The notes under the pieces are model-generated. The model made no database searches and was not told where the DNA came from. It was given only the letters and a program-made list of their open reading frames with translations. From an uncultured Methanobrevibacter sp. (GTDB taxonomy: Archaea > Methanobacteriota > Methanobacteria > Methanobacteriales > Methanobacteriaceae): 64,000 nt of DNA. The first letter of the stretch is position 1. Every line of letters starts with the position of its first letter. The position numbers were made by a program, and so were the translations under genes. Location of the stretch: assembly GCA_900314635.1 (NCBI GenBank), contig OMVY01000006.1, positions 1-64,000 of the forward strand, written 5' to 3'. Below are positions 1-64,000 of this stretch, in pieces.

Positions 1-378
1 TCCGTCACCGAAGAATTTGAGTTGTTTTCCTGTTGGGAAGGATTCTTCACTTTCAAGAGCGTTGAATGCTGCTGCAGTAGGAGCAGTTAAAACACATTGA
101 CCGATTCTGTCCATGATTTGTCCGCCTAAAGCTTTTTTAGACATGTGGCAGATCATGATTGCGTAACCAGGTCTTCCATCTGGAGATTCAGTTGGAGGAA
201 TGTATTGGTCAATACCTGCTTCTGCAGGACATCCGATAACTGAAGTAGCGAATCCGGTAGCTTCAGTAGCTGCAATTTTAGCCAAATGTTTGGTAGCAGC
301 GGTAATAATCATTCTAGATACTTTAATTCCGAAACCTTCAGCAAAGGTATCTTGTATTTTTACACCGTTAATTTCCAT
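1..378 (-). CDS. ftr: formylmethanofuran-tetrahydromethanopterin formyltransferase, N-terminal part
   Basis: This is the first 126 codons of a gene that runs off the left edge of the window. The translation begins [20 protein letters not shown] and continues with [20 protein letters not shown] and [12 protein letters not shown], which I recognise as the conserved N-terminal half of Ftr. The enzyme moves the formyl group from formylmethanofuran to tetrahydromethanopterin, the second step of CO2 reduction to methane, in the cytoplasm. The ATG at 376-378 gives the usual family start. The family is about 295 residues long, so the C-terminal half lies outside. The nearest upstream gene on the same strand is a membrane protein 237 bases away, so ftr probably has its own promoter. 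Confidence 0.93.
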
Positions 379-615
379 TATTTCACCAATTTTAGTTAAG
401 TTAAGGATTAGACTAAAAACAATTTAAAAAAATTATCAATAAAACTAATTCCTTATAACAATTTAAATTATATTTACTAATTAAAATAAAGTTTTCTATT
501 TAATCTTTGGAAATCTGGAAAAAATTTTAAAAAAAAGTGATTTTTGAAATTTTTTAAAATGAAATAATAAAAAATAATAAGGTTTTCTTATAGCCCAATT
601 ACTAGTTGATAATAA

Positions 616-1857
616 TCATTGTTCTTCATGGGCATTCTCAACAGAATCACCAGACTCCTCGGAAACAGAATCCACAGACTCACCAGAAACAGAATCCACA
701 GACTCACCAGAAACAGAATCCACAGACTCACCAGAAACAGAATCCATAGAATCATCCACACTATCAATTGAATCCACAGACTCGCTCAAGACTTCGGCAT
801 CCTGTTTTTTACTGGAATCGTCTAGCTCTTTATTAGCAGCCACTTTGCCCATAGCCTCCTCCAAGAGAGACCCACCATACATCGGCATGATAAATAACCC
901 AATGATAGTTGCCATCCAGAATGAAATCAATCTCTCAATTACTGTCGCAGCCGCACTGACAGAAGCTGTTATTCCAGCATTCGCATATAAGAGAATCATT
1001 ACTCCATCAACAGCACCGAGTCCACCAGGTAAAAGAGGAATCATTCCTACAAGTGTTGCTGCTATAAATACTTCCCCAATTGAAATAAGTGAAACATTGG
1101 CTCCAAAGGCTAAAAATACAAGATATACTCGGAATATTTCCATTCCCCATATGACAAATGACAATGGAAGGGCATAATAAAGAACTTTTTTGTCCCTGAG
1201 AAGGAAATTCATTGTCTTCTGAAAACCCCTTACGCTATCTACAATCTGATCTTCTGTGGATTGGGAATAATTCTTATAGAACCTGCGAACCAGTCTGATT
1301 ATCCAGCCGATCAGTTTATCTCCAAATGCCTCATTCACACACATGTATATTATTATAGCTACAAGAGCGGTGATTGCTGCAACAGCGAGGATAAAAATTA
1401 CAATCCAGACAGTAGCGAGTTTGAAGCTGAATATGATTCCAATAATTGTGACAATAGCCAGAAGAAGGAAAGGAAAAGTATCCATGGCTCTGTCTGCAAC
1501 TACTGTTGCAAAAGTGTCCTTGAAATGATATTCACTATTCTTGCTTAAAATATAAGCCCTTACAGGCTCTCCTCCGCCTCTTCCACTAGGGGTGAGGTTG
1601 TTTACGGCAAGGCTTACCATTACCATTGGAAGGAGCTCTCTTACTCCCTTGTTGATTCCTGCAGCCTCATTGATGAGATACCACCTGAATGTATAAAGGT
1701 AATAAGTGAAAATCTGCACTAGAATAGCAAGAAGAACAAGATAGAGATTTGACATTGCCAATGCGGATAAAACATCCTCAAGACCGATGAAATATAGCAT
1801 GGCAAGCATTATGCCTACACCAACTATCAATAGCAAAATAGTATACCTGTTCTTCAT
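616..1857 (-). CDS. UPF0104 / flippase-like integral membrane protein with acidic repeat tail
   Basis: A 413-residue protein with about eight hydrophobic segments between residues 5 and 345, and motifs of the lysylphosphatidylglycerol synthetase transmembrane/UPF0104 family (NNLTPSGRGGGEPVRAY near residue 90, LPGGLGAVDG near 277). Archaeal members are thought to act in lipid or glycan transfer at the membrane; the substrate cannot be read from sequence. Residues from about 350 onward form a hydrophilic tail ending in near-perfect copies of the octapeptide SGESVDSV, encoded by a 24-base tandem repeat. The core length fits the family and the tail is extra. The start ATG follows a GAGGGCGG ribosome binding site. 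Family assignment is firm, function is not. Confidence 0.8.
   Translation of the reverse strand: MKNRYTILLLIVGVGIMLAMLYFIGLEDVLSALAMSNLYLVLLAILVQIFTYYLYTFRWYLINEAAGINKGVRELLPMVMVSLAVNNLTPSGRGGGEPVRAYILSKNSEYHFKDTFATVVADRAMDTFPFLLLAIVTIIGIIFSFKLATVWIVIFILAVAAITALVAIIIYMCVNEAFGDKLIGWIIRLVRRFYKNYSQSTEDQIVDSVRGFQKTMNFLLRDKKVLYYALPLSFVIWGMEIFRVYLVFLAFGANVSLISIGEVFIAATLVGMIPLLPGGLGAVDGVMILLYANAGITASVSAAATVIERLISFWMATIIGLFIMPMYGGSLLEEAMGKVAANKELDDSSKKQDAEVLSESVDSIDSVDDSMDSVSGESVDSVSGESVDSVSGESVDSVSEESGDSVENAHEEQ
641..752. repeat. 24-base coding tandem repeat, about 4.5 copies
   Basis: A 24-base unit starting ACAGAATCCACAGACTCACC recurs at 641, 665, 689, 713 and partly 737. The first copy is the most diverged. 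It encodes the SGESVDSV octapeptides in the C-terminal tail of the flippase-like protein. A multiple-of-three unit keeps the frame if the copy number changes. Confidence 0.9.
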
Positions 1858-1940
1858 ATTTCCGCCCTCATAATAATCCTAGATATGATAATAAAAATTA
1901 ATACACTAAATCTAAATTACAATATAATTTATTAATTAAT

Positions 1941-2068
1941 TGCTCAATTACAACAATGATAATTAATAAATCACTGCTCAATTACAATAATAATAATTAA
2001 TACAATCACTGCCCAATTACAACAATAATAATTAATAAATCACTGCTCAATTACAATAATAATAATTT
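1941..2068. repeat. 34/35-base intergenic tandem repeat, about 3.7 copies
   Basis: TGCTCAATTAC, followed by runs of AATAAT, starts at 1941, 1975, 2010 (TGCCC variant) and 2044, a period of 34 to 35 bases. It lies in the 447-base gap between the divergent flippase-like gene and trkH. The rest of the gap is A+T-rich; the only other signal I see is the TATA-like stretch just before trkH. Confidence 0.85.
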
Positions 2069-2304
2069 ATTAATACATTTATTTAAAATTATATATTTAA
2101 ATTTTTTAGAAAATCCAGTATGAAAAAATGCAAATCCCACTAGAAGACAAATCTAAAATTAAAATTCAAACTTGTGAAATAAGCCCAAATTCAAAATATA
2201 AGCCACTAAAACGATTTTGACATGAAAAAATAGATTTGAAATCACCAATACATAAGTTTACATACATAACAAATTTTAAATATATTAATAACAAATCATA
2301 ACTT

Positions 2305-3792
2305 ATGGCAAGGAGATATTTCACCAAGGCGGATGCCCTCACTATTTTTCATTTTCTAGGCATTCTAATGCAGGGCATAGGCATCGTATTGCTGCTGCCT
2401 GTGATTGTTGCATTGATTTATGGTGAATTCGAATACATATTACCCCTAATGGCTCCTGCATTATGCTCCATAGCATTAGGAGTAGCATTGCATAAGAATT
2501 TCAAGAAATATGCAAATCTCAAGCTGAAGCATGGGATGTTCATATCATCTTTTGCATGGCTGTGGGCAACTCTTATCGGTGCTGTGATAATGATGGCCTG
2601 TCTGCACATACACTTTGTAGACGCTCTTTTTGAAAACATGTCCGCATGGACCGGAAGCGGAATGACATTCTTTGTGAATGTAGAAGTTCTTCCATACTCA
2701 ATACTGTTCCTGAGAAGCCTGGAACAATGGGTTGGAGGTCTTGGAGTAGTAATCATATTCATTGGAATACTGATTAGATCAGGAACTGCTGCGGCAAGAT
2801 TGTACAAATCAGAAGCAAGGGAGGAGAAAATCAAGCCGAGCATTGCAAACACCTTGAAGAAAACCCTGGAGATCTATCTGATTTATACAGGTTTTGGAAT
2901 CGCCCTTTATATTCTTGCAGGGCTTCCGGTTTTTGATGCTGTAAACCTTGCATTCACAAGCATATCAACAGGTGGAATGAGCATCAAGAATCTGAATGTG
3001 GGATTCTACCAAAACAATATCATCTATGTCATCACTATGTTTTTAATGATTCTAGGTGCTATAAGCTTCAATGTTCACTACAAGGTTATAAAAACCAAGG
3101 GAAAATCCATTTTTAAAGATATCCAGTTCAGAGTCATGGCTTCATTCATCATATTCTTCTCAATCGTGATATTCCTCACAAACAGCGGCATAGTGCCTAT
3201 GGACATCCTGTTCCATGTGGTTTCAGCAGTGACAACCACCGGGTCCAACATAAGCACAGCACAAACAATCAGCACATGGCACGGCTCAACACTTATAATA
3301 TTAATGGCATTGATGGTCATTGGAAGTTCAGCCGGATCCACAGGTGGTGGATTGAAGATAGTCCGGTTCATCACAGTGCTCAAGGGAATAAACCATACCA
3401 TTTCAAGCATCGTATCTCCTGAAGGAAGAGTGATACCTACCAAAATTGCAGGAAAGAAGCTTACAGAGCGAGAGGTAAGAGAGGCGGGAGCATACATCTC
3501 AATCTACTTCATATTTCTGGTATTTGGATGGGCGATACTCTGTTTCTATGGACTCGACCCATTGAATGCATTATTCGATGTGGTTTCCATCATAAGCAAT
3601 AATGGATTGAGCACAGGCATAGTCTGGGGAGGACTGCCTATGATTCCTAAAATCACATTGATATTCCTGATGTGGCTTGGAAGACTTGAAATCATTCCTG
3701 TTCTGGTAGTCTTTAGAACATTCATCGAACTGACTTCTCCAAGGAAGGTTAAGAAGAACTTGATAAACAGAACACAAAAACAAGACTTTTAA
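2305..3792 (+). CDS. trkH: Trk-type potassium uptake membrane subunit TrkH
   Basis: A 495-residue membrane protein with the four pore loops of the TrkH/KtrB superfamily: SAWTGSGMTF near residue 113, TSISTGGMS near 218, AVTTTGSNIS near 306 and SNNGLSTG near 429. The filter glycine is visible in each loop. It should form the K+ channel-like pore in the cytoplasmic membrane, gated by the TrkA protein encoded 354 bases downstream on the same strand. No ribosome binding site precedes the ATG. A TATA-like element (TTTTAAATATATTAATAAC, about 2276-2294) sits at the distance expected for a transcript beginning at or next to the start codon, so the mRNA is probably leaderless. Confidence 0.92.
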   Translation: MARRYFTKADALTIFHFLGILMQGIGIVLLLPVIVALIYGEFEYILPLMAPALCSIALGVALHKNFKKYANLKLKHGMFISSFAWLWATLIGAVIMMACLHIHFVDALFENMSAWTGSGMTFFVNVEVLPYSILFLRSLEQWVGGLGVVIIFIGILIRSGTAAARLYKSEAREEKIKPSIANTLKKTLEIYLIYTGFGIALYILAGLPVFDAVNLAFTSISTGGMSIKNLNVGFYQNNIIYVITMFLMILGAISFNVHYKVIKTKGKSIFKDIQFRVMASFIIFFSIVIFLTNSGIVPMDILFHVVSAVTTTGSNISTAQTISTWHGSTLIILMALMVIGSSAGSTGGGLKIVRFITVLKGINHTISSIVSPEGRVIPTKIAGKKLTEREVREAGAYISIYFIFLVFGWAILCFYGLDPLNALFDVVSIISNNGLSTGIVWGGLPMIPKITLIFLMWLGRLEIIPVLVVFRTFIELTSPRKVKKNLINRTQKQDF

Positions 3793-4014
3793 ACTATTAT
3801 TTATTAAAAAATTTTAGTTTTAAGAGCAAAAAACTATTTTTTATTCAAAAAGAAAAACATCCAATTTTTTATAGAAAAAATATAATCAAAACAATCTACT
3901 TTTATAATAAAACCGAGAAAAATTCAAAAAAACTAGAAAAATTTATTAATATAAATAGATATATTGATAATATCAATATGCATATTATTGAGATTATGGG
4001 AATATTGATTTTTT

Positions 4015-4120
4015 AGAATGTGAATTCTTTTACAAATTTATAAAAATATTTAAAGAATGAGAATTCTTTTACAAATTTATAAAAATATTTAAAGAATGTG
4101 AATTCTTTTACAAATTTTAG
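4015..4120. repeat. 39-base tandem repeat between trkH and trkA, 2.7 copies
   Basis: AGAATGTGAATTCTTTTAC begins at 4015, 4054 and 4093, an exact 39-base period, with one base changed in the middle copy (AGAATGAG). Each unit contains the palindrome AGAAT-N2-GAATTCT-like core. The array ends about 27 bases before the trkA start, so it lies in the trkA promoter or leader. The rest of this gap (3793-4014) is A+T-rich with no other recognisable feature. Confidence 0.88.
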
Positions 4121-4146
4121 GGAAATAATTATTTAAGGTGGTTGTA

Positions 4147-4815
4147 ATGTATATTGTGATTATGGGTGGAGGTCGTGTAGGGCTTTCCCTTGCGGACCGT
4201 TTAATTAAACATGGTTATGATGTTACAATTATTGAAAGCGATGAGGAATTATGTGATATTGCTTCAACAGAACTTGATGCCATGGTTATTCATGGAAATG
4301 GAACAGATACCAAGACATTGGAGGAAGCCAATATTGAAGATGCCGATGTTTTTGTAGCAAGCACTGGAAATGACGAGTCAAACCTGCTATCTTCCATTCT
4401 TGTCAAGGAGTACATGACCGGACAGATTATTGCAAGAGTAAGCGATCCGGACCATGAAGAGGCATTTAAGAAAGTTGGAATCGACAAGGTAATCAGTCCT
4501 GAGAGAACTGCTGCAGGATTTTTGGAAAAAGTCATTACTAGGCCTAATGTGGCTGACTTGATGACATTTGGAAAAGGAACTGCTGAAATCCTTGATATGA
4601 CCATTAAGAATTCAAAAATCTTTGGAAAAAGGATAGGCGACTTATCCCCTACTGAAGATTACATCATCATATCTAAAAACGAAGATGAGGGAATTGAAAT
4701 TCCCCAGCCTGATGATATCTTAAGCAATGGAGATAAGATATCCATTCTTGTAAAAAGAAATGCGTTTAAAAAAGCTGAACAAAAGTTCATGGGCGAGAGA
4801 AGATTATTCGGATAA
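4147..4815 (+). CDS. trkA: Trk potassium uptake regulatory subunit TrkA
   Basis: A 222-residue cytoplasmic regulator. The N-terminal RCK-N (Rossmann) domain has the NAD-binding motif [13 protein letters not shown] at residues 5-17 and the acidic end of strand 2 (IIESDEE). It is followed by [18 protein letters not shown]. An RCK-C domain occupies about residues 140-215. It binds NAD(H) and gates TrkH. I start it at the ATG 4147, not at the GTG at 4138, because AAGGTGGT (4135-4142) then sits at a good distance as ribosome binding site and homologues begin with [12 protein letters not shown]. Length is normal for single-unit archaeal TrkA. Confidence 0.93.
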
Positions 4816-4945
4816 TCTCACCCTTTTTCTATTTTTATTATTTGAAAAATACTTGTTTTCGTATTCAAATTATTATTAAATTTTTAATTTAATTTAAATC
4901 GGATTCTTTATTATAACAATAAAATTATCCAATTATTATCTTTTT

Positions 4946-5590
4946 TTAAAAGTAAAAACCGCCAACAGACATTTTAATATGCTCATTAGCATTGGAAACC
5001 CATGGACCATGACCTGGAAGCAGATATTCAACATCAAGTTTTGATAATTTGTCCAGTGAGTTCTTCATGTCCTCCATGTTTCCGCCAATATCCATTCTGC
5101 CTACTCCTCCGTGGGAGAATATTGTATCTCCAGATATCAATATTGAGCCATCGAATAATGATATTCCTCCTGCTGTATGTCCAGGTGTTTCGAGAACTTC
5201 AAAATCTGCTATTCTGTCTCCTTCCTTGAGTCTTATGTCGACATCACGCCTTTTAATCTCCCTTGTAGGAACAAAGCATATTGGTATCGGGCTTTCAGGA
5301 TCTTCAAGGCTGTCGCCGTCTATTGTACCTATAGCGATTTTTGCATTTGGAAAGAGATAATTGCCTCCTACATGATCATAATGACAGTGGGTGTTTACCA
5401 CCAGGTCGATGTCTTCCATTGAAAGGCCTATTTCACTTAACTGAGAAGAGAAATAGTCTCCGCTTCCTCCGACTCCAGTATCTACAAGAATATAATCAAA
5501 ATCAGAATCATTTTCGCTATTGTCAATCAAATAGCAGTTGGAATCCGCCATCATGCCGGCAATACAATAAACATTATTAATTTTTTCCAT
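4946..5590 (-). CDS. MBL-fold metallo-hydrolase (glyoxalase II-like)
   Basis: A 214-residue protein with the metallo-beta-lactamase fold signatures: HCHYDH at residues 68-73 (the HxHxDH metal site), PGHTAGG near 135, SGDTIF near 152 and LLPGHGP near 191. These residues build a dinuclear zinc or iron site. The compact single-domain form is typical of glyoxalase II-like hydrolases, often thioesterases, but the substrate is not evident. GAGGTATT precedes the ATG. The gene is convergent with trkA and has no functional neighbours. Confidence 0.82.
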   Translation of the reverse strand: MEKINNVYCIAGMMADSNCYLIDNSENDSDFDYILVDTGVGGSGDYFSSQLSEIGLSMEDIDLVVNTHCHYDHVGGNYLFPNAKIAIGTIDGDSLEDPESPIPICFVPTREIKRRDVDIRLKEGDRIADFEVLETPGHTAGGISLFDGSILISGDTIFSHGGVGRMDIGGNMEDMKNSLDKLSKLDVEYLLPGHGPWVSNANEHIKMSVGGFYF

Positions 5591-5777
5591 AAAGAATACC
5601 TCATGTTCTAGTTAGTATATCTTTTTAAAAATCTAATAGATATAGTTTTTTGAATTTCTAAAAAAAAAGCAGATAAAAATGGAAAATAGAATCAATAGCA
5701 AAAAACCGTTTAAAAAAATAAAATATGCAAAAACACGTGTAAATGATGAAATAAAAATATCAAAAATAGAGTAAAAA

Positions 5778-5931
5778 TGGGGTCACAGGGATTTGAACCC
5801 CAATCCGGGGATTTCTCTTGCCTCAGTACTCCAATTGGTCATCACATCACCAATTCCTTACTGATCAGACTACGCGTATTTCTTCAAAGACAACTGGAGT
5901 CCCCGATGCTGCCTGGTTACACCATAACCCC
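5778..5931 (-). tRNA. tRNA-Trp (CCA anticodon) with an 81-base intron
   Basis: Exon 1 (5931 down to 5894) and exon 2 (5812 down to 5778) form a complete tRNA: acceptor GGGGTTA/TGACCCC, anticodon stem GGGGA/TCCCC, loop C-T-CCA-G-A, T loop TTCAAAT and discriminator A. CCA at the 3' end is not encoded. The intron follows position 37, the canonical archaeal place, and should be removed by the bulge-helix-bulge splicing endonuclease. Exon boundaries could be off by one base. Confidence 0.95.
5813..5893 (-). ncRNA. tRNA-Trp intron containing a box C/D guide RNA
   Basis: Inside the intron the transcript reads GTGATGA (box C or C'), then CCAATTGGAGTA, then CTGA (box D). The guide CAATTGGAGT is complementary, with one G-U pair, to the anticodon loop and intron junction (ACTCCAGTTG) of the same precursor. 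The fifth base before CTGA pairs with C34. That is the known arrangement in euryarchaeal tRNA-Trp introns, which guide 2'-O-methylation of C34. A second CTGA further upstream in the intron could be a D' box, but I could not match its guide to U39. Confidence 0.75.
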
Positions 5932-5975
5932 ATAATTCAAAATTAGCTAATTCAGCAGCGAAATTAACTAATTGA

Positions 5976-6047
5976 AGCCAAGAGAGAGATTTGAACTCCC
6001 GTGTAATTGGTCTGCAGCCAACCGCTTCGCCTCTAAGCTATCTTGGC
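5976..6047 (-). tRNA. tRNA-Cys (GCA)
   Basis: Cloverleaf with acceptor GCCAAGA/TCTTGGC, anticodon loop CTGCAGA (GCA), T loop TTCAAAT and the U73 discriminator expected for Cys. CCA is not encoded. It lies 44 bases upstream of tRNA-Trp on the same strand and may share its transcript. Confidence 0.95.
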
Positions 6048-6174
6048 AATTAAAAATACAGTAATTAAAATTATGTTTTAATAATATATAAAGTTATTGA
6101 TTAATAGGGAAAATTAAGAATGGAATTAAAAAAAATGAATCTATTAATCCAAAACAAAAAGCCATATTTAATAA

Positions 6175-6582
6175 TCAAAATTTAACTTGTCTGTCAAATC
6201 CGCAGATTTCATCGATTTCCAAAGCTTTTTCCAAAGAGTACGCTTTTTCCACCTTATAATTTCCATTTTTGGTTCTTTGAATCATCTCAGGAGCTAAAAA
6301 CAGCCATTTAGTATGCTTGAATTTCGCACCCAGATACGGAGTCGCTCCGAAGATGTTTGAAAATTCAACAAGCGCATCTATCTGAGGAGCATCTATATAG
6401 ATCTTATCCTTTGTTGTTGTTTTCACTTCAATAGCCAGATATATCTTGCCATTTCCAGCTATGACATCAGGCAATGGCTTTTTAGTAGCTCCACCTGAAG
6501 CAGGAGCCCTCATAGCTGCGAAATGCCTGTCCCATAGTTTATGAACCAAATCTCTTTCCTCGGCTGAACCTTTCTTTGCCAT
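6175..6582 (-). CDS. hjc: archaeal Holliday junction resolvase Hjc
   Basis: A 135-residue nuclease of the archaeal Hjc family, which cuts four-way DNA junctions as a dimer during recombination repair. Catalytic residues of the PD-(D/E)XK core are visible: E9 in KGSAEERDLV, D39 in PLPDVIA, and E52 and K54 in AIEVKT. The basic stretch RAPASGGATKK (25-35) is the usual flexible DNA-binding loop. Length is normal. The gene stands alone between tRNA genes on the same strand. Confidence 0.93.
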   Translation of the reverse strand: MAKKGSAEERDLVHKLWDRHFAAMRAPASGGATKKPLPDVIAGNGKIYLAIEVKTTTKDKIYIDAPQIDALVEFSNIFGATPYLGAKFKHTKWLFLAPEMIQRTKNGNYKVEKAYSLEKALEIDEICGFDRQVKF

Positions 6583-6888
6583 ATTAAACCCACTTTTTAT
6601 TTTAAAATTATATACATCCCATTTTCATTTTAAAAATGGTGATAATTTTTAAATTTTAATCTAAAATGCAACCATTATTTTAAATTATTGCTAATAATTT
6701 TATTTTTTTATAAATATTAAACTAGTGCTAGCATTTGAAAAGTAATATTTCAATTGCAAATTAAATCAATAAGGCATATGAAAAAATTAAGCAAAAATAG
6801 CTAAAAATCAAATCTAATAGACTAAATGAAGTTGAAAAAAACCTAAAACAGAAAAAAAGTTGAAAAATAAAAACAGTATTAAAAAAAA
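6583..6888. other. A+T-rich gap between hjc and the tRNA cluster
   Basis: About 300 bases with no ORF of note, no repeat and no RNA signature that I can see. It must hold the hjc promoter (minus strand) and the 3' end of the tRNA cluster transcript. Confidence 0.5.
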
Positions 6889-6964
6889 TGGGGCCGGAGC
6901 CGAGATTCGAACCCGAGTCACAGGATCCACAGTCCTGTAGGATGACCACCTACCCTACCCCGGC
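6889..6964 (-). tRNA. tRNA-His (GTG)
   Basis: Acceptor GCCGGGG/CTCCGGC, anticodon loop CTGTGGA (GTG), T loop TTCGAAT, C73 discriminator. CCA appears to be encoded (6889-6891). The base before G1 is T in the RNA-sense strand, so the usual G-1 of tRNA-His is not encoded here. Confidence 0.95.
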
Positions 6965-6991
6965 AGATTTAAAACAAAAAATATTAGATTA

Positions 6992-7074
<83 letters not shown>

Positions 7075-7119
7075 TTAAAGAGAGGGAGGGGATTCCCAAA
7101 AAATCTAACTATATAAAAA

Positions 7120-7197
<78 letters not shown>

Positions 7198-7228
7198 TAC
7201 AAAACTATTAATACATAAGATCGTACAA

Positions 7229-7302
7229 TGGGCCCAATGGGATTCGAACCCATGACATCCCGGTTATGAGCCGAGCGCTCTACCTGGCTAAGCTATGGGC
7301 CC
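7229..7302 (-). tRNA. tRNA with CAT anticodon, probably tRNA-Ile2
   Basis: Acceptor GGGCCCA/TGGGCCC, anticodon loop CTCATAA (CAT), T arm ATGGGTTCGAATCCCAT. A CAT anticodon can be initiator Met, elongator Met or Ile2 (agmatidine-modified). The initiator is a different gene at 41650. The GGGCC acceptor and D arm resemble archaeal isoleucine tRNAs, so I favour Ile2, with elongator Met as the alternative. Confidence 0.8.
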
Positions 7303-7307
7303 AAAAA

Positions 7308-7380
<73 letters not shown>

Positions 7381-7452
7381 AAACAAACCCATGCTTGCAC
7401 AATCAAACATATTAAATTACTGTAATTTCACAGTATTAATATGTTGGTAAAC

Positions 7453-7464
7453 ATTATATTTAAA
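7453..7464 (-). promoter_or_regulatory. TATA box for the tRNA cluster
   Basis: On the minus strand this reads TTTAAATATAAT, about 73 bases before the tRNA-Asn 5' end and the only strong TATA-like element in the gap. It would place transcription start near 7430. Single promoter for all five tRNAs is an inference from their tight spacing. Confidence 0.5.
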
Positions 7465-7642
7465 CTTTTCCATTTTTTGAACTATACCTTAAAATCAAAA
7501 AGAGGGGATTGGAAAAATAAAAAATCCAATAGTAAAGCAAAATAAGGTTATTATCCAACACAAATAATAATAGTATTAAAAGAAATATAATAAATAAGAA
7601 AACATCAGATTATAAAAAATTAAAAAATTCAAGGATGATCTC

Positions 7643-8638
7643 ATGGAAGATAACGATAGCGCGGAAATACTTTCATTAATAAACAGGGCGAATAATCTCT
7701 CATTAAAAAAAGGGTACAATGAAATAAGTCTGGAGAGAGCTGTTTTCCTAAGCTGGTGGTGCGACAAGGGAGACTGCAAGTTCTGCTACATGAGCACTCA
7801 AAAAGACAAGATCAAAGAGCCTCAAAAGGCAAGACGCAGAGTCGGCAACATTCTGGCTGAAGCCGAAATGTGCCACCGCCTGGGATGGAATATCGAATTC
7901 CTCTCAGGAGGCTACAAGTCATTTACAACACAGGAAATAAAGTCAATAGCTCAAAACATTCATGACATCACCGGCGATGGAGTCTGGCTCAATACAGGAA
8001 TCACAGAGGAATTGGAAGAGTATGGAGAGGAAATCAAGGGGATTACAGGAGCCGTGGAAGCGGCGAACCCTGAATTTCAAAAGGAAGTCTGTCCAAGCAA
8101 GCCTCTTGACCAAATAAGCGCAATGCTTGACAAGGCAGGAGATTTAGGATTTAAAAAGGCCATAACCATAATTCTGGGACTTGGCGAAAGCTTTGAAGAT
8201 GTGAGTTACCTGATAGATTATATAAAAGAACATGAAATCGACAGGGTTATCTTCTACTCCCTGAACCCCCATCCTGAAACCATTTATGCAAACAGCTCAC
8301 AGCCTGCATCCCTCTACTATGCCAAAGTCGTATCCACAGTAAGACTAGCATTTCCAGACTTGGAAATCATCTGCGGCACATGGACCGACAATCTTGCAAA
8401 CATCGGCGTTTTGATTCTAAGCGGAGCCAATGGAATAACCAAATTCCCATTGTTCAAGATGTTCGGCACAAAATACGGCAAAAGAGTTGAGGAAGAGATC
8501 AAATGGACTGGAAGAAGCTTGAAGGGAACATTTACCGACAAAAGCAGACTGGGTCCTGAAAAAAGCGAAGTGGATCCAAAGCTTGACAGATACATAAAAA
8601 GATACATTAAGGACTCTTTGAAAAACAAATTCCAGTAA
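7643..8638 (+). CDS. radical SAM protein, biotin-synthase-related
   Basis: A 331-residue protein. The radical SAM cluster motif is CDKGDCKFC with cysteines at residues 40, 45 and 48 (C-x4-C-x2-C, not the standard x3-x2 spacing). It is followed by a TIM-barrel with FLSGGYKSF near 90 and GLGESFEDVSYLIDY near 180, as in BioB/HydE-like enzymes (biotin synthase-related group). It lacks the second Cys set expected of true biotin synthase, so I do not call it bioB although biotin genes occur elsewhere in the window. The reaction is unknown. The C-terminal 40 residues are Lys-rich. ATG 7643 follows GATGATCTC. Confidence 0.7.
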   Translation: MEDNDSAEILSLINRANNLSLKKGYNEISLERAVFLSWWCDKGDCKFCYMSTQKDKIKEPQKARRRVGNILAEAEMCHRLGWNIEFLSGGYKSFTTQEIKSIAQNIHDITGDGVWLNTGITEELEEYGEEIKGITGAVEAANPEFQKEVCPSKPLDQISAMLDKAGDLGFKKAITIILGLGESFEDVSYLIDYIKEHEIDRVIFYSLNPHPETIYANSSQPASLYYAKVVSTVRLAFPDLEIICGTWTDNLANIGVLILSGANGITKFPLFKMFGTKYGKRVEEEIKWTGRSLKGTFTDKSRLGPEKSEVDPKLDRYIKRYIKDSLKNKFQ

Positions 8639-8765
8639 ATCCCAATTAAAACTATAATCTAAAAGCCCATAACCTTTTTTATGAAAATTAAAGAATAAAA
8701 AACTAAAAATTATTCTTTAATTAATTTATTGATTTAAAAGCACCATTCTTAACAAATAAAAAATT

Positions 8766-8917
8766 GCAAACCGCTATTTTTATATAAAAATTGTAAAATA
8801 ACATTGCCATTATATCGCAAAATGCATACCCCCTATTTTAAAATAATATTCTAAAATTACATTACCTATATCCCAATATTGCATACCCTATTTTTATATA
8901 AATAATATAAAAGACAA
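8766..8917. repeat. degenerate 57/58-base tandem repeat upstream of gatB
   Basis: Units beginning GCAAACC (8766), GCATACC (8824) and GCATACC (8881) continue with CTATTTT-like tracts and an ACATTGCC/ACATTACC segment, about 2.6 diverged copies. It sits about 50 to 200 bases before the likely gatB TATA box (TTTTATATAAC, about 8958-8968). The gap holds nothing else I can recognise. Confidence 0.7.
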
Positions 8918-9065
8918 TATTTATAAAATATAATCAATATAAATTATCATAGTGTAAATTTTATATAACAAAATTTTAAACTATTAAGTTTGAAATTCGA
9001 TTAATACCAAAAAATAATACTTATTTAATACTAATTCGATTGGAGGAATTACTATAGACGTAGAT

Positions 9066-10421
9066 ATGATGTGTGGACTTGAAATCCACGTGCAACTTGA
9101 AACCGACTCAAAATTATTTTGCGACTGTCCTACAAACTACCAGGAAGCTCCGGCAAACACAAATGTCTGTCCTGTATGCTTGAACCAGCCTGGCGCAAAG
9201 CCTTACCCTACTAATGAAAAGGCTATTGAAAACGCTTTGATGATTTCATTAATGCTCAACTGTAAAATAGACAAGAACTTCACTTATTTCATGAGAAAAC
9301 ACTACGATTACCCTGACCTTCCTAGCGGATACCAGAAGACCTCAGTTCCTATAGGATACGACGGAGAATTGAATGGAGTCAGAATCCATGAGATACACAT
9401 GGAAGAAGACCCGGGACAATACAAGCCGGATAAAGGTATTGTTGACTTCAACCGTTCAGGAATCCCTCTTATCGAGATTGTAACAGAACCTGATATGCAC
9501 TCACCTGAAGAAGCACGTAACTTCCTCAAAGAGCTTATCAGAGTATTGCAATACAGTGGCGGAGCTCGTGGAGAAGGTACCATGAGAGCTGATGTAAACG
9601 TCTCCATCAACGGAGGAAACAGAGTGGAAATGAAAAACATCAACTCCATCAAAGGTGCATACAAGGCTTTGAAATTCGAAGTCGTAAGACAGAAGAACCT
9701 CGTTAAGAGAGGCCACGAAGTCCAGCAGGAAACCAGAGCATACCTTGAATCCCAGATGATCACCGTTGGAATGAGAAAGAAAGAAGATGCTGACGATTAC
9801 AGATTCATTCCAGATCCTGACCTTCCTCCAATGAAAATCACAGACGAACAGATCAACGAAATACTCGAAGTCATGCCTGAAGCTCCTCACAACAAGGTTA
9901 AGAGATTCGTTGAAGAATACGGCATTGATGAGGAATCCGCAAAGGTCCTTACTTCAGAACTCGACCTCGCTCAAGTATATGAAGAAGTGGCCAAGGAAGT
10001 GGACCCTAAATTCGCTGCAAAATGGATGAGAGACGAGCTTAAAAGAGTTCTCACCTACAATAAAATGGACTTTGCAGACAGCGGAATACTTGCAGACGAC
10101 TTGATTGAGTTATTCAACATGCTCCTCAACAAGGAGATTACCACAAAAGCAGGCCAGAGAATTGTCGAGCAAATGCCTAACAACAAGCAGACTCCTAAGC
10201 AGATTGCTGAAGAGCTCGGATTGATTGGAGTTGTAAAAGTTGACGAGGTCCAGGCTGCTGCAAAACAGGCTGTTGAAGAAAACCCTAAGGCTGTAGAGGA
10301 CTACCACAATGGTGAAAAAGCTTCCCTGAACTTCCTGATGGGACAGGTCATGAGACTGACCAGGGGAAAAGCCGACCCTCGCGAGACTGTTAAAATATTG
10401 AAAGAATTGCTTGAGGAATAA
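9066..10421 (+). CDS. gatB: Asp-tRNA(Asn)/Glu-tRNA(Gln) amidotransferase subunit B
   Basis: A 451-residue GatB, the tRNA-binding and kinase subunit that activates and amidates misacylated Asp-tRNA(Asn) (and, depending on partners, Glu-tRNA(Gln)) with ammonia from GatA. MCGLEIHVQLETDSKLFCDC is the diagnostic start, followed by zinc cysteines (CDC and CPVC near residues 22-40), YFMRKHYDYPDLPSGYQ and the C-terminal YqeY-like tail. The first ATG is at 9066, but the ribosome binding site GGAGG (9042-9046) lies 19 bases away. It is ideally placed for an in-frame ATA at 9054, which would add IDVD. The true start may be that non-standard codon. Confidence 0.94.
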   Translation: MMCGLEIHVQLETDSKLFCDCPTNYQEAPANTNVCPVCLNQPGAKPYPTNEKAIENALMISLMLNCKIDKNFTYFMRKHYDYPDLPSGYQKTSVPIGYDGELNGVRIHEIHMEEDPGQYKPDKGIVDFNRSGIPLIEIVTEPDMHSPEEARNFLKELIRVLQYSGGARGEGTMRADVNVSINGGNRVEMKNINSIKGAYKALKFEVVRQKNLVKRGHEVQQETRAYLESQMITVGMRKKEDADDYRFIPDPDLPPMKITDEQINEILEVMPEAPHNKVKRFVEEYGIDEESAKVLTSELDLAQVYEEVAKEVDPKFAAKWMRDELKRVLTYNKMDFADSGILADDLIELFNMLLNKEITTKAGQRIVEQMPNNKQTPKQIAEELGLIGVVKVDEVQAAAKQAVEENPKAVEDYHNGEKASLNFLMGQVMRLTRGKADPRETVKILKELLEE

Positions 10422-10499
10422 TGAAATCATTCCTTTTTAAGCTTTTCCCTATTTGGGGAATAACAGCAAGAGAATCCTTAAATCATTGGAGATGTGAAA

Positions 10500-11303
10500 A
10501 TGGGCAATGAAATCAAATCATTTGTTAAAGATTACATGACAAAAAACGTTATTACAGTAAGAGAGGATACTCCAAACGAGCAAGTCATTAAAACAATGAA
10601 GAAGACCAAGCACGACGGCTATCCTGTAGTTGATGAGGATGACAAGATTGTCGGAATCGTCACCGCATTCGACCTGCTCCTCAAGGAATGGGGAAATGGA
10701 CATATAGAAGATGTGATGAGCAAGGAAGTCAGAGTGATCAAGGAAGACATGTCAATCAACGATGCCTCAAGAGTAATGTTCCGCCATGGAGTGTCACGTC
10801 TTCCAGTAGTCGATAATGACAGGCATGTGAAGGGAATCATCACCAATACCGACATGGTCCGCTCACATATCGAGAGGTCAACCCCTACAAAGGTGAATGC
10901 ATTTAAAACAAGTATGGAGCAATTATACGATATCAAAACCCTTCTTACTAGAGAGCAGGTTCCAGTTGAACTCCTAACCCCGACACAGGACAGAGTATAT
11001 GCCGATGAACTGCAGGGAAGGGTTTACGAACTTAAGAGAGGATTAGCCGAACCTGCAATTGTTGTAAAAACCGGAGACCGCTATATCCTGGTAGATGGAC
11101 ACCACAGGGCAGTAGCTTCAACTCAATTAGGTCTTGATAGAATCGATTCATATGTAATAGACCTCCAAAGAGACATAAAACTGGGTCTTGAACGCACAGC
11201 CGAAAGACAGGGATTGGAGAAATTCAGCGACATCAATATTATTGAAGAGGACCAGCATCCTCTGATTGCCTTGACTGAAACCATAAAATCCTCTAAAAAC
11301 TAA
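10500..11303 (+). CDS. CBS-domain pair fused to a ParB-like domain
   Basis: A 267-residue protein. Two CBS domains (about residues 8-60 and 68-122, with DGYPVVDEDDKIVGIV and VSRLPVVDNDRHVKGII) form an adenosine-nucleotide sensing pair. They are followed by a ParB/sulfiredoxin-like domain (about 140-225) with the motif VDGHHRAVAS. ParB-like domains can be CTP- or ATP-dependent, and in some archaea act as free serine kinases; which applies here is not visible. The start is the ATG at 10500, because GGAG (10488-10491) fits it and is too close to the GTG at 10494. It follows gatB by 78 bases and could be co-transcribed. Confidence 0.8.
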   Translation: MGNEIKSFVKDYMTKNVITVREDTPNEQVIKTMKKTKHDGYPVVDEDDKIVGIVTAFDLLLKEWGNGHIEDVMSKEVRVIKEDMSINDASRVMFRHGVSRLPVVDNDRHVKGIITNTDMVRSHIERSTPTKVNAFKTSMEQLYDIKTLLTREQVPVELLTPTQDRVYADELQGRVYELKRGLAEPAIVVKTGDRYILVDGHHRAVASTQLGLDRIDSYVIDLQRDIKLGLERTAERQGLEKFSDINIIEEDQHPLIALTETIKSSKN

Positions 11304-11396
11304 TTTTTTATTTTTTTGTCTTTTAATTATGAAAAATTATGTATAAATACTCCATAACAAAAAGGTAAACCACTATAATTTGAAGAAGGTATCAAA

Positions 11397-11687
11397 ATGA
11401 GTGATGAAAAAATCATACGTGAAGTTTATGAAGTATTGGAAAGCCGCAGAGACAATCCCATAGATTCATACACCTCTAATATCATGCAGGATAGCGATAA
11501 GAAAGCAGTAGACAAGATACTTGAAAAGATAGGTGAAGAGTGTGCGGAGACTATTATCGCTGCAAAGAATGACGAGGACCTTGTCTGGGAATCTGTGGAC
11601 TTGATTTTCCATACAATGCTTCTGCTTGTATATAAAGGCGTGGAATTCGATGAGATCCTTGATGAATTCGCACGCAGAAGAAAATAA
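11397..11687 (+). CDS. hisE: phosphoribosyl-ATP pyrophosphatase HisE
   Basis: A 96-residue all-alpha MazG-superfamily enzyme that hydrolyses phosphoribosyl-ATP to phosphoribosyl-AMP, the second step of histidine biosynthesis. Metal-binding acidic residues are visible in [15 protein letters not shown] and in the following WESVDLIFH helix. Length matches stand-alone archaeal HisE. AAGGTATC precedes the ATG. No other his genes are nearby. Confidence 0.92.
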
Positions 11688-11769
11688 ACTCTTTTTTTAT
11701 TTTTTTATTTAAAAAATAGCAATTTCATATTGGATTTATTAAAAAAATAGTAATTCCATATGGGAATAC

Positions 11770-11793
11770 GAATTAATCTTTTAAGATTAATTC
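11770..11793. terminator. hairpin at the convergent hisE / GNAT ends
   Basis: GAATTAATCTT-TT-AAGATTAATTC, an 11-base perfect stem with a two-base centre. It includes the last codons and stop of the GNAT gene on the minus strand. U-rich tracts follow on both sides, so it may end both convergent transcripts. Confidence 0.5.
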
Positions 11794-12402
11794 CATGTTT
11801 CTCATACCTCTTTTTATGCCGAAATGCTTGAAGCATTTCTTTTTAAACACTTTAAAACCAAATGAGCTGTACAATCTGAATGCTCCATCGTTTCTAAAAT
11901 CAGCATCCAGAACCACCCTTTTGCAATCCAGATCACGAGCCATCTGGATCAATTGTGACAAAACCTGTTTTCCATATCCTCTTCCACGATAAGAGGATAA
12001 AACAGCAAGTTCGCAGATATAGAAATCCTCCGGCTCCACATCAACAAGAACAAAACTGTCTAAAAAATTCACTTTTGCAAGACCCATGGCCTGGCTAAAC
12101 TTCAGATGCTTGAATAATGACAAGCTGTATCTATAATAGCTGTGGGTTACTCCTTTTCCACCGTTGAACATTCCCACAATGTTTTTCTCTTCCACATCTT
12201 CATCATCGAAAAAGACATAATACAACTCGTTTTCATCCTCGTCCTCGAGTGAAAAGTCATAAAGAAGTCTTTCCTTGATGGCTTCTATGCCTTCCTCACG
12301 AGAAGAGAATATATTTACAAAAGTGCGCTCATCCACATCATAGACAAGCTCGGCCACTTTATAAACATCATGAATCTTTGGATCGAATTCTCTAAATATC
12401 AA
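11773..12402 (-). CDS. GNAT-family N-acetyltransferase
   Basis: A 209-residue protein with the GNAT acetyl-CoA binding motif SSYRGRGYGKQVLSQLI near residue 135 (R/Q-x2-G-x-G/A form) and the downstream DADFRNDGAFRLYSSFGF typical of the C-terminal strands. The N-terminal 90 residues are acidic and less conserved. The acceptor is unknown. The start is a TTG at 12400-12402 with AAGGCGAT five bases upstream. It is convergent with hisE. Confidence 0.8.
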   Translation of the reverse strand: MIFREFDPKIHDVYKVAELVYDVDERTFVNIFSSREEGIEAIKERLLYDFSLEDEDENELYYVFFDDEDVEEKNIVGMFNGGKGVTHSYYRYSLSLFKHLKFSQAMGLAKVNFLDSFVLVDVEPEDFYICELAVLSSYRGRGYGKQVLSQLIQMARDLDCKRVVLDADFRNDGAFRLYSSFGFKVFKKKCFKHFGIKRGMRNMELILKD

Positions 12403-12479
12403 AATATCGCCTTAAGTGTAGAATTATAAAATTACAAATTTGTTTTAGAATAAAAATTGTTGAAAATGTAAAAACTTTC

Positions 12480-12597
12480 GATTTAAACCAATTCGTTAAA
12501 AAATCTGATTGAAACCAATTCATTATGAAAAATTCCGATTGAAACCAATTCATTAATGAAAAAACTGATTAAGATAAGTTAATGAAAAAATCTATTA
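12480..12597. repeat. 27-30-base tandem repeat, about four copies
   Basis: Units starting GATTTAAACCAATTC (12480), GATTGAAACCAATTC (12507 and 12537) and a degraded GATTAAGATAAGTT (12567). Between them lie only short A-rich tracts ending ATTCC or AACT. The copies are directly adjacent with no unique spacers. Confidence 0.8.
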
Positions 12598-12613
12598 AAC
12601 CATACAAATCCAA

Positions 12614-13423
12614 TCATTCGTTTTTAGCTTTTTCCACATTCCTAGCTATTGTCTGAACAATTGTAAGAGCATCGATGGCTGCTCCAAAACCATTGTCTAT
12701 ATTTACAACTGACAAACCAGGAGCGCATGACTGAAGCATTGAATAGACAGCCGCTTTGCCATCAGCACCGATTCCATAACCGACAGATGTCGGAACGCCT
12801 ATAACCGGAATATCCACTAGCCCTGCAACAACAGAAGGAAGGGCTCCCTCCATTCCAGCACATACGACAATAACATTGACTTCCTCCTCAACCATATGGG
12901 ATATCTTTGGGAAAAGCCTGTGGATTCCTGCAATTCCGATGTCATAAGAGCATATTGTTTCACATCCACCCTGCTCAAGAATGACTCTGGCCTCTTCGGC
13001 TACAGGAATGTCTGATGTTCCAGCAGTGATTATTCCAACCTTGCCCAAATCAGGATTCAATGTCGCAAGCCTACCCTTATAAAGAACAAGGGTTTTTGCA
13101 GCCTTGTTATAGTTAAATTCTATTCCTTCATCGGATAAATAGCTTAAATCCTGGTTTAATTTGTCAAATCTCTCTTTTGACAATCTTGTAATGATGATGT
13201 TTTCCTTAAAGCCGTTTGTGGAAATCTTCTCCACAATACTCAACAAGTCATCATAAGACTTGCTTTCAGCTAGAATAGCTTCAGGAAACCCTGTTCTTTC
13301 CTTTCTATCAACATCAAAATTGGCTATTTCATCCAATTCGAGAATATTGTTGGCTTTTAAAAGGGTTTCACATCTCTCAATGGAAATCTCACCATCCAGA
13401 AGTTGTTGAAGAATTTCTTTCAT
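12614..13423 (-). CDS. larB: nickel-pincer cofactor biosynthesis protein LarB
   Basis: A 269-residue protein with a PurE-like (AIR carboxylase) C-terminal domain: GIITAGTSDIPVAEEA near residue 125, VVCAGMEGALPSVVAGLVDIPVIGVPTSVGYG near 185, and NIDNGFGAAIDA near 240. LarB carboxylates and hydrolyses nicotinate adenine dinucleotide in making the nickel-pincer nucleotide. No larC, larE or larA is in the window, so the user enzyme is unknown. I start it at ATG 13423: the GTGATTG just upstream, including a possible GTG start at 13432, is better read as the ribosome binding site. Divergent from hypF. Confidence 0.9.
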   Translation of the reverse strand: MKEILQQLLDGEISIERCETLLKANNILELDEIANFDVDRKERTGFPEAILAESKSYDDLLSIVEKISTNGFKENIIITRLSKERFDKLNQDLSYLSDEGIEFNYNKAAKTLVLYKGRLATLNPDLGKVGIITAGTSDIPVAEEARVILEQGGCETICSYDIGIAGIHRLFPKISHMVEEEVNVIVVCAGMEGALPSVVAGLVDIPVIGVPTSVGYGIGADGKAAVYSMLQSCAPGLSVVNIDNGFGAAIDALTIVQTIARNVEKAKNE

Positions 13424-13647
13424 TTCAATCACGCAATAAATTTAAAAGTAATAAATATAAAGTTATAATATTATATATAATTCTTAATATATATTATAAT
13501 GTTCTTTATACAAATAATTATTATTACTCATTTGAGAAAATAAAAAAATTATGATTAATACTTAACCCAATATATAACTGAGCAATTTTAAAAATACTCA
13601 TTATCAAAAATTATTACTCTTAAAAAAAAAATTGAAAGGGTGGAATT

Positions 13648-16140
13648 GTGGAGACAAAACAGATTTTAGTAGAAGGAATCGTACAGGGAGTGGGATTTCG
13701 ACCTTTTGTTTATAGAATAGCTACAGAAGCTAGCCTTAACGGATATGTGAGAAACCTGGGAAATGTTGTAGAGATAATCGTCCAGGGATCACATCAAAAT
13801 ATGGGGGAATTCCTCTTCAATCTCCAAAACAAGCTTCCACCAATCGCCAAGATAAACAACATAGAAACAAGGGACTTGAAGGAAGAAGATGAAAAGTTCT
13901 CTTCATACACTGATTTTACCATAAAAGAAAGTGCAGATGATTTTGCTGGAACATCCGTCATTCCTCCGGATGTGGCTATCTGCGACAACTGCCTTGAGGA
14001 AATAAACGACCCTCAAAACAGAAGATACAAATATCCATTCAATGCCTGCACAGACTGCGGACCTCGTTTTACAGTTATTGAAAATGTCCCATACGACAGG
14101 GACAATACTACAATGGAGGACTTTCCCCTTTGCGATGAATGCGAAATCGAATATACAAATCCTCTCGACAGACGCTATCATGCTGAAGCGGCATGCTGCG
14201 AGGACTGCGGACCATCATTAAAGCTTTTAAAAAATACATGCAATGATGGAGAAGATTCCGGCTCTGCAATTGAAATAGACTGTGAAGACCCTTTAAAAGA
14301 AACCGCCCGTCTTCTTGATGAGGGCAAGATACTTGCAATCAAGGGAATAGGGGGAACACACCTCGTTGCTAACGTCAAGATAAAGGAAACAGTAGACCTT
14401 CTGCGTCAGCGTCTGGGACGAAAATCACAGGCATTTGCTGTAATGAGCCCGGATATCGAAACCATTAAAACATTTGCAGTCATGTCAAAAGAGGAAGAGA
14501 AAACCTTGAATTCCAAGGAAAGGCCTATCGTAATCTTAAAGAAATCCGAAGACTATGACTTTGCAGACTCTGTCTCACCAGACCTGCACAACATCGGAGT
14601 AATGCTTCCTTATGCCCCTCTCCATCATCTTCTATTCAATGAAACAGATACTCCTGCATATATCATGACTTCAGCTAATGTTCCAGGAGAGCCTATGATG
14701 ATTACAAACGAGGAGATAGTTAAAAACCTCTCCAAAATAGCTGACTACTACTTGGTGCACAATAGAAGAATACTCAACCGCTGCGATGACTCCGTAGTCA
14801 GATTCCGAAATGACGAGCTTGCATTCATTAGACGTTCCAGAGGCTACACTCCAGAACCTTATGACTTAAGCGGAAAATACACCTATCTAAATGAAGAATT
14901 CGATAATCTGAACATTCTGGCCCTCGGACCCGAGCTCGATGTCACATTCACAATCATCAAGAATTCAAAGGCTTATGTCTCCCAGCATATTGGAAACACA
15001 AACAAGTACAGGACATACCAGTTCCTCAAAGAAGCCATCGAGCATATGATGCAGATTACAAAAACAGACAGCTTTGACCTCATCGCATGCGACATGCATC
15101 CTCAATTCTTCACAACACAGCTTGCAAGGGAGTATGCTGAAAAATATGACTGTCCTTTAATCCAGGTCCAGCACCACCACGCCCACGGCGTCTCCCTGAT
15201 AAACGACCATGTTTTAAACAAGACTGATTTGGATGAAAAGACATCTGCAGAAATTGAAATCTCACAAGATAGTGAAAAAGCAGAATTGTTTGAAAACCCT
15301 CGGGAAATGATCATAATTGCATCAGATGGAGTAGGATATGGAGATGACGGAGGAGCCTGGGGAGGAGAGATATTGTATACAGATATCAAATCCTATAAGA
15401 GAATAGCTTCCCTGATGCCTCAGAAGATGCCTGGAGGGGATTTATGCACAAAATATCCTGCAAGAATGCTTGCAGCCATCCTTTCCAATCCAAACAGCGA
15501 TTATGAAAGGGACAAATACGGCGAAGAGAATGTGCAAGAGCTTATGGAAAGGAATTATCTGGATGCATTTCCTCATGGAAAAATGGAAATTGCAAGCTTG
15601 TTCAAGCAGATTGAAAGAAATCTGAATGTTGGAATCAATACAAGCACAGGAAGATGCCTTGATTCCATAGCTGCTGCTTTAAATATCTGCAGTGAACACA
15701 GCTACGAAGGAGAAGCTCCAATGAAGCTTGAATCTGCAGCATTCAATTATTTGAAAATGAATGATTTAGATAAGATTAATGATTACCCAATCATTATAAA
15801 AGACCATGATGATAGAAGAGTTCTGGATACCACAGCCATATTGAGATATGTCATTGATAAACTGGAAGAAGGAGAAGACATTGGCAGGATTGCCGCTGCA
15901 GGACAGGAAGCAGTAAGCATAGGACTTGCAAAACTAGCCATTGAAGCGGCTGAGAACTGCGGAATCGATACTGTTGGAGTAAGCGGAGGAACATTCTACA
16001 ATGAAGCAATAACCGCCCACATCAAGGATTGCATTGAAAACGCAGGCTTGAAATTCATACAGCACACCAATTCATGTCCAGGAGATGGATCCGTATCCCT
16101 TGGACAAGCTATTGTAGCAGGAATCAATTTTAAAAAATAG
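13648..16140 (+). CDS. hypF: carbamoyltransferase HypF (NiFe hydrogenase maturation)
   Basis: An 830-residue HypF, which makes the carbamoyl group that becomes the cyanide ligands of the NiFe hydrogenase active site and passes it to HypE. Domains in order: acylphosphatase (1-90, GVGFRPF at 14-20); paired zinc fingers (about 112-190, four C-x2-C pairs including CDNC, CTDCGP, CDEC and CEDCGP); YrdC-like domain (about 200-390); Kae1/TobZ-like domain with the metal-binding QHHHAHG near 506. Start is GTG with GGGTGG four bases upstream. It would serve the FrhA hydrogenase encoded at 48 kb. Length is at the upper end for the family because of an insertion after the Kae1 histidines. Confidence 0.95.
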   Translation: METKQILVEGIVQGVGFRPFVYRIATEASLNGYVRNLGNVVEIIVQGSHQNMGEFLFNLQNKLPPIAKINNIETRDLKEEDEKFSSYTDFTIKESADDFAGTSVIPPDVAICDNCLEEINDPQNRRYKYPFNACTDCGPRFTVIENVPYDRDNTTMEDFPLCDECEIEYTNPLDRRYHAEAACCEDCGPSLKLLKNTCNDGEDSGSAIEIDCEDPLKETARLLDEGKILAIKGIGGTHLVANVKIKETVDLLRQRLGRKSQAFAVMSPDIETIKTFAVMSKEEEKTLNSKERPIVILKKSEDYDFADSVSPDLHNIGVMLPYAPLHHLLFNETDTPAYIMTSANVPGEPMMITNEEIVKNLSKIADYYLVHNRRILNRCDDSVVRFRNDELAFIRRSRGYTPEPYDLSGKYTYLNEEFDNLNILALGPELDVTFTIIKNSKAYVSQHIGNTNKYRTYQFLKEAIEHMMQITKTDSFDLIACDMHPQFFTTQLAREYAEKYDCPLIQVQHHHAHGVSLINDHVLNKTDLDEKTSAEIEISQDSEKAELFENPREMIIIASDGVGYGDDGGAWGGEILYTDIKSYKRIASLMPQKMPGGDLCTKYPARMLAAILSNPNSDYERDKYGEENVQELMERNYLDAFPHGKMEIASLFKQIERNLNVGINTSTGRCLDSIAAALNICSEHSYEGEAPMKLESAAFNYLKMNDLDKINDYPIIIKDHDDRRVLDTTAILRYVIDKLEEGEDIGRIAAAGQEAVSIGLAKLAIEAAENCGIDTVGVSGGTFYNEAITAHIKDCIENAGLKFIQHTNSCPGDGSVSLGQAIVAGINFKK

Positions 16141-16186
16141 TTGTGATTTTTCTAAAAAATATTAAAAATAATTAAAAAAAAAAGAA

Positions 16187-16208
16187 ATAGCGGCCTTGAG
16201 GCCGTTAT
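16187..16208. terminator. hairpin between convergent hypF and the Phr-like gene
   Basis: ATAGCGGCC-TTGA-GGCCGTTAT forms a nine-base stem with one G-U. On the minus strand it is followed by a run of U, so it suits termination of the regulator gene. It is one of the few G+C-rich spots in this gap. Confidence 0.6.
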
Positions 16209-16246
16209 AAAAATTCGTTTAATAACGATTATAAATTCACTTTAAC

Positions 16247-16795
16247 TTAATAACGATTATAAGTTCTCTCTAAAATATACTCAGCTCTTTCCTTGAGATT
16301 GTCATACAATCTGATTTGAGACTTGAGCTCTTCAATAGCTTCAGTCTGGCCCTGATCTATTCTTTTTTCAATGGCAAGCAGCTTGGACCATTCATCCCCT
16401 GAAGGCAGCTGTTTTATATTCATCATATCATCGCTGATTGCCACATTGAATGAATTTCTAGTGATGCTGATGGTTACATTCACATCATTAGGCATGTCGT
16501 AGTACTTTCTAGGTCGGCCCCTTACAACCTTTTTGAATGAGGATTCCAGTATGCCTATTTCTTCCATCGCTCTTAAATGTTCAATAATAGCTTTCTGACC
16601 GATTTGAAGCTCTTGAGATATTTCACTAACAAACCTAGGCTCTTCTCTCAGCAAGTCCATGATGTCACGCCTTGTCTTGCATCCCATCACATCAAGAATG
16701 GCTTCCATGTCAACCTCGTTTGCAGGACGCCCATTTATATCGGCATTGATGTTTCTATGGACATTCGGCCTGGTTATGCGATTATCTTCTTCCAT
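16247..16795 (-). CDS. Phr-like ArsR-family transcriptional regulator
   Basis: A 182-residue DNA-binding protein. Residues 28-110 form an ArsR-type winged helix: LDVMGCKTRRDIMDLL, FVSEISQELQIGQKAIIEHL (recognition region) and the wing VVRGRPRKYYDM. This pattern closely matches the archaeal heat shock regulator Phr of Pyrococcus as I remember it. The C-terminal part (residues 130-180) is helical, probably for dimerisation. There are no metal-binding cysteines of the ArsR/SmtB kind. GAGGCGG precedes the ATG. The grpE-dnaK-dnaJ genes start 1.8 kb away, and palindromes shared between its own upstream region and the grpE promoter suggest they are its target. Confidence 0.78.
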   Translation of the reverse strand: MEEDNRITRPNVHRNINADINGRPANEVDMEAILDVMGCKTRRDIMDLLREEPRFVSEISQELQIGQKAIIEHLRAMEEIGILESSFKKVVRGRPRKYYDMPNDVNVTISITRNSFNVAISDDMMNIKQLPSGDEWSKLLAIEKRIDQGQTEAIEELKSQIRLYDNLKERAEYILERTYNRY

Positions 16796-16927
16796 TTTAC
16801 CGCCTCTAATTAATTATAATAAGTAATAATTTATCAATTGAAAAACTTATAAAAACTAACTATTATTACGAGCATTTAAAAAATTATAAAACACCCTATA
16901 ATATTTTATAAGTCAATACTATTATAT

Positions 16928-16940
16928 TAACTTTTTGTTA
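16928..16940. promoter_or_regulatory. TAAC-N5-GTTA palindrome upstream of the Phr-like gene
   Basis: TAACTTTTTGTTA, identical to two of the three sites in front of grpE. It sits about 15 bases upstream of a minus-strand TATA-like element (CTTATAAAATA, about 16904-16914), which would give a leader of roughly 85 bases for the regulator. A weaker relative (TAACTATTATTAC, 16857-16869) lies closer to the gene. Confidence 0.55.
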
Positions 16941-17098
16941 GTAAACTAATACGATTGGGAATTAGCTTACAAATAATTTATGCAGACTAATTTTTAGGTT
17001 TTTCATCAAATTTACCAATTTTATTATGCACTAATGAATGCAGAAATTTAAATCCAATGCATTGAAAAAAAAGATTATTTAAAAATTGAAAAAAAGTG

Positions 17099-17191
17099 AA
17101 TATAATAATATTATATATAATAAGAATAAGTGAACTTTTTCAAGTTCTGAATGACAAGAAAATAATATAATAATATTATATATAATAAGAA
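17099..17191. repeat. pair of 28-base direct repeats
   Basis: AATATAATAATATTATATAT with eight more identical bases occurs at 17099-17126 and 17164-17191, 65 bases apart. It is centred on ATAATATTAT, so each copy is itself palindromic. The intervening stretch contains a small AACTTTTTCAAGTTC hairpin. The rest of this 567-base gap shows no gene. Confidence 0.75.
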
Positions 17192-17362
17192 GAACTGTTG
17201 TAAAATTTTATAGCAAATTCAAAAACCAAATGAAATAGCAGGATTAATTCCATAAAAAACACAGATTATTAATTATTTAGAAAAATAAAAAATTTTTATT
17301 GATTTATTTAGCATAAAATAAAAATACTATAATTTATATAGTTATCCACTCAATTATTAAAC

Positions 17363-17827
17363 ATGAAGCCAAAATATCTTTTTATAATATTGATTACATT
17401 GATTCTAGCAACCAGCGTAACCGCTGTTGCTGCTGGTGAAAGTGCCAGCATTAATGGCTGTAAATTCGAGATTCCGGATGGATTCGAAATATACAATCAA
17501 AGCTCCGATGTCATTGTCATCAATAACGATGACTTGGATGTCATAAGCATTTATGCACCTTCCCAGTCATTTACTGCTGATGAATTGAAGGAGGAGCTTA
17601 TCAAGCAGGGCTATACCTTCAAGGCCGAAGACACATCAGAATATGAAAACTCAGGTATCGAACTGACCACTCAGAACTTTGAGTATGAGAACATGTTTAT
17701 CATAACATACATATTCACAGTCGACGACCAGCTTGTTCAGATCACATTCATACCTCATGACAAGAACAATATTCCGGAATACGAGGACAACCCTGTCACA
17801 GACATAATAGATTCAATCATCTACTAA
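17363..17827 (+). CDS. small secreted protein of unknown function
   Basis: A 154-residue protein with a clear N-terminal signal peptide (MKPKYLFIILITLILATSVTA, likely cut near residue 25). The exported domain is about 130 residues, acidic, with the hydrophobic core of a small alpha/beta fold (FEIPDGFEIYNQSSD, then MFIITYIFTVDDQLVQITFI). No cysteine pair, lipobox or membrane anchor is present beyond the leader, so it is probably released or wall-associated. A TATA box (TTTATATAG, about 17333-17341) lies some 25 bases before the ATG with no ribosome binding site, which suggests a leaderless transcript. I do not recognise the family with confidence. Confidence 0.75.
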   Translation: MKPKYLFIILITLILATSVTAVAAGESASINGCKFEIPDGFEIYNQSSDVIVINNDDLDVISIYAPSQSFTADELKEELIKQGYTFKAEDTSEYENSGIELTTQNFEYENMFIITYIFTVDDQLVQITFIPHDKNNIPEYEDNPVTDIIDSIIY

Positions 17828-18056
17828 ATCATAAAATTTTTATTTTTTATAATTCTTTTTAAAAATTACATTCTTTTTTTTAAATTTTTTAAACCACCCC
17901 CACATATTGACAAAAGATAACATCCCCATTCTAAATTCCACAATCAAACAAAAATGTTCAATTTTATTTTCGATAGTTCATATTTTGACTATTTTAATTT
18001 TAAAAAAAGAAAGTATTTAAAGAGAAACAGAGTTTTACATAAACATAAGATTAAAT

Positions 18057-18069
18057 TAACTTTTTGTTA
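18057..18069. promoter_or_regulatory. grpE operator site 1
   Basis: TAACTTTTTGTTA, a perfect TAAC-N5-GTTA palindrome, 16 bases upstream of the grpE TATA box. It fits the T-N2-C-N5-G-N2-A core I associate with Phr-type heat shock operators. Confidence 0.6.
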
Positions 18070-18084
18070 CTAAAAACCGAAATC

Positions 18085-18092
18085 TTTATATA
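18085..18092 (+). promoter_or_regulatory. TATA box of the grpE-dnaK transcript
   Basis: TTTATATA is the best archaeal TATA box in the 731-base gap before grpE and sits between the palindromic sites. Transcription would begin near 18112 to 18116, giving a leader of about 440 bases. Confidence 0.6.
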
Positions 18093-18103
18093 ACAAATGG
18101 TTA
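18091..18103. promoter_or_regulatory. grpE operator site 2, overlapping the TATA box edge
   Basis: TAACAAATGGTTA, the same TAAC-N5-GTTA palindrome with a different spacer. It begins on the last bases of the TATA box, so a protein bound here would block TBP/TFB or RNA polymerase. Confidence 0.6.
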
Positions 18104-18125
18104 CTATAATAAGTATAGAGAAAGA

Positions 18126-18138
18126 TAACTTTTTGTTA
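18126..18138. promoter_or_regulatory. grpE operator site 3
   Basis: TAACTTTTTGTTA again, just downstream of the predicted transcription start. Sites 1, 2 and 3 begin 34 and 35 bases apart. Confidence 0.6.
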
Positions 18139-18141
18139 CTT

Positions 18142-18468
18142 TAATAATTCTGGCAAGATAAAATTAAAATCCTAGAATATTAAAACTCTAAAAGTTTTAA
18201 ACTTATGATAAAATGAAATATTTTGAATCTAATCAAAATAAACTTCTTTTATCATCAAAATGTCTCAACACAAATCAAAAAAAGGACACAACACGGCAAG
18301 TCAAAGAGCATATTTCAAATCCTCTTTAAAATCACACTATAAATAAAAATCAAGCACACCTGATTTTTATCTAAGATAAAACATCTCAAATATTCTATAA
18401 CCCATAAATAGAAAAAATAAAATTTTCTCTTTGATTTGAGCCAGAATATTAAAGGAGCGGGTCGCTCT
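18142..18468 (+). ncRNA. candidate structured RNA in the grpE 5' leader
   Basis: Two distant segments, TAATAATTCTGGC (18142-18154) and GCCAGAATATTA (18441-18452), pair over 12 base pairs with one bulge and close a domain of about 310 bases. Inside are ordered hairpins: 18181-18199 (7 bp), 18205-18255 (9 + 3 + 6 bp, nested), 18303-18327 (6 bp), 18343-18370 (10 bp perfect, loop AGCACACC), 18395-18411 and 18411-18428. A last hairpin GAGCG-GGT-CGCTC lies at 18456-18468. The region is A+T-rich, so some pairing is expected by chance, and a 38-codon ORF (18213-18329) without a ribosome binding site overlaps it. Confidence 0.35.
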
Positions 18469-18558
18469 CTTTCTCTAAACATTAATAATTCTTATTAAAC
18501 GAGTGAGATTAATAATAATTATTAGTTAAATCAATCCGTTAAAACTCAAGGTGATGGA

Positions 18559-19137
18559 ATGGCTAAGGAAAACTTAAAAGAAAAATCTGAAGAAAAATCT
18601 TCCAAAGAGGAGAAAGTCTCCAAAGATGAAGAATCTTCAGAAGATCTTATAAGTGAAGACTCCACTTCAGAAGAAGATGAATTAGCTAAATTAGAAGATG
18701 AGCTTAAAGCAAAAGAGGAAGTCATTCTAGAACTTACATCCCATATTCAAAGGCTTCAAGCAGACTTTGACAACTTTAGAAAACAGACAGAAAAGCACAA
18801 CAGGAATTTAGTGGAATTCGCTAATGAAGGTCTGATTCTTAAATTCATAGACAGCTATGAAGACATGGGAAGGGTTCTTGAAAACTCAAAAACCAAAGAA
18901 GACCTTGAAGAAGGCTTCAAGTTGATTTATTCAAAAATGCAGAACACATTGGAAAATGAAGGGCTCAAGGAGATTCCAACTGTCGGTGAAAAGTTCGATC
19001 CATTCGTTCATGAAGCTCAGGGAACTATAAACAGCCCTAATCATGAAGATAAGGAAATTGTCGCTGAAATCATGAAAGGATACACCTTAAAAGACAAGAT
19101 AATTAAAAATCCAATTGTGATTGTGTGCAAGAAATAA
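18559..19137 (+). CDS. grpE: nucleotide exchange factor GrpE
   Basis: A 192-residue GrpE. Residues 1-60 are an acidic, Lys/Glu/Ser-rich disordered tail. A long coiled-coil helix follows (about 45-110, ITSHIQRLQADFDNFRKQTEKHN), then the beta-domain with VGEKFDPFVHEAQGTI and the end KDKIIKNPIVIVCKK. It releases ADP from DnaK. AAGGTGATGGA precedes the ATG. It is the first gene of the chaperone cluster and is transcribed behind the triple palindrome. Bacterial-type GrpE-DnaK-DnaJ systems in mesophilic archaea are generally regarded as acquired from bacteria. Confidence 0.95.
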   Translation: MAKENLKEKSEEKSSKEEKVSKDEESSEDLISEDSTSEEDELAKLEDELKAKEEVILELTSHIQRLQADFDNFRKQTEKHNRNLVEFANEGLILKFIDSYEDMGRVLENSKTKEDLEEGFKLIYSKMQNTLENEGLKEIPTVGEKFDPFVHEAQGTINSPNHEDKEIVAEIMKGYTLKDKIIKNPIVIVCKK

Positions 19138-19272
19138 GATGATGTTTTAAGTCGTTAATTTAACTATTCAAATCATGTTTATTTTATAATAAAAATTAGA
19201 AGCTGATTTAAAGCTTCAAAGAATTTAAAAAAATTAAAAAAAATCAAAAATTAAAAAATCAAGGTGAATATT

Positions 19273-21144
19273 ATGTCTGATGATACTAAAAAAGAAAAAA
19301 TAATCGGTATCGACCTCGGTACCAGTAACTCTGCAGCAAGTGTACTCATTGGTGGTAAACCAACCGTTATTCCAAGTGCTGAAGGTGCAAGCCAGTATGG
19401 TAAGGCTTTCCCAAGTTATGTTGCATACACTGAAGACGGTCAGAGATTAGTTGGAGAACCTGCAAGAAGACAGGCAGTAACCAACCCTGAAAACACTATC
19501 AGCGCATTCAAAAGAAGCATGGGTACAGATAGAAAATTCAGCATCCAGGGCAAACAGTACAGCCCTCAGGAAATCTCAGCAGCATTACTCCAAAAAATCA
19601 AGAAAGATGCAGAATCCTTCCTTGGAGAACCTGTTGAAAAAGCTGTAATCACTGTTCCTGCTTACTTCGACGACAACCAGAGAACTGCAACCAAGGATGC
19701 AGGTACAATTGCAGGCCTGGATGTTGTAAGACTCGTAAACGAACCTACTGCAGCAAGTCTTGCATATGGTATAGACAAGCAATCCGATGATGACATCAAC
19801 ATTCTCGTATTCGATTTAGGAGGAGGTACTTTAGACGTAACCATCATGGAATTCGGTGATGGAGTATTTGAAGTACAATCCACAAGCGGTGATACCCAGT
19901 TAGGTGGTACCGATATGGACAACGCAATTCTCAAATATCTTGCTGACGAATTCAAGAAAACCGACGGCATCGACCTCATGGAAGACGATCAGGCAGTTCA
20001 AAGATTAAGAGAAGCAGCTGAAAAAGCAAAAATCGAATTATCAAGCACCTTGACCAGTCAGGTCAACCTGCCTTTCATCAGCATGGGCGCAGATGGAAAA
20101 CCTCACAACTTAATCAACGATTTAAGCAGAGCAAAACTGGAAGAACTTGTCGACCCAATCGTCAAGAAATGTGGTACTCCAATCAAACAGGCATTAGACG
20201 ATGCAAAAATGACTAGAGATGACATTGATAAGATCATCCTCGTAGGTGGACCTACCAGAATGCCATGTGTACAAAAATTCGTAGAAGACTACATCGGCAA
20301 GAACGTCGAAAGAGGAATCGACCCAATGGAATGTGTAGCAATGGGTGCTGCAATCCAAGGTGGAGTTCTCGCTGGAGAAATCAAGGACCTCGTTCTTTTA
20401 GATGTAACTCCTTTATCCTTAGGTATTGAAACCTTAGGAGGAATCAGCACAACCCTGATTGAAAGGAACACTACAATTCCTGCTAAAAAATCACAAATCT
20501 TCTCAACCGCAGCTGACAACCAGCCTTCAGTAGACATTCACGTTGTACAAGGAGAACGTAAGATGGCAGCAGACAACACCACCCTTGGAAGATTCCAACT
20601 GGTCGGAATACCTCCTGCACCAAGAGGAATGCCTCAAATTGAAGTTACCTTCGATATTGACGCAAACGGTATCATCAATGTATCTGCACAAGACAAGGGA
20701 ACAGGCAAGGAACAGTCCATCACAATCACATCAAGCACAAAATTATCCGATGAGGAAATTGAAAAGGCTGTAAAAGAAGCTGAAATGAACGCTGAAGCAG
20801 ACAAGAAGAAAACCGAGGAAATCGAAGTCAGAAACAATGCAGATTCCATGATTTACACATCCGAGAAGACTCTCGACGAACTTGGCGACAAGGTCACTGC
20901 TGATGAGAAATCCAGCGTTGAAGAGAAAGTTGCAGAACTTAGAGAATTAATCAGCGGCGATGACATCGCAGCCATCAAGGAAAAAACCGATGACTTGAGC
21001 AAAGTAGTCCAGGACATCGGCGCTAGAATCTACCAGCAGGCAGCAGCAGAGCAGCAAGCTGCTCAACAAGCTCAAGATGCTGGTGCAGACAACTCTTCAA
21101 ACGATGATGACGGAACCATCGATGCTGAATTCGAAGAAAAATAA
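19273..21144 (+). CDS. dnaK: molecular chaperone DnaK (Hsp70)
   Basis: A 623-residue Hsp70. ATPase domain motifs: [15 protein letters not shown] near residue 9, [20 protein letters not shown] near 125, [15 protein letters not shown] near 180 and [13 protein letters not shown] near 315. The substrate-binding domain starts after [16 protein letters not shown] (about 375), and the acidic C-terminal end [13 protein letters not shown] is typical of the DnaK tail that binds clients. I choose the ATG at 19273 because AAGGTGA (19261-19267) is its ribosome binding site; the upstream in-frame GTG lies inside that site. It follows grpE by 135 bases and is probably co-transcribed. Two hairpins downstream may end or attenuate the transcript before dnaJ. 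Confidence 0.97.
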
Positions 21145-21199
21145 GCACACAATAGAAAATTATTAGGATTTCTTTATTAGAAATAAAAAGTTTAATAGC

Positions 21200-21232
21200 A
21201 TGTCTTCTAATCATTTAGAAGACATTTTTCTT
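21200..21232 (+). terminator. hairpin plus U-run after dnaK
   Basis: ATGTCTTCTAA-TCAT-TTAGAAGACAT is an 11-base perfect stem with a four-base loop, followed by TTTTCTTTAA. It lies 56 bases past the dnaK stop. Confidence 0.6.
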
Positions 21233-21289
21233 TAATGAACATTAAAGACACCTATTAAAAAATATTTAGACCTCTCAAAAGAGTAAATT

Positions 21290-21339
21290 GGATTCTTTTA
21301 GATTGTTACTCAATAGCACTCTAAAAGAATCCTTTTTAT
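21290..21339 (+). terminator. second hairpin plus U-run between dnaK and dnaJ
   Basis: GGATTCTTTTAGA (21290-21302) pairs perfectly with TCTAAAAGAATCC (21320-21332) around a 17-base loop; TTTTTATT follows. With the previous hairpin it makes a tandem pair, 325 bases before dnaJ. The rest of the gap (to 21663) is A+T-rich and should contain a dnaJ promoter. Confidence 0.6.
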
Positions 21340-21663
21340 TATGATTTAATTAATATTTGAAAATAATTTTAAATATTAAAAAGACAATAATTAAATTAGT
21401 GAATAAAATTAATTATTCCTAGTTTTTTATTTAAATCAAATTTACTAAATTGCTTTTTTTAAAAGATTTAAAATCCATTTTCTAATGTTTGTTAATTAGC
21501 AATTCAACACATATCAAAAGATATAAGATTATATAAAAATAATTCATGAGTTAGAAACAATAATAATTTGAATGTTCAAGATAATTTAAAATTTAAATAA
21601 ATAAGAATTGGATTAAGGAAAAAAGCAGTTATTATAATAATTATTCTATTAAAGGTGACTAAA

Positions 21664-22836
21664 TTGCCAGAAAAGCGCGACTATTATGAAGTTCTTGGAG
21701 TAGATAAGACAGCTACTGACAAGGAAATTAAAAAGGCTTACCGTAAGCTAGCTAGAAAATATCACCCTGACGTTGTAGGAGAGGATGAAAAAGAGGAAGC
21801 CACTGAAAAATTCAAGGAAATAAGTGAAGCCTACGCTGTTTTATCCGATGAAGACAAAAGGCATAGATACGATCAATTCGGCCATGCAGGTATGGAAGGC
21901 TTCTCTCAAGAGGACATATTCAGAAACGTCAACTTCGAAGATATTTTCCAAGGCTTCGGCGGCGGAGGCTTAGACGATATATTTGACATGTTTGGATTTG
22001 GCTCAGGTAGCAGATCCAGAAGACAAGGCCCTAGAAGAGGCGGAGATATTTACACAGACATTACAATCACATTGGAAGAAGCGGCCAGCGGTGTTGAAAA
22101 GGACATAAAAGTAAGGCATGATGTATTCTGTCCTGTATGTGAAGGAAGCCGTGCCGAGCCTGGATCAGATGTTGAAACTTGTCCTACCTGTGGAGGTACA
22201 GGACAGAGAAAACAAATCCGCAACAGCCTTTTCGGTCAGGTAGTAAACATAGTTCAATGTGGAGAATGTGGCGGAACTGGTAAGATCATCAAGGAGCCAT
22301 GTCACAACTGTCATGGAAGAGGAAGCGTCAAAGAGGAGAAGACCATCAGCATCAAGGTCCCAGCAGGAGTTGAAACCGGAAACAGGCTCAGAGTCTCAGG
22401 AGAAGGCCATGTTGGAGATGTTGGCGGTGGAAAAGGAGATTTGTATGTTGAGATAAATGTCCAGAAGCACCTTGACTTTGAAAGGGAAGGAGCAAACCTC
22501 TACTATGAAAAGCAGATCAGTTTCCCTCAGGCAAGCCTTGGAGATACCGTTGAAATTCCAACCATCGACGGCAAAGTGGATTTGAAGATTCCGCCAGGAA
22601 CCCAGAGCGGAACAGTATTCAGATTAAAGGAAAAGGGAATGCCTCAAATGAGACGCAGCAACAAGGGAAATCTTTATGTTACCATTACTGTCGTAGTTCC
22701 TCAAAAACTGAACAAGGAGCAGACAAAACTGCTTAGAAAATTCGCTGAAATCAGCGGAGAAGAAATCAGTGTTTACAAGAAGGGACTCTTTGACAAGGTA
22801 AGAGATGGAATAAACAATCTTCTGCTTGTTAAATAA
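21664..22836 (+). CDS. dnaJ: chaperone DnaJ (Hsp40, type I)
   Basis: A 390-residue type I DnaJ: J domain with HPD at residues 34-36, Gly/Phe region ([20 protein letters not shown], about 100-120), four zinc-binding repeats (CPVCEGS, CPTCGGT, CGECGGT, CHNCHGR) and the C-terminal client-binding domain. It recruits clients to DnaK and stimulates its ATPase. The start is most likely the TTG at 21664 ([12 protein letters not shown]), because GGTGAC (21654-21659) is a ribosome binding site at the right distance, and the in-frame GTG at 21655 lies within it. It is separated from dnaK by two terminator-like hairpins, so it may also be transcribed alone. Confidence 0.95.
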
Positions 22837-22935
22837 TTTCCTAAAGTCAAATTTTACATTTCGAAATATTTTTCTTTTAAAAAATCAAAGTAAGGAATTT
22901 TAAGTACCTTTACTTTAAAAAAATCAAATTTAACG

Positions 22936-23017
22936 AATAAGAGATATCTATATTATACAATTTCTATCTCACTCCGATTAATTAGATATCTCTTATTTCT
23001 TATTCTCTTTTTTTAAT
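22936..23017 (+). terminator. long-stem hairpin after dnaJ
   Basis: AATAAGAGATATCTA (22936-22950) pairs perfectly with TAGATATCTCTTATT (22983-22997), 15 base pairs around a 32-base loop, and is followed by a T-rich run. A weaker AAAGTAAGG/CCTTTACTTT hairpin precedes it at about 22888-22917. Confidence 0.6.
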
Positions 23018-23026
23018 TTTTTACTG

Positions 23027-23104
23027 CAATAATATTTGGCGAAAAGCTTTAATGAAGCCCTAATAGAATCAAATAATCAAATAAAATCGCTCAATAATAT
23101 TTGG
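23027..23104. repeat. 13-base direct repeats upstream of the 49-residue gene
   Basis: CAATAATATTTGG occurs at 23027-23039 and 23092-23104, 65 bases apart, in the stretch that must contain the promoter of the small gene at 23184. They could be a regulator site; no palindrome is evident. Confidence 0.5.
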
Positions 23105-23183
23105 TAAAAATATTACAGCAAATCTTATTAATAACTATGAACATAATTATTAGTACAATTAAATATTTTAGGAGGTTTTAATA

Positions 23184-23333
23184 ATGGCAAGCAAAGTAAA
23201 CCCAACACCAACTTTAAGTGGTGCTGATGCAAAAAGATTTATTCAAAAATTAAACACTCCTTCAACCGATGAAGAAATTAAAGCTTTAAAAAGAGCAAAA
23301 AAAACTTTTGAAAAAATTAAATTCGAAAGATAA
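23184..23333 (+). CDS. 49-residue basic protein of unknown function
   Basis: An ATG with the best ribosome binding site in the area (AGGAGGT, 23170-23176) opens 49 codons ending in TAA. The protein starts MASKVNPTPTLSGADAKRFI and continues with a Lys-rich helical half (EEIKALKRAKKTFEKIKFER). There are no cysteines, signal peptide or membrane segment. Third-position bias and the strong ribosome binding site argue for a real gene despite its size. Its stop is 10 bases from the convergent stop of a GNAT gene. I recognise no family. A role as antitoxin to that GNAT is possible, but opposite orientation is unusual for such pairs. Confidence 0.7.
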   Translation: MASKVNPTPTLSGADAKRFIQKLNTPSTDEEIKALKRAKKTFEKIKFER

Positions 23334-23343
23334 ATTTATTTTT

Positions 23344-23850
23344 TTATTTTAGACATAAATCTCTATACATCGGCATATTATTTTTATTTTTATTTCTCTC
23401 TGGTTGTAATGCTTCAAATAAATTATAATTATAAAAAGATATTATTTTTTCTCGATTATAAGCATCAACTGATATGAATCTAACACCAATATCCTTTCTT
23501 AGTTCTAAACAGAAACCAACAACCCAATCAATCAAAATAGATCCTATATGCATGCCTTGAAAATCTTTGTGGACGGCTAATCTGCCAATTTTTATTGCAG
23601 GATAAGTACGATATGCGATTTCAAGTTTTTCATTGATTTTAATTGAATCAGCAGATAATGAAAAAAATGCAACAACCTTGTTTTCATATAAGCATAAATA
23701 AATTTTAGATAAACTGTTATCAATATTTATAAATGAATCTTCTAATAAGAATTCATTAAGATCCTCATCTCCACAATCAAACTCAACAGAGCGTAAAATA
23801 TCCTTATCTGCTTTAATGATTTTCAATTTACTGCAATCTAAACTAGACAT
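23344..23850 (-). CDS. GNAT acetyltransferase, TacT-like
   Basis: A 168-residue GNAT with a short acidic N-terminus and the pattern SVEFDCGDEDLNEFLLEDS...KIYLCLYENKVVAFFSLSADSI, then the acetyl-CoA loop IGRLAVHKDFQGMHIGSILIDW (Q-G-x-x-I-G) near residue 100. The opening FDCG-x-x-LNxFL is typical of the group that includes tRNA-acetylating toxins (TacT/AtaT) as well as ordinary GNATs. No ribbon-helix-helix antitoxin gene lies upstream on its strand, so toxin function is only a possibility. A TATA-overlapping palindrome lies just before the ATG. Confidence 0.7.
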   Translation of the reverse strand: MSSLDCSKLKIIKADKDILRSVEFDCGDEDLNEFLLEDSFINIDNSLSKIYLCLYENKVVAFFSLSADSIKINEKLEIAYRTYPAIKIGRLAVHKDFQGMHIGSILIDWVVGFCLELRKDIGVRFISVDAYNREKIISFYNYNLFEALQPERNKNKNNMPMYRDLCLK

Positions 23851-24231
23851 AAATTATTATTATACAACAAGATATATAATATTATCTTGCACTCAAATTT
23901 CCATTGAAATAAATTTTCTTTCAAATAGCAATTGAAAAGTGTATGATATATAGATTACTAAAAACCATTTACATCGTTTTATGATTTTGTGTGATTTAAA
24001 TAAAAATTTGATTGATTAAAATATAACTTATCATGGGAAATAGTGGTTTAATTTTTTATAACATTAATTAAATTACATTAAAAACCATAGCAAAAAATTA
24101 TTTTAAAAAACACCCACTCTGGGAAAAATCAGTTCAAAAAATGAATACTCAAAAACCATCCGTAGTAAATTAAATAAATAATTTAAGCCAAATATAAGAT
24201 AGGTAAAAAATAAAAATATGAAGGCAATATA
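23851..24231. other. A+T-rich gap between the GNAT and bioW
   Basis: Divergent intergenic region of about 380 bases. Apart from the palindrome near 23869 I see no repeat or RNA. It should contain both promoters. An AAGG element about 15 bases before bioW may be its weak ribosome binding site. Confidence 0.5.
23869..23888 (-). promoter_or_regulatory. palindromic TATA region of the GNAT promoter
   Basis: AAGATATATAATATTATCTT has perfect AAGATA/TATCTT arms around a TATA-like centre, some 20 to 40 bases before the GNAT start. A promoter with a possible operator or simple A+T symmetry. Confidence 0.35.
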
Positions 24232-24993
24232 ATGATGTTCAGCATAAAGATGCGCTCTTCAAAAGGAGGACCTCACGAAAAAGGAGGAAGGCACATATCC
24301 GGAATAGAGCGCATAGTAAATGAAGATGAAGTGGAATCAGAAATCATAAACGCATATAGAAGAGCCCGCATGCATGAGCGCGGAGATTCAGACTTCATAA
24401 ATATCAAAATAGAAAAAGTGAACGAATCAAACATCATATACAAAAATAAATTGAATATAAAACAGCACCATGTTGAATCCAAGGAAGAAGGACTTGCTCT
24501 CTCAAGTGAAATACTTCAATCAGCAGGTGTAAGCGAGAAGGCTTGTGAAATAGCTATTCAATCAATATTAAACCTGAAGGAAAGCATGCACGGAGCAATG
24601 CTCATTGACAAAGACACAGGTGAACGCCTGGATGAGCGTGGAATGAAGGGAGTCCGCGTTACTGGCATAAGCTCTGCAGATATCAATGATTACAGAAAGG
24701 CATTGGAAAACAATATCGACTGCGGAATCCATCTTGAAGAAGCTTTGATACTTGCATCAAAAGTTACTAGCGCAAGAGGAGTAACAGCTGAATTGTGCTG
24801 GTCTGATGATCCTAATTACCTGATTGGATATGTTGCTGCAAATGACAACTATGAACGCATTCCAATTATGAAGGACAAGGGAAATCCGATTGGAGGAAGA
24901 GTGTTCCTTGTTGACACTGACCAATTTGATGAGGATTACACTTTGGATGACTTGATTGAATACCTTGAAGATCAAGTGGTTTTAATTAAATAA
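24232..24993 (+). CDS. bioW: 6-carboxyhexanoate-CoA ligase (pimeloyl-CoA synthetase) BioW
   Basis: A 253-residue BioW, which activates pimelate to pimeloyl-CoA with ATP at the head of biotin synthesis. MFSIKMRSSKGG-P-HEKGGRHISGIER is the diagnostic N-terminus, with RGVTAELCWSDDPNYLIGYVA near residue 180 and GGRVFLVD near 220. Length is normal. The start pair ATG ATG at 24232/24235 leaves one residue of doubt. BioF follows 1.75 kb downstream on the same strand, but an ATPase gene with its own upstream repeats lies between them. Confidence 0.92.
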   Translation: MMFSIKMRSSKGGPHEKGGRHISGIERIVNEDEVESEIINAYRRARMHERGDSDFINIKIEKVNESNIIYKNKLNIKQHHVESKEEGLALSSEILQSAGVSEKACEIAIQSILNLKESMHGAMLIDKDTGERLDERGMKGVRVTGISSADINDYRKALENNIDCGIHLEEALILASKVTSARGVTAELCWSDDPNYLIGYVAANDNYERIPIMKDKGNPIGGRVFLVDTDQFDEDYTLDDLIEYLEDQVVLIK

Positions 24994-25217
24994 TCCTCAT
25001 AATATTAAAACTTGCAAATAATTTAAATGCATTAACAAAGATGCAGATTCAAAAATAATTCCAATATTATTCCATTACAAAACCGTTTATAATACTAGCA
25101 AAAAATGCCTTGAAAAAAATCTTGATTCGAACCCCTTTTCTTATACTTAAAAAAAGTAAAAATATTGAAAAATTCTTTAATTCAAGAAAAAAACTATTTA
25201 AAATCAAAATTGCAATA

Positions 25218-25269
25218 CAAATCAGTCACCCAAAACACAACAAATCAGTCACCCAAAACACAACAAATC
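25218..25269. repeat. 23-base tandem repeat upstream of the DUF4143 ATPase
   Basis: CAAATCAGTCACCCAAAACA plus CAA occurs at 25218 and 25241 with a partial third copy (CAAATC) at 25264. It lies just before an A+T-rich TATA-like stretch (TTTATATATTATTAAATATT, about 25278-25297) and 65 bases before the ATPase start. The rest of the 340-base gap is featureless. Confidence 0.8.
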
Positions 25270-25333
25270 TGCCCAATATTTATATATTATTAAATATTAA
25301 ATTTATAATATCTATTCCCCAGGATGCATTATT

Positions 25334-26605
25334 ATGACATTTACATATAAACCACGAATTATTGATGAAGAAATTGATGAATACTTGGAGATGATTGGTG
25401 CAATACTTATTGAAGGCCCCAAATGGTGTGGAAAGACAACAACAGCCGAACAACACTCCAAAAGCAGCATTAAATTACAAGACACCGACCAATCAGAAAA
25501 TTATTTAAGATGGGCCAAACTGCAACCATCTGTACTTCTTGAAGGTGAAAAACCTCGCCTTATTGATGAATGGCAAATGGCACCAATACTATGGGATGCA
25601 GTTAGAAATAGTGTTGATGAACTTCATGAAGATGGATTATATATCTTAACCGGCTCAACTAGCATTGATGAAGTGGAAGTGATGCACACTGGGACAGGAA
25701 GAATCCATAGAGTAGTTATGAGAACAATGAGTCTTTTTGAAAGCGGAGAATCCAACGGAAAAATTCCGATATTAGACTTATTTGAAAATCCAAATATGAA
25801 TATTGATGGCATTTCATCTGATTTGACTATTAAAGATTTGATATTTTCTGCATGCAGAGGAGGATGGCCAGAAAGTTTAAATAAAAATTCAGAAAAAGCA
25901 CAATTGTTTGTTGCAAAATCCTATGTGAAAAATATTTGTGAAATTAATGTATCTTCTTTTGATGATGTCAAACGCGACCCCCAAAAAGTAAGAAACATAT
26001 TAAGGTCCTATTCTAGGAATATTTCCACCTTGGCATCAAACTCCACAATCTTGGCAGACATCAACTCTGAATTTCAAAATATCAGTAAGAATACTTATTA
26101 TAAATATATTAATGCATTAAAAAGATTATTTGTCATAGAAGATGTTCAATCATGGTCTCCGAATATCCGATCGAAAAGTTCAATCAGATCAACTCCTAAA
26201 AAAGAATTCTCAGATCCCTCAATTGCAGTTGCATCACTTGGTTTGTCACCAAAAATTTTAATGGAGGATTTGAATACATTCGGTTTTATATTTGAAACAT
26301 TATGTATTAGAGATTTAAGAGTTTATACAAGTAAAAAATGGGGAGAAATTTCTTATTATAGGGATAGAACAGGTTTGGAAGCCGATTGTGTTATACATTT
26401 GGAAAATGGGGATTATGCATTAATAGAATTTAAATTAGGTAGTGATGAAATAGAAAAAGGAGCGAAAAATCTATTAAAATTAAAAAACTTGTTGAAAGAG
26501 AAAAACTTTAAAGAACCAAAATTCTTAGCAGTTATTACTGGAGGCAAATTTGCATATACTACCAAGGATAATGTGAAAGTAATCCCTATAGGTTGTTTAC
26601 GTTAA
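25334..26605 (+). CDS. AAA ATPase with DUF4143 C-terminal domain
   Basis: A 423-residue protein of a large prokaryotic ATPase family. Walker A is GPKWCGKTT at about 29-37, Walker B LIDEWQ near 75, sensor LTGSTS near 107. The C-terminal DUF4143 part ends in a PD-(D/E)XK-like block (GLEADCVIHLEN, YALIEFKLG, about 346-370). These proteins are common, highly variable between strains and of unknown cellular role; defence or mobile-element functions have been suggested. It interrupts the bioW-bioF pair, and codon usage looks less adapted than its neighbours (more A- and T-ending codons), which fits acquisition, though I have not measured it. Confidence 0.85.
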   Translation: MTFTYKPRIIDEEIDEYLEMIGAILIEGPKWCGKTTTAEQHSKSSIKLQDTDQSENYLRWAKLQPSVLLEGEKPRLIDEWQMAPILWDAVRNSVDELHEDGLYILTGSTSIDEVEVMHTGTGRIHRVVMRTMSLFESGESNGKIPILDLFENPNMNIDGISSDLTIKDLIFSACRGGWPESLNKNSEKAQLFVAKSYVKNICEINVSSFDDVKRDPQKVRNILRSYSRNISTLASNSTILADINSEFQNISKNTYYKYINALKRLFVIEDVQSWSPNIRSKSSIRSTPKKEFSDPSIAVASLGLSPKILMEDLNTFGFIFETLCIRDLRVYTSKKWGEISYYRDRTGLEADCVIHLENGDYALIEFKLGSDEIEKGAKNLLKLKNLLKEKNFKEPKFLAVITGGKFAYTTKDNVKVIPIGCLR

Positions 26606-26741
26606 ATATGGATTAAACTTCAACCTATTTTCCATTTACACTAAGAAAATTAAATGAAAATATGATTAATTTACTTAAATTATCTGGAAAACATATAATC
26701 AATATTAACTCAGAGATGTAATATTAAAATGAAGTGATAAA

Positions 26742-28022
26742 ATGAATAAGAATCTTGAAAATCAAATCAAGGAAGAATTAGAGGAAATCAATCAGAAGAA
26801 TCTGATGAGAAAAATAGATAATCTAAAGTTTATCACTTCAACTAGAGCCATTGATGAAAATGGGAAGGAATACCTAGTTTATGGAACCAATAATTATCTA
26901 GGACTTACCCATCACCCGGATGTAATAAAATCAGCTCAAAGTGCAAGCGTTAATGGAACAGGATCAACTGGTTCAAGACTTACAACAGGAGCTACATTCG
27001 AAGCCCATGAACTGGAGAGAAATATCACTTCATTCAAGGGAACAGAATCCACACTTCTTTTCAACACAGGCTACATGACCAATCTCGGAGTCATTTACAC
27101 ATTATGCAAAAAGGGCGATGTGATATTCTCAGACAGGCTCAATCACGCAAGCATTATCGATGGAATCAAGATCTCTAAAGCAGATGTCAAGATATACAAG
27201 CACAAGGATACTGATGATTTGGAAAGGCTTATTCAAGAGGCTGTTGAAGAGAATAAAACTAAAAACTTAACTAATAATACTCAAAACAACACTAACGAAG
27301 AAAATAAAACTGAAAATGAAAATTCCCAAAACTTCTTCATCATAACAGATGGAGTTTTCAGCATGGACGGCGACATTGCTCCCCTTCCAGAACTAACAGA
27401 AATAGCTGAAAAGTACAACTGCTGCCTTATAATAGATGATGCTCATGCTACAGGAGTAATCGGCAAAACTGGAAAGGGAACCGTGGAATACTACAAAGAT
27501 AAAACCGGAACAGACCTGACTCCATATGTAGACCTTCAAATCGGAACTTTAAGCAAGGCTCTTGCATCCGAAGGAGGATATGTCACAGGAAAGAAAATCT
27601 ACATGGATTATCTTATAAATAAATCCCGGCCTTTCATCTTCTCAACTGCATTGTCACCAGCCACTATTGCTAGTGCAAACACAGCATTGAATCTCTTAAG
27701 GGAAAATCATGAGGAATACCTTTCAGCTTTAAGAAGAAACACTCGAAGAATGAGAGAACTCTTGAGTGCAGGTGGGTTGAATGTGGTTGAAGGGGAAACA
27801 CCTATTATTCCAATCATAATAGGCCCTGCAAAGCTTGCAAGCGAATTTGCAAAAAAACTGGAAGACGAGGGGATACTTGTTTCTGCAATAAGGCCTCCTT
27901 CAGTGCCAACTGGTGAAAGCAGACTAAGACTGACAATAATAGCCACCCATACTATTGAAGAAATAGAAAACACTGCAGATATCATCATCAGAATATGGAA
28001 AGAATTGATAGCAGAAAAATAA
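26742..28022 (+). CDS. bioF: 8-amino-7-oxononanoate synthase BioF
   Basis: A 426-residue PLP enzyme that condenses pimeloyl-CoA with alanine. NYLGLTHHPDVI near residue 47, GTGSTGSRLTTG near 69, DRLNHASIIDGI near 130, DDAHATGVIG near 229 and the PLP lysine in GTLSKALASEGGY near 268 are all present. An Asn/Thr/Glu-rich low-complexity insert of about 25 residues (about 166-192) makes it longer than usual. AAGTGATAAA precedes the ATG. It acts directly after BioW. Confidence 0.93.
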   Translation: MNKNLENQIKEELEEINQKNLMRKIDNLKFITSTRAIDENGKEYLVYGTNNYLGLTHHPDVIKSAQSASVNGTGSTGSRLTTGATFEAHELERNITSFKGTESTLLFNTGYMTNLGVIYTLCKKGDVIFSDRLNHASIIDGIKISKADVKIYKHKDTDDLERLIQEAVEENKTKNLTNNTQNNTNEENKTENENSQNFFIITDGVFSMDGDIAPLPELTEIAEKYNCCLIIDDAHATGVIGKTGKGTVEYYKDKTGTDLTPYVDLQIGTLSKALASEGGYVTGKKIYMDYLINKSRPFIFSTALSPATIASANTALNLLRENHEEYLSALRRNTRRMRELLSAGGLNVVEGETPIIPIIIGPAKLASEFAKKLEDEGILVSAIRPPSVPTGESRLRLTIIATHTIEEIENTADIIIRIWKELIAEK

Positions 28023-28110
28023 GATCTGAAAATATAAAATCCTCAGAATTAATTCCATAAAACAAGAATCACTATAAAAATTCTATTGCTCTTTTTAAAA
28101 AAATAGGAAT

Positions 28111-28401
28111 AATGGCCTGCCGAGAGTAACCCACATTCTGTTTTATACAGCATTCATCTTAGCGGACTACTTTGCCTCCAATAGCTATCATCGGCACCTT
28201 TGTCCTTGCATCCTGTAGATTGGCCGTTTCACCGATTCCCCTAAATGTCCATCAGTCAAGCATCATTGTCATCCATCATGGGGCCGTGTCGTTTCTGCTC
28301 CATAGTCATACTTCTCAGCATATGTCTTTCAACATTACAGTCTATATTGATGTGCGGAGTTTCCCTAGTTAATAACCAGCAGCTGTCTTCGGCTTGCCAT
28401 C
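28111..28401 (-). ncRNA. rnpB: RNase P RNA
   Basis: Read on the minus strand the region contains hallmark segments of archaeal RNase P RNA: GGGAAACTCCGCAC near the 5' end, GAAACGGCC in the middle and CAGAATGTGGGTTACT near the 3' end. ATGGC at the 5' end pairs with GCCAT at the 3' end as helix P1. The RNA is the catalytic part of RNase P, which trims tRNA 5' ends. Boundaries are set from P1 and may be off by a few bases. Confidence 0.92.
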
Positions 28402-28425
28402 ATCTAATAATAATTTGATTTTCAT

Positions 28426-28435
28426 AGTATAAATA
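28426..28435 (-). promoter_or_regulatory. TATA box of rnpB
   Basis: TATTTATACT on the minus strand, about 25 to 30 bases before the predicted 5' end of rnpB. Confidence 0.55.
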
Positions 28436-28440
28436 ATTAA

Positions 28441-28568
28441 AAAAATCAATATTAATCAAATAAAATTCTTATATTCTAAAAAATAAAAAAAGGAAAATAA
28501 TTAAAAAAAACCAATATTAATCCAAATAAATATCTGTTTTTCTAAAAAATAAAAAAAGGAGAATAATT
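28441..28568. repeat. 62/66-base tandem duplication upstream of rnpB
   Basis: Two adjacent, slightly diverged copies (28441-28502 and 28503-28568) share CAATATTAATC, TTCTAAAAAATAAAAAAAGG and AATAATT in the same order. Confidence 0.7.
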
Positions 28569-28581
28569 AAAAAGAGCGAGA

Positions 28582-28679
28582 GAAATTATAATAATATGTA
28601 GTTTATAATAGTGAGAATATGGATAATAAATCTGATATGTGCATATTATAGAAGATCAAACTACAAATTATTATAATTC
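28582..28679. repeat. 98-base inverted repeat of unknown role
   Basis: A 23-base left arm (28582-28604) and 22-base right arm (28658-28679) are complementary apart from one mismatch or gap near GTAGTTT/AAACTAC. Inner TATAATA/TATTATA arms (28604-28610 and 28644-28650) extend the stem. No ORF is inside. It could be a small RNA, a miniature inverted-repeat remnant or a terminator for a transcript from the TATA element near 28800. Confidence 0.6.
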
Positions 28680-28796
28680 AACAAATGGACAATGAATAAA
28701 TCGATTACACAATTTCACGATATTTATTTGGGTTTTTGTTTCTAACATAAGAGATGGGTTAAATAAATACCATGTAATTAATAATTTGAGTAATAA

Positions 28797-28806
28797 CTAT
28801 ATAAAG
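28797..28806 (-). promoter_or_regulatory. orphan TATA box inside a palindrome
   Basis: CTTTATATAG on the minus strand is an excellent archaeal TATA box, flanked by AGTAATAA (28789-28796) and TTATTACT (28811-28818). No protein gene starts downstream on that strand before rnpB; the 98-base inverted repeat does. The remainder of this 675-base gap is A-rich with no other feature. Confidence 0.35.
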
Positions 28807-29076
28807 ATTATTATTACTAATTTACAGCTTTTATAAAAAGAATAATACTTTTTTTAAAAACAAGATTTATTTAACAAAGCAAAAAACACCAAATTAAAAA
28901 AATAAAGAAAAAATAATAGCTTAAATAAAAAAACAAAAGCTTGTAAATTATTAAATAAACAATAAAACAAATAAAACAAGCCTTTTATAAAAATAATAAA
29001 TTAATAAAATAATAATTTTAAGTAATACTTAATAGAAAAAATAAACCGGTTAATAATAAAAAAAGAAAAAATCAAT

Positions 29077-29427
29077 CTATGAAGATTGATTTCGAACCAT
29101 AATCATCTTGCCGGTGGATGGGTCCTCATAAACCTTTCCCATCTCGGTATAACCTTGTCCGGTTTGATTGCTGGTATCAGGAGTCTCATTCAATACCTGG
29201 CCTTCCTGAACTTCAGTAACTTCCTGGTTCATGGCTTCCATGACCTGCTCCTTCTGTTCCGGAGTCAGGTTCTCATTGAATAGAACGCTTTGCATGTTCC
29301 AGGCAAGCACAAGGAATACAAGGAGGCCTACTGCAATGACAAGCATTGCATCCACTAGGTTTGCAGTACCTGCCATTGGGTCTTCTTCCTCACTTTCAAA
29401 ACGACCTTTACCTCGACGACGAGCCAT
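29077..29427 (-). CDS. DUF2149 membrane protein (ExbD-like partner)
   Basis: A 116-residue protein: basic/acidic cytoplasmic N-terminus (MARRRGKGRFESEEEDPMAG), one membrane segment (about residues 24-46, with an aspartate in NLVDAMLVIAVGLLVFLVL) and an exported tail rich in Gln/Glu. This is the layout of ExbD/TolR subunits, and DUF2149 proteins occur with ExbB-like channels in methanogens. The Asp at the start of the membrane helix would be the proton-binding residue. I start at ATG 29427, with GGTGATT upstream as ribosome binding site. The ExbB-like gene ends 110 bases upstream on the same strand. Confidence 0.8.
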   Translation of the reverse strand: MARRRGKGRFESEEEDPMAGTANLVDAMLVIAVGLLVFLVLAWNMQSVLFNENLTPEQKEQVMEAMNQEVTEVQEGQVLNETPDTSNQTGQGYTEMGKVYEDPSTGKMIMVRNQSS

Positions 29428-29537
29428 AATAATCACCAAAACATATAAAATCTTATCATACTGTGAATTCTAAATATTCAATGCAACCTTCTTTTTCAAA
29501 GATTATTTTTAAAATTGCATGCCATCACATATAGTGA

Positions 29538-30269
29538 TTATTTCAGCCTCTCGTCCCTTTTATCGATATTGTCCAAAATCGCATCCATCAATGCATCAAG
29601 ATTGGCAAGATATTCACCAAACCATCGGCGCCTAATTTTAGAAGCAAAGTATGCTATAGCACCTGATCCTATACCTATAACTGTTGTATTGAATGCAATT
29701 GTAATAGCACTTGCAAGTGTGGTCACATCTCCAGTACCCAATGCGGCAAGACCTGGACCCATTGGAATAAGTGTTCCCATCAAACCAAGTGTAGGGCCTA
29801 TTCTAGTAACAATATCAGTCTTATTGATATTCTGTGCGATCTTGTCTTCTTCATTGTCTATCAATCTTCGAGCCAATGTTTCTCTGGATTTCTTACCTAG
29901 ATGCTCGCTTTCTGCAAGTTCTGATAAAATCCTCTTTTGAGACCTTTGGATATCCGCCTTATTTACAACATTTTTAATATCTTCAGCAGACTCTGCATCA
30001 TAGATGTCGTAAATCATTTCTTTGATTAAGCTAACAGGTACTTTCTTCCTGGAAAAGTATTCTGATAAAAGCTTCCCTAAAGTATATACAGCGAAGACTA
30101 GAAATGCTATTAAAAGAATGATTACAGGTATCTGCAATGCCTGTGTTATAGCAGTTAATGAACTATCCAGTATGGGAAGTCCTGTGCCGTTGGTAGTTGA
30201 AAACATATTGAGCAGCCCATTTGAACTTTGAAAAGCCGCTTCATCTGCAAAAATCAATGCATTTATCAT
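29538..30269 (-). CDS. MotA/TolQ/ExbB-family proton channel protein
   Basis: A 243-residue protein with an N-terminal membrane helix (about 45-65), a cytoplasmic domain, and two further helices in the conserved ExbB block (RIGPTLGLMGTLIPMGPGLAALGTGDVTTLASAITIAFNTTVIGIGSGAIAYF, about 160-215, given here only as its extent). With DUF2149 it should form a proton-driven motor that does work across the membrane. Start ATG follows GGTGATTAA. It lies 105 bases downstream of a giant adhesin-like gene on the same strand. Confidence 0.85.
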   Translation of the reverse strand: MINALIFADEAAFQSSNGLLNMFSTTNGTGLPILDSSLTAITQALQIPVIILLIAFLVFAVYTLGKLLSEYFSRKKVPVSLIKEMIYDIYDAESAEDIKNVVNKADIQRSQKRILSELAESEHLGKKSRETLARRLIDNEEDKIAQNINKTDIVTRIGPTLGLMGTLIPMGPGLAALGTGDVTTLASAITIAFNTTVIGIGSGAIAYFASKIRRRWFGEYLANLDALMDAILDNIDKRDERLK

Positions 30270-30374
30270 TTAATCACCAAAAAAAATAAAGGGTTTTAAG
30301 TCAAATTATTTAATTTGACTTAATGAAGAATTCTATTTTATTTTAGCCATCCTCTTGACTATAATTAAAAAATT

Positions 30375-33300
30375 CTATTTTATTTTAACCTTGCCTGTCT
30401 TCTTGACTGCAACATAAGTCTTATCCCCAGCAAACTTGACTGTGAACTTGTAGGTTTTCTTCTTAGACAATTTTACTTTAACAGTAGCTACACCTTTCTT
30501 ATTTGTTTTTGCAGTGTATTTTTTCTTATTGACTATGAAGGTGACCTTCTTGGATTTGATTGCCTTTCCTGTCTGGTCCTTTAAAGTTGCAGTTAATTTT
30601 TTAGTTTTAGCTTTTGCCTTGTATGTCTTTTTAGGGACAGTAAGCTTGGTTTTTGTCTTGGTCACCTTGACCTTTACAGAACTGCTGCTTGCAGTATAAT
30701 AGCTGTCTCCTGCAAATTTAAGTGAAACAGTATAAGTTTTTACTGCATTTAAAGCCAGATTGAAAGTAGCTACGCCTTTGGAGTTGGTAGTTGCATAGTA
30801 GGTTTTTCTATTTACGGTAGCTGCGACCTTTCTATTAGCAACAAGATTTCCGCTTCCATCCCTCGAGGTTACTGTGATGGTTTTTGAAGCGGTTGTGACT
30901 GTATAGGTCTTTCCAGCAGAAGACATGCTTGTGCTGTCCTTGTTCAAGACAAGTTTTCCTGCATTGGTTGAAGCAAGGAGGATTCCTTCGCCATAGAAGT
31001 ATGCGACAACATCGAAAGTGTCGGTCTTGCTTATGCTTACTTTGATTTTAGCAACTCCATTTGTATCGGTTGTGCCTGTGTAGTTCTTTCCATCAACAGA
31101 TAAAACAATGTTTTGGTTAGAAACAACGGTTCCATTAGCATCCTTAAGTGCAACAGTAATGTATTTGTTTCCATTGTTCCATTTATATGAAGCGTCTGAT
31201 ACAGTCAAAGTAGTATTATGAGGAATTACTGGTTTAAATACGCCCCCAATATTATTTTCATCATTTTCAACAAGAGTGCTATTGATTTTTTCAATTGCAT
31301 TGGTAGCCATAATTGTAATATTGTTTCTAAATGTTGAATTAATCGCCTTGTATCCAAGATAGATTCCAACACCATGATAAGGGCCTCTGACTGAAATGTT
31401 GTTGTCTATGAATGAATTGTTTTTAGAACCTTCAGCAGTGCTATTTGGACTTGCACCAATAATTCCCATAGCATAAATCATAGAATCATTGGAGTTGAGG
31501 TTTATGTTGTTGTTGGAAATAGTGTTGTTGAAACCTCCATAATGGATGAACACACCTGCAATAGTGTTGCATGATTCATTCAAGTTGTAGAAAGGATCCA
31601 GTCTTGAGCCTACGGTAACATTGTTGTTTGTGAAATTTACATTTGAAGTGTGGACAAATAAAGCACCATAAGTTCTGAATAAGCCTGAAATCATATGTGA
31701 ACCTGGAATTACACCATCCAATGATTCGGTATCTCCATCACCATCAACACATATTGTGGACCCATCAGGACAAATACTACCATCAGGACAGATAATTACA
31801 CCATCAACAGAAGTATTCAAGCAACCCCTATTGTTGACAAGGTAAGTATCTCCAGAACCAATTGTTTCAATGGAGTTTCCATCTATTGTGATATTATTTG
31901 AATTGAAGGAAAAAAGCGCTGCAGTGAAGTAATTTCCTTCAGCTTTCAAAGAGCTGTTGATGATACTGCAATTGTTGGAATCAAGAACATATACTGCAAA
32001 TGCTGAATAAGGATCATAAATAGAAATGTCGCAGTTTTTAATGGTTACATTATGAGTATTGTTTAATTGAATTCCCCAAAGGCGGTCTGCAAGATTTGTA
32101 TTAGGATTATTGATTTTAATATTTTCCATAACTACATCATCAGTTTCTGATATGATGAATGTAGTGTCTTCAAATACTGCATTTACTCCAATTAGGAACA
32201 CTTTTTCATTGATAGTTAATTTACCTTTGCTAGAGAAAGTACCTAAGAATAATAAAGTATCATTTTCGTTGATTTGGTTGTTAAATGAACCGGAATTGGA
32301 GAAATAATTGTAAAAAGTGCTTTCAGTAATCAAATGAGTTGTCTCATTAACAGTTATACTTCCAGACTCGCCAATTATAAGAGTATTATTAACCAGAATA
32401 TTGGTACAAAGCTTATCTACATAAATAGCACCATCCTTTGAATTACTGTATAATATATTGGTTTGTATAGTAATGTCATGAGGGAACTTAAATCTTGACT
32501 CCTTTTCAAATTTTATTGCTGATGCATTATTTGAGTCAATAATATTTGACTCAATATTTAGGTATGAGCAATCACCTTTAACATATACCCCATAATCACT
32601 AACATTAAAATTATTATCAAATATGGTTGTATTGTTACCAACAACAGTCACACCCATTCCTGTGCAGTTCTTGATGACATTGCCACTCACATTAGAATTT
32701 GTAGATGCTTGAATAACTGTGCCTACTTTAGAATCTGAAATAATGTTATCTTTTACAACAGAATTAACAGTCACATAAATAGCAAAGTCCCCACCATCAT
32801 CATTAGTATTTCCACTATACCAAGTTCCATGAATGTTATATAATGTATTATTAATAATATTGTTACCTGCCTGGGTAGCACTTATACCTCTGTAAACATT
32901 GTAAACAGTATTATTAATCACATCATTATTTGCTCCCATTACTTGGATACCATAAGTAAATGAAGAAGGCAGAGGAGTCTTGCCATTTTGATCAACTGCC
33001 CATTCCATACCCCTTATACTATGGACAGTATTATTTAAAATGGTATTGTATGCATTAGCACCGCTAGTTTGACCCATTTGACCTCCACCAAGGAATCCTG
33101 TAAGGTAAATGCCGTTAGAATCATTTGTTATTACATTATTATTGGAAATATTATTGTATAAAGAAGCGCTTAATACAATAGCTGACGGATGCCCATATCC
33201 TGTTAGATAAGCAGTTGTTTGAACTTTATTATTAGCAATACATGAATTATTTACTGCATTAAATAATATTGGATAAGATCCAGTAGCGTTTGAAAAAAGG

Positions 33301-33902
33301 TCACATTTTGATATAGTAATGCCAGTTACATTGAAAACATCAACGATAGGAGTATTTAACTTGCCCATGCTTGCTTTTAAATTAGTTATATTAGTTCCTT
33401 GTGAGCCTTTGACTAGTTTAAAATTACAGTTAGTAAATTTAGCAGTTCCGTCAGTAGATGTGATAATCAAAGGCATGTTGATGATAAAAGTTTTTGAATT
33501 GAAAGTGCCTAAAAAGTCCAAAGTGTCTCCTGCTTTTAATTTTCCAGAAATTATGTTTCCGCTTCCATTAAAATAAGTGGAATACTGATTTTCCTTAAAT
33601 TTTACTGTAGATGCGAGAATTTCATTATCCTGACTGCTGCCAAGAGTATTCTCCACACCATCTTCTGTTTCAATATCTTCGATGCCATATGCATCATTGC
33701 AGTTTTCTCCAAGAGCAACAGCATCTAACGTATTTCCATCTTCAATAATATTGGAATCATCAACAATGGCTTCTTCAACTGTTAAGTCATTGGCTGCTTC
33801 CCCTACACTTTCTGAATCCACATCACTTGCACTTGCAGATCCAATAGCCAATATCAACATTATCAATAATCCCATTATTGGAATAATTTTATTAAAATTC
33901 AT
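30375..33902 (-). CDS. adhesin-like protein, beta-helix with Ig-like tail
   Basis: A 1175-residue secreted protein. Signal peptide 1-26 (IIPIMGLLIMLILAIGSASA); acidic linker to about 100; a first right-handed parallel beta-helix (about 105-530) of NNTIxN-type coils; a second helix that restarts with FYNYFSNSGSF near 535; a Cys/Asp-rich insert (CPDGSICPDGSTICVDGDGD) near 710; and from about 905 three Ig-like repeats whose lysine content rises to the end (KKTYKFTVKFAGDKTY). The basic tail is the type thought to hold Methanobrevibacter adhesins on pseudomurein. Ligand unknown. GGAGAG precedes the ATG. A neighbouring ExbB/DUF2149 pair follows. Confidence 0.88.
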   Translation of the reverse strand: MNFNKIIPIMGLLIMLILAIGSASASDVDSESVGEAANDLTVEEAIVDDSNIIEDGNTLDAVALGENCNDAYGIEDIETEDGVENTLGSSQDNEILASTVKFKENQYSTYFNGSGNIISGKLKAGDTLDFLGTFNSKTFIINMPLIITSTDGTAKFTNCNFKLVKGSQGTNITNLKASMGKLNTPIVDVFNVTGITISKCDLFSNATGSYPILFNAVNNSCIANNKVQTTAYLTGYGHPSAIVLSASLYNNISNNNVITNDSNGIYLTGFLGGGQMGQTSGANAYNTILNNTVHSIRGMEWAVDQNGKTPLPSSFTYGIQVMGANNDVINNTVYNVYRGISATQAGNNIINNTLYNIHGTWYSGNTNDDGGDFAIYVTVNSVVKDNIISDSKVGTVIQASTNSNVSGNVIKNCTGMGVTVVGNNTTIFDNNFNVSDYGVYVKGDCSYLNIESNIIDSNNASAIKFEKESRFKFPHDITIQTNILYSNSKDGAIYVDKLCTNILVNNTLIIGESGSITVNETTHLITESTFYNYFSNSGSFNNQINENDTLLFLGTFSSKGKLTINEKVFLIGVNAVFEDTTFIISETDDVVMENIKINNPNTNLADRLWGIQLNNTHNVTIKNCDISIYDPYSAFAVYVLDSNNCSIINSSLKAEGNYFTAALFSFNSNNITIDGNSIETIGSGDTYLVNNRGCLNTSVDGVIICPDGSICPDGSTICVDGDGDTESLDGVIPGSHMISGLFRTYGALFVHTSNVNFTNNNVTVGSRLDPFYNLNESCNTIAGVFIHYGGFNNTISNNNINLNSNDSMIYAMGIIGASPNSTAEGSKNNSFIDNNISVRGPYHGVGIYLGYKAINSTFRNNITIMATNAIEKINSTLVENDENNIGGVFKPVIPHNTTLTVSDASYKWNNGNKYITVALKDANGTVVSNQNIVLSVDGKNYTGTTDTNGVAKIKVSISKTDTFDVVAYFYGEGILLASTNAGKLVLNKDSTSMSSAGKTYTVTTASKTITVTSRDGSGNLVANRKVAATVNRKTYYATTNSKGVATFNLALNAVKTYTVSLKFAGDSYYTASSSSVKVKVTKTKTKLTVPKKTYKAKAKTKKLTATLKDQTGKAIKSKKVTFIVNKKKYTAKTNKKGVATVKVKLSKKKTYKFTVKFAGDKTYVAVKKTGKVKIK

Positions 33903-34325
33903 AGTTTAATCTCTCCTTCTTTTTTAAAAATCTTTTAGAGAATAATTAAATAATCATTTGTTAAATTATATTTTTTTAGATAAGGATTTAAAAAAAGAAA
34001 TCCAATTTTAGCAAAAAACCAAAATATAATTTATTAAATATAAAATTTAATTTATACATTTATATTTATAATTATATAATAATATAAATTTTACTAAATA
34101 AAATTGAAAAATCATTGAAAAAATAGTTTTACAAGAGCAATGAGCTATTAATGAATACAAAATAATAAGATTGAAATTTAAATGAATAAAAATGCTAAAT
34201 AATGACTTAAAAACAGTGAAAATAATAAAAATAGGAATATAGAAACTTTAAAATTAAAATATTAATATTTGTCAGGTATTTCCTAATAAAAAATAAAATA
34301 AGAATAAATACAAAGTATTTATTCC
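33903..34325. other. A+T-rich gap between adhesin genes 1 and 2
   Basis: About 420 bases with several TATA-like stretches on the minus strand (for example near 34050-34090) that would serve adhesin gene 1. No ORF, repeat array or RNA is apparent. Confidence 0.5.
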
Positions 34326-37300
34326 TTATTCCTCATCATCGTCTTCGTTTTTAGCACCTAGGAAACTGAAACAGAATACCAGCATGAGAATCAATGCCAC
34401 AATAGGCACATAAATACCAGATAAGGTTTTAGAAGCTATCTCTTCGATTTCACTAACTAGCAAATCGGAGGTATCGCCAGATTCACTGCCCCCAGCATCA
34501 CCAATACCTTCACCAAGAGAAGACAATGCATTAGCAATTAAACCTAAATCAATTTGACCTAAAGCACTAGAACCTGATGAATCAGCATTACCAGAATATG
34601 ATGAAGTACCATTTGTATGGATAATGCTATTTCCACTATTGCCCTGCGAATTAGATGGGTTGGAAGGCTTAGATCCTTCATTGGAACCTTGTTTATGATA
34701 TTTATTGCCAGTATTGCCAGAAATAACTGCCTTGCCAGACCTGTCATTAATAGCGTTATTTCCTCCACCTGCTGAAGCAGACAAAATATTGTTTGCAACA
34801 GTAGTTTCAGTGCATGTTTCATCAACATCAACTGCAAAAGGGGCATTATGCTCAATATCATTATCTGATATATTGGTATCATTAGTATATTGTTGTAAAG
34901 ATATTCCTGTATTGAATAGTTTTACGGAATCAGGATGCTCAGAACCTTGTGCAGGATCTTGTGATTCACTACCACGAGCCCTAATAAGGTTATGGGTAAT
35001 ATTATTATGGTTAGATGCATATAGTGCAATAGTACTAAAGCTGCCTTCAGAATAAATCTTATTGTAACTAATGTCATTATTGCTTGCAGCATAACCTTCT
35101 ATTGCATAAATGCCTGCCTTACTGGTACTGTTGAGAGTATTATTTAAGATTTTAGAACCATCTGAAATCTCTAAAGTTATACCATATGTATAATTATTCG
35201 AATCAAGTCTAAAATAGTTATCCTTAACAAGAGTATCTTGAGAGTTGTGCCTTAGAATCATGCCCATAGCAAAGTAATCAGCTTCAATGGTAATATTGTT
35301 CTTGCTGAATATGTTCTCACATGCATAAGTGACTGACTTACTGGTATCATCTCCGGAAGAGCCCATTCCATACAGGAAAGGATCATGTCCATGAATATAA
35401 ACATTATTCTCGCTTATATTGTTCCTATTTGAATCATAGTAAATGTAAAGACCAATCAGAATGTTTACAGAAGGATTGTATGGAACTTGGAAACCTTCCA
35501 CAGTTGAAGTGACTTCAATGTCATTGTGAATGAATTGATTGTCGCTTGAAAAGTCCAATATCACACCATATGTTTTAGAAAGCTCTGAAATACTGCGAAC
35601 TCCGTCGATGCAAATGGTTTCATAATAAGGATACAATTCGCTTGTTCCAATTGCAAGAATGCTGTTGTTTTCAAAGAGAGTGTCATATGTCTCAAAAGTT
35701 AAAAGAGCAAATACGAGATTGTCTCCTTGACATCTTATGCTATTGTTTGCAACTGTATTATTATAGGAGTCGCAGAGATATATTCCATAAGAAGTGTTCT
35801 TGTCCCATATGGTTATATTGTTTCCAGTAATCACTTCATTATCAGCTTCATAAACATAAATTCCCCAGAGATTGCAATTTCCATCATCAGTACCATTGTT
35901 TACAATATTGAAGTCCTGAACCTTACAGTTGGAGGTATTCAATAAGATAGTTGTATCCCTTAAGAATGCATTGTCCCCTATTAGGCTGACAATCTTGTTC
36001 AAGACTATCTTGCCTTTAGGTGAAAAGCTGCCGCTGAATACTAAAATATCTCCATCCTTAACAATATCTCTTAACTTTCCGTTTGAATCGAAATAGGTAT
36101 TGTAGTTCTCTTCAGTTACCTGATAAACTGTACCATCTCCCCATTCTGGAGAATAGTCAGTTGCAATAGGATTGATGATGGATTTATCTCCAATACTATT
36201 GTTTTCACATAACCATCTTTCAGTGGATGACTGGGCAATATTTATAGCATAATCATTTGAAGTGTAGATAGTGTTATTGTAAATGGAAATGTTATAAGGC
36301 CTGTTGGATCTTGATTGGTAAATGGATAAAATACCGATTCCCAATCCGGAACCTTGATTCGCACCTATATCGGATAAGGAGTTTACAATATTGTCGTAGA
36401 CTTCAGTGTCTTTAGGAGTGCCCTTTATGCTTATTCCTGCACCGGATAAGAAGTCTATTGTATTGTCGTGAACCTTTGAATTGTGACCTCCTTCAACATC
36501 CCCTATTCTAATACCATCTCCACTGCTGTTAATTTGAATATAGTTTCCGTAAACATCGCTATTGGAACCTACAAGAATACCTGCACCAATCACATCTGCA
36601 TTGTAAATTGAGTTGTTGGCAATTAAAGTGTCATTGCCTCCATAAATACCATAATCCCCACCTATTCCGTTGTTTTCATCAAAACCGTTTATATCATAAA
36701 TCTTGTTTCCTATGATATAGTTATGAGGATAGCTTGAATGAATTCCACGATACATGCGATAAATGGTATTGTTCTCCACATGATTATAGTTTCCAGTCAG
36801 ATAAACACCGTAAGACCAGAATGAAGGAGTTTCAGCAGTGGCCCTAATTGTATTGTTAGCTATGATATTGTTATTAGATATGGAACTGCCATAACAAAGG
36901 TATACTCCATAGGAATTTTCAACTGTGATGTCATTGTTAACAATTGAATTCCAGTGGGCATCCCTTAAGCTAATACCTGAATGCTGCCAACTGCTATTGT
37001 CTCCAGAATTCTCTTCATCATAATTGACTTCTGATGAATCTATTGCAGTGCTTACCGGAACAACAGTTTTTATAATATTATTTTCTACAATACAGTTATA
37101 GGTGAAGCCATCAAGGGAAATAGGATAGCCGTTATGTCCAGTAGTGAAAATATCATTATTTAAAATCTTGACATATGTGGATCCAATTACCCAAACTGCA
37201 GATATGTCTGGAATGTCTGATTCAATTTTCAAGTTGGAAACGATTGCATCATAAGCAAAATTCTCATTTGATACATTTACGTAGTATATTGGAGAATTCT

Positions 37301-37793
37301 TCAAGAAAGCATTGTTTTCAGTGCTTGTAATGGTTAAAGGAATATTTATTATAAATTTCTTATTAGAAAAATTACCGGACAAATTAATAGTGTCATTGGC
37401 TTTTACCAATGAATTGATTAAATTACCATCTGAACCGAAATAGTTTGAATAATCATTTTCAGTTATTGTATGGACGGTTTTTCCACCATCTCCAATAGAT
37501 TCTGAATCTGCATTCTCTTTCAGGATTTCACAACTTGATATGTCATCTTCAGAATCTGATTCAATAGAATTTGAAAGACCTGAATCAAAGCTATCTGAAG
37601 AACCCAAATCAACATTGGAATCAATGTTATCTGAAGAAGCTAAATCCATGCTGGAAACTGGAATGGATTCCAGGTTGTCTGACAGGTTCTTGATGACATC
37701 ATCACTTGAAGAAGCGCTAGCAGTGTTTAATCCTATTAAAAGAAAAAGCAGGACGAATAACAAAGTGAATCCAATTATTCTCTTACTTTTCAT
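34326..37793 (-). CDS. adhesin-like beta-helix protein with C-terminal membrane anchor
   Basis: A 1155-residue secreted protein. Signal peptide 1-28; Ser/Asp-rich linker; first beta-helix from about 111 (YSNYFGSDGNLINS) with many NxI-NN coils; second helix from about 560 (YNTYFDSNGKLRD); a Gly/Ser/Asn linker (about 1020-1090); and a single membrane helix near the end (IYVPIVALILMLVFCFSFLG) followed by acidic residues. It is therefore anchored in the cytoplasmic membrane with no Ig-like wall-binding tail, unlike its two neighbours. Start is the ATG at 37791-37793 with GGAGGTGT upstream, not the TTG one codon earlier. Confidence 0.87.
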   Translation of the reverse strand: MKSKRIIGFTLLFVLLFLLIGLNTASASSSDDVIKNLSDNLESIPVSSMDLASSDNIDSNVDLGSSDSFDSGLSNSIESDSEDDISSCEILKENADSESIGDGGKTVHTITENDYSNYFGSDGNLINSLVKANDTINLSGNFSNKKFIINIPLTITSTENNAFLKNSPIYYVNVSNENFAYDAIVSNLKIESDIPDISAVWVIGSTYVKILNNDIFTTGHNGYPISLDGFTYNCIVENNIIKTVVPVSTAIDSSEVNYDEENSGDNSSWQHSGISLRDAHWNSIVNNDITVENSYGVYLCYGSSISNNNIIANNTIRATAETPSFWSYGVYLTGNYNHVENNTIYRMYRGIHSSYPHNYIIGNKIYDINGFDENNGIGGDYGIYGGNDTLIANNSIYNADVIGAGILVGSNSDVYGNYIQINSSGDGIRIGDVEGGHNSKVHDNTIDFLSGAGISIKGTPKDTEVYDNIVNSLSDIGANQGSGLGIGILSIYQSRSNRPYNISIYNNTIYTSNDYAINIAQSSTERWLCENNSIGDKSIINPIATDYSPEWGDGTVYQVTEENYNTYFDSNGKLRDIVKDGDILVFSGSFSPKGKIVLNKIVSLIGDNAFLRDTTILLNTSNCKVQDFNIVNNGTDDGNCNLWGIYVYEADNEVITGNNITIWDKNTSYGIYLCDSYNNTVANNSIRCQGDNLVFALLTFETYDTLFENNSILAIGTSELYPYYETICIDGVRSISELSKTYGVILDFSSDNQFIHNDIEVTSTVEGFQVPYNPSVNILIGLYIYYDSNRNNISENNVYIHGHDPFLYGMGSSGDDTSKSVTYACENIFSKNNITIEADYFAMGMILRHNSQDTLVKDNYFRLDSNNYTYGITLEISDGSKILNNTLNSTSKAGIYAIEGYAASNNDISYNKIYSEGSFSTIALYASNHNNITHNLIRARGSESQDPAQGSEHPDSVKLFNTGISLQQYTNDTNISDNDIEHNAPFAVDVDETCTETTVANNILSASAGGGNNAINDRSGKAVISGNTGNKYHKQGSNEGSKPSNPSNSQGNSGNSIIHTNGTSSYSGNADSSGSSALGQIDLGLIANALSSLGEGIGDAGGSESGDTSDLLVSEIEEIASKTLSGIYVPIVALILMLVFCFSFLGAKNEDDDEE

Positions 37794-37796
37794 CAA

Positions 37797-38235
37797 ACAC
37801 CTCCAGTAATTTTCTTATTTCAACAAACATGTGCAAAACTTTAATCCACCTTATGATTTTTAAAGCAGACAAAAGTTTTCATATTAAAAATATTTTATAA
37901 TTAAAGTTTCTTTAAATAATATAAAATATGATTGATACATTATTAATTTATTACTTTTAATATTAATAAATATTCTTATTTATTAGAAAAGATTATTTTT
38001 ATAAAAAAAGTAAACCCTAATTTTAAAAAAAATGAAAACAATACACTAATATTAAAAATTAAAAAAAAGCACACTAATCTTTAAAAAAACAAGTTAATGT
38101 TTTAAAAAAGTAAACAAACTAATGTTTAAAAATCAGACAGAGTAATTTTAAAAAAATTAACTAATATTTAAAAAAATCAATAATTAAAAAAAGAAAAAGT
38201 AGAAAAGTAAAAAATTACTTTTCTTTAAATTCAAC
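37797..38235. other. A+T-rich gap between adhesin genes 2 and 3
   Basis: About 440 bases. A short phrase resembling CTAATNTTTAAAAAA recurs irregularly between 38045 and 38175, which is simple-sequence drift and not a clean array. No gene or RNA is visible; it should contain the promoter of adhesin gene 2. Confidence 0.45.
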
Positions 38236-41200
38236 TTATTTTACAGTTAACTTACCTTTGAAGGTTTTTGCCTTGTTGAAGTTGTCACCTGCGAATTTAA
38301 CAGTGTATTTGTATTTCTTAGCTTTCTTAGGTAATTTTACTTTGAAAGTTACAATACCTTTGGCATTGGTTTTTGCCTTGTAGGTCTTCTTGTTAATCTT
38401 AATGGTGATAGCTTTCTTCTTGAGGGCTGTTTTTCCAACTTTTAAGGTAAATTTGACTTTAGCCTTTTTAGCTTTGGATTTTTTAACCTTCTTGGTTTTA
38501 GCAGCTATTTTAACAGCATTCTTCTTGACTGTGAGCTTGCCGGTTGCAGAACTACCTAATAAACCGGTTGCACCATTGAATGAAGCAACGAGACTTACAG
38601 TTCCGCCAGCCTTGTAAGGTACGGCAAGTGTAGCAACACCTTTATCATTGGTTTTAGCAGTCTTGAGAGCGCCGTTTACATAGACTTGTATGGTTTGACC
38701 AGCAACTGGATTTCCATTAGCATCCTTGACAGTGATTGCAATATTTTTAGTCTTGGATTTTCCATTAGGACCAGCAGTTACAGTAGCGCTTTGAACAGTA
38801 ATGCTTGTGGTTTTTGGAGCAGCTGGAAGGTCAGGGTCGCCTTCTTTTTCTACATACTCCATCACATAGTTGGAACCAACTTTGGTATCACTGCTTGCAC
38901 CAGCAAGGTCCATGTTGTTTTGATTGCTGTCTATGTAGTTTCCGCTTACATCAGCGGTAGCATTTCCGGTTAATTTTATTCCAGAATTACCAGTACCAAC
39001 AGTATCCTTAGGAATAATAGAATTAACAGACTCATTGTCCGCAGCAGTTACCTCAATGGTATTGTCCTTAATGGTTGAATTTCCTCCATTGATACCAATT
39101 CCAATAGCACTAACACCTTCAACAGTTATAGTGTTGTCATTAGCAGTGACACCTTTACCCGGAGCTATGGTAATACCATAACTGGCACCAGTATCAGAAA
39201 CACTTTTTATATCAAATTCATTATTGCTGAAAACAACATTATTAACATTGTCAGATCCAATACCATAAGCATTAGCAGTGGATTCAATGAAAACTATATT
39301 GTCAGATACTATTGAATCATCAACCCAGCTAACATAAAACGCTTCAGCCATGTTAGTGCTGCCCTTGAGAGTAACATTATTGCCAGTGATGGTTAAATTC
39401 TTAGAACTGACACCCTTATAAGGATAATCATAACTAAAAGCATCAACAGCATAAAGATTCTTATTAGTTTCACCAGTAATCTCAATCACATTGCCAGTAA
39501 CAGCAATATTCTCAGTAATGGAATCATTAGAACCTGGAATAACAATAGCATAAATAGTTCCGGTTCCAGTACCTACAATCTTGATATCATTATTGGAAAT
39601 AGTGATATCCTTAACACCTAAGCCAACATGAATCAAACCGTTCCATCCACCAGGAACACCTTCAAACTCAAAAGTCAAACCATCAATAACAATGCCATCA
39701 GCAGTCAAATCAACATTAACATTAGTCAATTTAGCACCAGGAACACCCTTAACATTAACTTTAGAACCAAAAACAAGAGCCTTATCGGATAAATCATCCA
39801 AAGCAATATTCTCAAAATCACTAATATAATTACCAGACTCATCAAAGAACTGATCATAATTATCTTCGTCAACAAGTGCATAGACAACATTGTTTTCAAA
39901 AGTCACATACTCAAGATAATCTTCGCTGTTGATCTCATCAGGCAAAACATTAGTGGTGACTTTATTATCCTTGACTACAATGAAATAATCATCATCAGAA
40001 GATCCTGCATTATATTGTACACAAAGCGCAGAAGTATGATTGCCTAAAGCATCACCAGTAGTCATATCTTCTGCAGAAGTACCGATGGCAGTAATATCAT
40101 TGCCAACAACTGTCATATTGTAAGTCTGACCACCAATACCAATAACTCCTTTCTTAGAGTTAGCAACTACAGTGTTGTTAGCAATAGTGGTGTTCAAATC
40201 AAATTGATAACGGGCAGGCATTGATAAATCCCACTCTGCCATGTCTTCATCGTAACCATCAGCACCAAAGCTTATAACAGTGAGGGCATATACCATAAAG
40301 TCACTGCTGACATCCAAATTATTATCTTTAATTAAAACATTTCTAGGAGATGTGAGAGCACCTTCATAACCTGCATAGTAGAAAACATATTGAGCAGAAT
40401 CAGCTACTTGAATACCATACGCACAGTTATCACCAGTATTAGCTACAGTAACATTATTAGCTTCAATCAAAACATTGTTAGGATTATCTAAGTAAATACC
40501 TTCACCCACACAGTCTCCAACATTCACATCAATTACATTGTTAGAGACAACAATGTCTTTAGGGTTAGCCATAGCCCCATATGAACCTAATTGGATACCA
40601 TAGGAGTAAGGAGCATTACCTTTAACAGAAATAGTATTGTCCTCAATCTTCAAACCTGAAATATAACCATTAGCATTCACGCCATAAATACTGAAATAAG
40701 GATTATCCTCAGGAGCAACACCTTCAATATTCATGGTATTTCCTTTAATAGTAATATTAGAAGACAAATCCAGAATTTCAACAGCATTCTTATTGGTATT
40801 GGTGAAAGTCAAACCAGAAACAAGAATAGAGCCCGCATAACCAGTACCATCACCAATGACGATAGTACCATTATTGATTATACCTGCACCTTCTTTACCA
40901 ATAATATTAATATTAGAACCAGAACCAATCTTAATATCCTTATTAGTCAAAGTGCCGACATTTAAAGTATAATCGCCCATTTCACTTAAAGCATCAGTAG
41001 CAGTACCATCCTCATTGAAATAAGTGGAATAACTATCATCATCAAGATCATAGCTAGCTGCATCATCTCCGAGAACAGCATTGCCGTCATCACCGACCGC
41101 ATCATCTGCAGCATCATCTGCTGCAGAAACATCATTTATGTCTGAATCAGCCGTTGCAACAGTTAAGTCACTGTCATCAGCGCTTATTGTCGCATCATCT

Positions 41201-41283
41201 ACAGATTCAGCGCTTACAGCCCCGACAGCTAAAATGGATATGATCATAATAGCTAAAAGCAGGGTTATCTTATTAAATTTCAT
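38236..41283 (-). CDS. adhesin-like protein, acidic beta-helix with Ig-like tail
   Basis: A 1015-residue secreted protein. Signal peptide 1-25 (ITLLLAIMIISILAVGAVSA); a very Asp/Ala-rich linker to about 78; first beta-helix from about 80 (YSTYFNEDGT); second from about 477 (YDQFFDESGNYISD); and two Ig-like domains (about 825-1015) ending in a Lys-rich wall-binding-type tail (KYTVKFAGDNFNKAKTFKGK). The strong acidity of the body contrasts with the basic tail. GAGGTAAT precedes the ATG. It is the first of three tandem adhesin genes on this strand, each with its own gap and probably its own promoter. Confidence 0.88.
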   Translation of the reverse strand: MKFNKITLLLAIMIISILAVGAVSAESVDDATISADDSDLTVATADSDINDVSAADDAADDAVGDDGNAVLGDDAASYDLDDDSYSTYFNEDGTATDALSEMGDYTLNVGTLTNKDIKIGSGSNINIIGKEGAGIINNGTIVIGDGTGYAGSILVSGLTFTNTNKNAVEILDLSSNITIKGNTMNIEGVAPEDNPYFSIYGVNANGYISGLKIEDNTISVKGNAPYSYGIQLGSYGAMANPKDIVVSNNVIDVNVGDCVGEGIYLDNPNNVLIEANNVTVANTGDNCAYGIQVADSAQYVFYYAGYEGALTSPRNVLIKDNNLDVSSDFMVYALTVISFGADGYDEDMAEWDLSMPARYQFDLNTTIANNTVVANSKKGVIGIGGQTYNMTVVGNDITAIGTSAEDMTTGDALGNHTSALCVQYNAGSSDDDYFIVVKDNKVTTNVLPDEINSEDYLEYVTFENNVVYALVDEDNYDQFFDESGNYISDFENIALDDLSDKALVFGSKVNVKGVPGAKLTNVNVDLTADGIVIDGLTFEFEGVPGGWNGLIHVGLGVKDITISNNDIKIVGTGTGTIYAIVIPGSNDSITENIAVTGNVIEITGETNKNLYAVDAFSYDYPYKGVSSKNLTITGNNVTLKGSTNMAEAFYVSWVDDSIVSDNIVFIESTANAYGIGSDNVNNVVFSNNEFDIKSVSDTGASYGITIAPGKGVTANDNTITVEGVSAIGIGINGGNSTIKDNTIEVTAADNESVNSIIPKDTVGTGNSGIKLTGNATADVSGNYIDSNQNNMDLAGASSDTKVGSNYVMEYVEKEGDPDLPAAPKTTSITVQSATVTAGPNGKSKTKNIAITVKDANGNPVAGQTIQVYVNGALKTAKTNDKGVATLAVPYKAGGTVSLVASFNGATGLLGSSATGKLTVKKNAVKIAAKTKKVKKSKAKKAKVKFTLKVGKTALKKKAITIKINKKTYKAKTNAKGIVTFKVKLPKKAKKYKYTVKFAGDNFNKAKTFKGKLTVK

Positions 41284-41649
41284 AAAAAATTACCTCTTAT
41301 AATATTTCATGTAATATAACAATATTTTTAGAAAACTAATGAATGAATAAAATTTGCTTGATTGACAATATTTAAAACAAAATTATACTCAATCCATAAT
41401 ATGCATTAAAATTAATATTTTAATGACTATATATTTATATAATCTTATTAAAAAGTTTTACTATACTTGAAAAATTATAAATTATAATTTAAAAAAATAA
41501 TATGGCAAACTTATAAAAATATAAAGTAAAAAAAGAACATTATTAAAATTTGAATAAAAAAATAGAAATAACCTAAAAAATATTCAAAACTACAAAAAAG
41601 AAAAAATGGAGATTATATAACGATTGTTATACTGAGAGCGATAAAAAAA
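41284..41649. other. A+T-rich gap before the initiator tRNA
   Basis: About 365 bases with TATA-like runs near 41425-41445 for adhesin gene 3. I see no gene, array or RNA here. Confidence 0.5.
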
Positions 41650-41724
<75 letters not shown>

Positions 41725-41889
41725 ATATGAGTAGAACAATATTATACAACATAGTTATATTAGTTTACATAATATATAAACCTTTTGGAAAATAAGGTTA
41801 GAATAAAAATAAATTGTTGAGAATAAGATTAGAATAAAAATAATAGTGGAAAATAATTTATTAATAAAAAAGAAAGAAGAATAAAAAGA

Positions 41890-42387
41890 TTATTCTTCCA
41901 AGTCCTTGGTTTCTTCTTCAATTACTTTCAAACGAGCGTCAAGATCTGCTATCTTCTCATCAGTTGAATTGCTGTACTCAGAGAATCTTTTCTCCAAAGC
42001 ATCGATGTTTTCGCAGGCCTGAATGGAACGCTGCTCCAAAGTGCTTAAGTCGTCTTGGGTAACCAAAGACCAGTTTTCAATCAATTCCTCGCTTTTCTCA
42101 TCTAAAAAGCCGTCAAGCCTTTTGGAAAAAGCATCTGTATTGATGTAATTCTCATCAATATCCTTGATGGTGATTTTGATTCTATCGCTCATGGACTTCT
42201 TCTCTTCCTCTTTTGCCTCTCCAGACACTGGAGGTTTGGAATATTCATCTTCTACATTCGGAGGAATGTTCTGGAAGTATTTCTTGAAATCCACAGAATT
42301 TCCATTTGAAGTTTGCACATAGTAGTAAATTAAAAGAGCAATAACCACTATTAAAATAATAATTGCAATCAATTCAATTGCTTCCAT
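41890..42387 (-). CDS. membrane-anchored coiled-coil protein
   Basis: A 165-residue protein with one N-terminal membrane helix (residues 5-26, IELIAIIILIVVIALLIYYYV) and a long charged region (about 70-165) of heptad-like Leu/Glu/Lys content, predicted coiled coil. Function unknown. It starts 13 bases after the stop of the preceding gene on the same strand, which encodes a protein of the same layout, so the two are probably made together and may form a complex. It could shape the cell or serve as a scaffold; I see no catalytic motif. Confidence 0.7.
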   Translation of the reverse strand: MEAIELIAIIILIVVIALLIYYYVQTSNGNSVDFKKYFQNIPPNVEDEYSKPPVSGEAKEEEKKSMSDRIKITIKDIDENYINTDAFSKRLDGFLDEKSEELIENWSLVTQDDLSTLEQRSIQACENIDALEKRFSEYSNSTDEKIADLDARLKVIEEETKDLEE

Positions 42388-42400
42388 GATAAAACCTCAC

Positions 42401-42802
42401 TTATTTCTTATTGAGTTTCTTCTCTTTCTCTTCAATTTCAGAAAGCATCTTTTCTAATTTTTTAAGTTCTGTCTGAGCTTCAAGGCGTGCCAGACGTTCA
42501 TTCACCTGGCTGTGCAAGTATCCTACATTGGATCTTACCTCGGCAGTGGATTGTCTGATTTGAGCAAGCTCTTCCTGTTGTGCTTCAGGTAGCTTAACTG
42601 GATTTTCCATTAGACGTTTGCTTTCCAAATCCTTCTCGACCATAGCTATCTTTTTAAGTTCTATCTCTTTTTCAAGTAATTTCAAGGAGTTGTTGGATTG
42701 ACTTACCTTTCTCCATTGAGAAATAATTACAACAACAACAGCCGCAAGTATAATTACAAGAATGAGAATAAATATCTGAGTTGGAATAATCTCTGCAGCC
42801 AT
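42401..42802 (-). CDS. membrane-anchored coiled-coil protein, partner of the next gene
   Basis: A 133-residue protein: short outside tail, membrane helix at residues 8-30 (FILILVIILAAVVVVIISQW) and a coiled-coil region rich in Lys, Glu and Leu to the end. The start is set at ATG 42802, because AGGAGG lies just upstream; a longer reading frame to 42871 has no such signal. It is the first gene of a two-gene unit with the similar 165-residue protein. No family recognised. Confidence 0.7.
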   Translation of the reverse strand: MAAEIIPTQIFILILVIILAAVVVVIISQWRKVSQSNNSLKLLEKEIELKKIAMVEKDLESKRLMENPVKLPEAQQEELAQIRQSTAEVRSNVGYLHSQVNERLARLEAQTELKKLEKMLSEIEEKEKKLNKK

Positions 42803-43200
42803 TAATCTGCCTCCTAATAGTCTATAATTAGCATTAAAAATTGGATATAAATAAAAATATTTGATATACAAAGAACACTGATTATATTATTTTTTAAGAA
42901 TAATTATATTATATTACTTGCAGTATATAAAAATTATGAAAAATTTTTTTATTAAAAAAAGAATTTCAAAAACCCGTGAAAAATTAAAAATATCACTAAA
43001 AACCCACTATGAAATCAAAACATGCCCCAACCTATTGAAAAATTAAATATGCTTAAAAACCCAAATAAAATTTAAATGCCAATTCATTAAAACCGTATTT
43101 TAAGAAAAATATAAGAACAATATAAATAAAAATATAATTATTAAAAAATTAAAAATCAGACTTATTATAGATTATCTATTAAAATCAAACCTGTGATAAT
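42803..43200. other. A+T-rich divergent gap before map
   Basis: About 400 bases. It must contain promoters for the coiled-coil pair (minus) and map (plus). Two imperfect AAAAACCC-containing phrases occur (42970-43070), but there is no clear array, RNA or gene. Confidence 0.45.
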
Positions 43201-44130
43201 ATGACAGATGAAATAGAATGTTATGAAAAAGCTGGCAAGATATTAAAAAAAGTAAGATCCGATGCCAGCGCAATGATTAAAAACGGATTGCCTATTTTAG
43301 ACCTTGTAGAATTTGTAGAAGGCGAGATATTAAAGACAGGAGCTGGAATCGCTTTCCCATGCAATGTAAGCGTGAATGAAATAGCTGCACACTACACCTC
43401 ACCAGCTCATGATACAAACAAGCTTGTTACAGGAGACCTTGTCAAGCTGGATATCGGAGTTGAAGTAGAGGGATACATTGCAGATTCAGCAGTGACAATA
43501 ATGGTTCCAGGAGACAATCTTGAGGAATTATACACAGAAGATGAACTTGAGCTTCGCCAGAACATCATTGATGCCTCAGCAGCAGGACTTGAAGCTGCAA
43601 TAAGCACTGTAAGAGCCGGAATCAAGGTATGCGACATTGGAGAGGCTGTTAATGAAGCAATTTCAAGCTATGGAATGAATCCTATTTTAAACCTTACTGG
43701 CCACAGCCTTGAACATTGGAACCTCCATGCAGGAATTTCAGTTCCAAACTACAACAACAACGATCCAACCATACTGGAAGAAGGACAGGCTGTAGCAATA
43801 GAGCCTTTTGCAACTCCTGGAGACGGAATTGTAAACGACTGTCCTGAAGCCTACATATTCTCCTTCTTAAGAGACAGGCCTTTCAGACTGAAAAGCACAC
43901 AGAGAATGCTTAAACATATTGAAAAAAACTACAATGCACTCCCATTCTCAGGCAGATGGCTGACACAGGACTTCAATGAGCACAGAGTCAATGTAGCCCT
44001 TCAGCAGCTTGGAGAAGCAATGGCCATTTATCCATATGCTGCTCTTAAAGAGCGAACAGGTGCTTTGGTTTCACAAAAAGAGCATACTTTGATTGTGGAA
44101 AGTGATGGTTGTCAGATTACTACCTTGTAG
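43201..44130 (+). CDS. map: methionine aminopeptidase, type II
   Basis: A 309-residue archaeal/eukaryotic-type enzyme that removes the initiator methionine. Metal ligands are in DIGVEVEGYIADSAVT (near residue 84-95), LTGHSLEHWNLHAG (near 166) and AIEPFAT (near 200), with a final Glu in SQKEHTLIVE (near 292). The type II insert domain lies between about 195 and 270. GTGATAAT precedes the ATG. Length is normal for stand-alone archaeal forms. Confidence 0.95.
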   Translation: MTDEIECYEKAGKILKKVRSDASAMIKNGLPILDLVEFVEGEILKTGAGIAFPCNVSVNEIAAHYTSPAHDTNKLVTGDLVKLDIGVEVEGYIADSAVTIMVPGDNLEELYTEDELELRQNIIDASAAGLEAAISTVRAGIKVCDIGEAVNEAISSYGMNPILNLTGHSLEHWNLHAGISVPNYNNNDPTILEEGQAVAIEPFATPGDGIVNDCPEAYIFSFLRDRPFRLKSTQRMLKHIEKNYNALPFSGRWLTQDFNEHRVNVALQQLGEAMAIYPYAALKERTGALVSQKEHTLIVESDGCQITTL

Positions 44131-44254
44131 AACTAATAAAAATCTTTTTAATATATACAATTAAATGTAGAAGGCTCATCAGAGCCTCAATACCCTTTTT
44201 TTAAAATCTTTTTGAAAATTACATTCTATTTAATGAATACTAATTTTAGATATC

Positions 44255-45445
44255 TTAAATCAATCTGTGAGGATAGATTCCTCTTTTATTATACTCCACC
44301 TCAAGCCATCTTGCAAGAAGAGGTTCAGATATATGATACATTCCCTCTCTGAATTCAATCAATTGGAAGTCCTGAAGATTATTCAAATAGACGCTTAATG
44401 AACCTGAAGCAACATTCAATTCCTTTGCAATGTCTTTCCTCATCTTAGGCCCATTAATCAGGGCAATCAGTATCTTTTGTTCATTTAATTTCAATCTGCC
44501 CCATAATGTGGTCAGACTTGAAGTTAAGAGATCAAGATTATCATCCAGTTCCTCTAAAACATTCACCCCATCCAATTCCTCATTCAAAGGCAGCTCATTC
44601 GCAAAAGTATTGACATATGCAGGAATTCCTGAGGTACACTTGTAAAAACGGTCAAATCCTTCATCAGTGAATTTCAGTTCAGGCAGTTTTTCACTCAAGT
44701 AATTCCTTGTTGTTTCTTTAGAAAAGGGTTCAACTTGAAGGGTCAGCAACCTGCCTCCAAATACCCCTTGCTTTCCTGCGATTTCATAAATCAACTTGTC
44801 ATAAATGCTCATTGAACCGGATAAAATGTATGCAACATTGTTCTGTTCCTGCATGAAGCCTCTAAGCAGCCATAAAAAACCTTCCTTATAATCCCCTAGT
44901 TCCTTGATGATTTGAAATTCATCAATAATTATAATCACTCCCTTGATCTTATCATTGTTTGAGTTGTATAATTCTTGCGGAAAACCTAAAACAAACTTAT
45001 TCAATTTATTCAGATTTGTTTCGTTTTCAATTACGGGAAGAGGAATGCCATTATAGTTGTTAAACTCCTTTAAGTGAAAATCATTTGTCTTTAAGAATTT
45101 ATCTACTTTTTCCTTGAAGCTTCCCATATTCCTTTTATCGCATTCATCCACAATGGATTGATAATAATGGTCAATCAAGCCAAAAATGCTCATATTATTT
45201 GTTTGGAATGCCTCGGCATATGAAAAATTGATGTAGACCACAAGGTAGTCCTCATCGAAAATCTTTTTTACTTCCTTAAGCAGTACGCTTTTTCCAACTC
45301 CACGAATTCCAGTAACCAATAAATCAGGAGCATTTCCATCTTCAGTTGTTTCCAATAAGCTTTTAATTCTGCCCAATTCATTACTGCGATTATAGAATTC
45401 TCCTTCCTTCAAATTAATATTATTTCCATGAGGCAGCCTTTTCAT
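44255..45445 (-). CDS. archaeal AAA-family ATPase with winged-helix C-terminus
   Basis: A 396-residue STAND/archaeal ATPase-like protein. Walker A is GIRGVGKSVLL near residue 46, Walker B IIIIDEFQ near 172, sensor LSGSMS near 207. The last 90 residues form a winged helix (ALINGPKMRKDIAKELNVASGSLSVYLNNLQ). Related archaeal ATPases are numerous, vary in copy number and have no settled function. GGTGATATA precedes the ATG. The large tandem repeat array at 45554 lies in its upstream region. Confidence 0.8.
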   Translation of the reverse strand: MKRLPHGNNINLKEGEFYNRSNELGRIKSLLETTEDGNAPDLLVTGIRGVGKSVLLKEVKKIFDEDYLVVYINFSYAEAFQTNNMSIFGLIDHYYQSIVDECDKRNMGSFKEKVDKFLKTNDFHLKEFNNYNGIPLPVIENETNLNKLNKFVLGFPQELYNSNNDKIKGVIIIIDEFQIIKELGDYKEGFLWLLRGFMQEQNNVAYILSGSMSIYDKLIYEIAGKQGVFGGRLLTLQVEPFSKETTRNYLSEKLPELKFTDEGFDRFYKCTSGIPAYVNTFANELPLNEELDGVNVLEELDDNLDLLTSSLTTLWGRLKLNEQKILIALINGPKMRKDIAKELNVASGSLSVYLNNLQDFQLIEFREGMYHISEPLLARWLEVEYNKRGIYPHRLI

Positions 45446-45553
45446 TATATCACCCTATAATTTAGTAACCAATTTTTAAATTATGTGTTAAATATTAAAA
45501 GTAATTCAAAACTTTAGTACATGATGCATTTAATAACAATATTTCATTTAGAC

Positions 45554-45730
45554 AACTTATTACATAATACCTTTCATATTACATAATATATTTCTTATCA
45601 AACATATTCCTATAAAAAACTTATTACATAATACATTTCATATTACATAATATATTTCTTATCAAACATATTCCTATAAAAAACTTATTACATAATACAT
45701 TTCATATTACATAATATATTTTTTATCACT
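45554..45730. repeat. 64-base tandem repeat, 2.8 copies
   Basis: AACTTATTACATAATACATT and the rest of a 64-base unit starts at 45554, 45618 and 45682, almost identical between copies. Each unit contains two ATTACATAATA motifs. It lies 110 to 285 bases upstream of the ATPase gene. The rest of the gap to 45993 is A-rich; the frhB transcript end lies there. Confidence 0.88.
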
Positions 45731-45993
45731 TATATTATTTTCCAAATATAAAATGAAAACTCAGATTAAAATAGCAAATGGGAAAACTAAAAAACAATAA
45801 AGCGAACTTCTTAATAAAAAACGTCTAAATAGCTAAAAAAATCAAAATAATAATCAAAATATTAAAAATAGCTAAAAATAGTAATTATTTGAAAAAATAA
45901 AAGTTTTAATTAAAAAAAAGTCGGAAAATAATAAAAAAATACAAGAAAAAAGTTAAGAACAAAAATGTTCTTAACTTCTAGCCAACTAGACAA

Positions 45994-46845
45994 TTATAAC
46001 TCTTGTGGAAGAGGTAAGCCTAAGCCTAATCTTCTTTCACGTTCAGCGTTACCTTTGTCTGCTTTGTTGTTAGCTAATTTTTCAAGTAATTCTAAACCGA
46101 ATTTTCCTTCATCCATTGGTTTTGTTTCAATAAGACCTGCTTCGACAGCAGCTTGGAATACTTCGTTTCCGCCTTCAGTTCTTGGGAAAACAGTAGACCA
46201 TCCGTCAGCAGAACCGATAGAACCAGTAGAAACGTCAGCGTATTTTGCTACTAAGTCACGGCAGATGTTACAACCTGCTTGTTCGTAACCGTGGGTTTCC
46301 TTGATTTTAAGTCCTTGTTTGCCGTCAACAGTGTCAATCCAGAATTTACCTTTTCCAATATCCATTTTTGTAGTTGCAGCAAGAGAAGAGTGTAATTTAC
46401 CATCAATAAAGGTTCTTAAAGAGTCTCTTGGGAAGTTTTCAGTACAGAAAATTCCAATCATTAATTTGATCTTGTCAGCTACAAATCTGGTAGAGAATGG
46501 GTAAGATTGCATTTTTCTAAGTCCCATGATTTGACAAGGAGTACCTACAGTACCGATTTTTTCGAGACCGTTTTGTCTTACAGCTTCTTTGATTTTGATA
46601 GCGTTAGGAGAGAAGGTGTATTTGGTACCTGCTGCTGCAAGTAAGTCTTCACGACTTAATGCAATGGTTGGTTCAGGTTTCCATGGGTCTTCAGTGTCCC
46701 CAGCTACGATAGCACCTTCAATGATGTTTTCTTCTAATGCGTAAGCAAATAATGCTGTTACGATTCCTCCGTCTTGTGAGACTTTTTGGATATCTTTGTC
46801 AGTAGATCTTGCACATACTACTTCTTTATAAGTACCGAATGCCAT
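45994..46845 (-). CDS. frhB: coenzyme F420-reducing hydrogenase, beta subunit
   Basis: A 283-residue FrhB, the FAD- and F420-binding iron-sulfur subunit where F420 is reduced. Features: [13 protein letters not shown] at the start, [16 protein letters not shown] near 28, [13 protein letters not shown] near 99, CTEN near 133 and [21 protein letters not shown] near 190. Length fits the family. AGGAGG precedes the ATG. It ends the frhADGB operon, 12 bases after frhG. F420H2 made here drives two reductive steps of methanogenesis. Confidence 0.96.
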
Positions 46846-46857
46846 TTTAATATCCTC

Positions 46858-47802
46858 CTATAATCCTAAGTCCTTTTTAACTCTTTCTGCAGGGAACCAG
46901 GTTCTTGGACAGTGAGTGGAACATGCACCACATTTAATACATCTGCTCTTATTGTGGGATGGTCTTCCTTCAACCATTTCAAGAGCTCTGGTTGGGCAAG
47001 CTAATACACAAGTTCCGCAACCGCAGCATAATGCCTTGTTGACAACGGAAGTTTGCAAATCACAACCGCATGCAAGATCGCATGCTGCCATGTTAAGCAT
47101 AGGAGTCAGGTAGTCCATGTCACCGTTGACTAAAGCTACAATTGTTTTTGCAATGATTTCCGGAGATGCTGGGCATCCTGGAATAGCTGCGTCTACTTTA
47201 ACTAAGTTGGAAATAGGTACAAATGACTCATGTTTTGGCTGAGCTAATTGTCCACCACGGGAATATCTGGTGAAACAACCAGTCATAGCACAAGATCCAA
47301 ATGCAACTACTAATCCTGCTTTTTCTCTTACTTCTAAAAGTTCTTTTATACTGTGTTCATCTTGTAAACATACAGAACCTTCTACTAATGCAACATCCAT
47401 TTCTGGCATTTCCTGTGCAAATGTACCTTCAGTCCATACGTCTACTAAGGTGGTTCCGTATACAATATCAATCATCTCTGTGAGTACGGTTGAGAGAATG
47501 TCATAGTTTTCAGTTAATGACATACCGTCACCGGTACAACCGCTCATGTGAATATATCCTACTCTTGGTTTATCAGCCACTTTTTCAACCTCCTGTGTTG
47601 AAGATTCTTCAATATTTGGCTCAGATGATTCAGCTTCAGCCTTTGCTGCATCAGCAGCTTTTTTAGCTTCCTCTGCTGGCTTGGATTCGGCTTCAACAAC
47701 TTGCTGAACTGAATCCTTCAATTTAGCTTTCTCATCTTCTGCATCCGGTTTAGCTTCACGACCTAATAATTTATTAAACCATTTTTTTAATCCTTCGAGC
47801 AT
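46858..47802 (-). CDS. frhG: coenzyme F420-reducing hydrogenase, gamma subunit, with N-terminal extension
   Basis: FrhG is the small electron-transfer subunit. From residue 75 it matches the family ([17 protein letters not shown]), with cysteines for the proximal cluster and a C-terminal ferredoxin part ([12 protein letters not shown] and [12 protein letters not shown]). Before that come 74 extra residues: an amphipathic helix [16 protein letters not shown] and an Ala/Glu/Lys-rich stretch. Inside the frame, AGGAGG (47589-47594) lies eight bases before a GTG at 47580 that would start exactly where the family starts (240 residues). So either start, or both, may be used. The ATG at 47802 has its own weaker AAGGGG site. 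Confidence 0.93.
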
Positions 47803-47918
47803 TTGCTAAACCCCTTAAATATTTATTTTAGAATTTAGTTTTATCATAAATCCGCTACTCATGAATTCAAGTTAAATATCATTCCATTAAATGTTACGAA
47901 TCATTAATATTAAAACAA

Positions 47919-48431
47919 TTAAATATCATAATTCTTCAAGGTCACGACATCATCTGTTTCGTAACCAAGCTCCTTGAAAATCATGTCGATAGCTTTAGGA
48001 ACAGCATTTAATACAGGCTCGCTTAAGCCCACTTCCACATCAGGCGTAGATATCTCGCCAGGCTTGCATCCAATAATCTTGACGTCGTAGCCGTCCTCTG
48101 CAAGTTCTATAAGCGGCTCTTCAACAGTATATGTATGAGCGCATTCAAACATTCCAGCAGGCATGTCGTATGGAGAAAAGACTTTCAGCTCTCCAGGCTC
48201 GCCGTCAAACAAGACAATGTCAACCACTATTATCTTTTCCCAGATTTCTTGTGGAAGAGAGAACAAGTGGAAAGGAGCTGAATTTCCAGCATCTATGAAC
48301 ATTGTATCCTCTGGCATTTCCTTGTCTTCAAAATAATCGTTTAAAGCCTTTATTATGAAAGGACCGAACCCGTCATCTTTGAACAGGTATTGTCCGCATC
48401 CTACGACTATGTTTTTCGCTTGATATGGCAT
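47919..48431 (-). CDS. frhD: hydrogenase maturation protease FrhD
   Basis: A 170-residue endopeptidase of the HyaD/HycI family that removes the C-terminal peptide of FrhA after nickel insertion. GCGQYLFKDDGFGPFI near residue 11 carries the first metal-binding acid, and IDAGNSAPFH near 46 and CAHTYT near 102 carry the others. GAGGAATAAC precedes the ATG. It lies between frhA and frhG, the standard order. Confidence 0.95.
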   Translation of the reverse strand: MPYQAKNIVVGCGQYLFKDDGFGPFIIKALNDYFEDKEMPEDTMFIDAGNSAPFHLFSLPQEIWEKIIVVDIVLFDGEPGELKVFSPYDMPAGMFECAHTYTVEEPLIELAEDGYDVKIIGCKPGEISTPDVEVGLSEPVLNAVPKAIDMIFKELGYETDDVVTLKNYDI

Positions 48432-48458
48432 GTTATTCCTCTAGATTTTTAAAAAAAC

Positions 48459-49685
48459 TTAAATTCTCACCATTTCATTTTTAATAACAGATTTGTCCTC
48501 ATCATCAACTACCATGACGTGAGTTGCACAGGATAAACATGGATCGTATGCTCTAATTACGTGTGCTCCCCAGTCGTAGTGGAATCCTTCAGTTGCAGGA
48601 CCCATAGTTGGGATGTTCCAAGTTGTTGGTACTAATGCACTGTAGAATTGGGTTTTTCCGTCTTTTACAGTTGCCATGTGAATATCGGTTCCTCTAGGTG
48701 CTTCGACTACACCGACACCTAATTCTCCGGTACCTCTTGGGTCGAAATCAGCCATTGTATTAGCAGAAGTATCTAATTCATCTAAGATTGCAATAGCTCT
48801 GGAAAGGTAAGTTTTCATTTCACGTGCTCTTGCTAAGTGTTGTGCGGTAACTCCTCTTTCTTTGTAGCCTGCAAATTTGTCTAATCTTGCTCTAGGTCCG
48901 GTTTCAACATTTACGCCATCGTATAATGGGATGGTGGTACATGCTCTCTTACCTACTTCAGGATCATCATACCATACTTCAGGTACGATTTCAGTAAATC
49001 TGTCAAGGTCGAAGAAGTCGTTCTTACCGTAGATGATGTCACTTGCAAATACAGGAGCGTTGACTACACCTAATCCTTTAGGGAATTCCTTCTCGAGGAC
49101 TAAGTTTTCGATTAATTCAACGTGTGCGTTTACTTTAGGAACTAATGCGCTGAATCTAGCGTATAATTTCCTTCTTGCAAGTTCGGAAATGTTTCTTGCC
49201 ATTCCGCCAATTCTGATGTCTGATGGGTGGATACCTTCACCAGCAATCATGTCTACAGCATATTGTGCGGTTTTTCTGATTTCACTTACGCTGTCTACTG
49301 CAGCTTTGAAGAGTTCTACATTATCTGCAGGAATTAAGTCAGGAGCAACCAGGAAGTGGTGGATTGCGTGACTGTTAAGGTTAGATGCAGAAATAACCAA
49401 TTCTCTGAGTAAAGCAGCAGTCTTAGGAATTTCAATACCTAATGCAGCATCCATTGCTTCTGCAGAAGCCATTGTGTGAGGAACTGGACATACACCACAA
49501 ATTCTTTGACAAAGAACAGGTGCTGATTCAGGTGCTTTACCTGTAACCATTTTCTCTAAGCCTCTTACAGGAGTAATACTAAAGTATTTACCATTTGTAA
49601 CAATCCCTTCGTCGTCAACTTCCATGATAAGCTCCGCATGGCCTTCTTGACGAGAGGTCGGGGATATAACTATTTTTTCGCTCAA
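48459..49685 (-). CDS. frhA: coenzyme F420-reducing hydrogenase, alpha (NiFe) subunit
   Basis: The large subunit with the NiFe site. N-terminal ligands are in [17 protein letters not shown] near residue 60 and C-terminal ligands in DPCLSCATH near 385. The peptide after that histidine ([19 protein letters not shown]) is the part FrhD removes. Both nickel-binding positions are cysteine, not selenocysteine. Most likely start is the TTG at 49685, giving [19 protein letters not shown] as in relatives; GAGGTGA lies just before it and overlaps the alternative GTG at 49694. It heads the operon frhA-frhD-frhG-frhB. Confidence 0.96.
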
Positions 49686-50353
49686 ATGTGTCACCTCTTA
49701 TTTTACATTAAAAAAAGTTAGAAACTAACATTTATATATTAATACTTAAAGTAATATAAACTCATTGTTTAAACTTAAAAAGAAACTTTTATATAAGATT
49801 AATTTAGGCAAACCAAAAATATAATAATTATTTGAACAAATCATGAACAAATAATCAAATAAAGCCCTATAAAACAATATTTAAAGAGATTTTTTCATAT
49901 TAATCATTATAAATCATTACAAATAAAATAATAAAAAAGTATTGAAAAGTAATAAATCAAAATTGAAAATCTGGGAAAAATAATAAAAAAGTAAAAGAAG
50001 TTAAGAAAAAGTATTTATATGAAATAAGGTTGAAAATTCAAGAACATTTTAAAAAAATAGATATAAATCATATACATAATTTAAAAAAAGTTGAAATTTT
50101 TTCATGAAACCGAAAAAATGGATCAATTTCTAAAAAACCGAAATGCAAATTTAAGGAAAATTTATATAAGAATAATTTTTAGAAAAGATATATAAATAAA
50201 AAAAGTCTATATTAAATTAATATATTGTTAAAATTCTGATGATAGTGAAAATTGCTGATTTTAACATAATATATTTGACTAATGAACTTATAGGCTCAAT
50301 AAAAAATTCATATTAATATTATTTATTAAACTTCAAAGTTAAGAGGTGGAAAA
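49686..50353. other. frh upstream region
   Basis: A 668-base A+T-rich divergent gap. Near its left side is the frhA TATA box; the right side must contain the promoter of the Gly/Ser-rich secreted protein. I see no further gene, array or RNA in it. Confidence 0.5.
49786..49797 (-). promoter_or_regulatory. TATA box of the frh operon
   Basis: CTTATATAAAAG on the minus strand, a near-palindromic strong TATA box about 100 bases before the frhA start, giving a leader of roughly 75 to 80 bases. Confidence 0.55.
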
Positions 50354-50965
50354 ATGAATAATTCAAACATCATTGTATCCATAATAATTGTTCTGGCTAT
50401 TGCAGCGGGAGTAACAGCATATGGATTGACAAATGATTCAAATACTGTATTCAATGACTTGTCAGGATTTACTCCAGGCAGTACAGGAGATACAGGTATT
50501 GGAAATCTGACAAACAGTTCAGGAAATAGCGGAAGCGCTTCCTCAGGAGGTTCTGGAGCAGGCTCTGGATCAGGTACTGGAAGCGGCTCAGGCAGTGGAA
50601 CAGGAAGCGGCTCAGGCAGTGGAACAGGAAGCGGCTCAGGCAGCGGATCCAGCTCAAGTGGTGGCAGCAGCGGACCTACAATATCAGCAAGCCAGGCAAA
50701 ATCAATTGCAGCTAGCCAGATAGAAGAACCAGGCTGGCATATTGGCACAGTTACCTACAATAGCGGAGGTTACTACGTATGTACCGTTGTTGATGGTTCA
50801 GGCACTAACCATGGTACAATATTGGTTGGGTCTGGAACTGGAAGAATCTTAAACTCCTTTGATTACAATTCAGCAACTCCTGAATCCGATTCAAACTCCA
50901 GTTCAAGTTCTAGCTCCAATTCAAATTCCAGTTCTAGTTCAAATTCCAATAGCACAGATGATTAG
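50354..50965 (+). CDS. secreted Gly/Ser-repeat protein with PepSY-like domain
   Basis: A 203-residue protein: N-terminal signal or anchor helix (residues 5-23), Gly/Ser/Thr repeats from 55 to 108 built on GSGSGTGS, a small folded domain from about 109 to 170 (ISASQAKSIAASQIEEPGWHI, then YYVCTVVDGSG) resembling PepSY domains, and a Ser/Asn-rich tail to the end. The layout suggests a wall-spanning tether carrying a small inhibitor- or sensor-like module outside. Function unknown. AAGAGGTGG precedes the ATG. Confidence 0.75.
   Translation: MNNSNIIVSIIIVLAIAAGVTAYGLTNDSNTVFNDLSGFTPGSTGDTGIGNLTNSSGNSGSASSGGSGAGSGSGTGSGSGSGTGSGSGSGTGSGSGSGSSSSGGSSGPTISASQAKSIAASQIEEPGWHIGTVTYNSGGYYVCTVVDGSGTNHGTILVGSGTGRILNSFDYNSATPESDSNSSSSSSSNSNSSSSSNSNSTDD
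50579..50650. repeat. 24-base coding tandem repeat, three copies
   Basis: GGAAGCGGCTCAGGCAGTGG plus AACA repeats at 50579, 50603 and 50627 and encodes GSGSGSGT octapeptides of the linker. Confidence 0.85.
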
Positions 50966-51093
50966 GATAGTAATATACTATCCAACTTTCTTTTTTTAAA
51001 AGATATTGAGAATCAAAATCATAATTTGGGATTAGTTAAACTACCCAAACTTTTATATAACATAATGAACAAAATAATTATGTTGTAAAAAAA

Positions 51094-51169
<76 letters not shown>

Positions 51170-51277
51170 CTTATTAAATACATATCTTTTTTTAAAACAA
51201 TCACAAAACAACTATTTTATAAACGCTTTTTTAAATATGATTAAATATTTATAATCGCTTTATAAAATAGTTCATAG

Positions 51278-51352
51278 AGGCTTGTAGCCTAGCTTGGATA
51301 AGGCGTTAGACTCCTAATCTAAAGACCGCGGGTTCAAATCCCGCCAAGCCTG
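51278..51352 (+). tRNA. tRNA-Arg (CCT)
   Basis: Acceptor AGGCTTG/CAAGCCT, anticodon loop CTCCTAA (CCT), T arm GCGGGTTCAAATCCCGC, discriminator G, followed by CTTTTTTA. CCA is not encoded. It lies 110 bases after tRNA-Arg(TCT). Confidence 0.95.
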
Positions 51353-51438
51353 CTTTTTTATAATCCCACTATTTTTAAAAAAGAAAATTATAATTATATT
51401 ATAAAATACTCATTAAATATCCTATTTCAGATTTAATG

Positions 51439-52635
51439 CTAAAAAAAGTCATCCAAGCTTGTGGACTGCTCTTTTTCATCCTTAATTTCAGGCAGTTCCC
51501 CACTAAAGGAAATCTCACCGTATTTGCCACCTCCACCTGGAGTAACCTGCAAGGTCTTGTTTCTAAATCCTTCAATGCCTAGAACCACTCTTTCATCCAC
51601 TTCTGCAATCTCTTCCAGAGGAGCATTGATTAAAACTTCGATTTCCACGGCGAATTTATCAATCAATCTTTGCCAAATGCTTTGAACTGTCTTAGTGGTT
51701 ACCCCCTTGTCATAAACAGTTCCAATGACCTCAGCAAGAGGCATCAGATGAATATACGGAGGCCTATGGCTGGGATGGCATGGCTTTGAATAATCTGAAA
51801 TTTCATAAATCCTGTAATCCACACCCTTCTTAATCCTTCCACCGCAGGAGCATTTCATCCGGTTTTCCTTTGCAATTTCAGGATCCACAATCTTATAGCA
51901 TTTGGTGCATGCTGTCATGTGGTATTTTCCCAGATTTGGAAGCATTCCATAATTAGCCTTGATAGTCCTGTGCTTGAATGCCTTTTTAAGAGACGAATAT
52001 GAAATGTCATCCATTTCAATCTGATTGAATTCACGGCCCAGTCTATGAGGCCATGGAGAATGGGCATCAGAGTTTGTTAAAAATACAAAATCCTTCAATT
52101 CTTTTATTGTATCCGCCATGTCTGTATCTGCAGACAATCCAAGCTCTACAAAATCAGGCTTGGCTCCATAGCAGTCATATATGCTGTCATGGCTTTTATA
52201 CATTCCAGTCCATGGAGTGAAAGCATGTGCAGGACCAATCATGCAATCGTACTGCTTTACAAGGTCATAGAGCTCGCATCCGTCAAGAGAGGTCTTGGGC
52301 CTGCCGTCAATGCATTTGTTTTTGCTTGGCAATGCATCTGATAATTCCCTTGCAGTTTCCATATCCGGAATAATGATGACATGATGTATCTTGTGCCTGG
52401 CTTCAACTTCTGTTGTTAAAATGAAATCACAATCTGAATGTGAGTAGATTCCATCTCCAGCATATTCAGTGCTCTCCTCTATGATGTCCAGCCATTTTGG
52501 ATGAAGGGCATCTCCACTTCCAACAAGCTGCAGGCCTTTCTCCCGTGCCCTTGGAGCAATGCCTTTAATATCCATATCCTTGGAAGTGGCCATTGAAAAC
52601 TTGCTGTGGATGTGTAAATCTGCATTGACTAACAT
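51439..52635 (-). CDS. endonuclease Q (PHP-domain DNA repair nuclease)
   Basis: A 398-residue EndoQ-type protein, which nicks DNA 5' of deaminated bases such as uracil and hypoxanthine. PHP-domain metal sites: DLHIHSKFS at 6-14, GSGDALHPKW near 39, YSHSDCDFILTTEVEA near 64 and NSDAHSPWPHRLG near 184. A zinc finger (CTKC and CSC, about 238-262) follows, and the helical C-terminal region ends in STSLDDFF, a PCNA-binding (PIP) box. EndoQ of Thermococcales is known to work with PCNA. No ribosome binding site precedes the ATG; a TATA-like element about 25 bases upstream (52652-52664) suggests a leaderless mRNA. Confidence 0.88.
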   Translation of the reverse strand: MLVNADLHIHSKFSMATSKDMDIKGIAPRAREKGLQLVGSGDALHPKWLDIIEESTEYAGDGIYSHSDCDFILTTEVEARHKIHHVIIIPDMETARELSDALPSKNKCIDGRPKTSLDGCELYDLVKQYDCMIGPAHAFTPWTGMYKSHDSIYDCYGAKPDFVELGLSADTDMADTIKELKDFVFLTNSDAHSPWPHRLGREFNQIEMDDISYSSLKKAFKHRTIKANYGMLPNLGKYHMTACTKCYKIVDPEIAKENRMKCSCGGRIKKGVDYRIYEISDYSKPCHPSHRPPYIHLMPLAEVIGTVYDKGVTTKTVQSIWQRLIDKFAVEIEVLINAPLEEIAEVDERVVLGIEGFRNKTLQVTPGGGGKYGEISFSGELPEIKDEKEQSTSLDDFF

Positions 52636-52823
52636 GTTTAATAATTAGATGCTTATAATATATAATAATAAAGAATCAAACCAGACAATAATAAAGAGTT
52701 GAACCAAACAATAATTAAAAATTGAACCGATAATAACGAATTAACAAGATAATCATAAATAGAACCCGACAATAATGACTAATTGAACTAAACAATAATT
52801 AAAAATCCAGAATTGGTGATTTC

Positions 52824-53318
52824 ATGAAAGCCAGCATATTGTTAAATGAAATAAAGGAAAGCATTGAAAACTTTGACACCACCAGAATAGAGGAATCTTT
52901 GAAAAAGGAAGACATGAATCCGATGTCCAGACAGTTGTCAATCCATAATCTTGAAACCTGCAGGGATATAGAAGCATGCGAGATTAGTGATGACATGGAC
53001 TTTGATGTCGATGATGGAGAAATGGAAAGCTTCCGAAAAGAGCTTCATAATTTCTTTGAAGGATGTTCTCCTGAGAGTGATGATGAATTTAGAAGATTCA
53101 TTCAAGACATATGCTTCTTTAAAAGCTTCATAGCTAAAAAACCATTGCACCCTGTTGGAATGGATATGAGAGACAATAATACAGTTCACGAAGTAGAAGA
53201 AAATGGAAAAACCGTTTATTATTGTGATATCAGAAACTCAGTAAGGGATGATTCCAAAGGATATTATACCTGCAACTACTGCATATGCAAGGACACCAGT
53301 GAAAAGTGCGTTGATTAA
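52824..53318 (+). CDS. DUF2115 / UPF0305-like protein
   Basis: A 164-residue protein. The helical N-terminal half is acidic; the second half contains FIAKKPLHPVGMDM near residue 107, then a Cys cluster (YYCDIRN, YTCNYCICKD, CVD; about 135-163) typical of UPF0305 proteins, which are found mainly in methanogens. The clustered cysteines suggest metal binding. Function is not known. GGTGATTTC precedes the ATG. Confidence 0.7.
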   Translation: MKASILLNEIKESIENFDTTRIEESLKKEDMNPMSRQLSIHNLETCRDIEACEISDDMDFDVDDGEMESFRKELHNFFEGCSPESDDEFRRFIQDICFFKSFIAKKPLHPVGMDMRDNNTVHEVEENGKTVYYCDIRNSVRDDSKGYYTCNYCICKDTSEKCVD

Positions 53319-53332
53319 AAGAATTGCTTATA

Positions 53333-53400
53333 AAATAACCCAAAATAACCAAATAGATTATGAAATAACCCAAAATAACCAAATAGATTTAAAATAACTC
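53333..53400. repeat. 30-base tandem repeat, about two copies
   Basis: AAATAACCCAAAATAACC plus AAATAGATT starts at 53333 and 53363, followed by a decayed copy. It lies between the convergent DUF2115-like and SseB-like genes. Confidence 0.7.
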
Positions 53401-53480
53401 AAAAAATCAAATACGAAAAATAAAAAACTTAAAAAATAGCATAAAATAAAAAATTAGATTAAAAATAATTAAAAATAAAA

Positions 53481-53565
53481 AAAGGGGTTTGGCTCCGCAG
53501 GAGCCCTTTTAGTCCAGGTTTTAAATTGCCGAAGGCAATTTAAAAAGTGGCATTTAAAAGTGGGT
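53481..53565 (-). terminator. double hairpin with CTGGAC box (shared 3' element, copy 1)
   Basis: Read from the end of the SseB-like gene: CCACTTTTTAAATTGCC-TTC-GGCAATTTAAAA, then CTGGAC, AAAAGG and a second hairpin GGCTCC-TGC-GGAGCC. Stem 1 (53519-53545) has 12 base pairs, stem 2 (53491-53505) six. The same order of parts, without stem 2, follows the radical SAM gene at 57.2 kb. Confidence 0.6.
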
Positions 53566-53576
53566 TTAATGTGGAT

Positions 53577-54074
53577 CTAATGAAGGTGACTTGGGTCGTC
53601 ACAATCAGGGTCATCACATTCGACTTCTTCGATTTCAATCAAGTCGAAGAGTTCTAAATAGTTATAGAAACCCATTTCAGCAGGATAGTCTGTAAATGGA
53701 TTGATGTAGATTGAATCCATTTTTTCATTATCCAATTCCTCATCAAACAATAAAAGAGCAAGATCTTCAGCATCCATGACCAAACCAGTTCCAGGCAGGT
53801 CTATTTCAGTTTCAAAATCACCAGTGAATACTGGAATGAACTCATTGCCATCTTCATCTTCCATTTTTATAATGACAAACTCGACATCATCACCTAATTC
53901 TATTTCTTCATCTTCCCCTAAGCTGTCAAGGTCTATGGACTCTTCATCCACTTCCATAGGAATAAGGAATTTCGCACCTTTGAGTTCTTGTACAAATTCC
54001 TCTATGATTTCATCAGTATAATCTTCTTCATCCATGGCTAAAATCTGGTTAATTCTTTTGTTTGCTTCTTCCAT
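53577..54074 (-). CDS. SseB-like acidic protein
   Basis: A 165-residue, strongly acidic protein with an SseB/enhanced-serine-sensitivity type domain (KFLIPMEVD near residue 33, FIPVFTG near 80, MDAEDLALLLF near 99, and YINPFTDYP near 121). The end, CDDPDCDDPSHLH, combines two cysteines, two histidines and aspartates and looks like a metal-binding tail. The role of SseB-domain proteins is unclear. GGAGAGC precedes the ATG. Confidence 0.65.
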   Translation of the reverse strand: MEEANKRINQILAMDEEDYTDEIIEEFVQELKGAKFLIPMEVDEESIDLDSLGEDEEIELGDDVEFVIIKMEDEDGNEFIPVFTGDFETEIDLPGTGLVMDAEDLALLLFDEELDNEKMDSIYINPFTDYPAEMGFYNYLELFDLIEIEEVECDDPDCDDPSHLH

Positions 54075-54201
54075 ATCAAGCTCTCCTTTGATTATAAATC
54101 AAAACTACTTTTAATCTTAAATACTCTTTTTTATTTCCTTCCATATAAAAGTGACCATACTATTAAAAATTAAATTTTTAATTAGACTCTATAAAAAACA
54201 C

Positions 54202-55745
<1,544 letters not shown>

Positions 55746-57191
55746 ATGAAAGTAACATTCATTAACCCGCCGCAAACAAATTCAAAATACAAGTTTTTAG
55801 GAGTTGTAGCACCTTCCCTTGGAATAGGATACATGTCAGCAGTTCTAGAGGAAAATGATATCGATGTTGACGTGATAGATGCTTCAGCACTTGATTTGAG
55901 CTATGAGCAAATAGCTGAAGAAATAATAAAAAGACAGCCGGATATCGTTTCCATCAGTGCTCTAACCCCTACAATAGGAGTTGCTTTGGACAGCGCTGAT
56001 GTTGTGAAATATGCAAAGCCTGATACAATCGTTGTCTTGGGAGGATACCACCCTACATTCGAATTTGCAAGCGTCTTGGAAGAGGAAAGCGTGGATATTG
56101 TCATACGCGGCGAAGGAGAGTATACCATGCTGGATCTTGTTCATGCGATTGAAGAAGAGCGGGACTTGAAGCAAGTCCAAGGTCTTGCATTCCATGACAA
56201 GGATGACGGATCTCTTGTTGTAACTGAAGACCGTCCGATCATAGAGGATTTGGATGAACTGCCATTTCCTGCATTGCATCTGATGCCGATGGACAAATAT
56301 AAGATTCTCAATATCTCAACAAACGTGGCAACAGTCATCACAACCCGCGGATGCCCTATGCAATGTTCATTCTGCTCATCAGCGGCATTGCACGGAAGGC
56401 ATTTGAGAAGAAGAAGTCCTGAGAATGTTGTAGATGAAATCGAGCATATTTTAAATGACCTTGATGGGATAGACACCATAGCATTCATGGACGATACATT
56501 TACATTGAACACCAAATTTGTAAGGGATTTCTGCGCTGAAATAAAAAGAAGAAACCTTAATTTCTGGTGGGGATGCACTTCAAGAGTGGACACAATAGAC
56601 ACAGAGCTGCTTGAAATCATGAAGGATGCAGGATGCATCACATTGTTCTTCGGCGTGGAAAGCGCAGACCAGACAGCACTTGACAAGATGAACAAGAACA
56701 TCACTGTCGATAAAACTGTAAAAGCATTCAAAGCGGCAAAGGAAGTTGGAATCAGAACCATTGCATCTTGTGTGATAGGAATGCCTGATGATACCATGGA
56801 GAATATGAAGAGAACCTATGATTTTGTCATGAAGCTCGATCCAAGCTATGCCCTTTTCTCCCTTGCCACCCCGTATCCTGGAACAAGATTCTACAAGGAA
56901 TCATTTGAAAAGAACCTGATTAAAGTGAAGGACTGGTCCAAATACACTTTAATCGAGCCTGTGCTTGAAACTGTGGAATGTTCCAAGGAAGAACTGAGAA
57001 GCTTCCAGAAGAAGGCATTTTTAAAATTCTATCTGAGACCTGGATACCTCTTCAGACAAGCCAGAATGGATGGTGCAGTTCTTGTTAAAACAATATTTGG
57101 AGTTGCCAAGCAGATTATCAAAAAGCAGACAAACGGCAATACTGATTATAATAAGAAGAATGTAATTCAAAGTGGAAGCTTTGGCAAATAA
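55746..57191 (+). CDS. B12-binding domain radical SAM protein
   Basis: A 481-residue protein. Residues 1-150 form a cobalamin-binding Rossmann domain (NPPQTNSKYKFLGVVAPSLGIGYM at the start, DVIDASALDLSY near 37, IVVLGGYHPTF near 95). Residues from 190 form the radical SAM domain with CPMQCSFC near 203 (C-x3-C-x2-C) and CTSRVDTIDTELLEIMKDAGC near 278. Such proteins usually methylate or rearrange lipids, cofactors or natural products. No pathway neighbours reveal the substrate. GTGATAAT precedes the ATG. The 3' end is followed directly by a hairpin element. Confidence 0.85.
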   Translation: MKVTFINPPQTNSKYKFLGVVAPSLGIGYMSAVLEENDIDVDVIDASALDLSYEQIAEEIIKRQPDIVSISALTPTIGVALDSADVVKYAKPDTIVVLGGYHPTFEFASVLEEESVDIVIRGEGEYTMLDLVHAIEEERDLKQVQGLAFHDKDDGSLVVTEDRPIIEDLDELPFPALHLMPMDKYKILNISTNVATVITTRGCPMQCSFCSSAALHGRHLRRRSPENVVDEIEHILNDLDGIDTIAFMDDTFTLNTKFVRDFCAEIKRRNLNFWWGCTSRVDTIDTELLEIMKDAGCITLFFGVESADQTALDKMNKNITVDKTVKAFKAAKEVGIRTIASCVIGMPDDTMENMKRTYDFVMKLDPSYALFSLATPYPGTRFYKESFEKNLIKVKDWSKYTLIEPVLETVECSKEELRSFQKKAFLKFYLRPGYLFRQARMDGAVLVKTIFGVAKQIIKKQTNGNTDYNKKNVIQSGSFGK

Positions 57192-57242
57192 ACCCCCCCA
57201 CCTTTTGAGATGCCTTCGGCATCGCAAAAGCTGGACCAAAAG
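57192..57242 (+). terminator. hairpin with CTGGAC box (shared 3' element, copy 2)
   Basis: Directly after the stop codon: CCCCCCCACC-TTTTG, then GATGCC-TTC-GGCATC (57209-57223), CAAAA, GCTGGACC and AAAAGC. The parts CCAC, TTTT, TGCC-TTC-GGCA, AAAA, CTGGAC and AAAAG occur in the same order after the SseB-like gene. Confidence 0.6.
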
Positions 57243-57604
57243 CTAGTATAAGTACTGTTTCTGCATAATTTTAAAAAAAAGAAACTTATTAAAAATTTAC
57301 ATAATCACTTTTTTTGCAGTTTTTTATAAAACTGTGCTTTTCTATTTTTATATTTAAAGAGAAAAAACACGCATGACTATTTTTTATTAGGAATATTTCA
57401 CTTCAAGTGAATAATTTTATATTAAATAAAAATAATAAATATAAACTAATATGTTTTATTAAAAATAGTTTAATAAAGCATTATAACATTATAATTTTTA
57501 AATTTATCTCAATTCAAGAAAATTCTTGAAAACCAAGCATCAAATTTTAAGAAATACTTGAATTCAATCAAAATTATAACTAATCCAATCAAAATGGTGA
57601 TTTA
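57243..57604. other. leuS upstream region
   Basis: About 360 bases of A+T-rich sequence before leuS. A direct echo of TCAATTCAAGAAAATTCTTGAA and TTAAGAAATACTTGAATTCAATC near 57508-57567 forms small palindromes. I see no gene or RNA. Confidence 0.4.
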
Positions 57605-60478
57605 GTGACTAATAATGAAATAGAAACAAAATGGCAAAAGAAATGGCGTGAAGCAAAGCTGTTTGAGTCAAATCCTAATGAAAAGGAAAAACTATTCATA
57701 ACAGTGGCTTTTCCATACCCTAGTGGAGCAATGCACGTAGGACACGGCCGTACCTATACCGTTCCAGACGTATATGCAAGATTTAAAAGAATGGAAGGCT
57801 ACAATGTATTATTCCCAATGGCATGGCACGTAACCGGCGCACCTGTTATTGGAATCGCAGATAGAATAAAACGAAAAGACCCATGGACCCTTGACTTGTA
57901 CCACAGAGTCCATAAAGTTCCAAAAGAAACCCTTCCAAGCCTTGAAGACCCAATCAACATTGTAAAATACTTCAGTAACGAATACCATGAAGTAATGGAT
58001 GAAATGGGATACTCAATAGACTGGAGAAGGGAATTTAGAACAATCGATCCCACTTATCAGAAATTTATAGAATGGCAGGAGAAGAAATTATACTCCCTCG
58101 GACTCATCGAACAGGGTGAACACCCTGTCAAATACTGCCCTCACGATGAAAACCCTGTTGGAGACCACGACCTTCTTGAAGGAGAGGGAGTGGGAGTAAA
58201 CGAAATAACCGTCATCAAGTTCCAATTGGATGACGGAAGATATCTGGTTCCTGCAACATTCAGACCGGAAACCATTTTCGGTGCCACCAATGTATGGCTG
58301 AACCCTGAAGTCCACTATATAGAAGTGGAAGTCAAGGACGGAATCTCCAAAGGAGACAAATGGATCATGAGCAATGATGCATTCACTAATATCTCCAACC
58401 AGCATGAGCTTGAAATAATTGGAGATGTGGATGCAAAAGCGATTATCGGACAGAATGTTAAGAATCCTCTAACTGGAGCACCTCTGCCTGTTTTCCCAGC
58501 CAGTTTTGTTGATGCTGAATATGGTACTGGAGTAGTATTCTCAGAGCCTGCCGATGCTCCTGCCGATTACATGGCCCTTCAAGACTTGAAAAAGAATGCT
58601 GAATTACTTGAAGAATACGGCATAGCAGACATCGCAGCTAAAACAGAGCCTATACCAACAATCACAGTTAAAGGCTACAGCGAGATTCCTACAAAGGACG
58701 TTTGCGAAAGACTCGAAATCAGCAATCAAAACGATCCTAAAGTTCAAGATGCAACAGACGAACTCTACAAGATAGAGCACAGCAAAGGTTATGTCCATGA
58801 AAGAATCGAAAAATACGGTGGAGAAAGAGTAGCCTACATCAAGGATGTTATTAAGGATGATATGATTGCAGATGGACTTGCAGATATAATATACGACTTT
58901 GCAGAACGTCCTGTCATCTGCAGATGCGGTACCAAATGTGTTGTTAAAATCATGGACGACCAGTGGTTCCTCAAATACGGAGATGAGGAATGGACTGAAA
59001 AGACCCAGAAGCTCCTTGCACAGGAAACAATCATTCCAGAAGAGATCAGACCTAACTTCGAATATTATCTCGACTGGCTTGACAACTGGGCATGTTCCAG
59101 AAGAGTGGGACTTGGAACTCGAGTACCTTGGGACCCTAAATGGCTCTTTGAACCACTAACCGACTCTACAATGTACATGTCATACTATGCAATAGCCAAG
59201 TACCTGAGAGACATGGACCCTGCAGACTTGAATGAAGCATTCTTTGAAAAGGTCTTCCTCAACAAGGACAGCGATGAGATCACTGTTCCGGCAGAAAAAG
59301 TCAAAGAGATACAGGATGAATTCAATTACTGGTATCCTCTCGACTGGAGGCTCTCTGCAAAAGACCTTGTTGGAAACCACTTGAGTTTCCTGATGTTTAC
59401 TCATGCAGCTGTTTACGGCGAGGAGAACTGGCCTAAAGGAACTGTGGTCTTTGGAATGGGACTTCTGGAAGGAAACAAGATGTCATCATCCAAGGGAAAT
59501 GTCATTCTTTTAAGAGATGCAATCAAGGAATATACTGCGGATGTAGTAAGACTCTTCCTCATGGCATCAGCTGAGCCATGGCAGGATTTCGATTGGAGAG
59601 AAAAGGAAGTAAGAGGAACTCAGAGACGCCTTGAATGGTTTAGAAACTTTGCTTCAAGAGTCGAGGAAATCAAAGGCTCCAAACTGGACCTCTCAAAGAT
59701 AGAGGATGTGGAACTGGAACGCAGCATAGACAAATGGATGATCAGCCAGCTGAACCTGCACATAAAAGAAGCCACCGAAGCTCTGGAAGTCTTCCAGACA
59801 AGACAGGCCCTGCAGCATGCATTATTCCTGCTTAAAAAGGATGTGGACCATTACACATACCGCATAAGACCTTTAATCGACAAGCAGGACCCTGCAGTCA
59901 TTTATGTATTATCCACTGTCCTTGACAACTGGATTCGTCTCCTTGCACCGTTTACTCCTCACACCTGCGAAGAGCTTTGGAGCACTTATGGAGGCGAGGG
60001 ATTCGCATCTGAAGCAGCATGGCCAGAGTATGATGAAAGCCTCATCGACGGCGAGATTGAAGCTTCCGAAGACCTTGTGCAGAATATTGTTAAGGATATC
60101 AAGGAAATCAAGAATATTGTTGACAAAGAGAGCGAGAAAGTGCATATATACCTTGCTCCTGAATGGAAATGGGACTTGTACAGAATAGCTGATGAGGTTG
60201 GAAAACCTGACGTGGGCCAAATCATAGGTCGCTCCATCAAAGAGAATATCCTTGACGATAAAAAGGAGATAGCCAACGCAGCTAAAAAGGTAGCAAGGGA
60301 AATCACAAAAACCAAGTATATTGGAAAAATCGACGAGGCAACCATTCTTGAAGATGCAAAGGACTTCATTGAAGAGGAAATCGCATCCGAGCTTGTTATC
60401 CACACAGATGACAGCTACGACCCTCAAAACAAGGCAAGAAATGCAATGCCTTACAAACCTGCAATATTCATGGAATAA
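57605..60478 (+). CDS. leuS: leucyl-tRNA synthetase
   Basis: A 957-residue archaeal/eukaryotic-type class Ia synthetase. The HIGH motif is HVGHGRTYT near residue 41, the CP1 editing domain lies at about 220-400, the KMSKS motif is KMSSSKGN near 624-631 and an anticodon-binding domain follows, with the C-terminal extension to the end. Start is GTG with GGTGATTTA as ribosome binding site. Length is typical. A perfect hairpin and U-run follow the stop. Confidence 0.97.
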
Positions 60479-60487
60479 ATTTATTCA

Positions 60488-60525
60488 AGCTATTAACTTT
60501 TGTTAATAGCTCTCATTTTTATTTT
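60488..60525 (+). terminator. hairpin plus U-run after leuS
   Basis: AGCTATTAAC-TTTT-GTTAATAGCT, a 10-base perfect stem with a four-base loop, followed by CTCATTTTTATTTTTT. Confidence 0.7.
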
Positions 60526-60660
60526 TTAAAAAGAATGTATGATGCTTTTATTTAAATAAGCAGATATTTATTTATTAAATCATTTATCAACAATAAGATT
60601 AGTTTTTTAACATAAAAGAGGACTTTTAGTTTCATTTGCCTTTGCATAACCCTCCTGAAA

Positions 60661-61011
60661 TTAATAATCCAAAACAATAAAAATATTTCTTAGAAAAAAA
60701 CATAAATCATGTTTTTTTGCAAAATCTTTCATATGTGCTCTAATTTTAGAATGGTGCATCAAAAGCTCATCATAACTCTCGTTTTTAGGAACCTTAATCA
60801 GAAATACATTTTCGGCTGTTCCAGATTCATAATCTATAAAAAATGAAACATCACCTAACTCGAACTCTCTAGAAAGTCTTTTAAACTCTTTTAAAAATAT
60901 GTTTTTAGCTTTTTCAAAAGAAACTTTTGAATTTTTGCCGACATAATCGGCACTGTTTAACAAAGGATTATCCAGACTTGTAAAAACTTCAACATGTCCT
61001 GTTTTTTGCAA
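60661..61011 (-). CDS. 116-residue protein of unknown function, coupled to the HEPN-like gene
   Basis: A small alpha/beta protein with no signal peptide, membrane helix or motif I recognise. VSFFIDYESG near residue 55 and NVFLIKVPKNESYDELLMHHSKIRAHMKDFAKKH (about 68-101, given as extent) are the most structured parts; HHSKIRAHM is notable. Start is TTG at 61011 with GAGGTG overlapping the stop of the upstream HEPN-like gene, so translation is probably coupled. It lacks the GSxxxG-type nucleotidyltransferase motif of MNT partners of HEPN toxins. Confidence 0.6.
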   Translation of the reverse strand: MQKTGHVEVFTSLDNPLLNSADYVGKNSKVSFEKAKNIFLKEFKRLSREFELGDVSFFIDYESGTAENVFLIKVPKNESYDELLMHHSKIRAHMKDFAKKHDLCFFLRNIFIVLDY

Positions 61012-61020
61012 ATTAACACC

Positions 61021-61437
61021 TCAGTTAAATTTTAAATTGTCAAAAATTGAATCTAACAATTTAATTGATATTGAAACTTCTTGATCAGTTAAATCCATAA
61101 AAGGATTATAATCAGCTTTAATTCTAAGTTTACCTAACTTATATAAATAATCTCCTGCTTTGTAACAATGTCTAATCAATTCAAATTTAATTTGTTCATG
61201 TTCTGAAATGACTTTTTCACCATTATCAAAATCAAGTGGATGTTTAACTTTAAAATTAAATTTATCTCTTAGCCATTCTTCTGCCAATAAATATGAACTA
61301 TAATAAGCCCTATTTATTATTGTACTATCAATGCACCGATTATCTGCATTTTTAGGGACTAATTTATCTTTATTTAAAAACAATTTTTTAGTTAAACGAT
61401 ACAAATCATATTGGGGGCTTTTTTTAATATTATACAT
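61021..61437 (-). CDS. HEPN-like domain protein
   Basis: A 138-residue, mostly helical protein. INRAYYSSYLLAEEWLRDKF near residue 42 and LGKLRIKADYNPF near 102 match the pattern of HEPN proteins (RAYYxxxxAA and LRxxADY). The RNase motif R-x4-6-H of active HEPN toxins is not obvious; SEHEQIK near 78 supplies the only well-placed histidine. It is the first gene of a two-gene unit with a 116-residue protein. A toxin-antitoxin or other RNA-directed role is an inference. GGTGATAAC precedes the ATG. Confidence 0.6.
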   Translation of the reverse strand: MYNIKKSPQYDLYRLTKKLFLNKDKLVPKNADNRCIDSTIINRAYYSSYLLAEEWLRDKFNFKVKHPLDFDNGEKVISEHEQIKFELIRHCYKAGDYLYKLGKLRIKADYNPFMDLTDQEVSISIKLLDSIFDNLKFN

Positions 61438-61707
61438 GTTATCACCATGTTTTTTAACCCTATAAAATAATCAAAGTGAAAAATTTCTTCTTGATAAAAT
61501 GTTGTATTTTTTAATATTTAAACTTTGTTAAAAATGCTTTATTTTAACTATAAAAAACTAAAATAGTTTATATTGACTAATAAAATTATAATTGACTTGT
61601 AAAATTGATATAAACTTGTAAAATTCACATATAGTTATAAATAGTAAACCAAAATTAGTAAAAAAAATAGTGAAATAGAAAAAAAATAAAAAAAAGTAAA
61701 AAAGTCC

Positions 61708-63057
61708 TTAATTGATTTCATCAAGAACTTCACCAACAGCCCATTTGCAAATATCCAAAGCTTCTTCAAGCTCTTCCTTGGATATTACCAGAGGAGGATT
61801 GAAATACATAACATCACCTAAAGGCCTGAGCATCAGCCCCCTCTCAAGAGCCTTTCTATAAATCCTGTATCCAAGACGCAAACTACAATCAAAGGCCTTT
61901 TTAGTCTCCTTGTCCTCTACAAGCTCGATTGCATTGATCAGTCCTACAGAGCGGACCTCCCCTACATTTGGATTGTCATCAAACAATTCATGGAATTTTT
62001 GATTCAACCACGGAGCCATTTCATTAGCCTTTTCAATGATATGGTCCCTTTCAATAATCTTCAAAGTAGCATTGGCAACGCTTGCAGCCAAAGGATTTCC
62101 TGCATATGTATGGCTATGCATGAATGCCCTATGTGATTCATAATCCCCTAAAAATCCATTATAGATTTCTTCAGTTGTGGCAACTGCAGCCATTGACATG
62201 TATCCGTTTGTAAGACCCTTGGAAATACACATGATGTCTGGTGAGATTCCAGCATGATCTACTGCAAAGAACTTGCCTGTTCGACCATATCCCATTGCTA
62301 TCTCATCATCAATCAAAAGCACGTCATGCTTGTCGCAGAGGGCTCTGAGCTTTTTAAGATAAAGTGGAGGATAGATCTTCATTCCAGCGCTTCCCTGCAC
62401 CAATGGCTCGATTATCATTGCACAGCATTCATCGCCATATTCCTCAAAGCATTCCTCCGCCTTTTCAAAGCATTCACAAGAACATGAATCTCTATCAGCC
62501 CCATAAGGACAGCGATAGCAGTCAGGCGCCTCTACTTTTACAGTATCAAGCATAATTGGTTCGAATACCTTGGAGTAGTCATCCAAAGCCCCTACAGACA
62601 ATGAGCCTAGGGTCTCGCCATGATATGCATCAGTGAAGCACATGAATCTCTTCTTCTCTGTCTTACCATTCTGCTGGCAGTATTGAAATGCCATCTTAAG
62701 AGCGGATTCAACAGAAGATGATCCATTATCAACGAATGAGAATTTTGTCAAATTTTCAGGAGTCACCCTGTTTAAGGATTCAGCCAGCTCGATTATACCC
62801 TTGTGGGAGTAGTTTGCAAATATCACATGGTCAAGCTTGTCCACCTGCTCCTTCAAGGCAGAGCTTACCTCATCATTGCAGTGGCCGAGAATATTGCACC
62901 ACCAGGAGCTGATGATGTCTATATATTCATTTCCATCCACATCATAAAGCTTCACCCCCTTAGCATGATCGATGATTATGGGAGGGAAATCTTCATAATC
63001 CTTCATTTGAGAAGCTGGATGCCAAATATGTGCCAAATCTCTTTCTACATAATCCAT
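61708..63057 (-). CDS. bioA: adenosylmethionine-8-amino-7-oxononanoate aminotransferase BioA
   Basis: A 449-residue PLP aminotransferase that converts 8-amino-7-oxononanoate to 7,8-diaminononanoate. Diagnostic parts: IWHPASQMKDYEDFPP at the start, ISSWWCNILGHC near 49, DNGSSSVESALKMAFQY near 110, DDEIAMGYGRTGKFFA near 251 and the PLP lysine in CISKGLTNGY near 279. A Cys-rich insertion (CYRCPYGADRDSCSCEC, about 181-197) is unusual and looks metal-binding. AAGGTAA precedes the ATG. bioD lies upstream on the same strand. Confidence 0.94.
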   Translation of the reverse strand: MDYVERDLAHIWHPASQMKDYEDFPPIIIDHAKGVKLYDVDGNEYIDIISSWWCNILGHCNDEVSSALKEQVDKLDHVIFANYSHKGIIELAESLNRVTPENLTKFSFVDNGSSSVESALKMAFQYCQQNGKTEKKRFMCFTDAYHGETLGSLSVGALDDYSKVFEPIMLDTVKVEAPDCYRCPYGADRDSCSCECFEKAEECFEEYGDECCAMIIEPLVQGSAGMKIYPPLYLKKLRALCDKHDVLLIDDEIAMGYGRTGKFFAVDHAGISPDIMCISKGLTNGYMSMAAVATTEEIYNGFLGDYESHRAFMHSHTYAGNPLAASVANATLKIIERDHIIEKANEMAPWLNQKFHELFDDNPNVGEVRSVGLINAIELVEDKETKKAFDCSLRLGYRIYRKALERGLMLRPLGDVMYFNPPLVISKEELEEALDICKWAVGEVLDEIN

Positions 63058-63268
63058 AATATTACCTTTTTGTTAAATTGAAATTTTTTAAAATCCTATT
63101 TCTTATAAAAACTTAAAATGAAATTTTTTATTTTAAAATCAATGAAAATCATTGAAATTTTTTCCATGATATTTTCTTAAATTAAATTAATTAAAACTTT
63201 GATTAAAATACACTTTCTTAAAAAAACTTATCATATAAATAAGAATATAATCAATATAATTAAAAGTT

Positions 63269-63967
63269 CTATTTAAAATAGCTAATTAAAACTTTATCAT
63301 CTACTAATGGAGACAGATTTTCATCATTTTTGTAAACTTTAGCTATCACAGGAATTCCTGTAATATGTTCAACCATGAGGACATTATCCTTTTCCATGAT
63401 TTCATCCTTGTAATTGTTCATTATAATACCACATACAGTGATATTTCTGTTTTTCAAGTATTCATAAGTAGTTACAATGGAATTGATTGTTCCAAGTCCG
63501 GCGTCTGCTATCAGGACGACATTCAAATCCAATTCATTTATTATGTCCTCAAGCATTATATTGTTCTTGCTGTCCTTTCCTTCGTATCTTATAGGACAGA
63601 CTATTCCTCCACTTCCTTCCATTAGCACATAATCATATTTGGATGCCACCTTGTTGTAGGCGTCCCTTACCACATCCATTTCCACAGGATGTCCCTCAAT
63701 TCTTGATGCAAGATGTGGAGAAACAGCTGTTTCGTAGACGTATGGAACGACAAAATCAGTATCCTCATCCAGATTAGCCATTGAAAGTACTTCCACAGCA
63801 TCTCCTGGAATCAGATCCCCATCCGGATTTTTAACTGCGCCGCTTAATGCTGCTTTGAAATAGCATGCATTATAACCGCTGTCTCTTAAATACTTAAGCA
63901 GCAAACCTGTAACATAGGTTTTTCCAACATCAGTGCCTGTTCCTATAACAAACAGTCCTTTAGACAT
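63269..63967 (-). CDS. bioD: dethiobiotin synthetase BioD
   Basis: A 232-residue ATP-dependent carboxylase that closes the ureido ring of dethiobiotin. The P-loop is GTGTDVGKTYVTG at residues 9-21, then YFKAALSGA near 36, EGSGGIVCPI near 116 and IADAGLGTINS near 153. GAGGTG precedes the ATG. It is 211 bases upstream of bioA and may share its transcript. The last enzyme, BioB, is not in the window. Confidence 0.94.
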   Translation of the reverse strand: MSKGLFVIGTGTDVGKTYVTGLLLKYLRDSGYNACYFKAALSGAVKNPDGDLIPGDAVEVLSMANLDEDTDFVVPYVYETAVSPHLASRIEGHPVEMDVVRDAYNKVASKYDYVLMEGSGGIVCPIRYEGKDSKNNIMLEDIINELDLNVVLIADAGLGTINSIVTTYEYLKNRNITVCGIIMNNYKDEIMEKDNVLMVEHITGIPVIAKVYKNDENLSPLVDDKVLISYFK

Positions 63968-64000
63968 AAAACACCTCTCTTATTTACCATACAATATTTG

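Follow-up and report, generated by a model that had tools for sequence, protein, structure and literature searches.

Putative Phr/HSR1-type operators and a predicted structured leader RNA at the grpE-dnaK promoter of a Methanobrevibacter

The window, i.e., the whole stretch of 64,000 nucleotides that was analysed, harbors a phr-like gene (16247–16795, minus strand) and, divergent from it on the plus strand, grpE (18559–19137; Pfam GrpE, E = 1e-34) and dnaK (19264–21144; Pfam HSP70, E = 5e-228), followed by dnaJ (21655–22836; Pfam DnaJ domains). The phr-like gene encodes a winged-helix regulator of the ArsR family with 182 amino acids. Its best relative in the PDB is the Phr structure itself (2p4w, E = 5.5e-24, residues 30–169), and it matches the NCBIfam model Phr_regulator (NF053602) with 97.6 bits (E = 6.3e-28), under that model's narrow exception cut-off of 320. 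In the region of the recognition helix, GQKAIIEHLR, the regulator is a close match to the Pyrococcus protein, and an alignment of 20 relatives shows this region to be largely invariant. The predicted structure of the regulator is poor (pLDDT 56, pTM 0.27). The protein is a clear winged-helix homologue of Pyrococcus Phr, as the original prediction had proposed, and its gene adjoins grpE in nearly all genera of the family.

Between the two genes lie palindromes with the sequence TAAC-N5-GTTA. Exact matches are found at all four positions originally named: site 1 (18057–18069), site 2 (18091–18103) and site 3 (18126–18138), which start 34 and 35 bp apart, and a fourth palindrome at 16928–16940. 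A lone fifth copy lies at 55276. The fourth palindrome had been described as identical to the rest, which is true of sites 1 and 3 (all three are TAACTTTTTGTTA, with the spacer TTTTT) but not of the middle site, TAACAAATGGTTA, whose spacer is AAATG. The array sites are palindromes of the CTAAC-N5-GTTAG or T-N2-C-N5-G-N2-A type, the latter being the form of the Phr motif. Site 1 is located upstream of a BRE-like CCGAAA (18077–18082), which together with the TATA box TTTATATA (18085–18092) makes up the grpE core promoter (18077–18092, plus strand); site 2 abuts this TATA box. Judging from the position of the TATA box, the grpE transcript would start near 18112, and site 3 would therefore lie about 13–26 nt into it. 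The 5 copies in the window compare with 0.73 expected, and at least 5 were reached in 0 of 100 window shuffles. Genome-wide, the bare motif shows no enrichment (24 places in 2.29 Mb vs. about 26 extrapolated from the chance rate in the window). At this chance frequency, what gives the motif its significance is that the copies at this locus cluster and are conserved.

Conservation was assessed in 89 distinct grpE upstream regions from Methanobacteriales, with 1780 dinucleotide shuffles as the control. At least one TWAC-N5-GTWA site occurs in 89/89 regions vs. 6.1% of the shuffles, and a pair of such sites 33–41 bp apart in 87/89 vs. 0/1780; related sequences in these counts are not independent observations. 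Of the 87 pairs, 85 have their first site fused to the TATA box TTTATATA. With capitals for positions conserved in at least 90%, the consensus of this site A is CGAAA..TTTATATAAC.TTTtGTtAcTATAAtA and that of site B is gagAaAgaTAACtTTTtGTtACTTTAATa. In nearly all genera the array sits in the shared divergent region between phr and grpE. The pair is also present in Methanothermobacter-type genomes (family f3), with a gap of 36–37 bp, where phr and grpE are only 111–127 bp apart. In one genome (G008) there are two separate phr-grpE loci (L038 and L087), and both have an operator pair (gaps of 41 and 37 bp). Since the sites are spread over several families, shared inertia is inadequate as an explanation. 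The conservation test had been set beforehand, and the expectation that the palindromes persist in related strains was upheld across the order. Chance palindromes in AT-rich DNA would account for the genome-wide number of 24 and for a copy on contig C6 (C6:17947) that is not conserved in relatives, but order-wide positional conservation of a kind seen in 0/1780 shuffles refutes a chance origin of sites 1–3 and of the palindrome at 16928, to which we give next to no probability.

The regular spacing, near 3.3 helical turns, had been taken to suggest cooperative binding by several dimers. In this explanation, the sites form a helically phased repressor array whose dimers would be spaced by about 3.3 turns along looped or stacked DNA. 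The array is present in 10/10 members of the genus in the first set, with a pitch of exactly 34/35 bp in most, and 35 bp is the commonest gap among the core pairs (52/87). However, the whole block of about 100 bp is nearly invariant within the genus, so that the fixed spacing is not independent evidence, and at distances of 34 and 35 bp neighbouring sites miss a common helical face by about a third of a turn. The core gap can also be 33, 34, 36, 37, 39, 40 or 41 bp, and Methanosphaera-like genomes (g3) show 34–45 and 75–79 bp. With the two core sites between 33 and 41 bp apart across the order, the helical phase is not what is conserved; the claim about spacing is not supported as stated, and a phased array appears unlikely.

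Read from the sequences, the core of the array is the old grpE pair A and B, here sites 2 and 3. For site 1, the best explanation is an operator that serves the divergent phr promoter. In relatives from the genus, a TATA-like TATTATAT lies on the phr side of site 1, as TATTATAT-TAAC in most of them, and the start of the phr match is only 38–183 bp from the site. In the window species, the corresponding phr TATA element (16920–16927, minus strand; TATTATAT on the plus strand) would abut the palindrome at 16928, and an insertion of about 1.1 kb (16941–18056) separates this palindrome from site 1. Compared with the site 1 consensus of the relatives, the flanks of the 16928 palindrome match at 14/20 positions on the phr side and 6/20 on the grpE side, and those of the 18057 palindrome at 20/20 on the grpE side and 7/20 on the phr side. 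Because each keeps one matching flank, the two can be recognised as halves of a split site 1: judged by the flanks, the insertion duplicated and split this site, leaving the phr half as the fourth palindrome and the grpE-side half at 18057. An extra site on the phr side is also present in Methanobrevibacter filiformis (L025) and in L026, where the genes are further apart too. In genus g4, phr and grpE are unlinked. Its grpE regions keep three sites 33–34 bp apart (5/5 read); its phr has its own TAACAAAAAGTTA beside a TATA box, as operator-TTATATAAAT just upstream, in 3/6 genomes, and no recognisable site was found upstream of phr in 3/6.

The insertion itself contains an ORF of 154 amino acids (17363–17827, plus strand), a small putative secreted protein for which a Pfam search gave no match. 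It belongs to a multi-copy family of the lineage, often in tandem, with scattered paralogues in 17/60 genomes. A direct repeat, AATATAATAATATTATATATAATAAG, is also present in the insertion, with two copies about 65 bp apart (17098–17192).

In bacteria, the CIRCE/HrcA system controls the dnaK and groE operons. The locus described here resembles it in having an inverted-repeat operator at a chaperone promoter and a repressor gene beside grpE-dnaK, but motif and regulator family are unrelated and the promoter is of the archaeal TATA/BRE type. To our knowledge, Pyrococcus has no grpE-dnaK operon. Only two archaeal heat-shock regulators, Phr and HSR1, are named in PMC9133787. For HSR1 of Archaeoglobus fulgidus, the bound sequence is CTAAC-N5-GTTAG, located upstream of the gene for HSR1 (PMC9133787). 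The sites in the window share this palindrome core with its N5 spacer, and both systems have a site upstream of the gene for the regulator and a heat-shock target nearby, although the HSR1 target is hsp20 in the operon of the regulator rather than a divergent grpE-dnaK, no array of two or three sites is described in PMC9133787, and the comparison is one of motif and site position. Phr of Pyrococcus furiosus (2p4w), to which the regulator is homologous over residues 30–169, likewise represses heat-shock genes and itself from an operator at the core promoter; it covers 29 bp centred on the start site, with the elements TTTA, TGGTAA and AAAA, and blocks RNA polymerase (PMC9133787). In contrast, the sites described here have the core TAAC-N5-GTTA and flank the predicted start, and a strict Pyrococcus Phr site was rejected.

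Taken as operators of the Phr kind, as originally proposed, the palindromes are supported, with a motif closer to the published HSR1 site than to that of Phr (PMC9133787). One of them abuts the TATA box of grpE-dnaK, at the core promoter of a heat-shock gene, and the one at 16928 abuts a TATA-like element conserved in relatives, which by position places it at the promoter of the regulator itself. We put the probability that they serve as operators of the adjacent Phr/HSR1-type repressor, controlling grpE-dnaK and phr itself, at roughly 85%. With dimers sitting next to the TATA box (site 2) and just past the start (site 3), the transcription machinery would be kept from assembling on grpE-dnaK, and phr would be repressed by a dimer at its own operator (ancestrally site 1, now 16928). 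Heat stress would release the repressor and permit expression of the chaperone operon, in line with what PMC9133787 reports for Phr and HSR1. The rhythm of 34/35 bp would then reflect a back-to-back row of three operators, one for phr and two for grpE, each with a footprint of about 29 bp and a gap of 5–6 bp; by arithmetic, not measurement, footprints of 29 bp spaced in this way would cover the core promoter from end to end. The array thus appears to be a well-supported case of a Phr/HSR1 heat-shock operator in a new arrangement, i.e., with multiple sites and on a DnaK operon. A literature search that reached few subscription papers found no paper on the grpE promoter or leader.

A genome-wide search revealed no convincing TATA-fused operators elsewhere. 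The copy at C6:17947 (genome G000, locus L001) is an identical TAACTTTTTGTTA upstream of a gene for 127 amino acids. As orthologues do not conserve this copy, the existence of a wider Phr regulon in the window species is unsupported.

Downstream of the promoter, grpE is preceded by a predicted structured 5′ leader RNA of about 450 nt (18112–18558, plus strand, the start being set by the TATA position). The fold over 18112–18600 has a minimum free energy of -98.9 kcal/mol (z = -6.98), and the leaders of genus relatives have z values from -1.8 to -9.9. The helices, all on the plus strand, are P1 (AGAGAAAGA, 18117–18125, with TCTTTCTCT, 18468–18476; paired in 98.4% of cells), P2 (CTTTAATAATTCTGGC, 18139–18154, with GCCAGAATATTAAAG, 18440–18454), P3 (18299–18307 with 18428–18436) and the hairpin P4 (GAGC/GCTC, 18455–18467; 98.2% of cells paired). 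Pairing in P2, CTTTAATA..CTGGC/GCCAG..TATTAAAG, is accompanied by compensatory changes (C-G / U-A / A-U at one position, G-C / A-U at another), and in P3 both sides have changed in 3/9 pairs. Across 14 members of the genus, 91.5% of the cells of P1–P4 are paired vs. 45–54% when slid by 1–3 columns; 6 pairs have changed on both sides, and the covariation score was reached in 0/500 shuffles. P2, which RNAalifold alone missed in the genus alignment, emerged from direct counts of duplexes and pairs. Near-invariant TCCTCTT..AAAATCACACTATAA, apparently unpaired, occurs at 18319–18342 and in the leaders of genus relatives (alignment A2, columns 243–266).

In clade g5 (millerae/thaueri-like, 39 sequences), the leader is shorter, retains P1 and P2 and has in addition a second long helix, which runs across these two (92.6% paired, 6 double-changed pairs, score reached in 0/500 shuffles); the crossing helices therefore imply a pseudoknot or two alternative folds. 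The g5 leaders (alignment A1; e.g., L132:2732–2928) also contain a near-invariant, mostly unpaired and non-coding block, TGAACCATTTTCCTATATGTCCATAAATTCC, which is perhaps a contact site for protein or RNA. P2 is not significant in genera g15, g17, g4, g10 and part of g16, and there is no room for it in the leaders of Methanothermobacter-like and g18 genomes, which measure only 17–40 nt.

In the predicted fold, site 3 itself forms a hairpin, AAC-N5-GUU, flanked by helices P1 and P2, and with the folding z value of -6.98 and the covariation score reached in 0/500 shuffles it could be argued that the site is kept mainly as the 5′ hairpin of the leader RNA, not as an operator. This is improbable: the second site is retained despite leaders of 17–40 nt in the Methanothermobacter-like and g18 genomes, and its motif and the following ACT(A/T)(T/A)AATA resemble those of site 2. 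Since the leader helices overlap site 3, part of its conservation may nevertheless reflect the RNA instead of a bound protein, beside its putative role as a grpE operator.

The leader element occurs as a single copy in the genome of the window. An Rfam search with the window and six relatives gave no credible match at E ≤ 1; the best match, preQ1-II (30.9 bits), falls below its gathering score of 47 and was rejected. Folding of the leader predicted no consistent opening of the ribosome site between 30 and 48 °C and so gave no consistent signal of an RNA thermometer that would act by melting at this site. The leader may be a new cis-regulatory RNA. A fuller proposal, at somewhat under even odds, is that it represents an undescribed RNA family of Methanobrevibacter-type methanogens that would add RNA-level control on top of Phr, with a pseudoknot or two-state switch in g5 and the Phr operator embedded in the first hairpin.

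Archaeal heat-shock control has been described for very few regulators. By sequence evidence, the conserved array extends control of the Phr/HSR1 type to the bacterial-type DnaK chaperone operon across Methanobacteriales, an extension that takes in methanogens of the rumen and gut, not thermophiles. It provides an exact, testable operator map together with natural experiments, namely the operator split after an insertion and the unlinked genes of g4. The structured leader overlapping site 3 is the most novel part and, if functional, would be an RNA element of an archaeal stress gene without a described relative.
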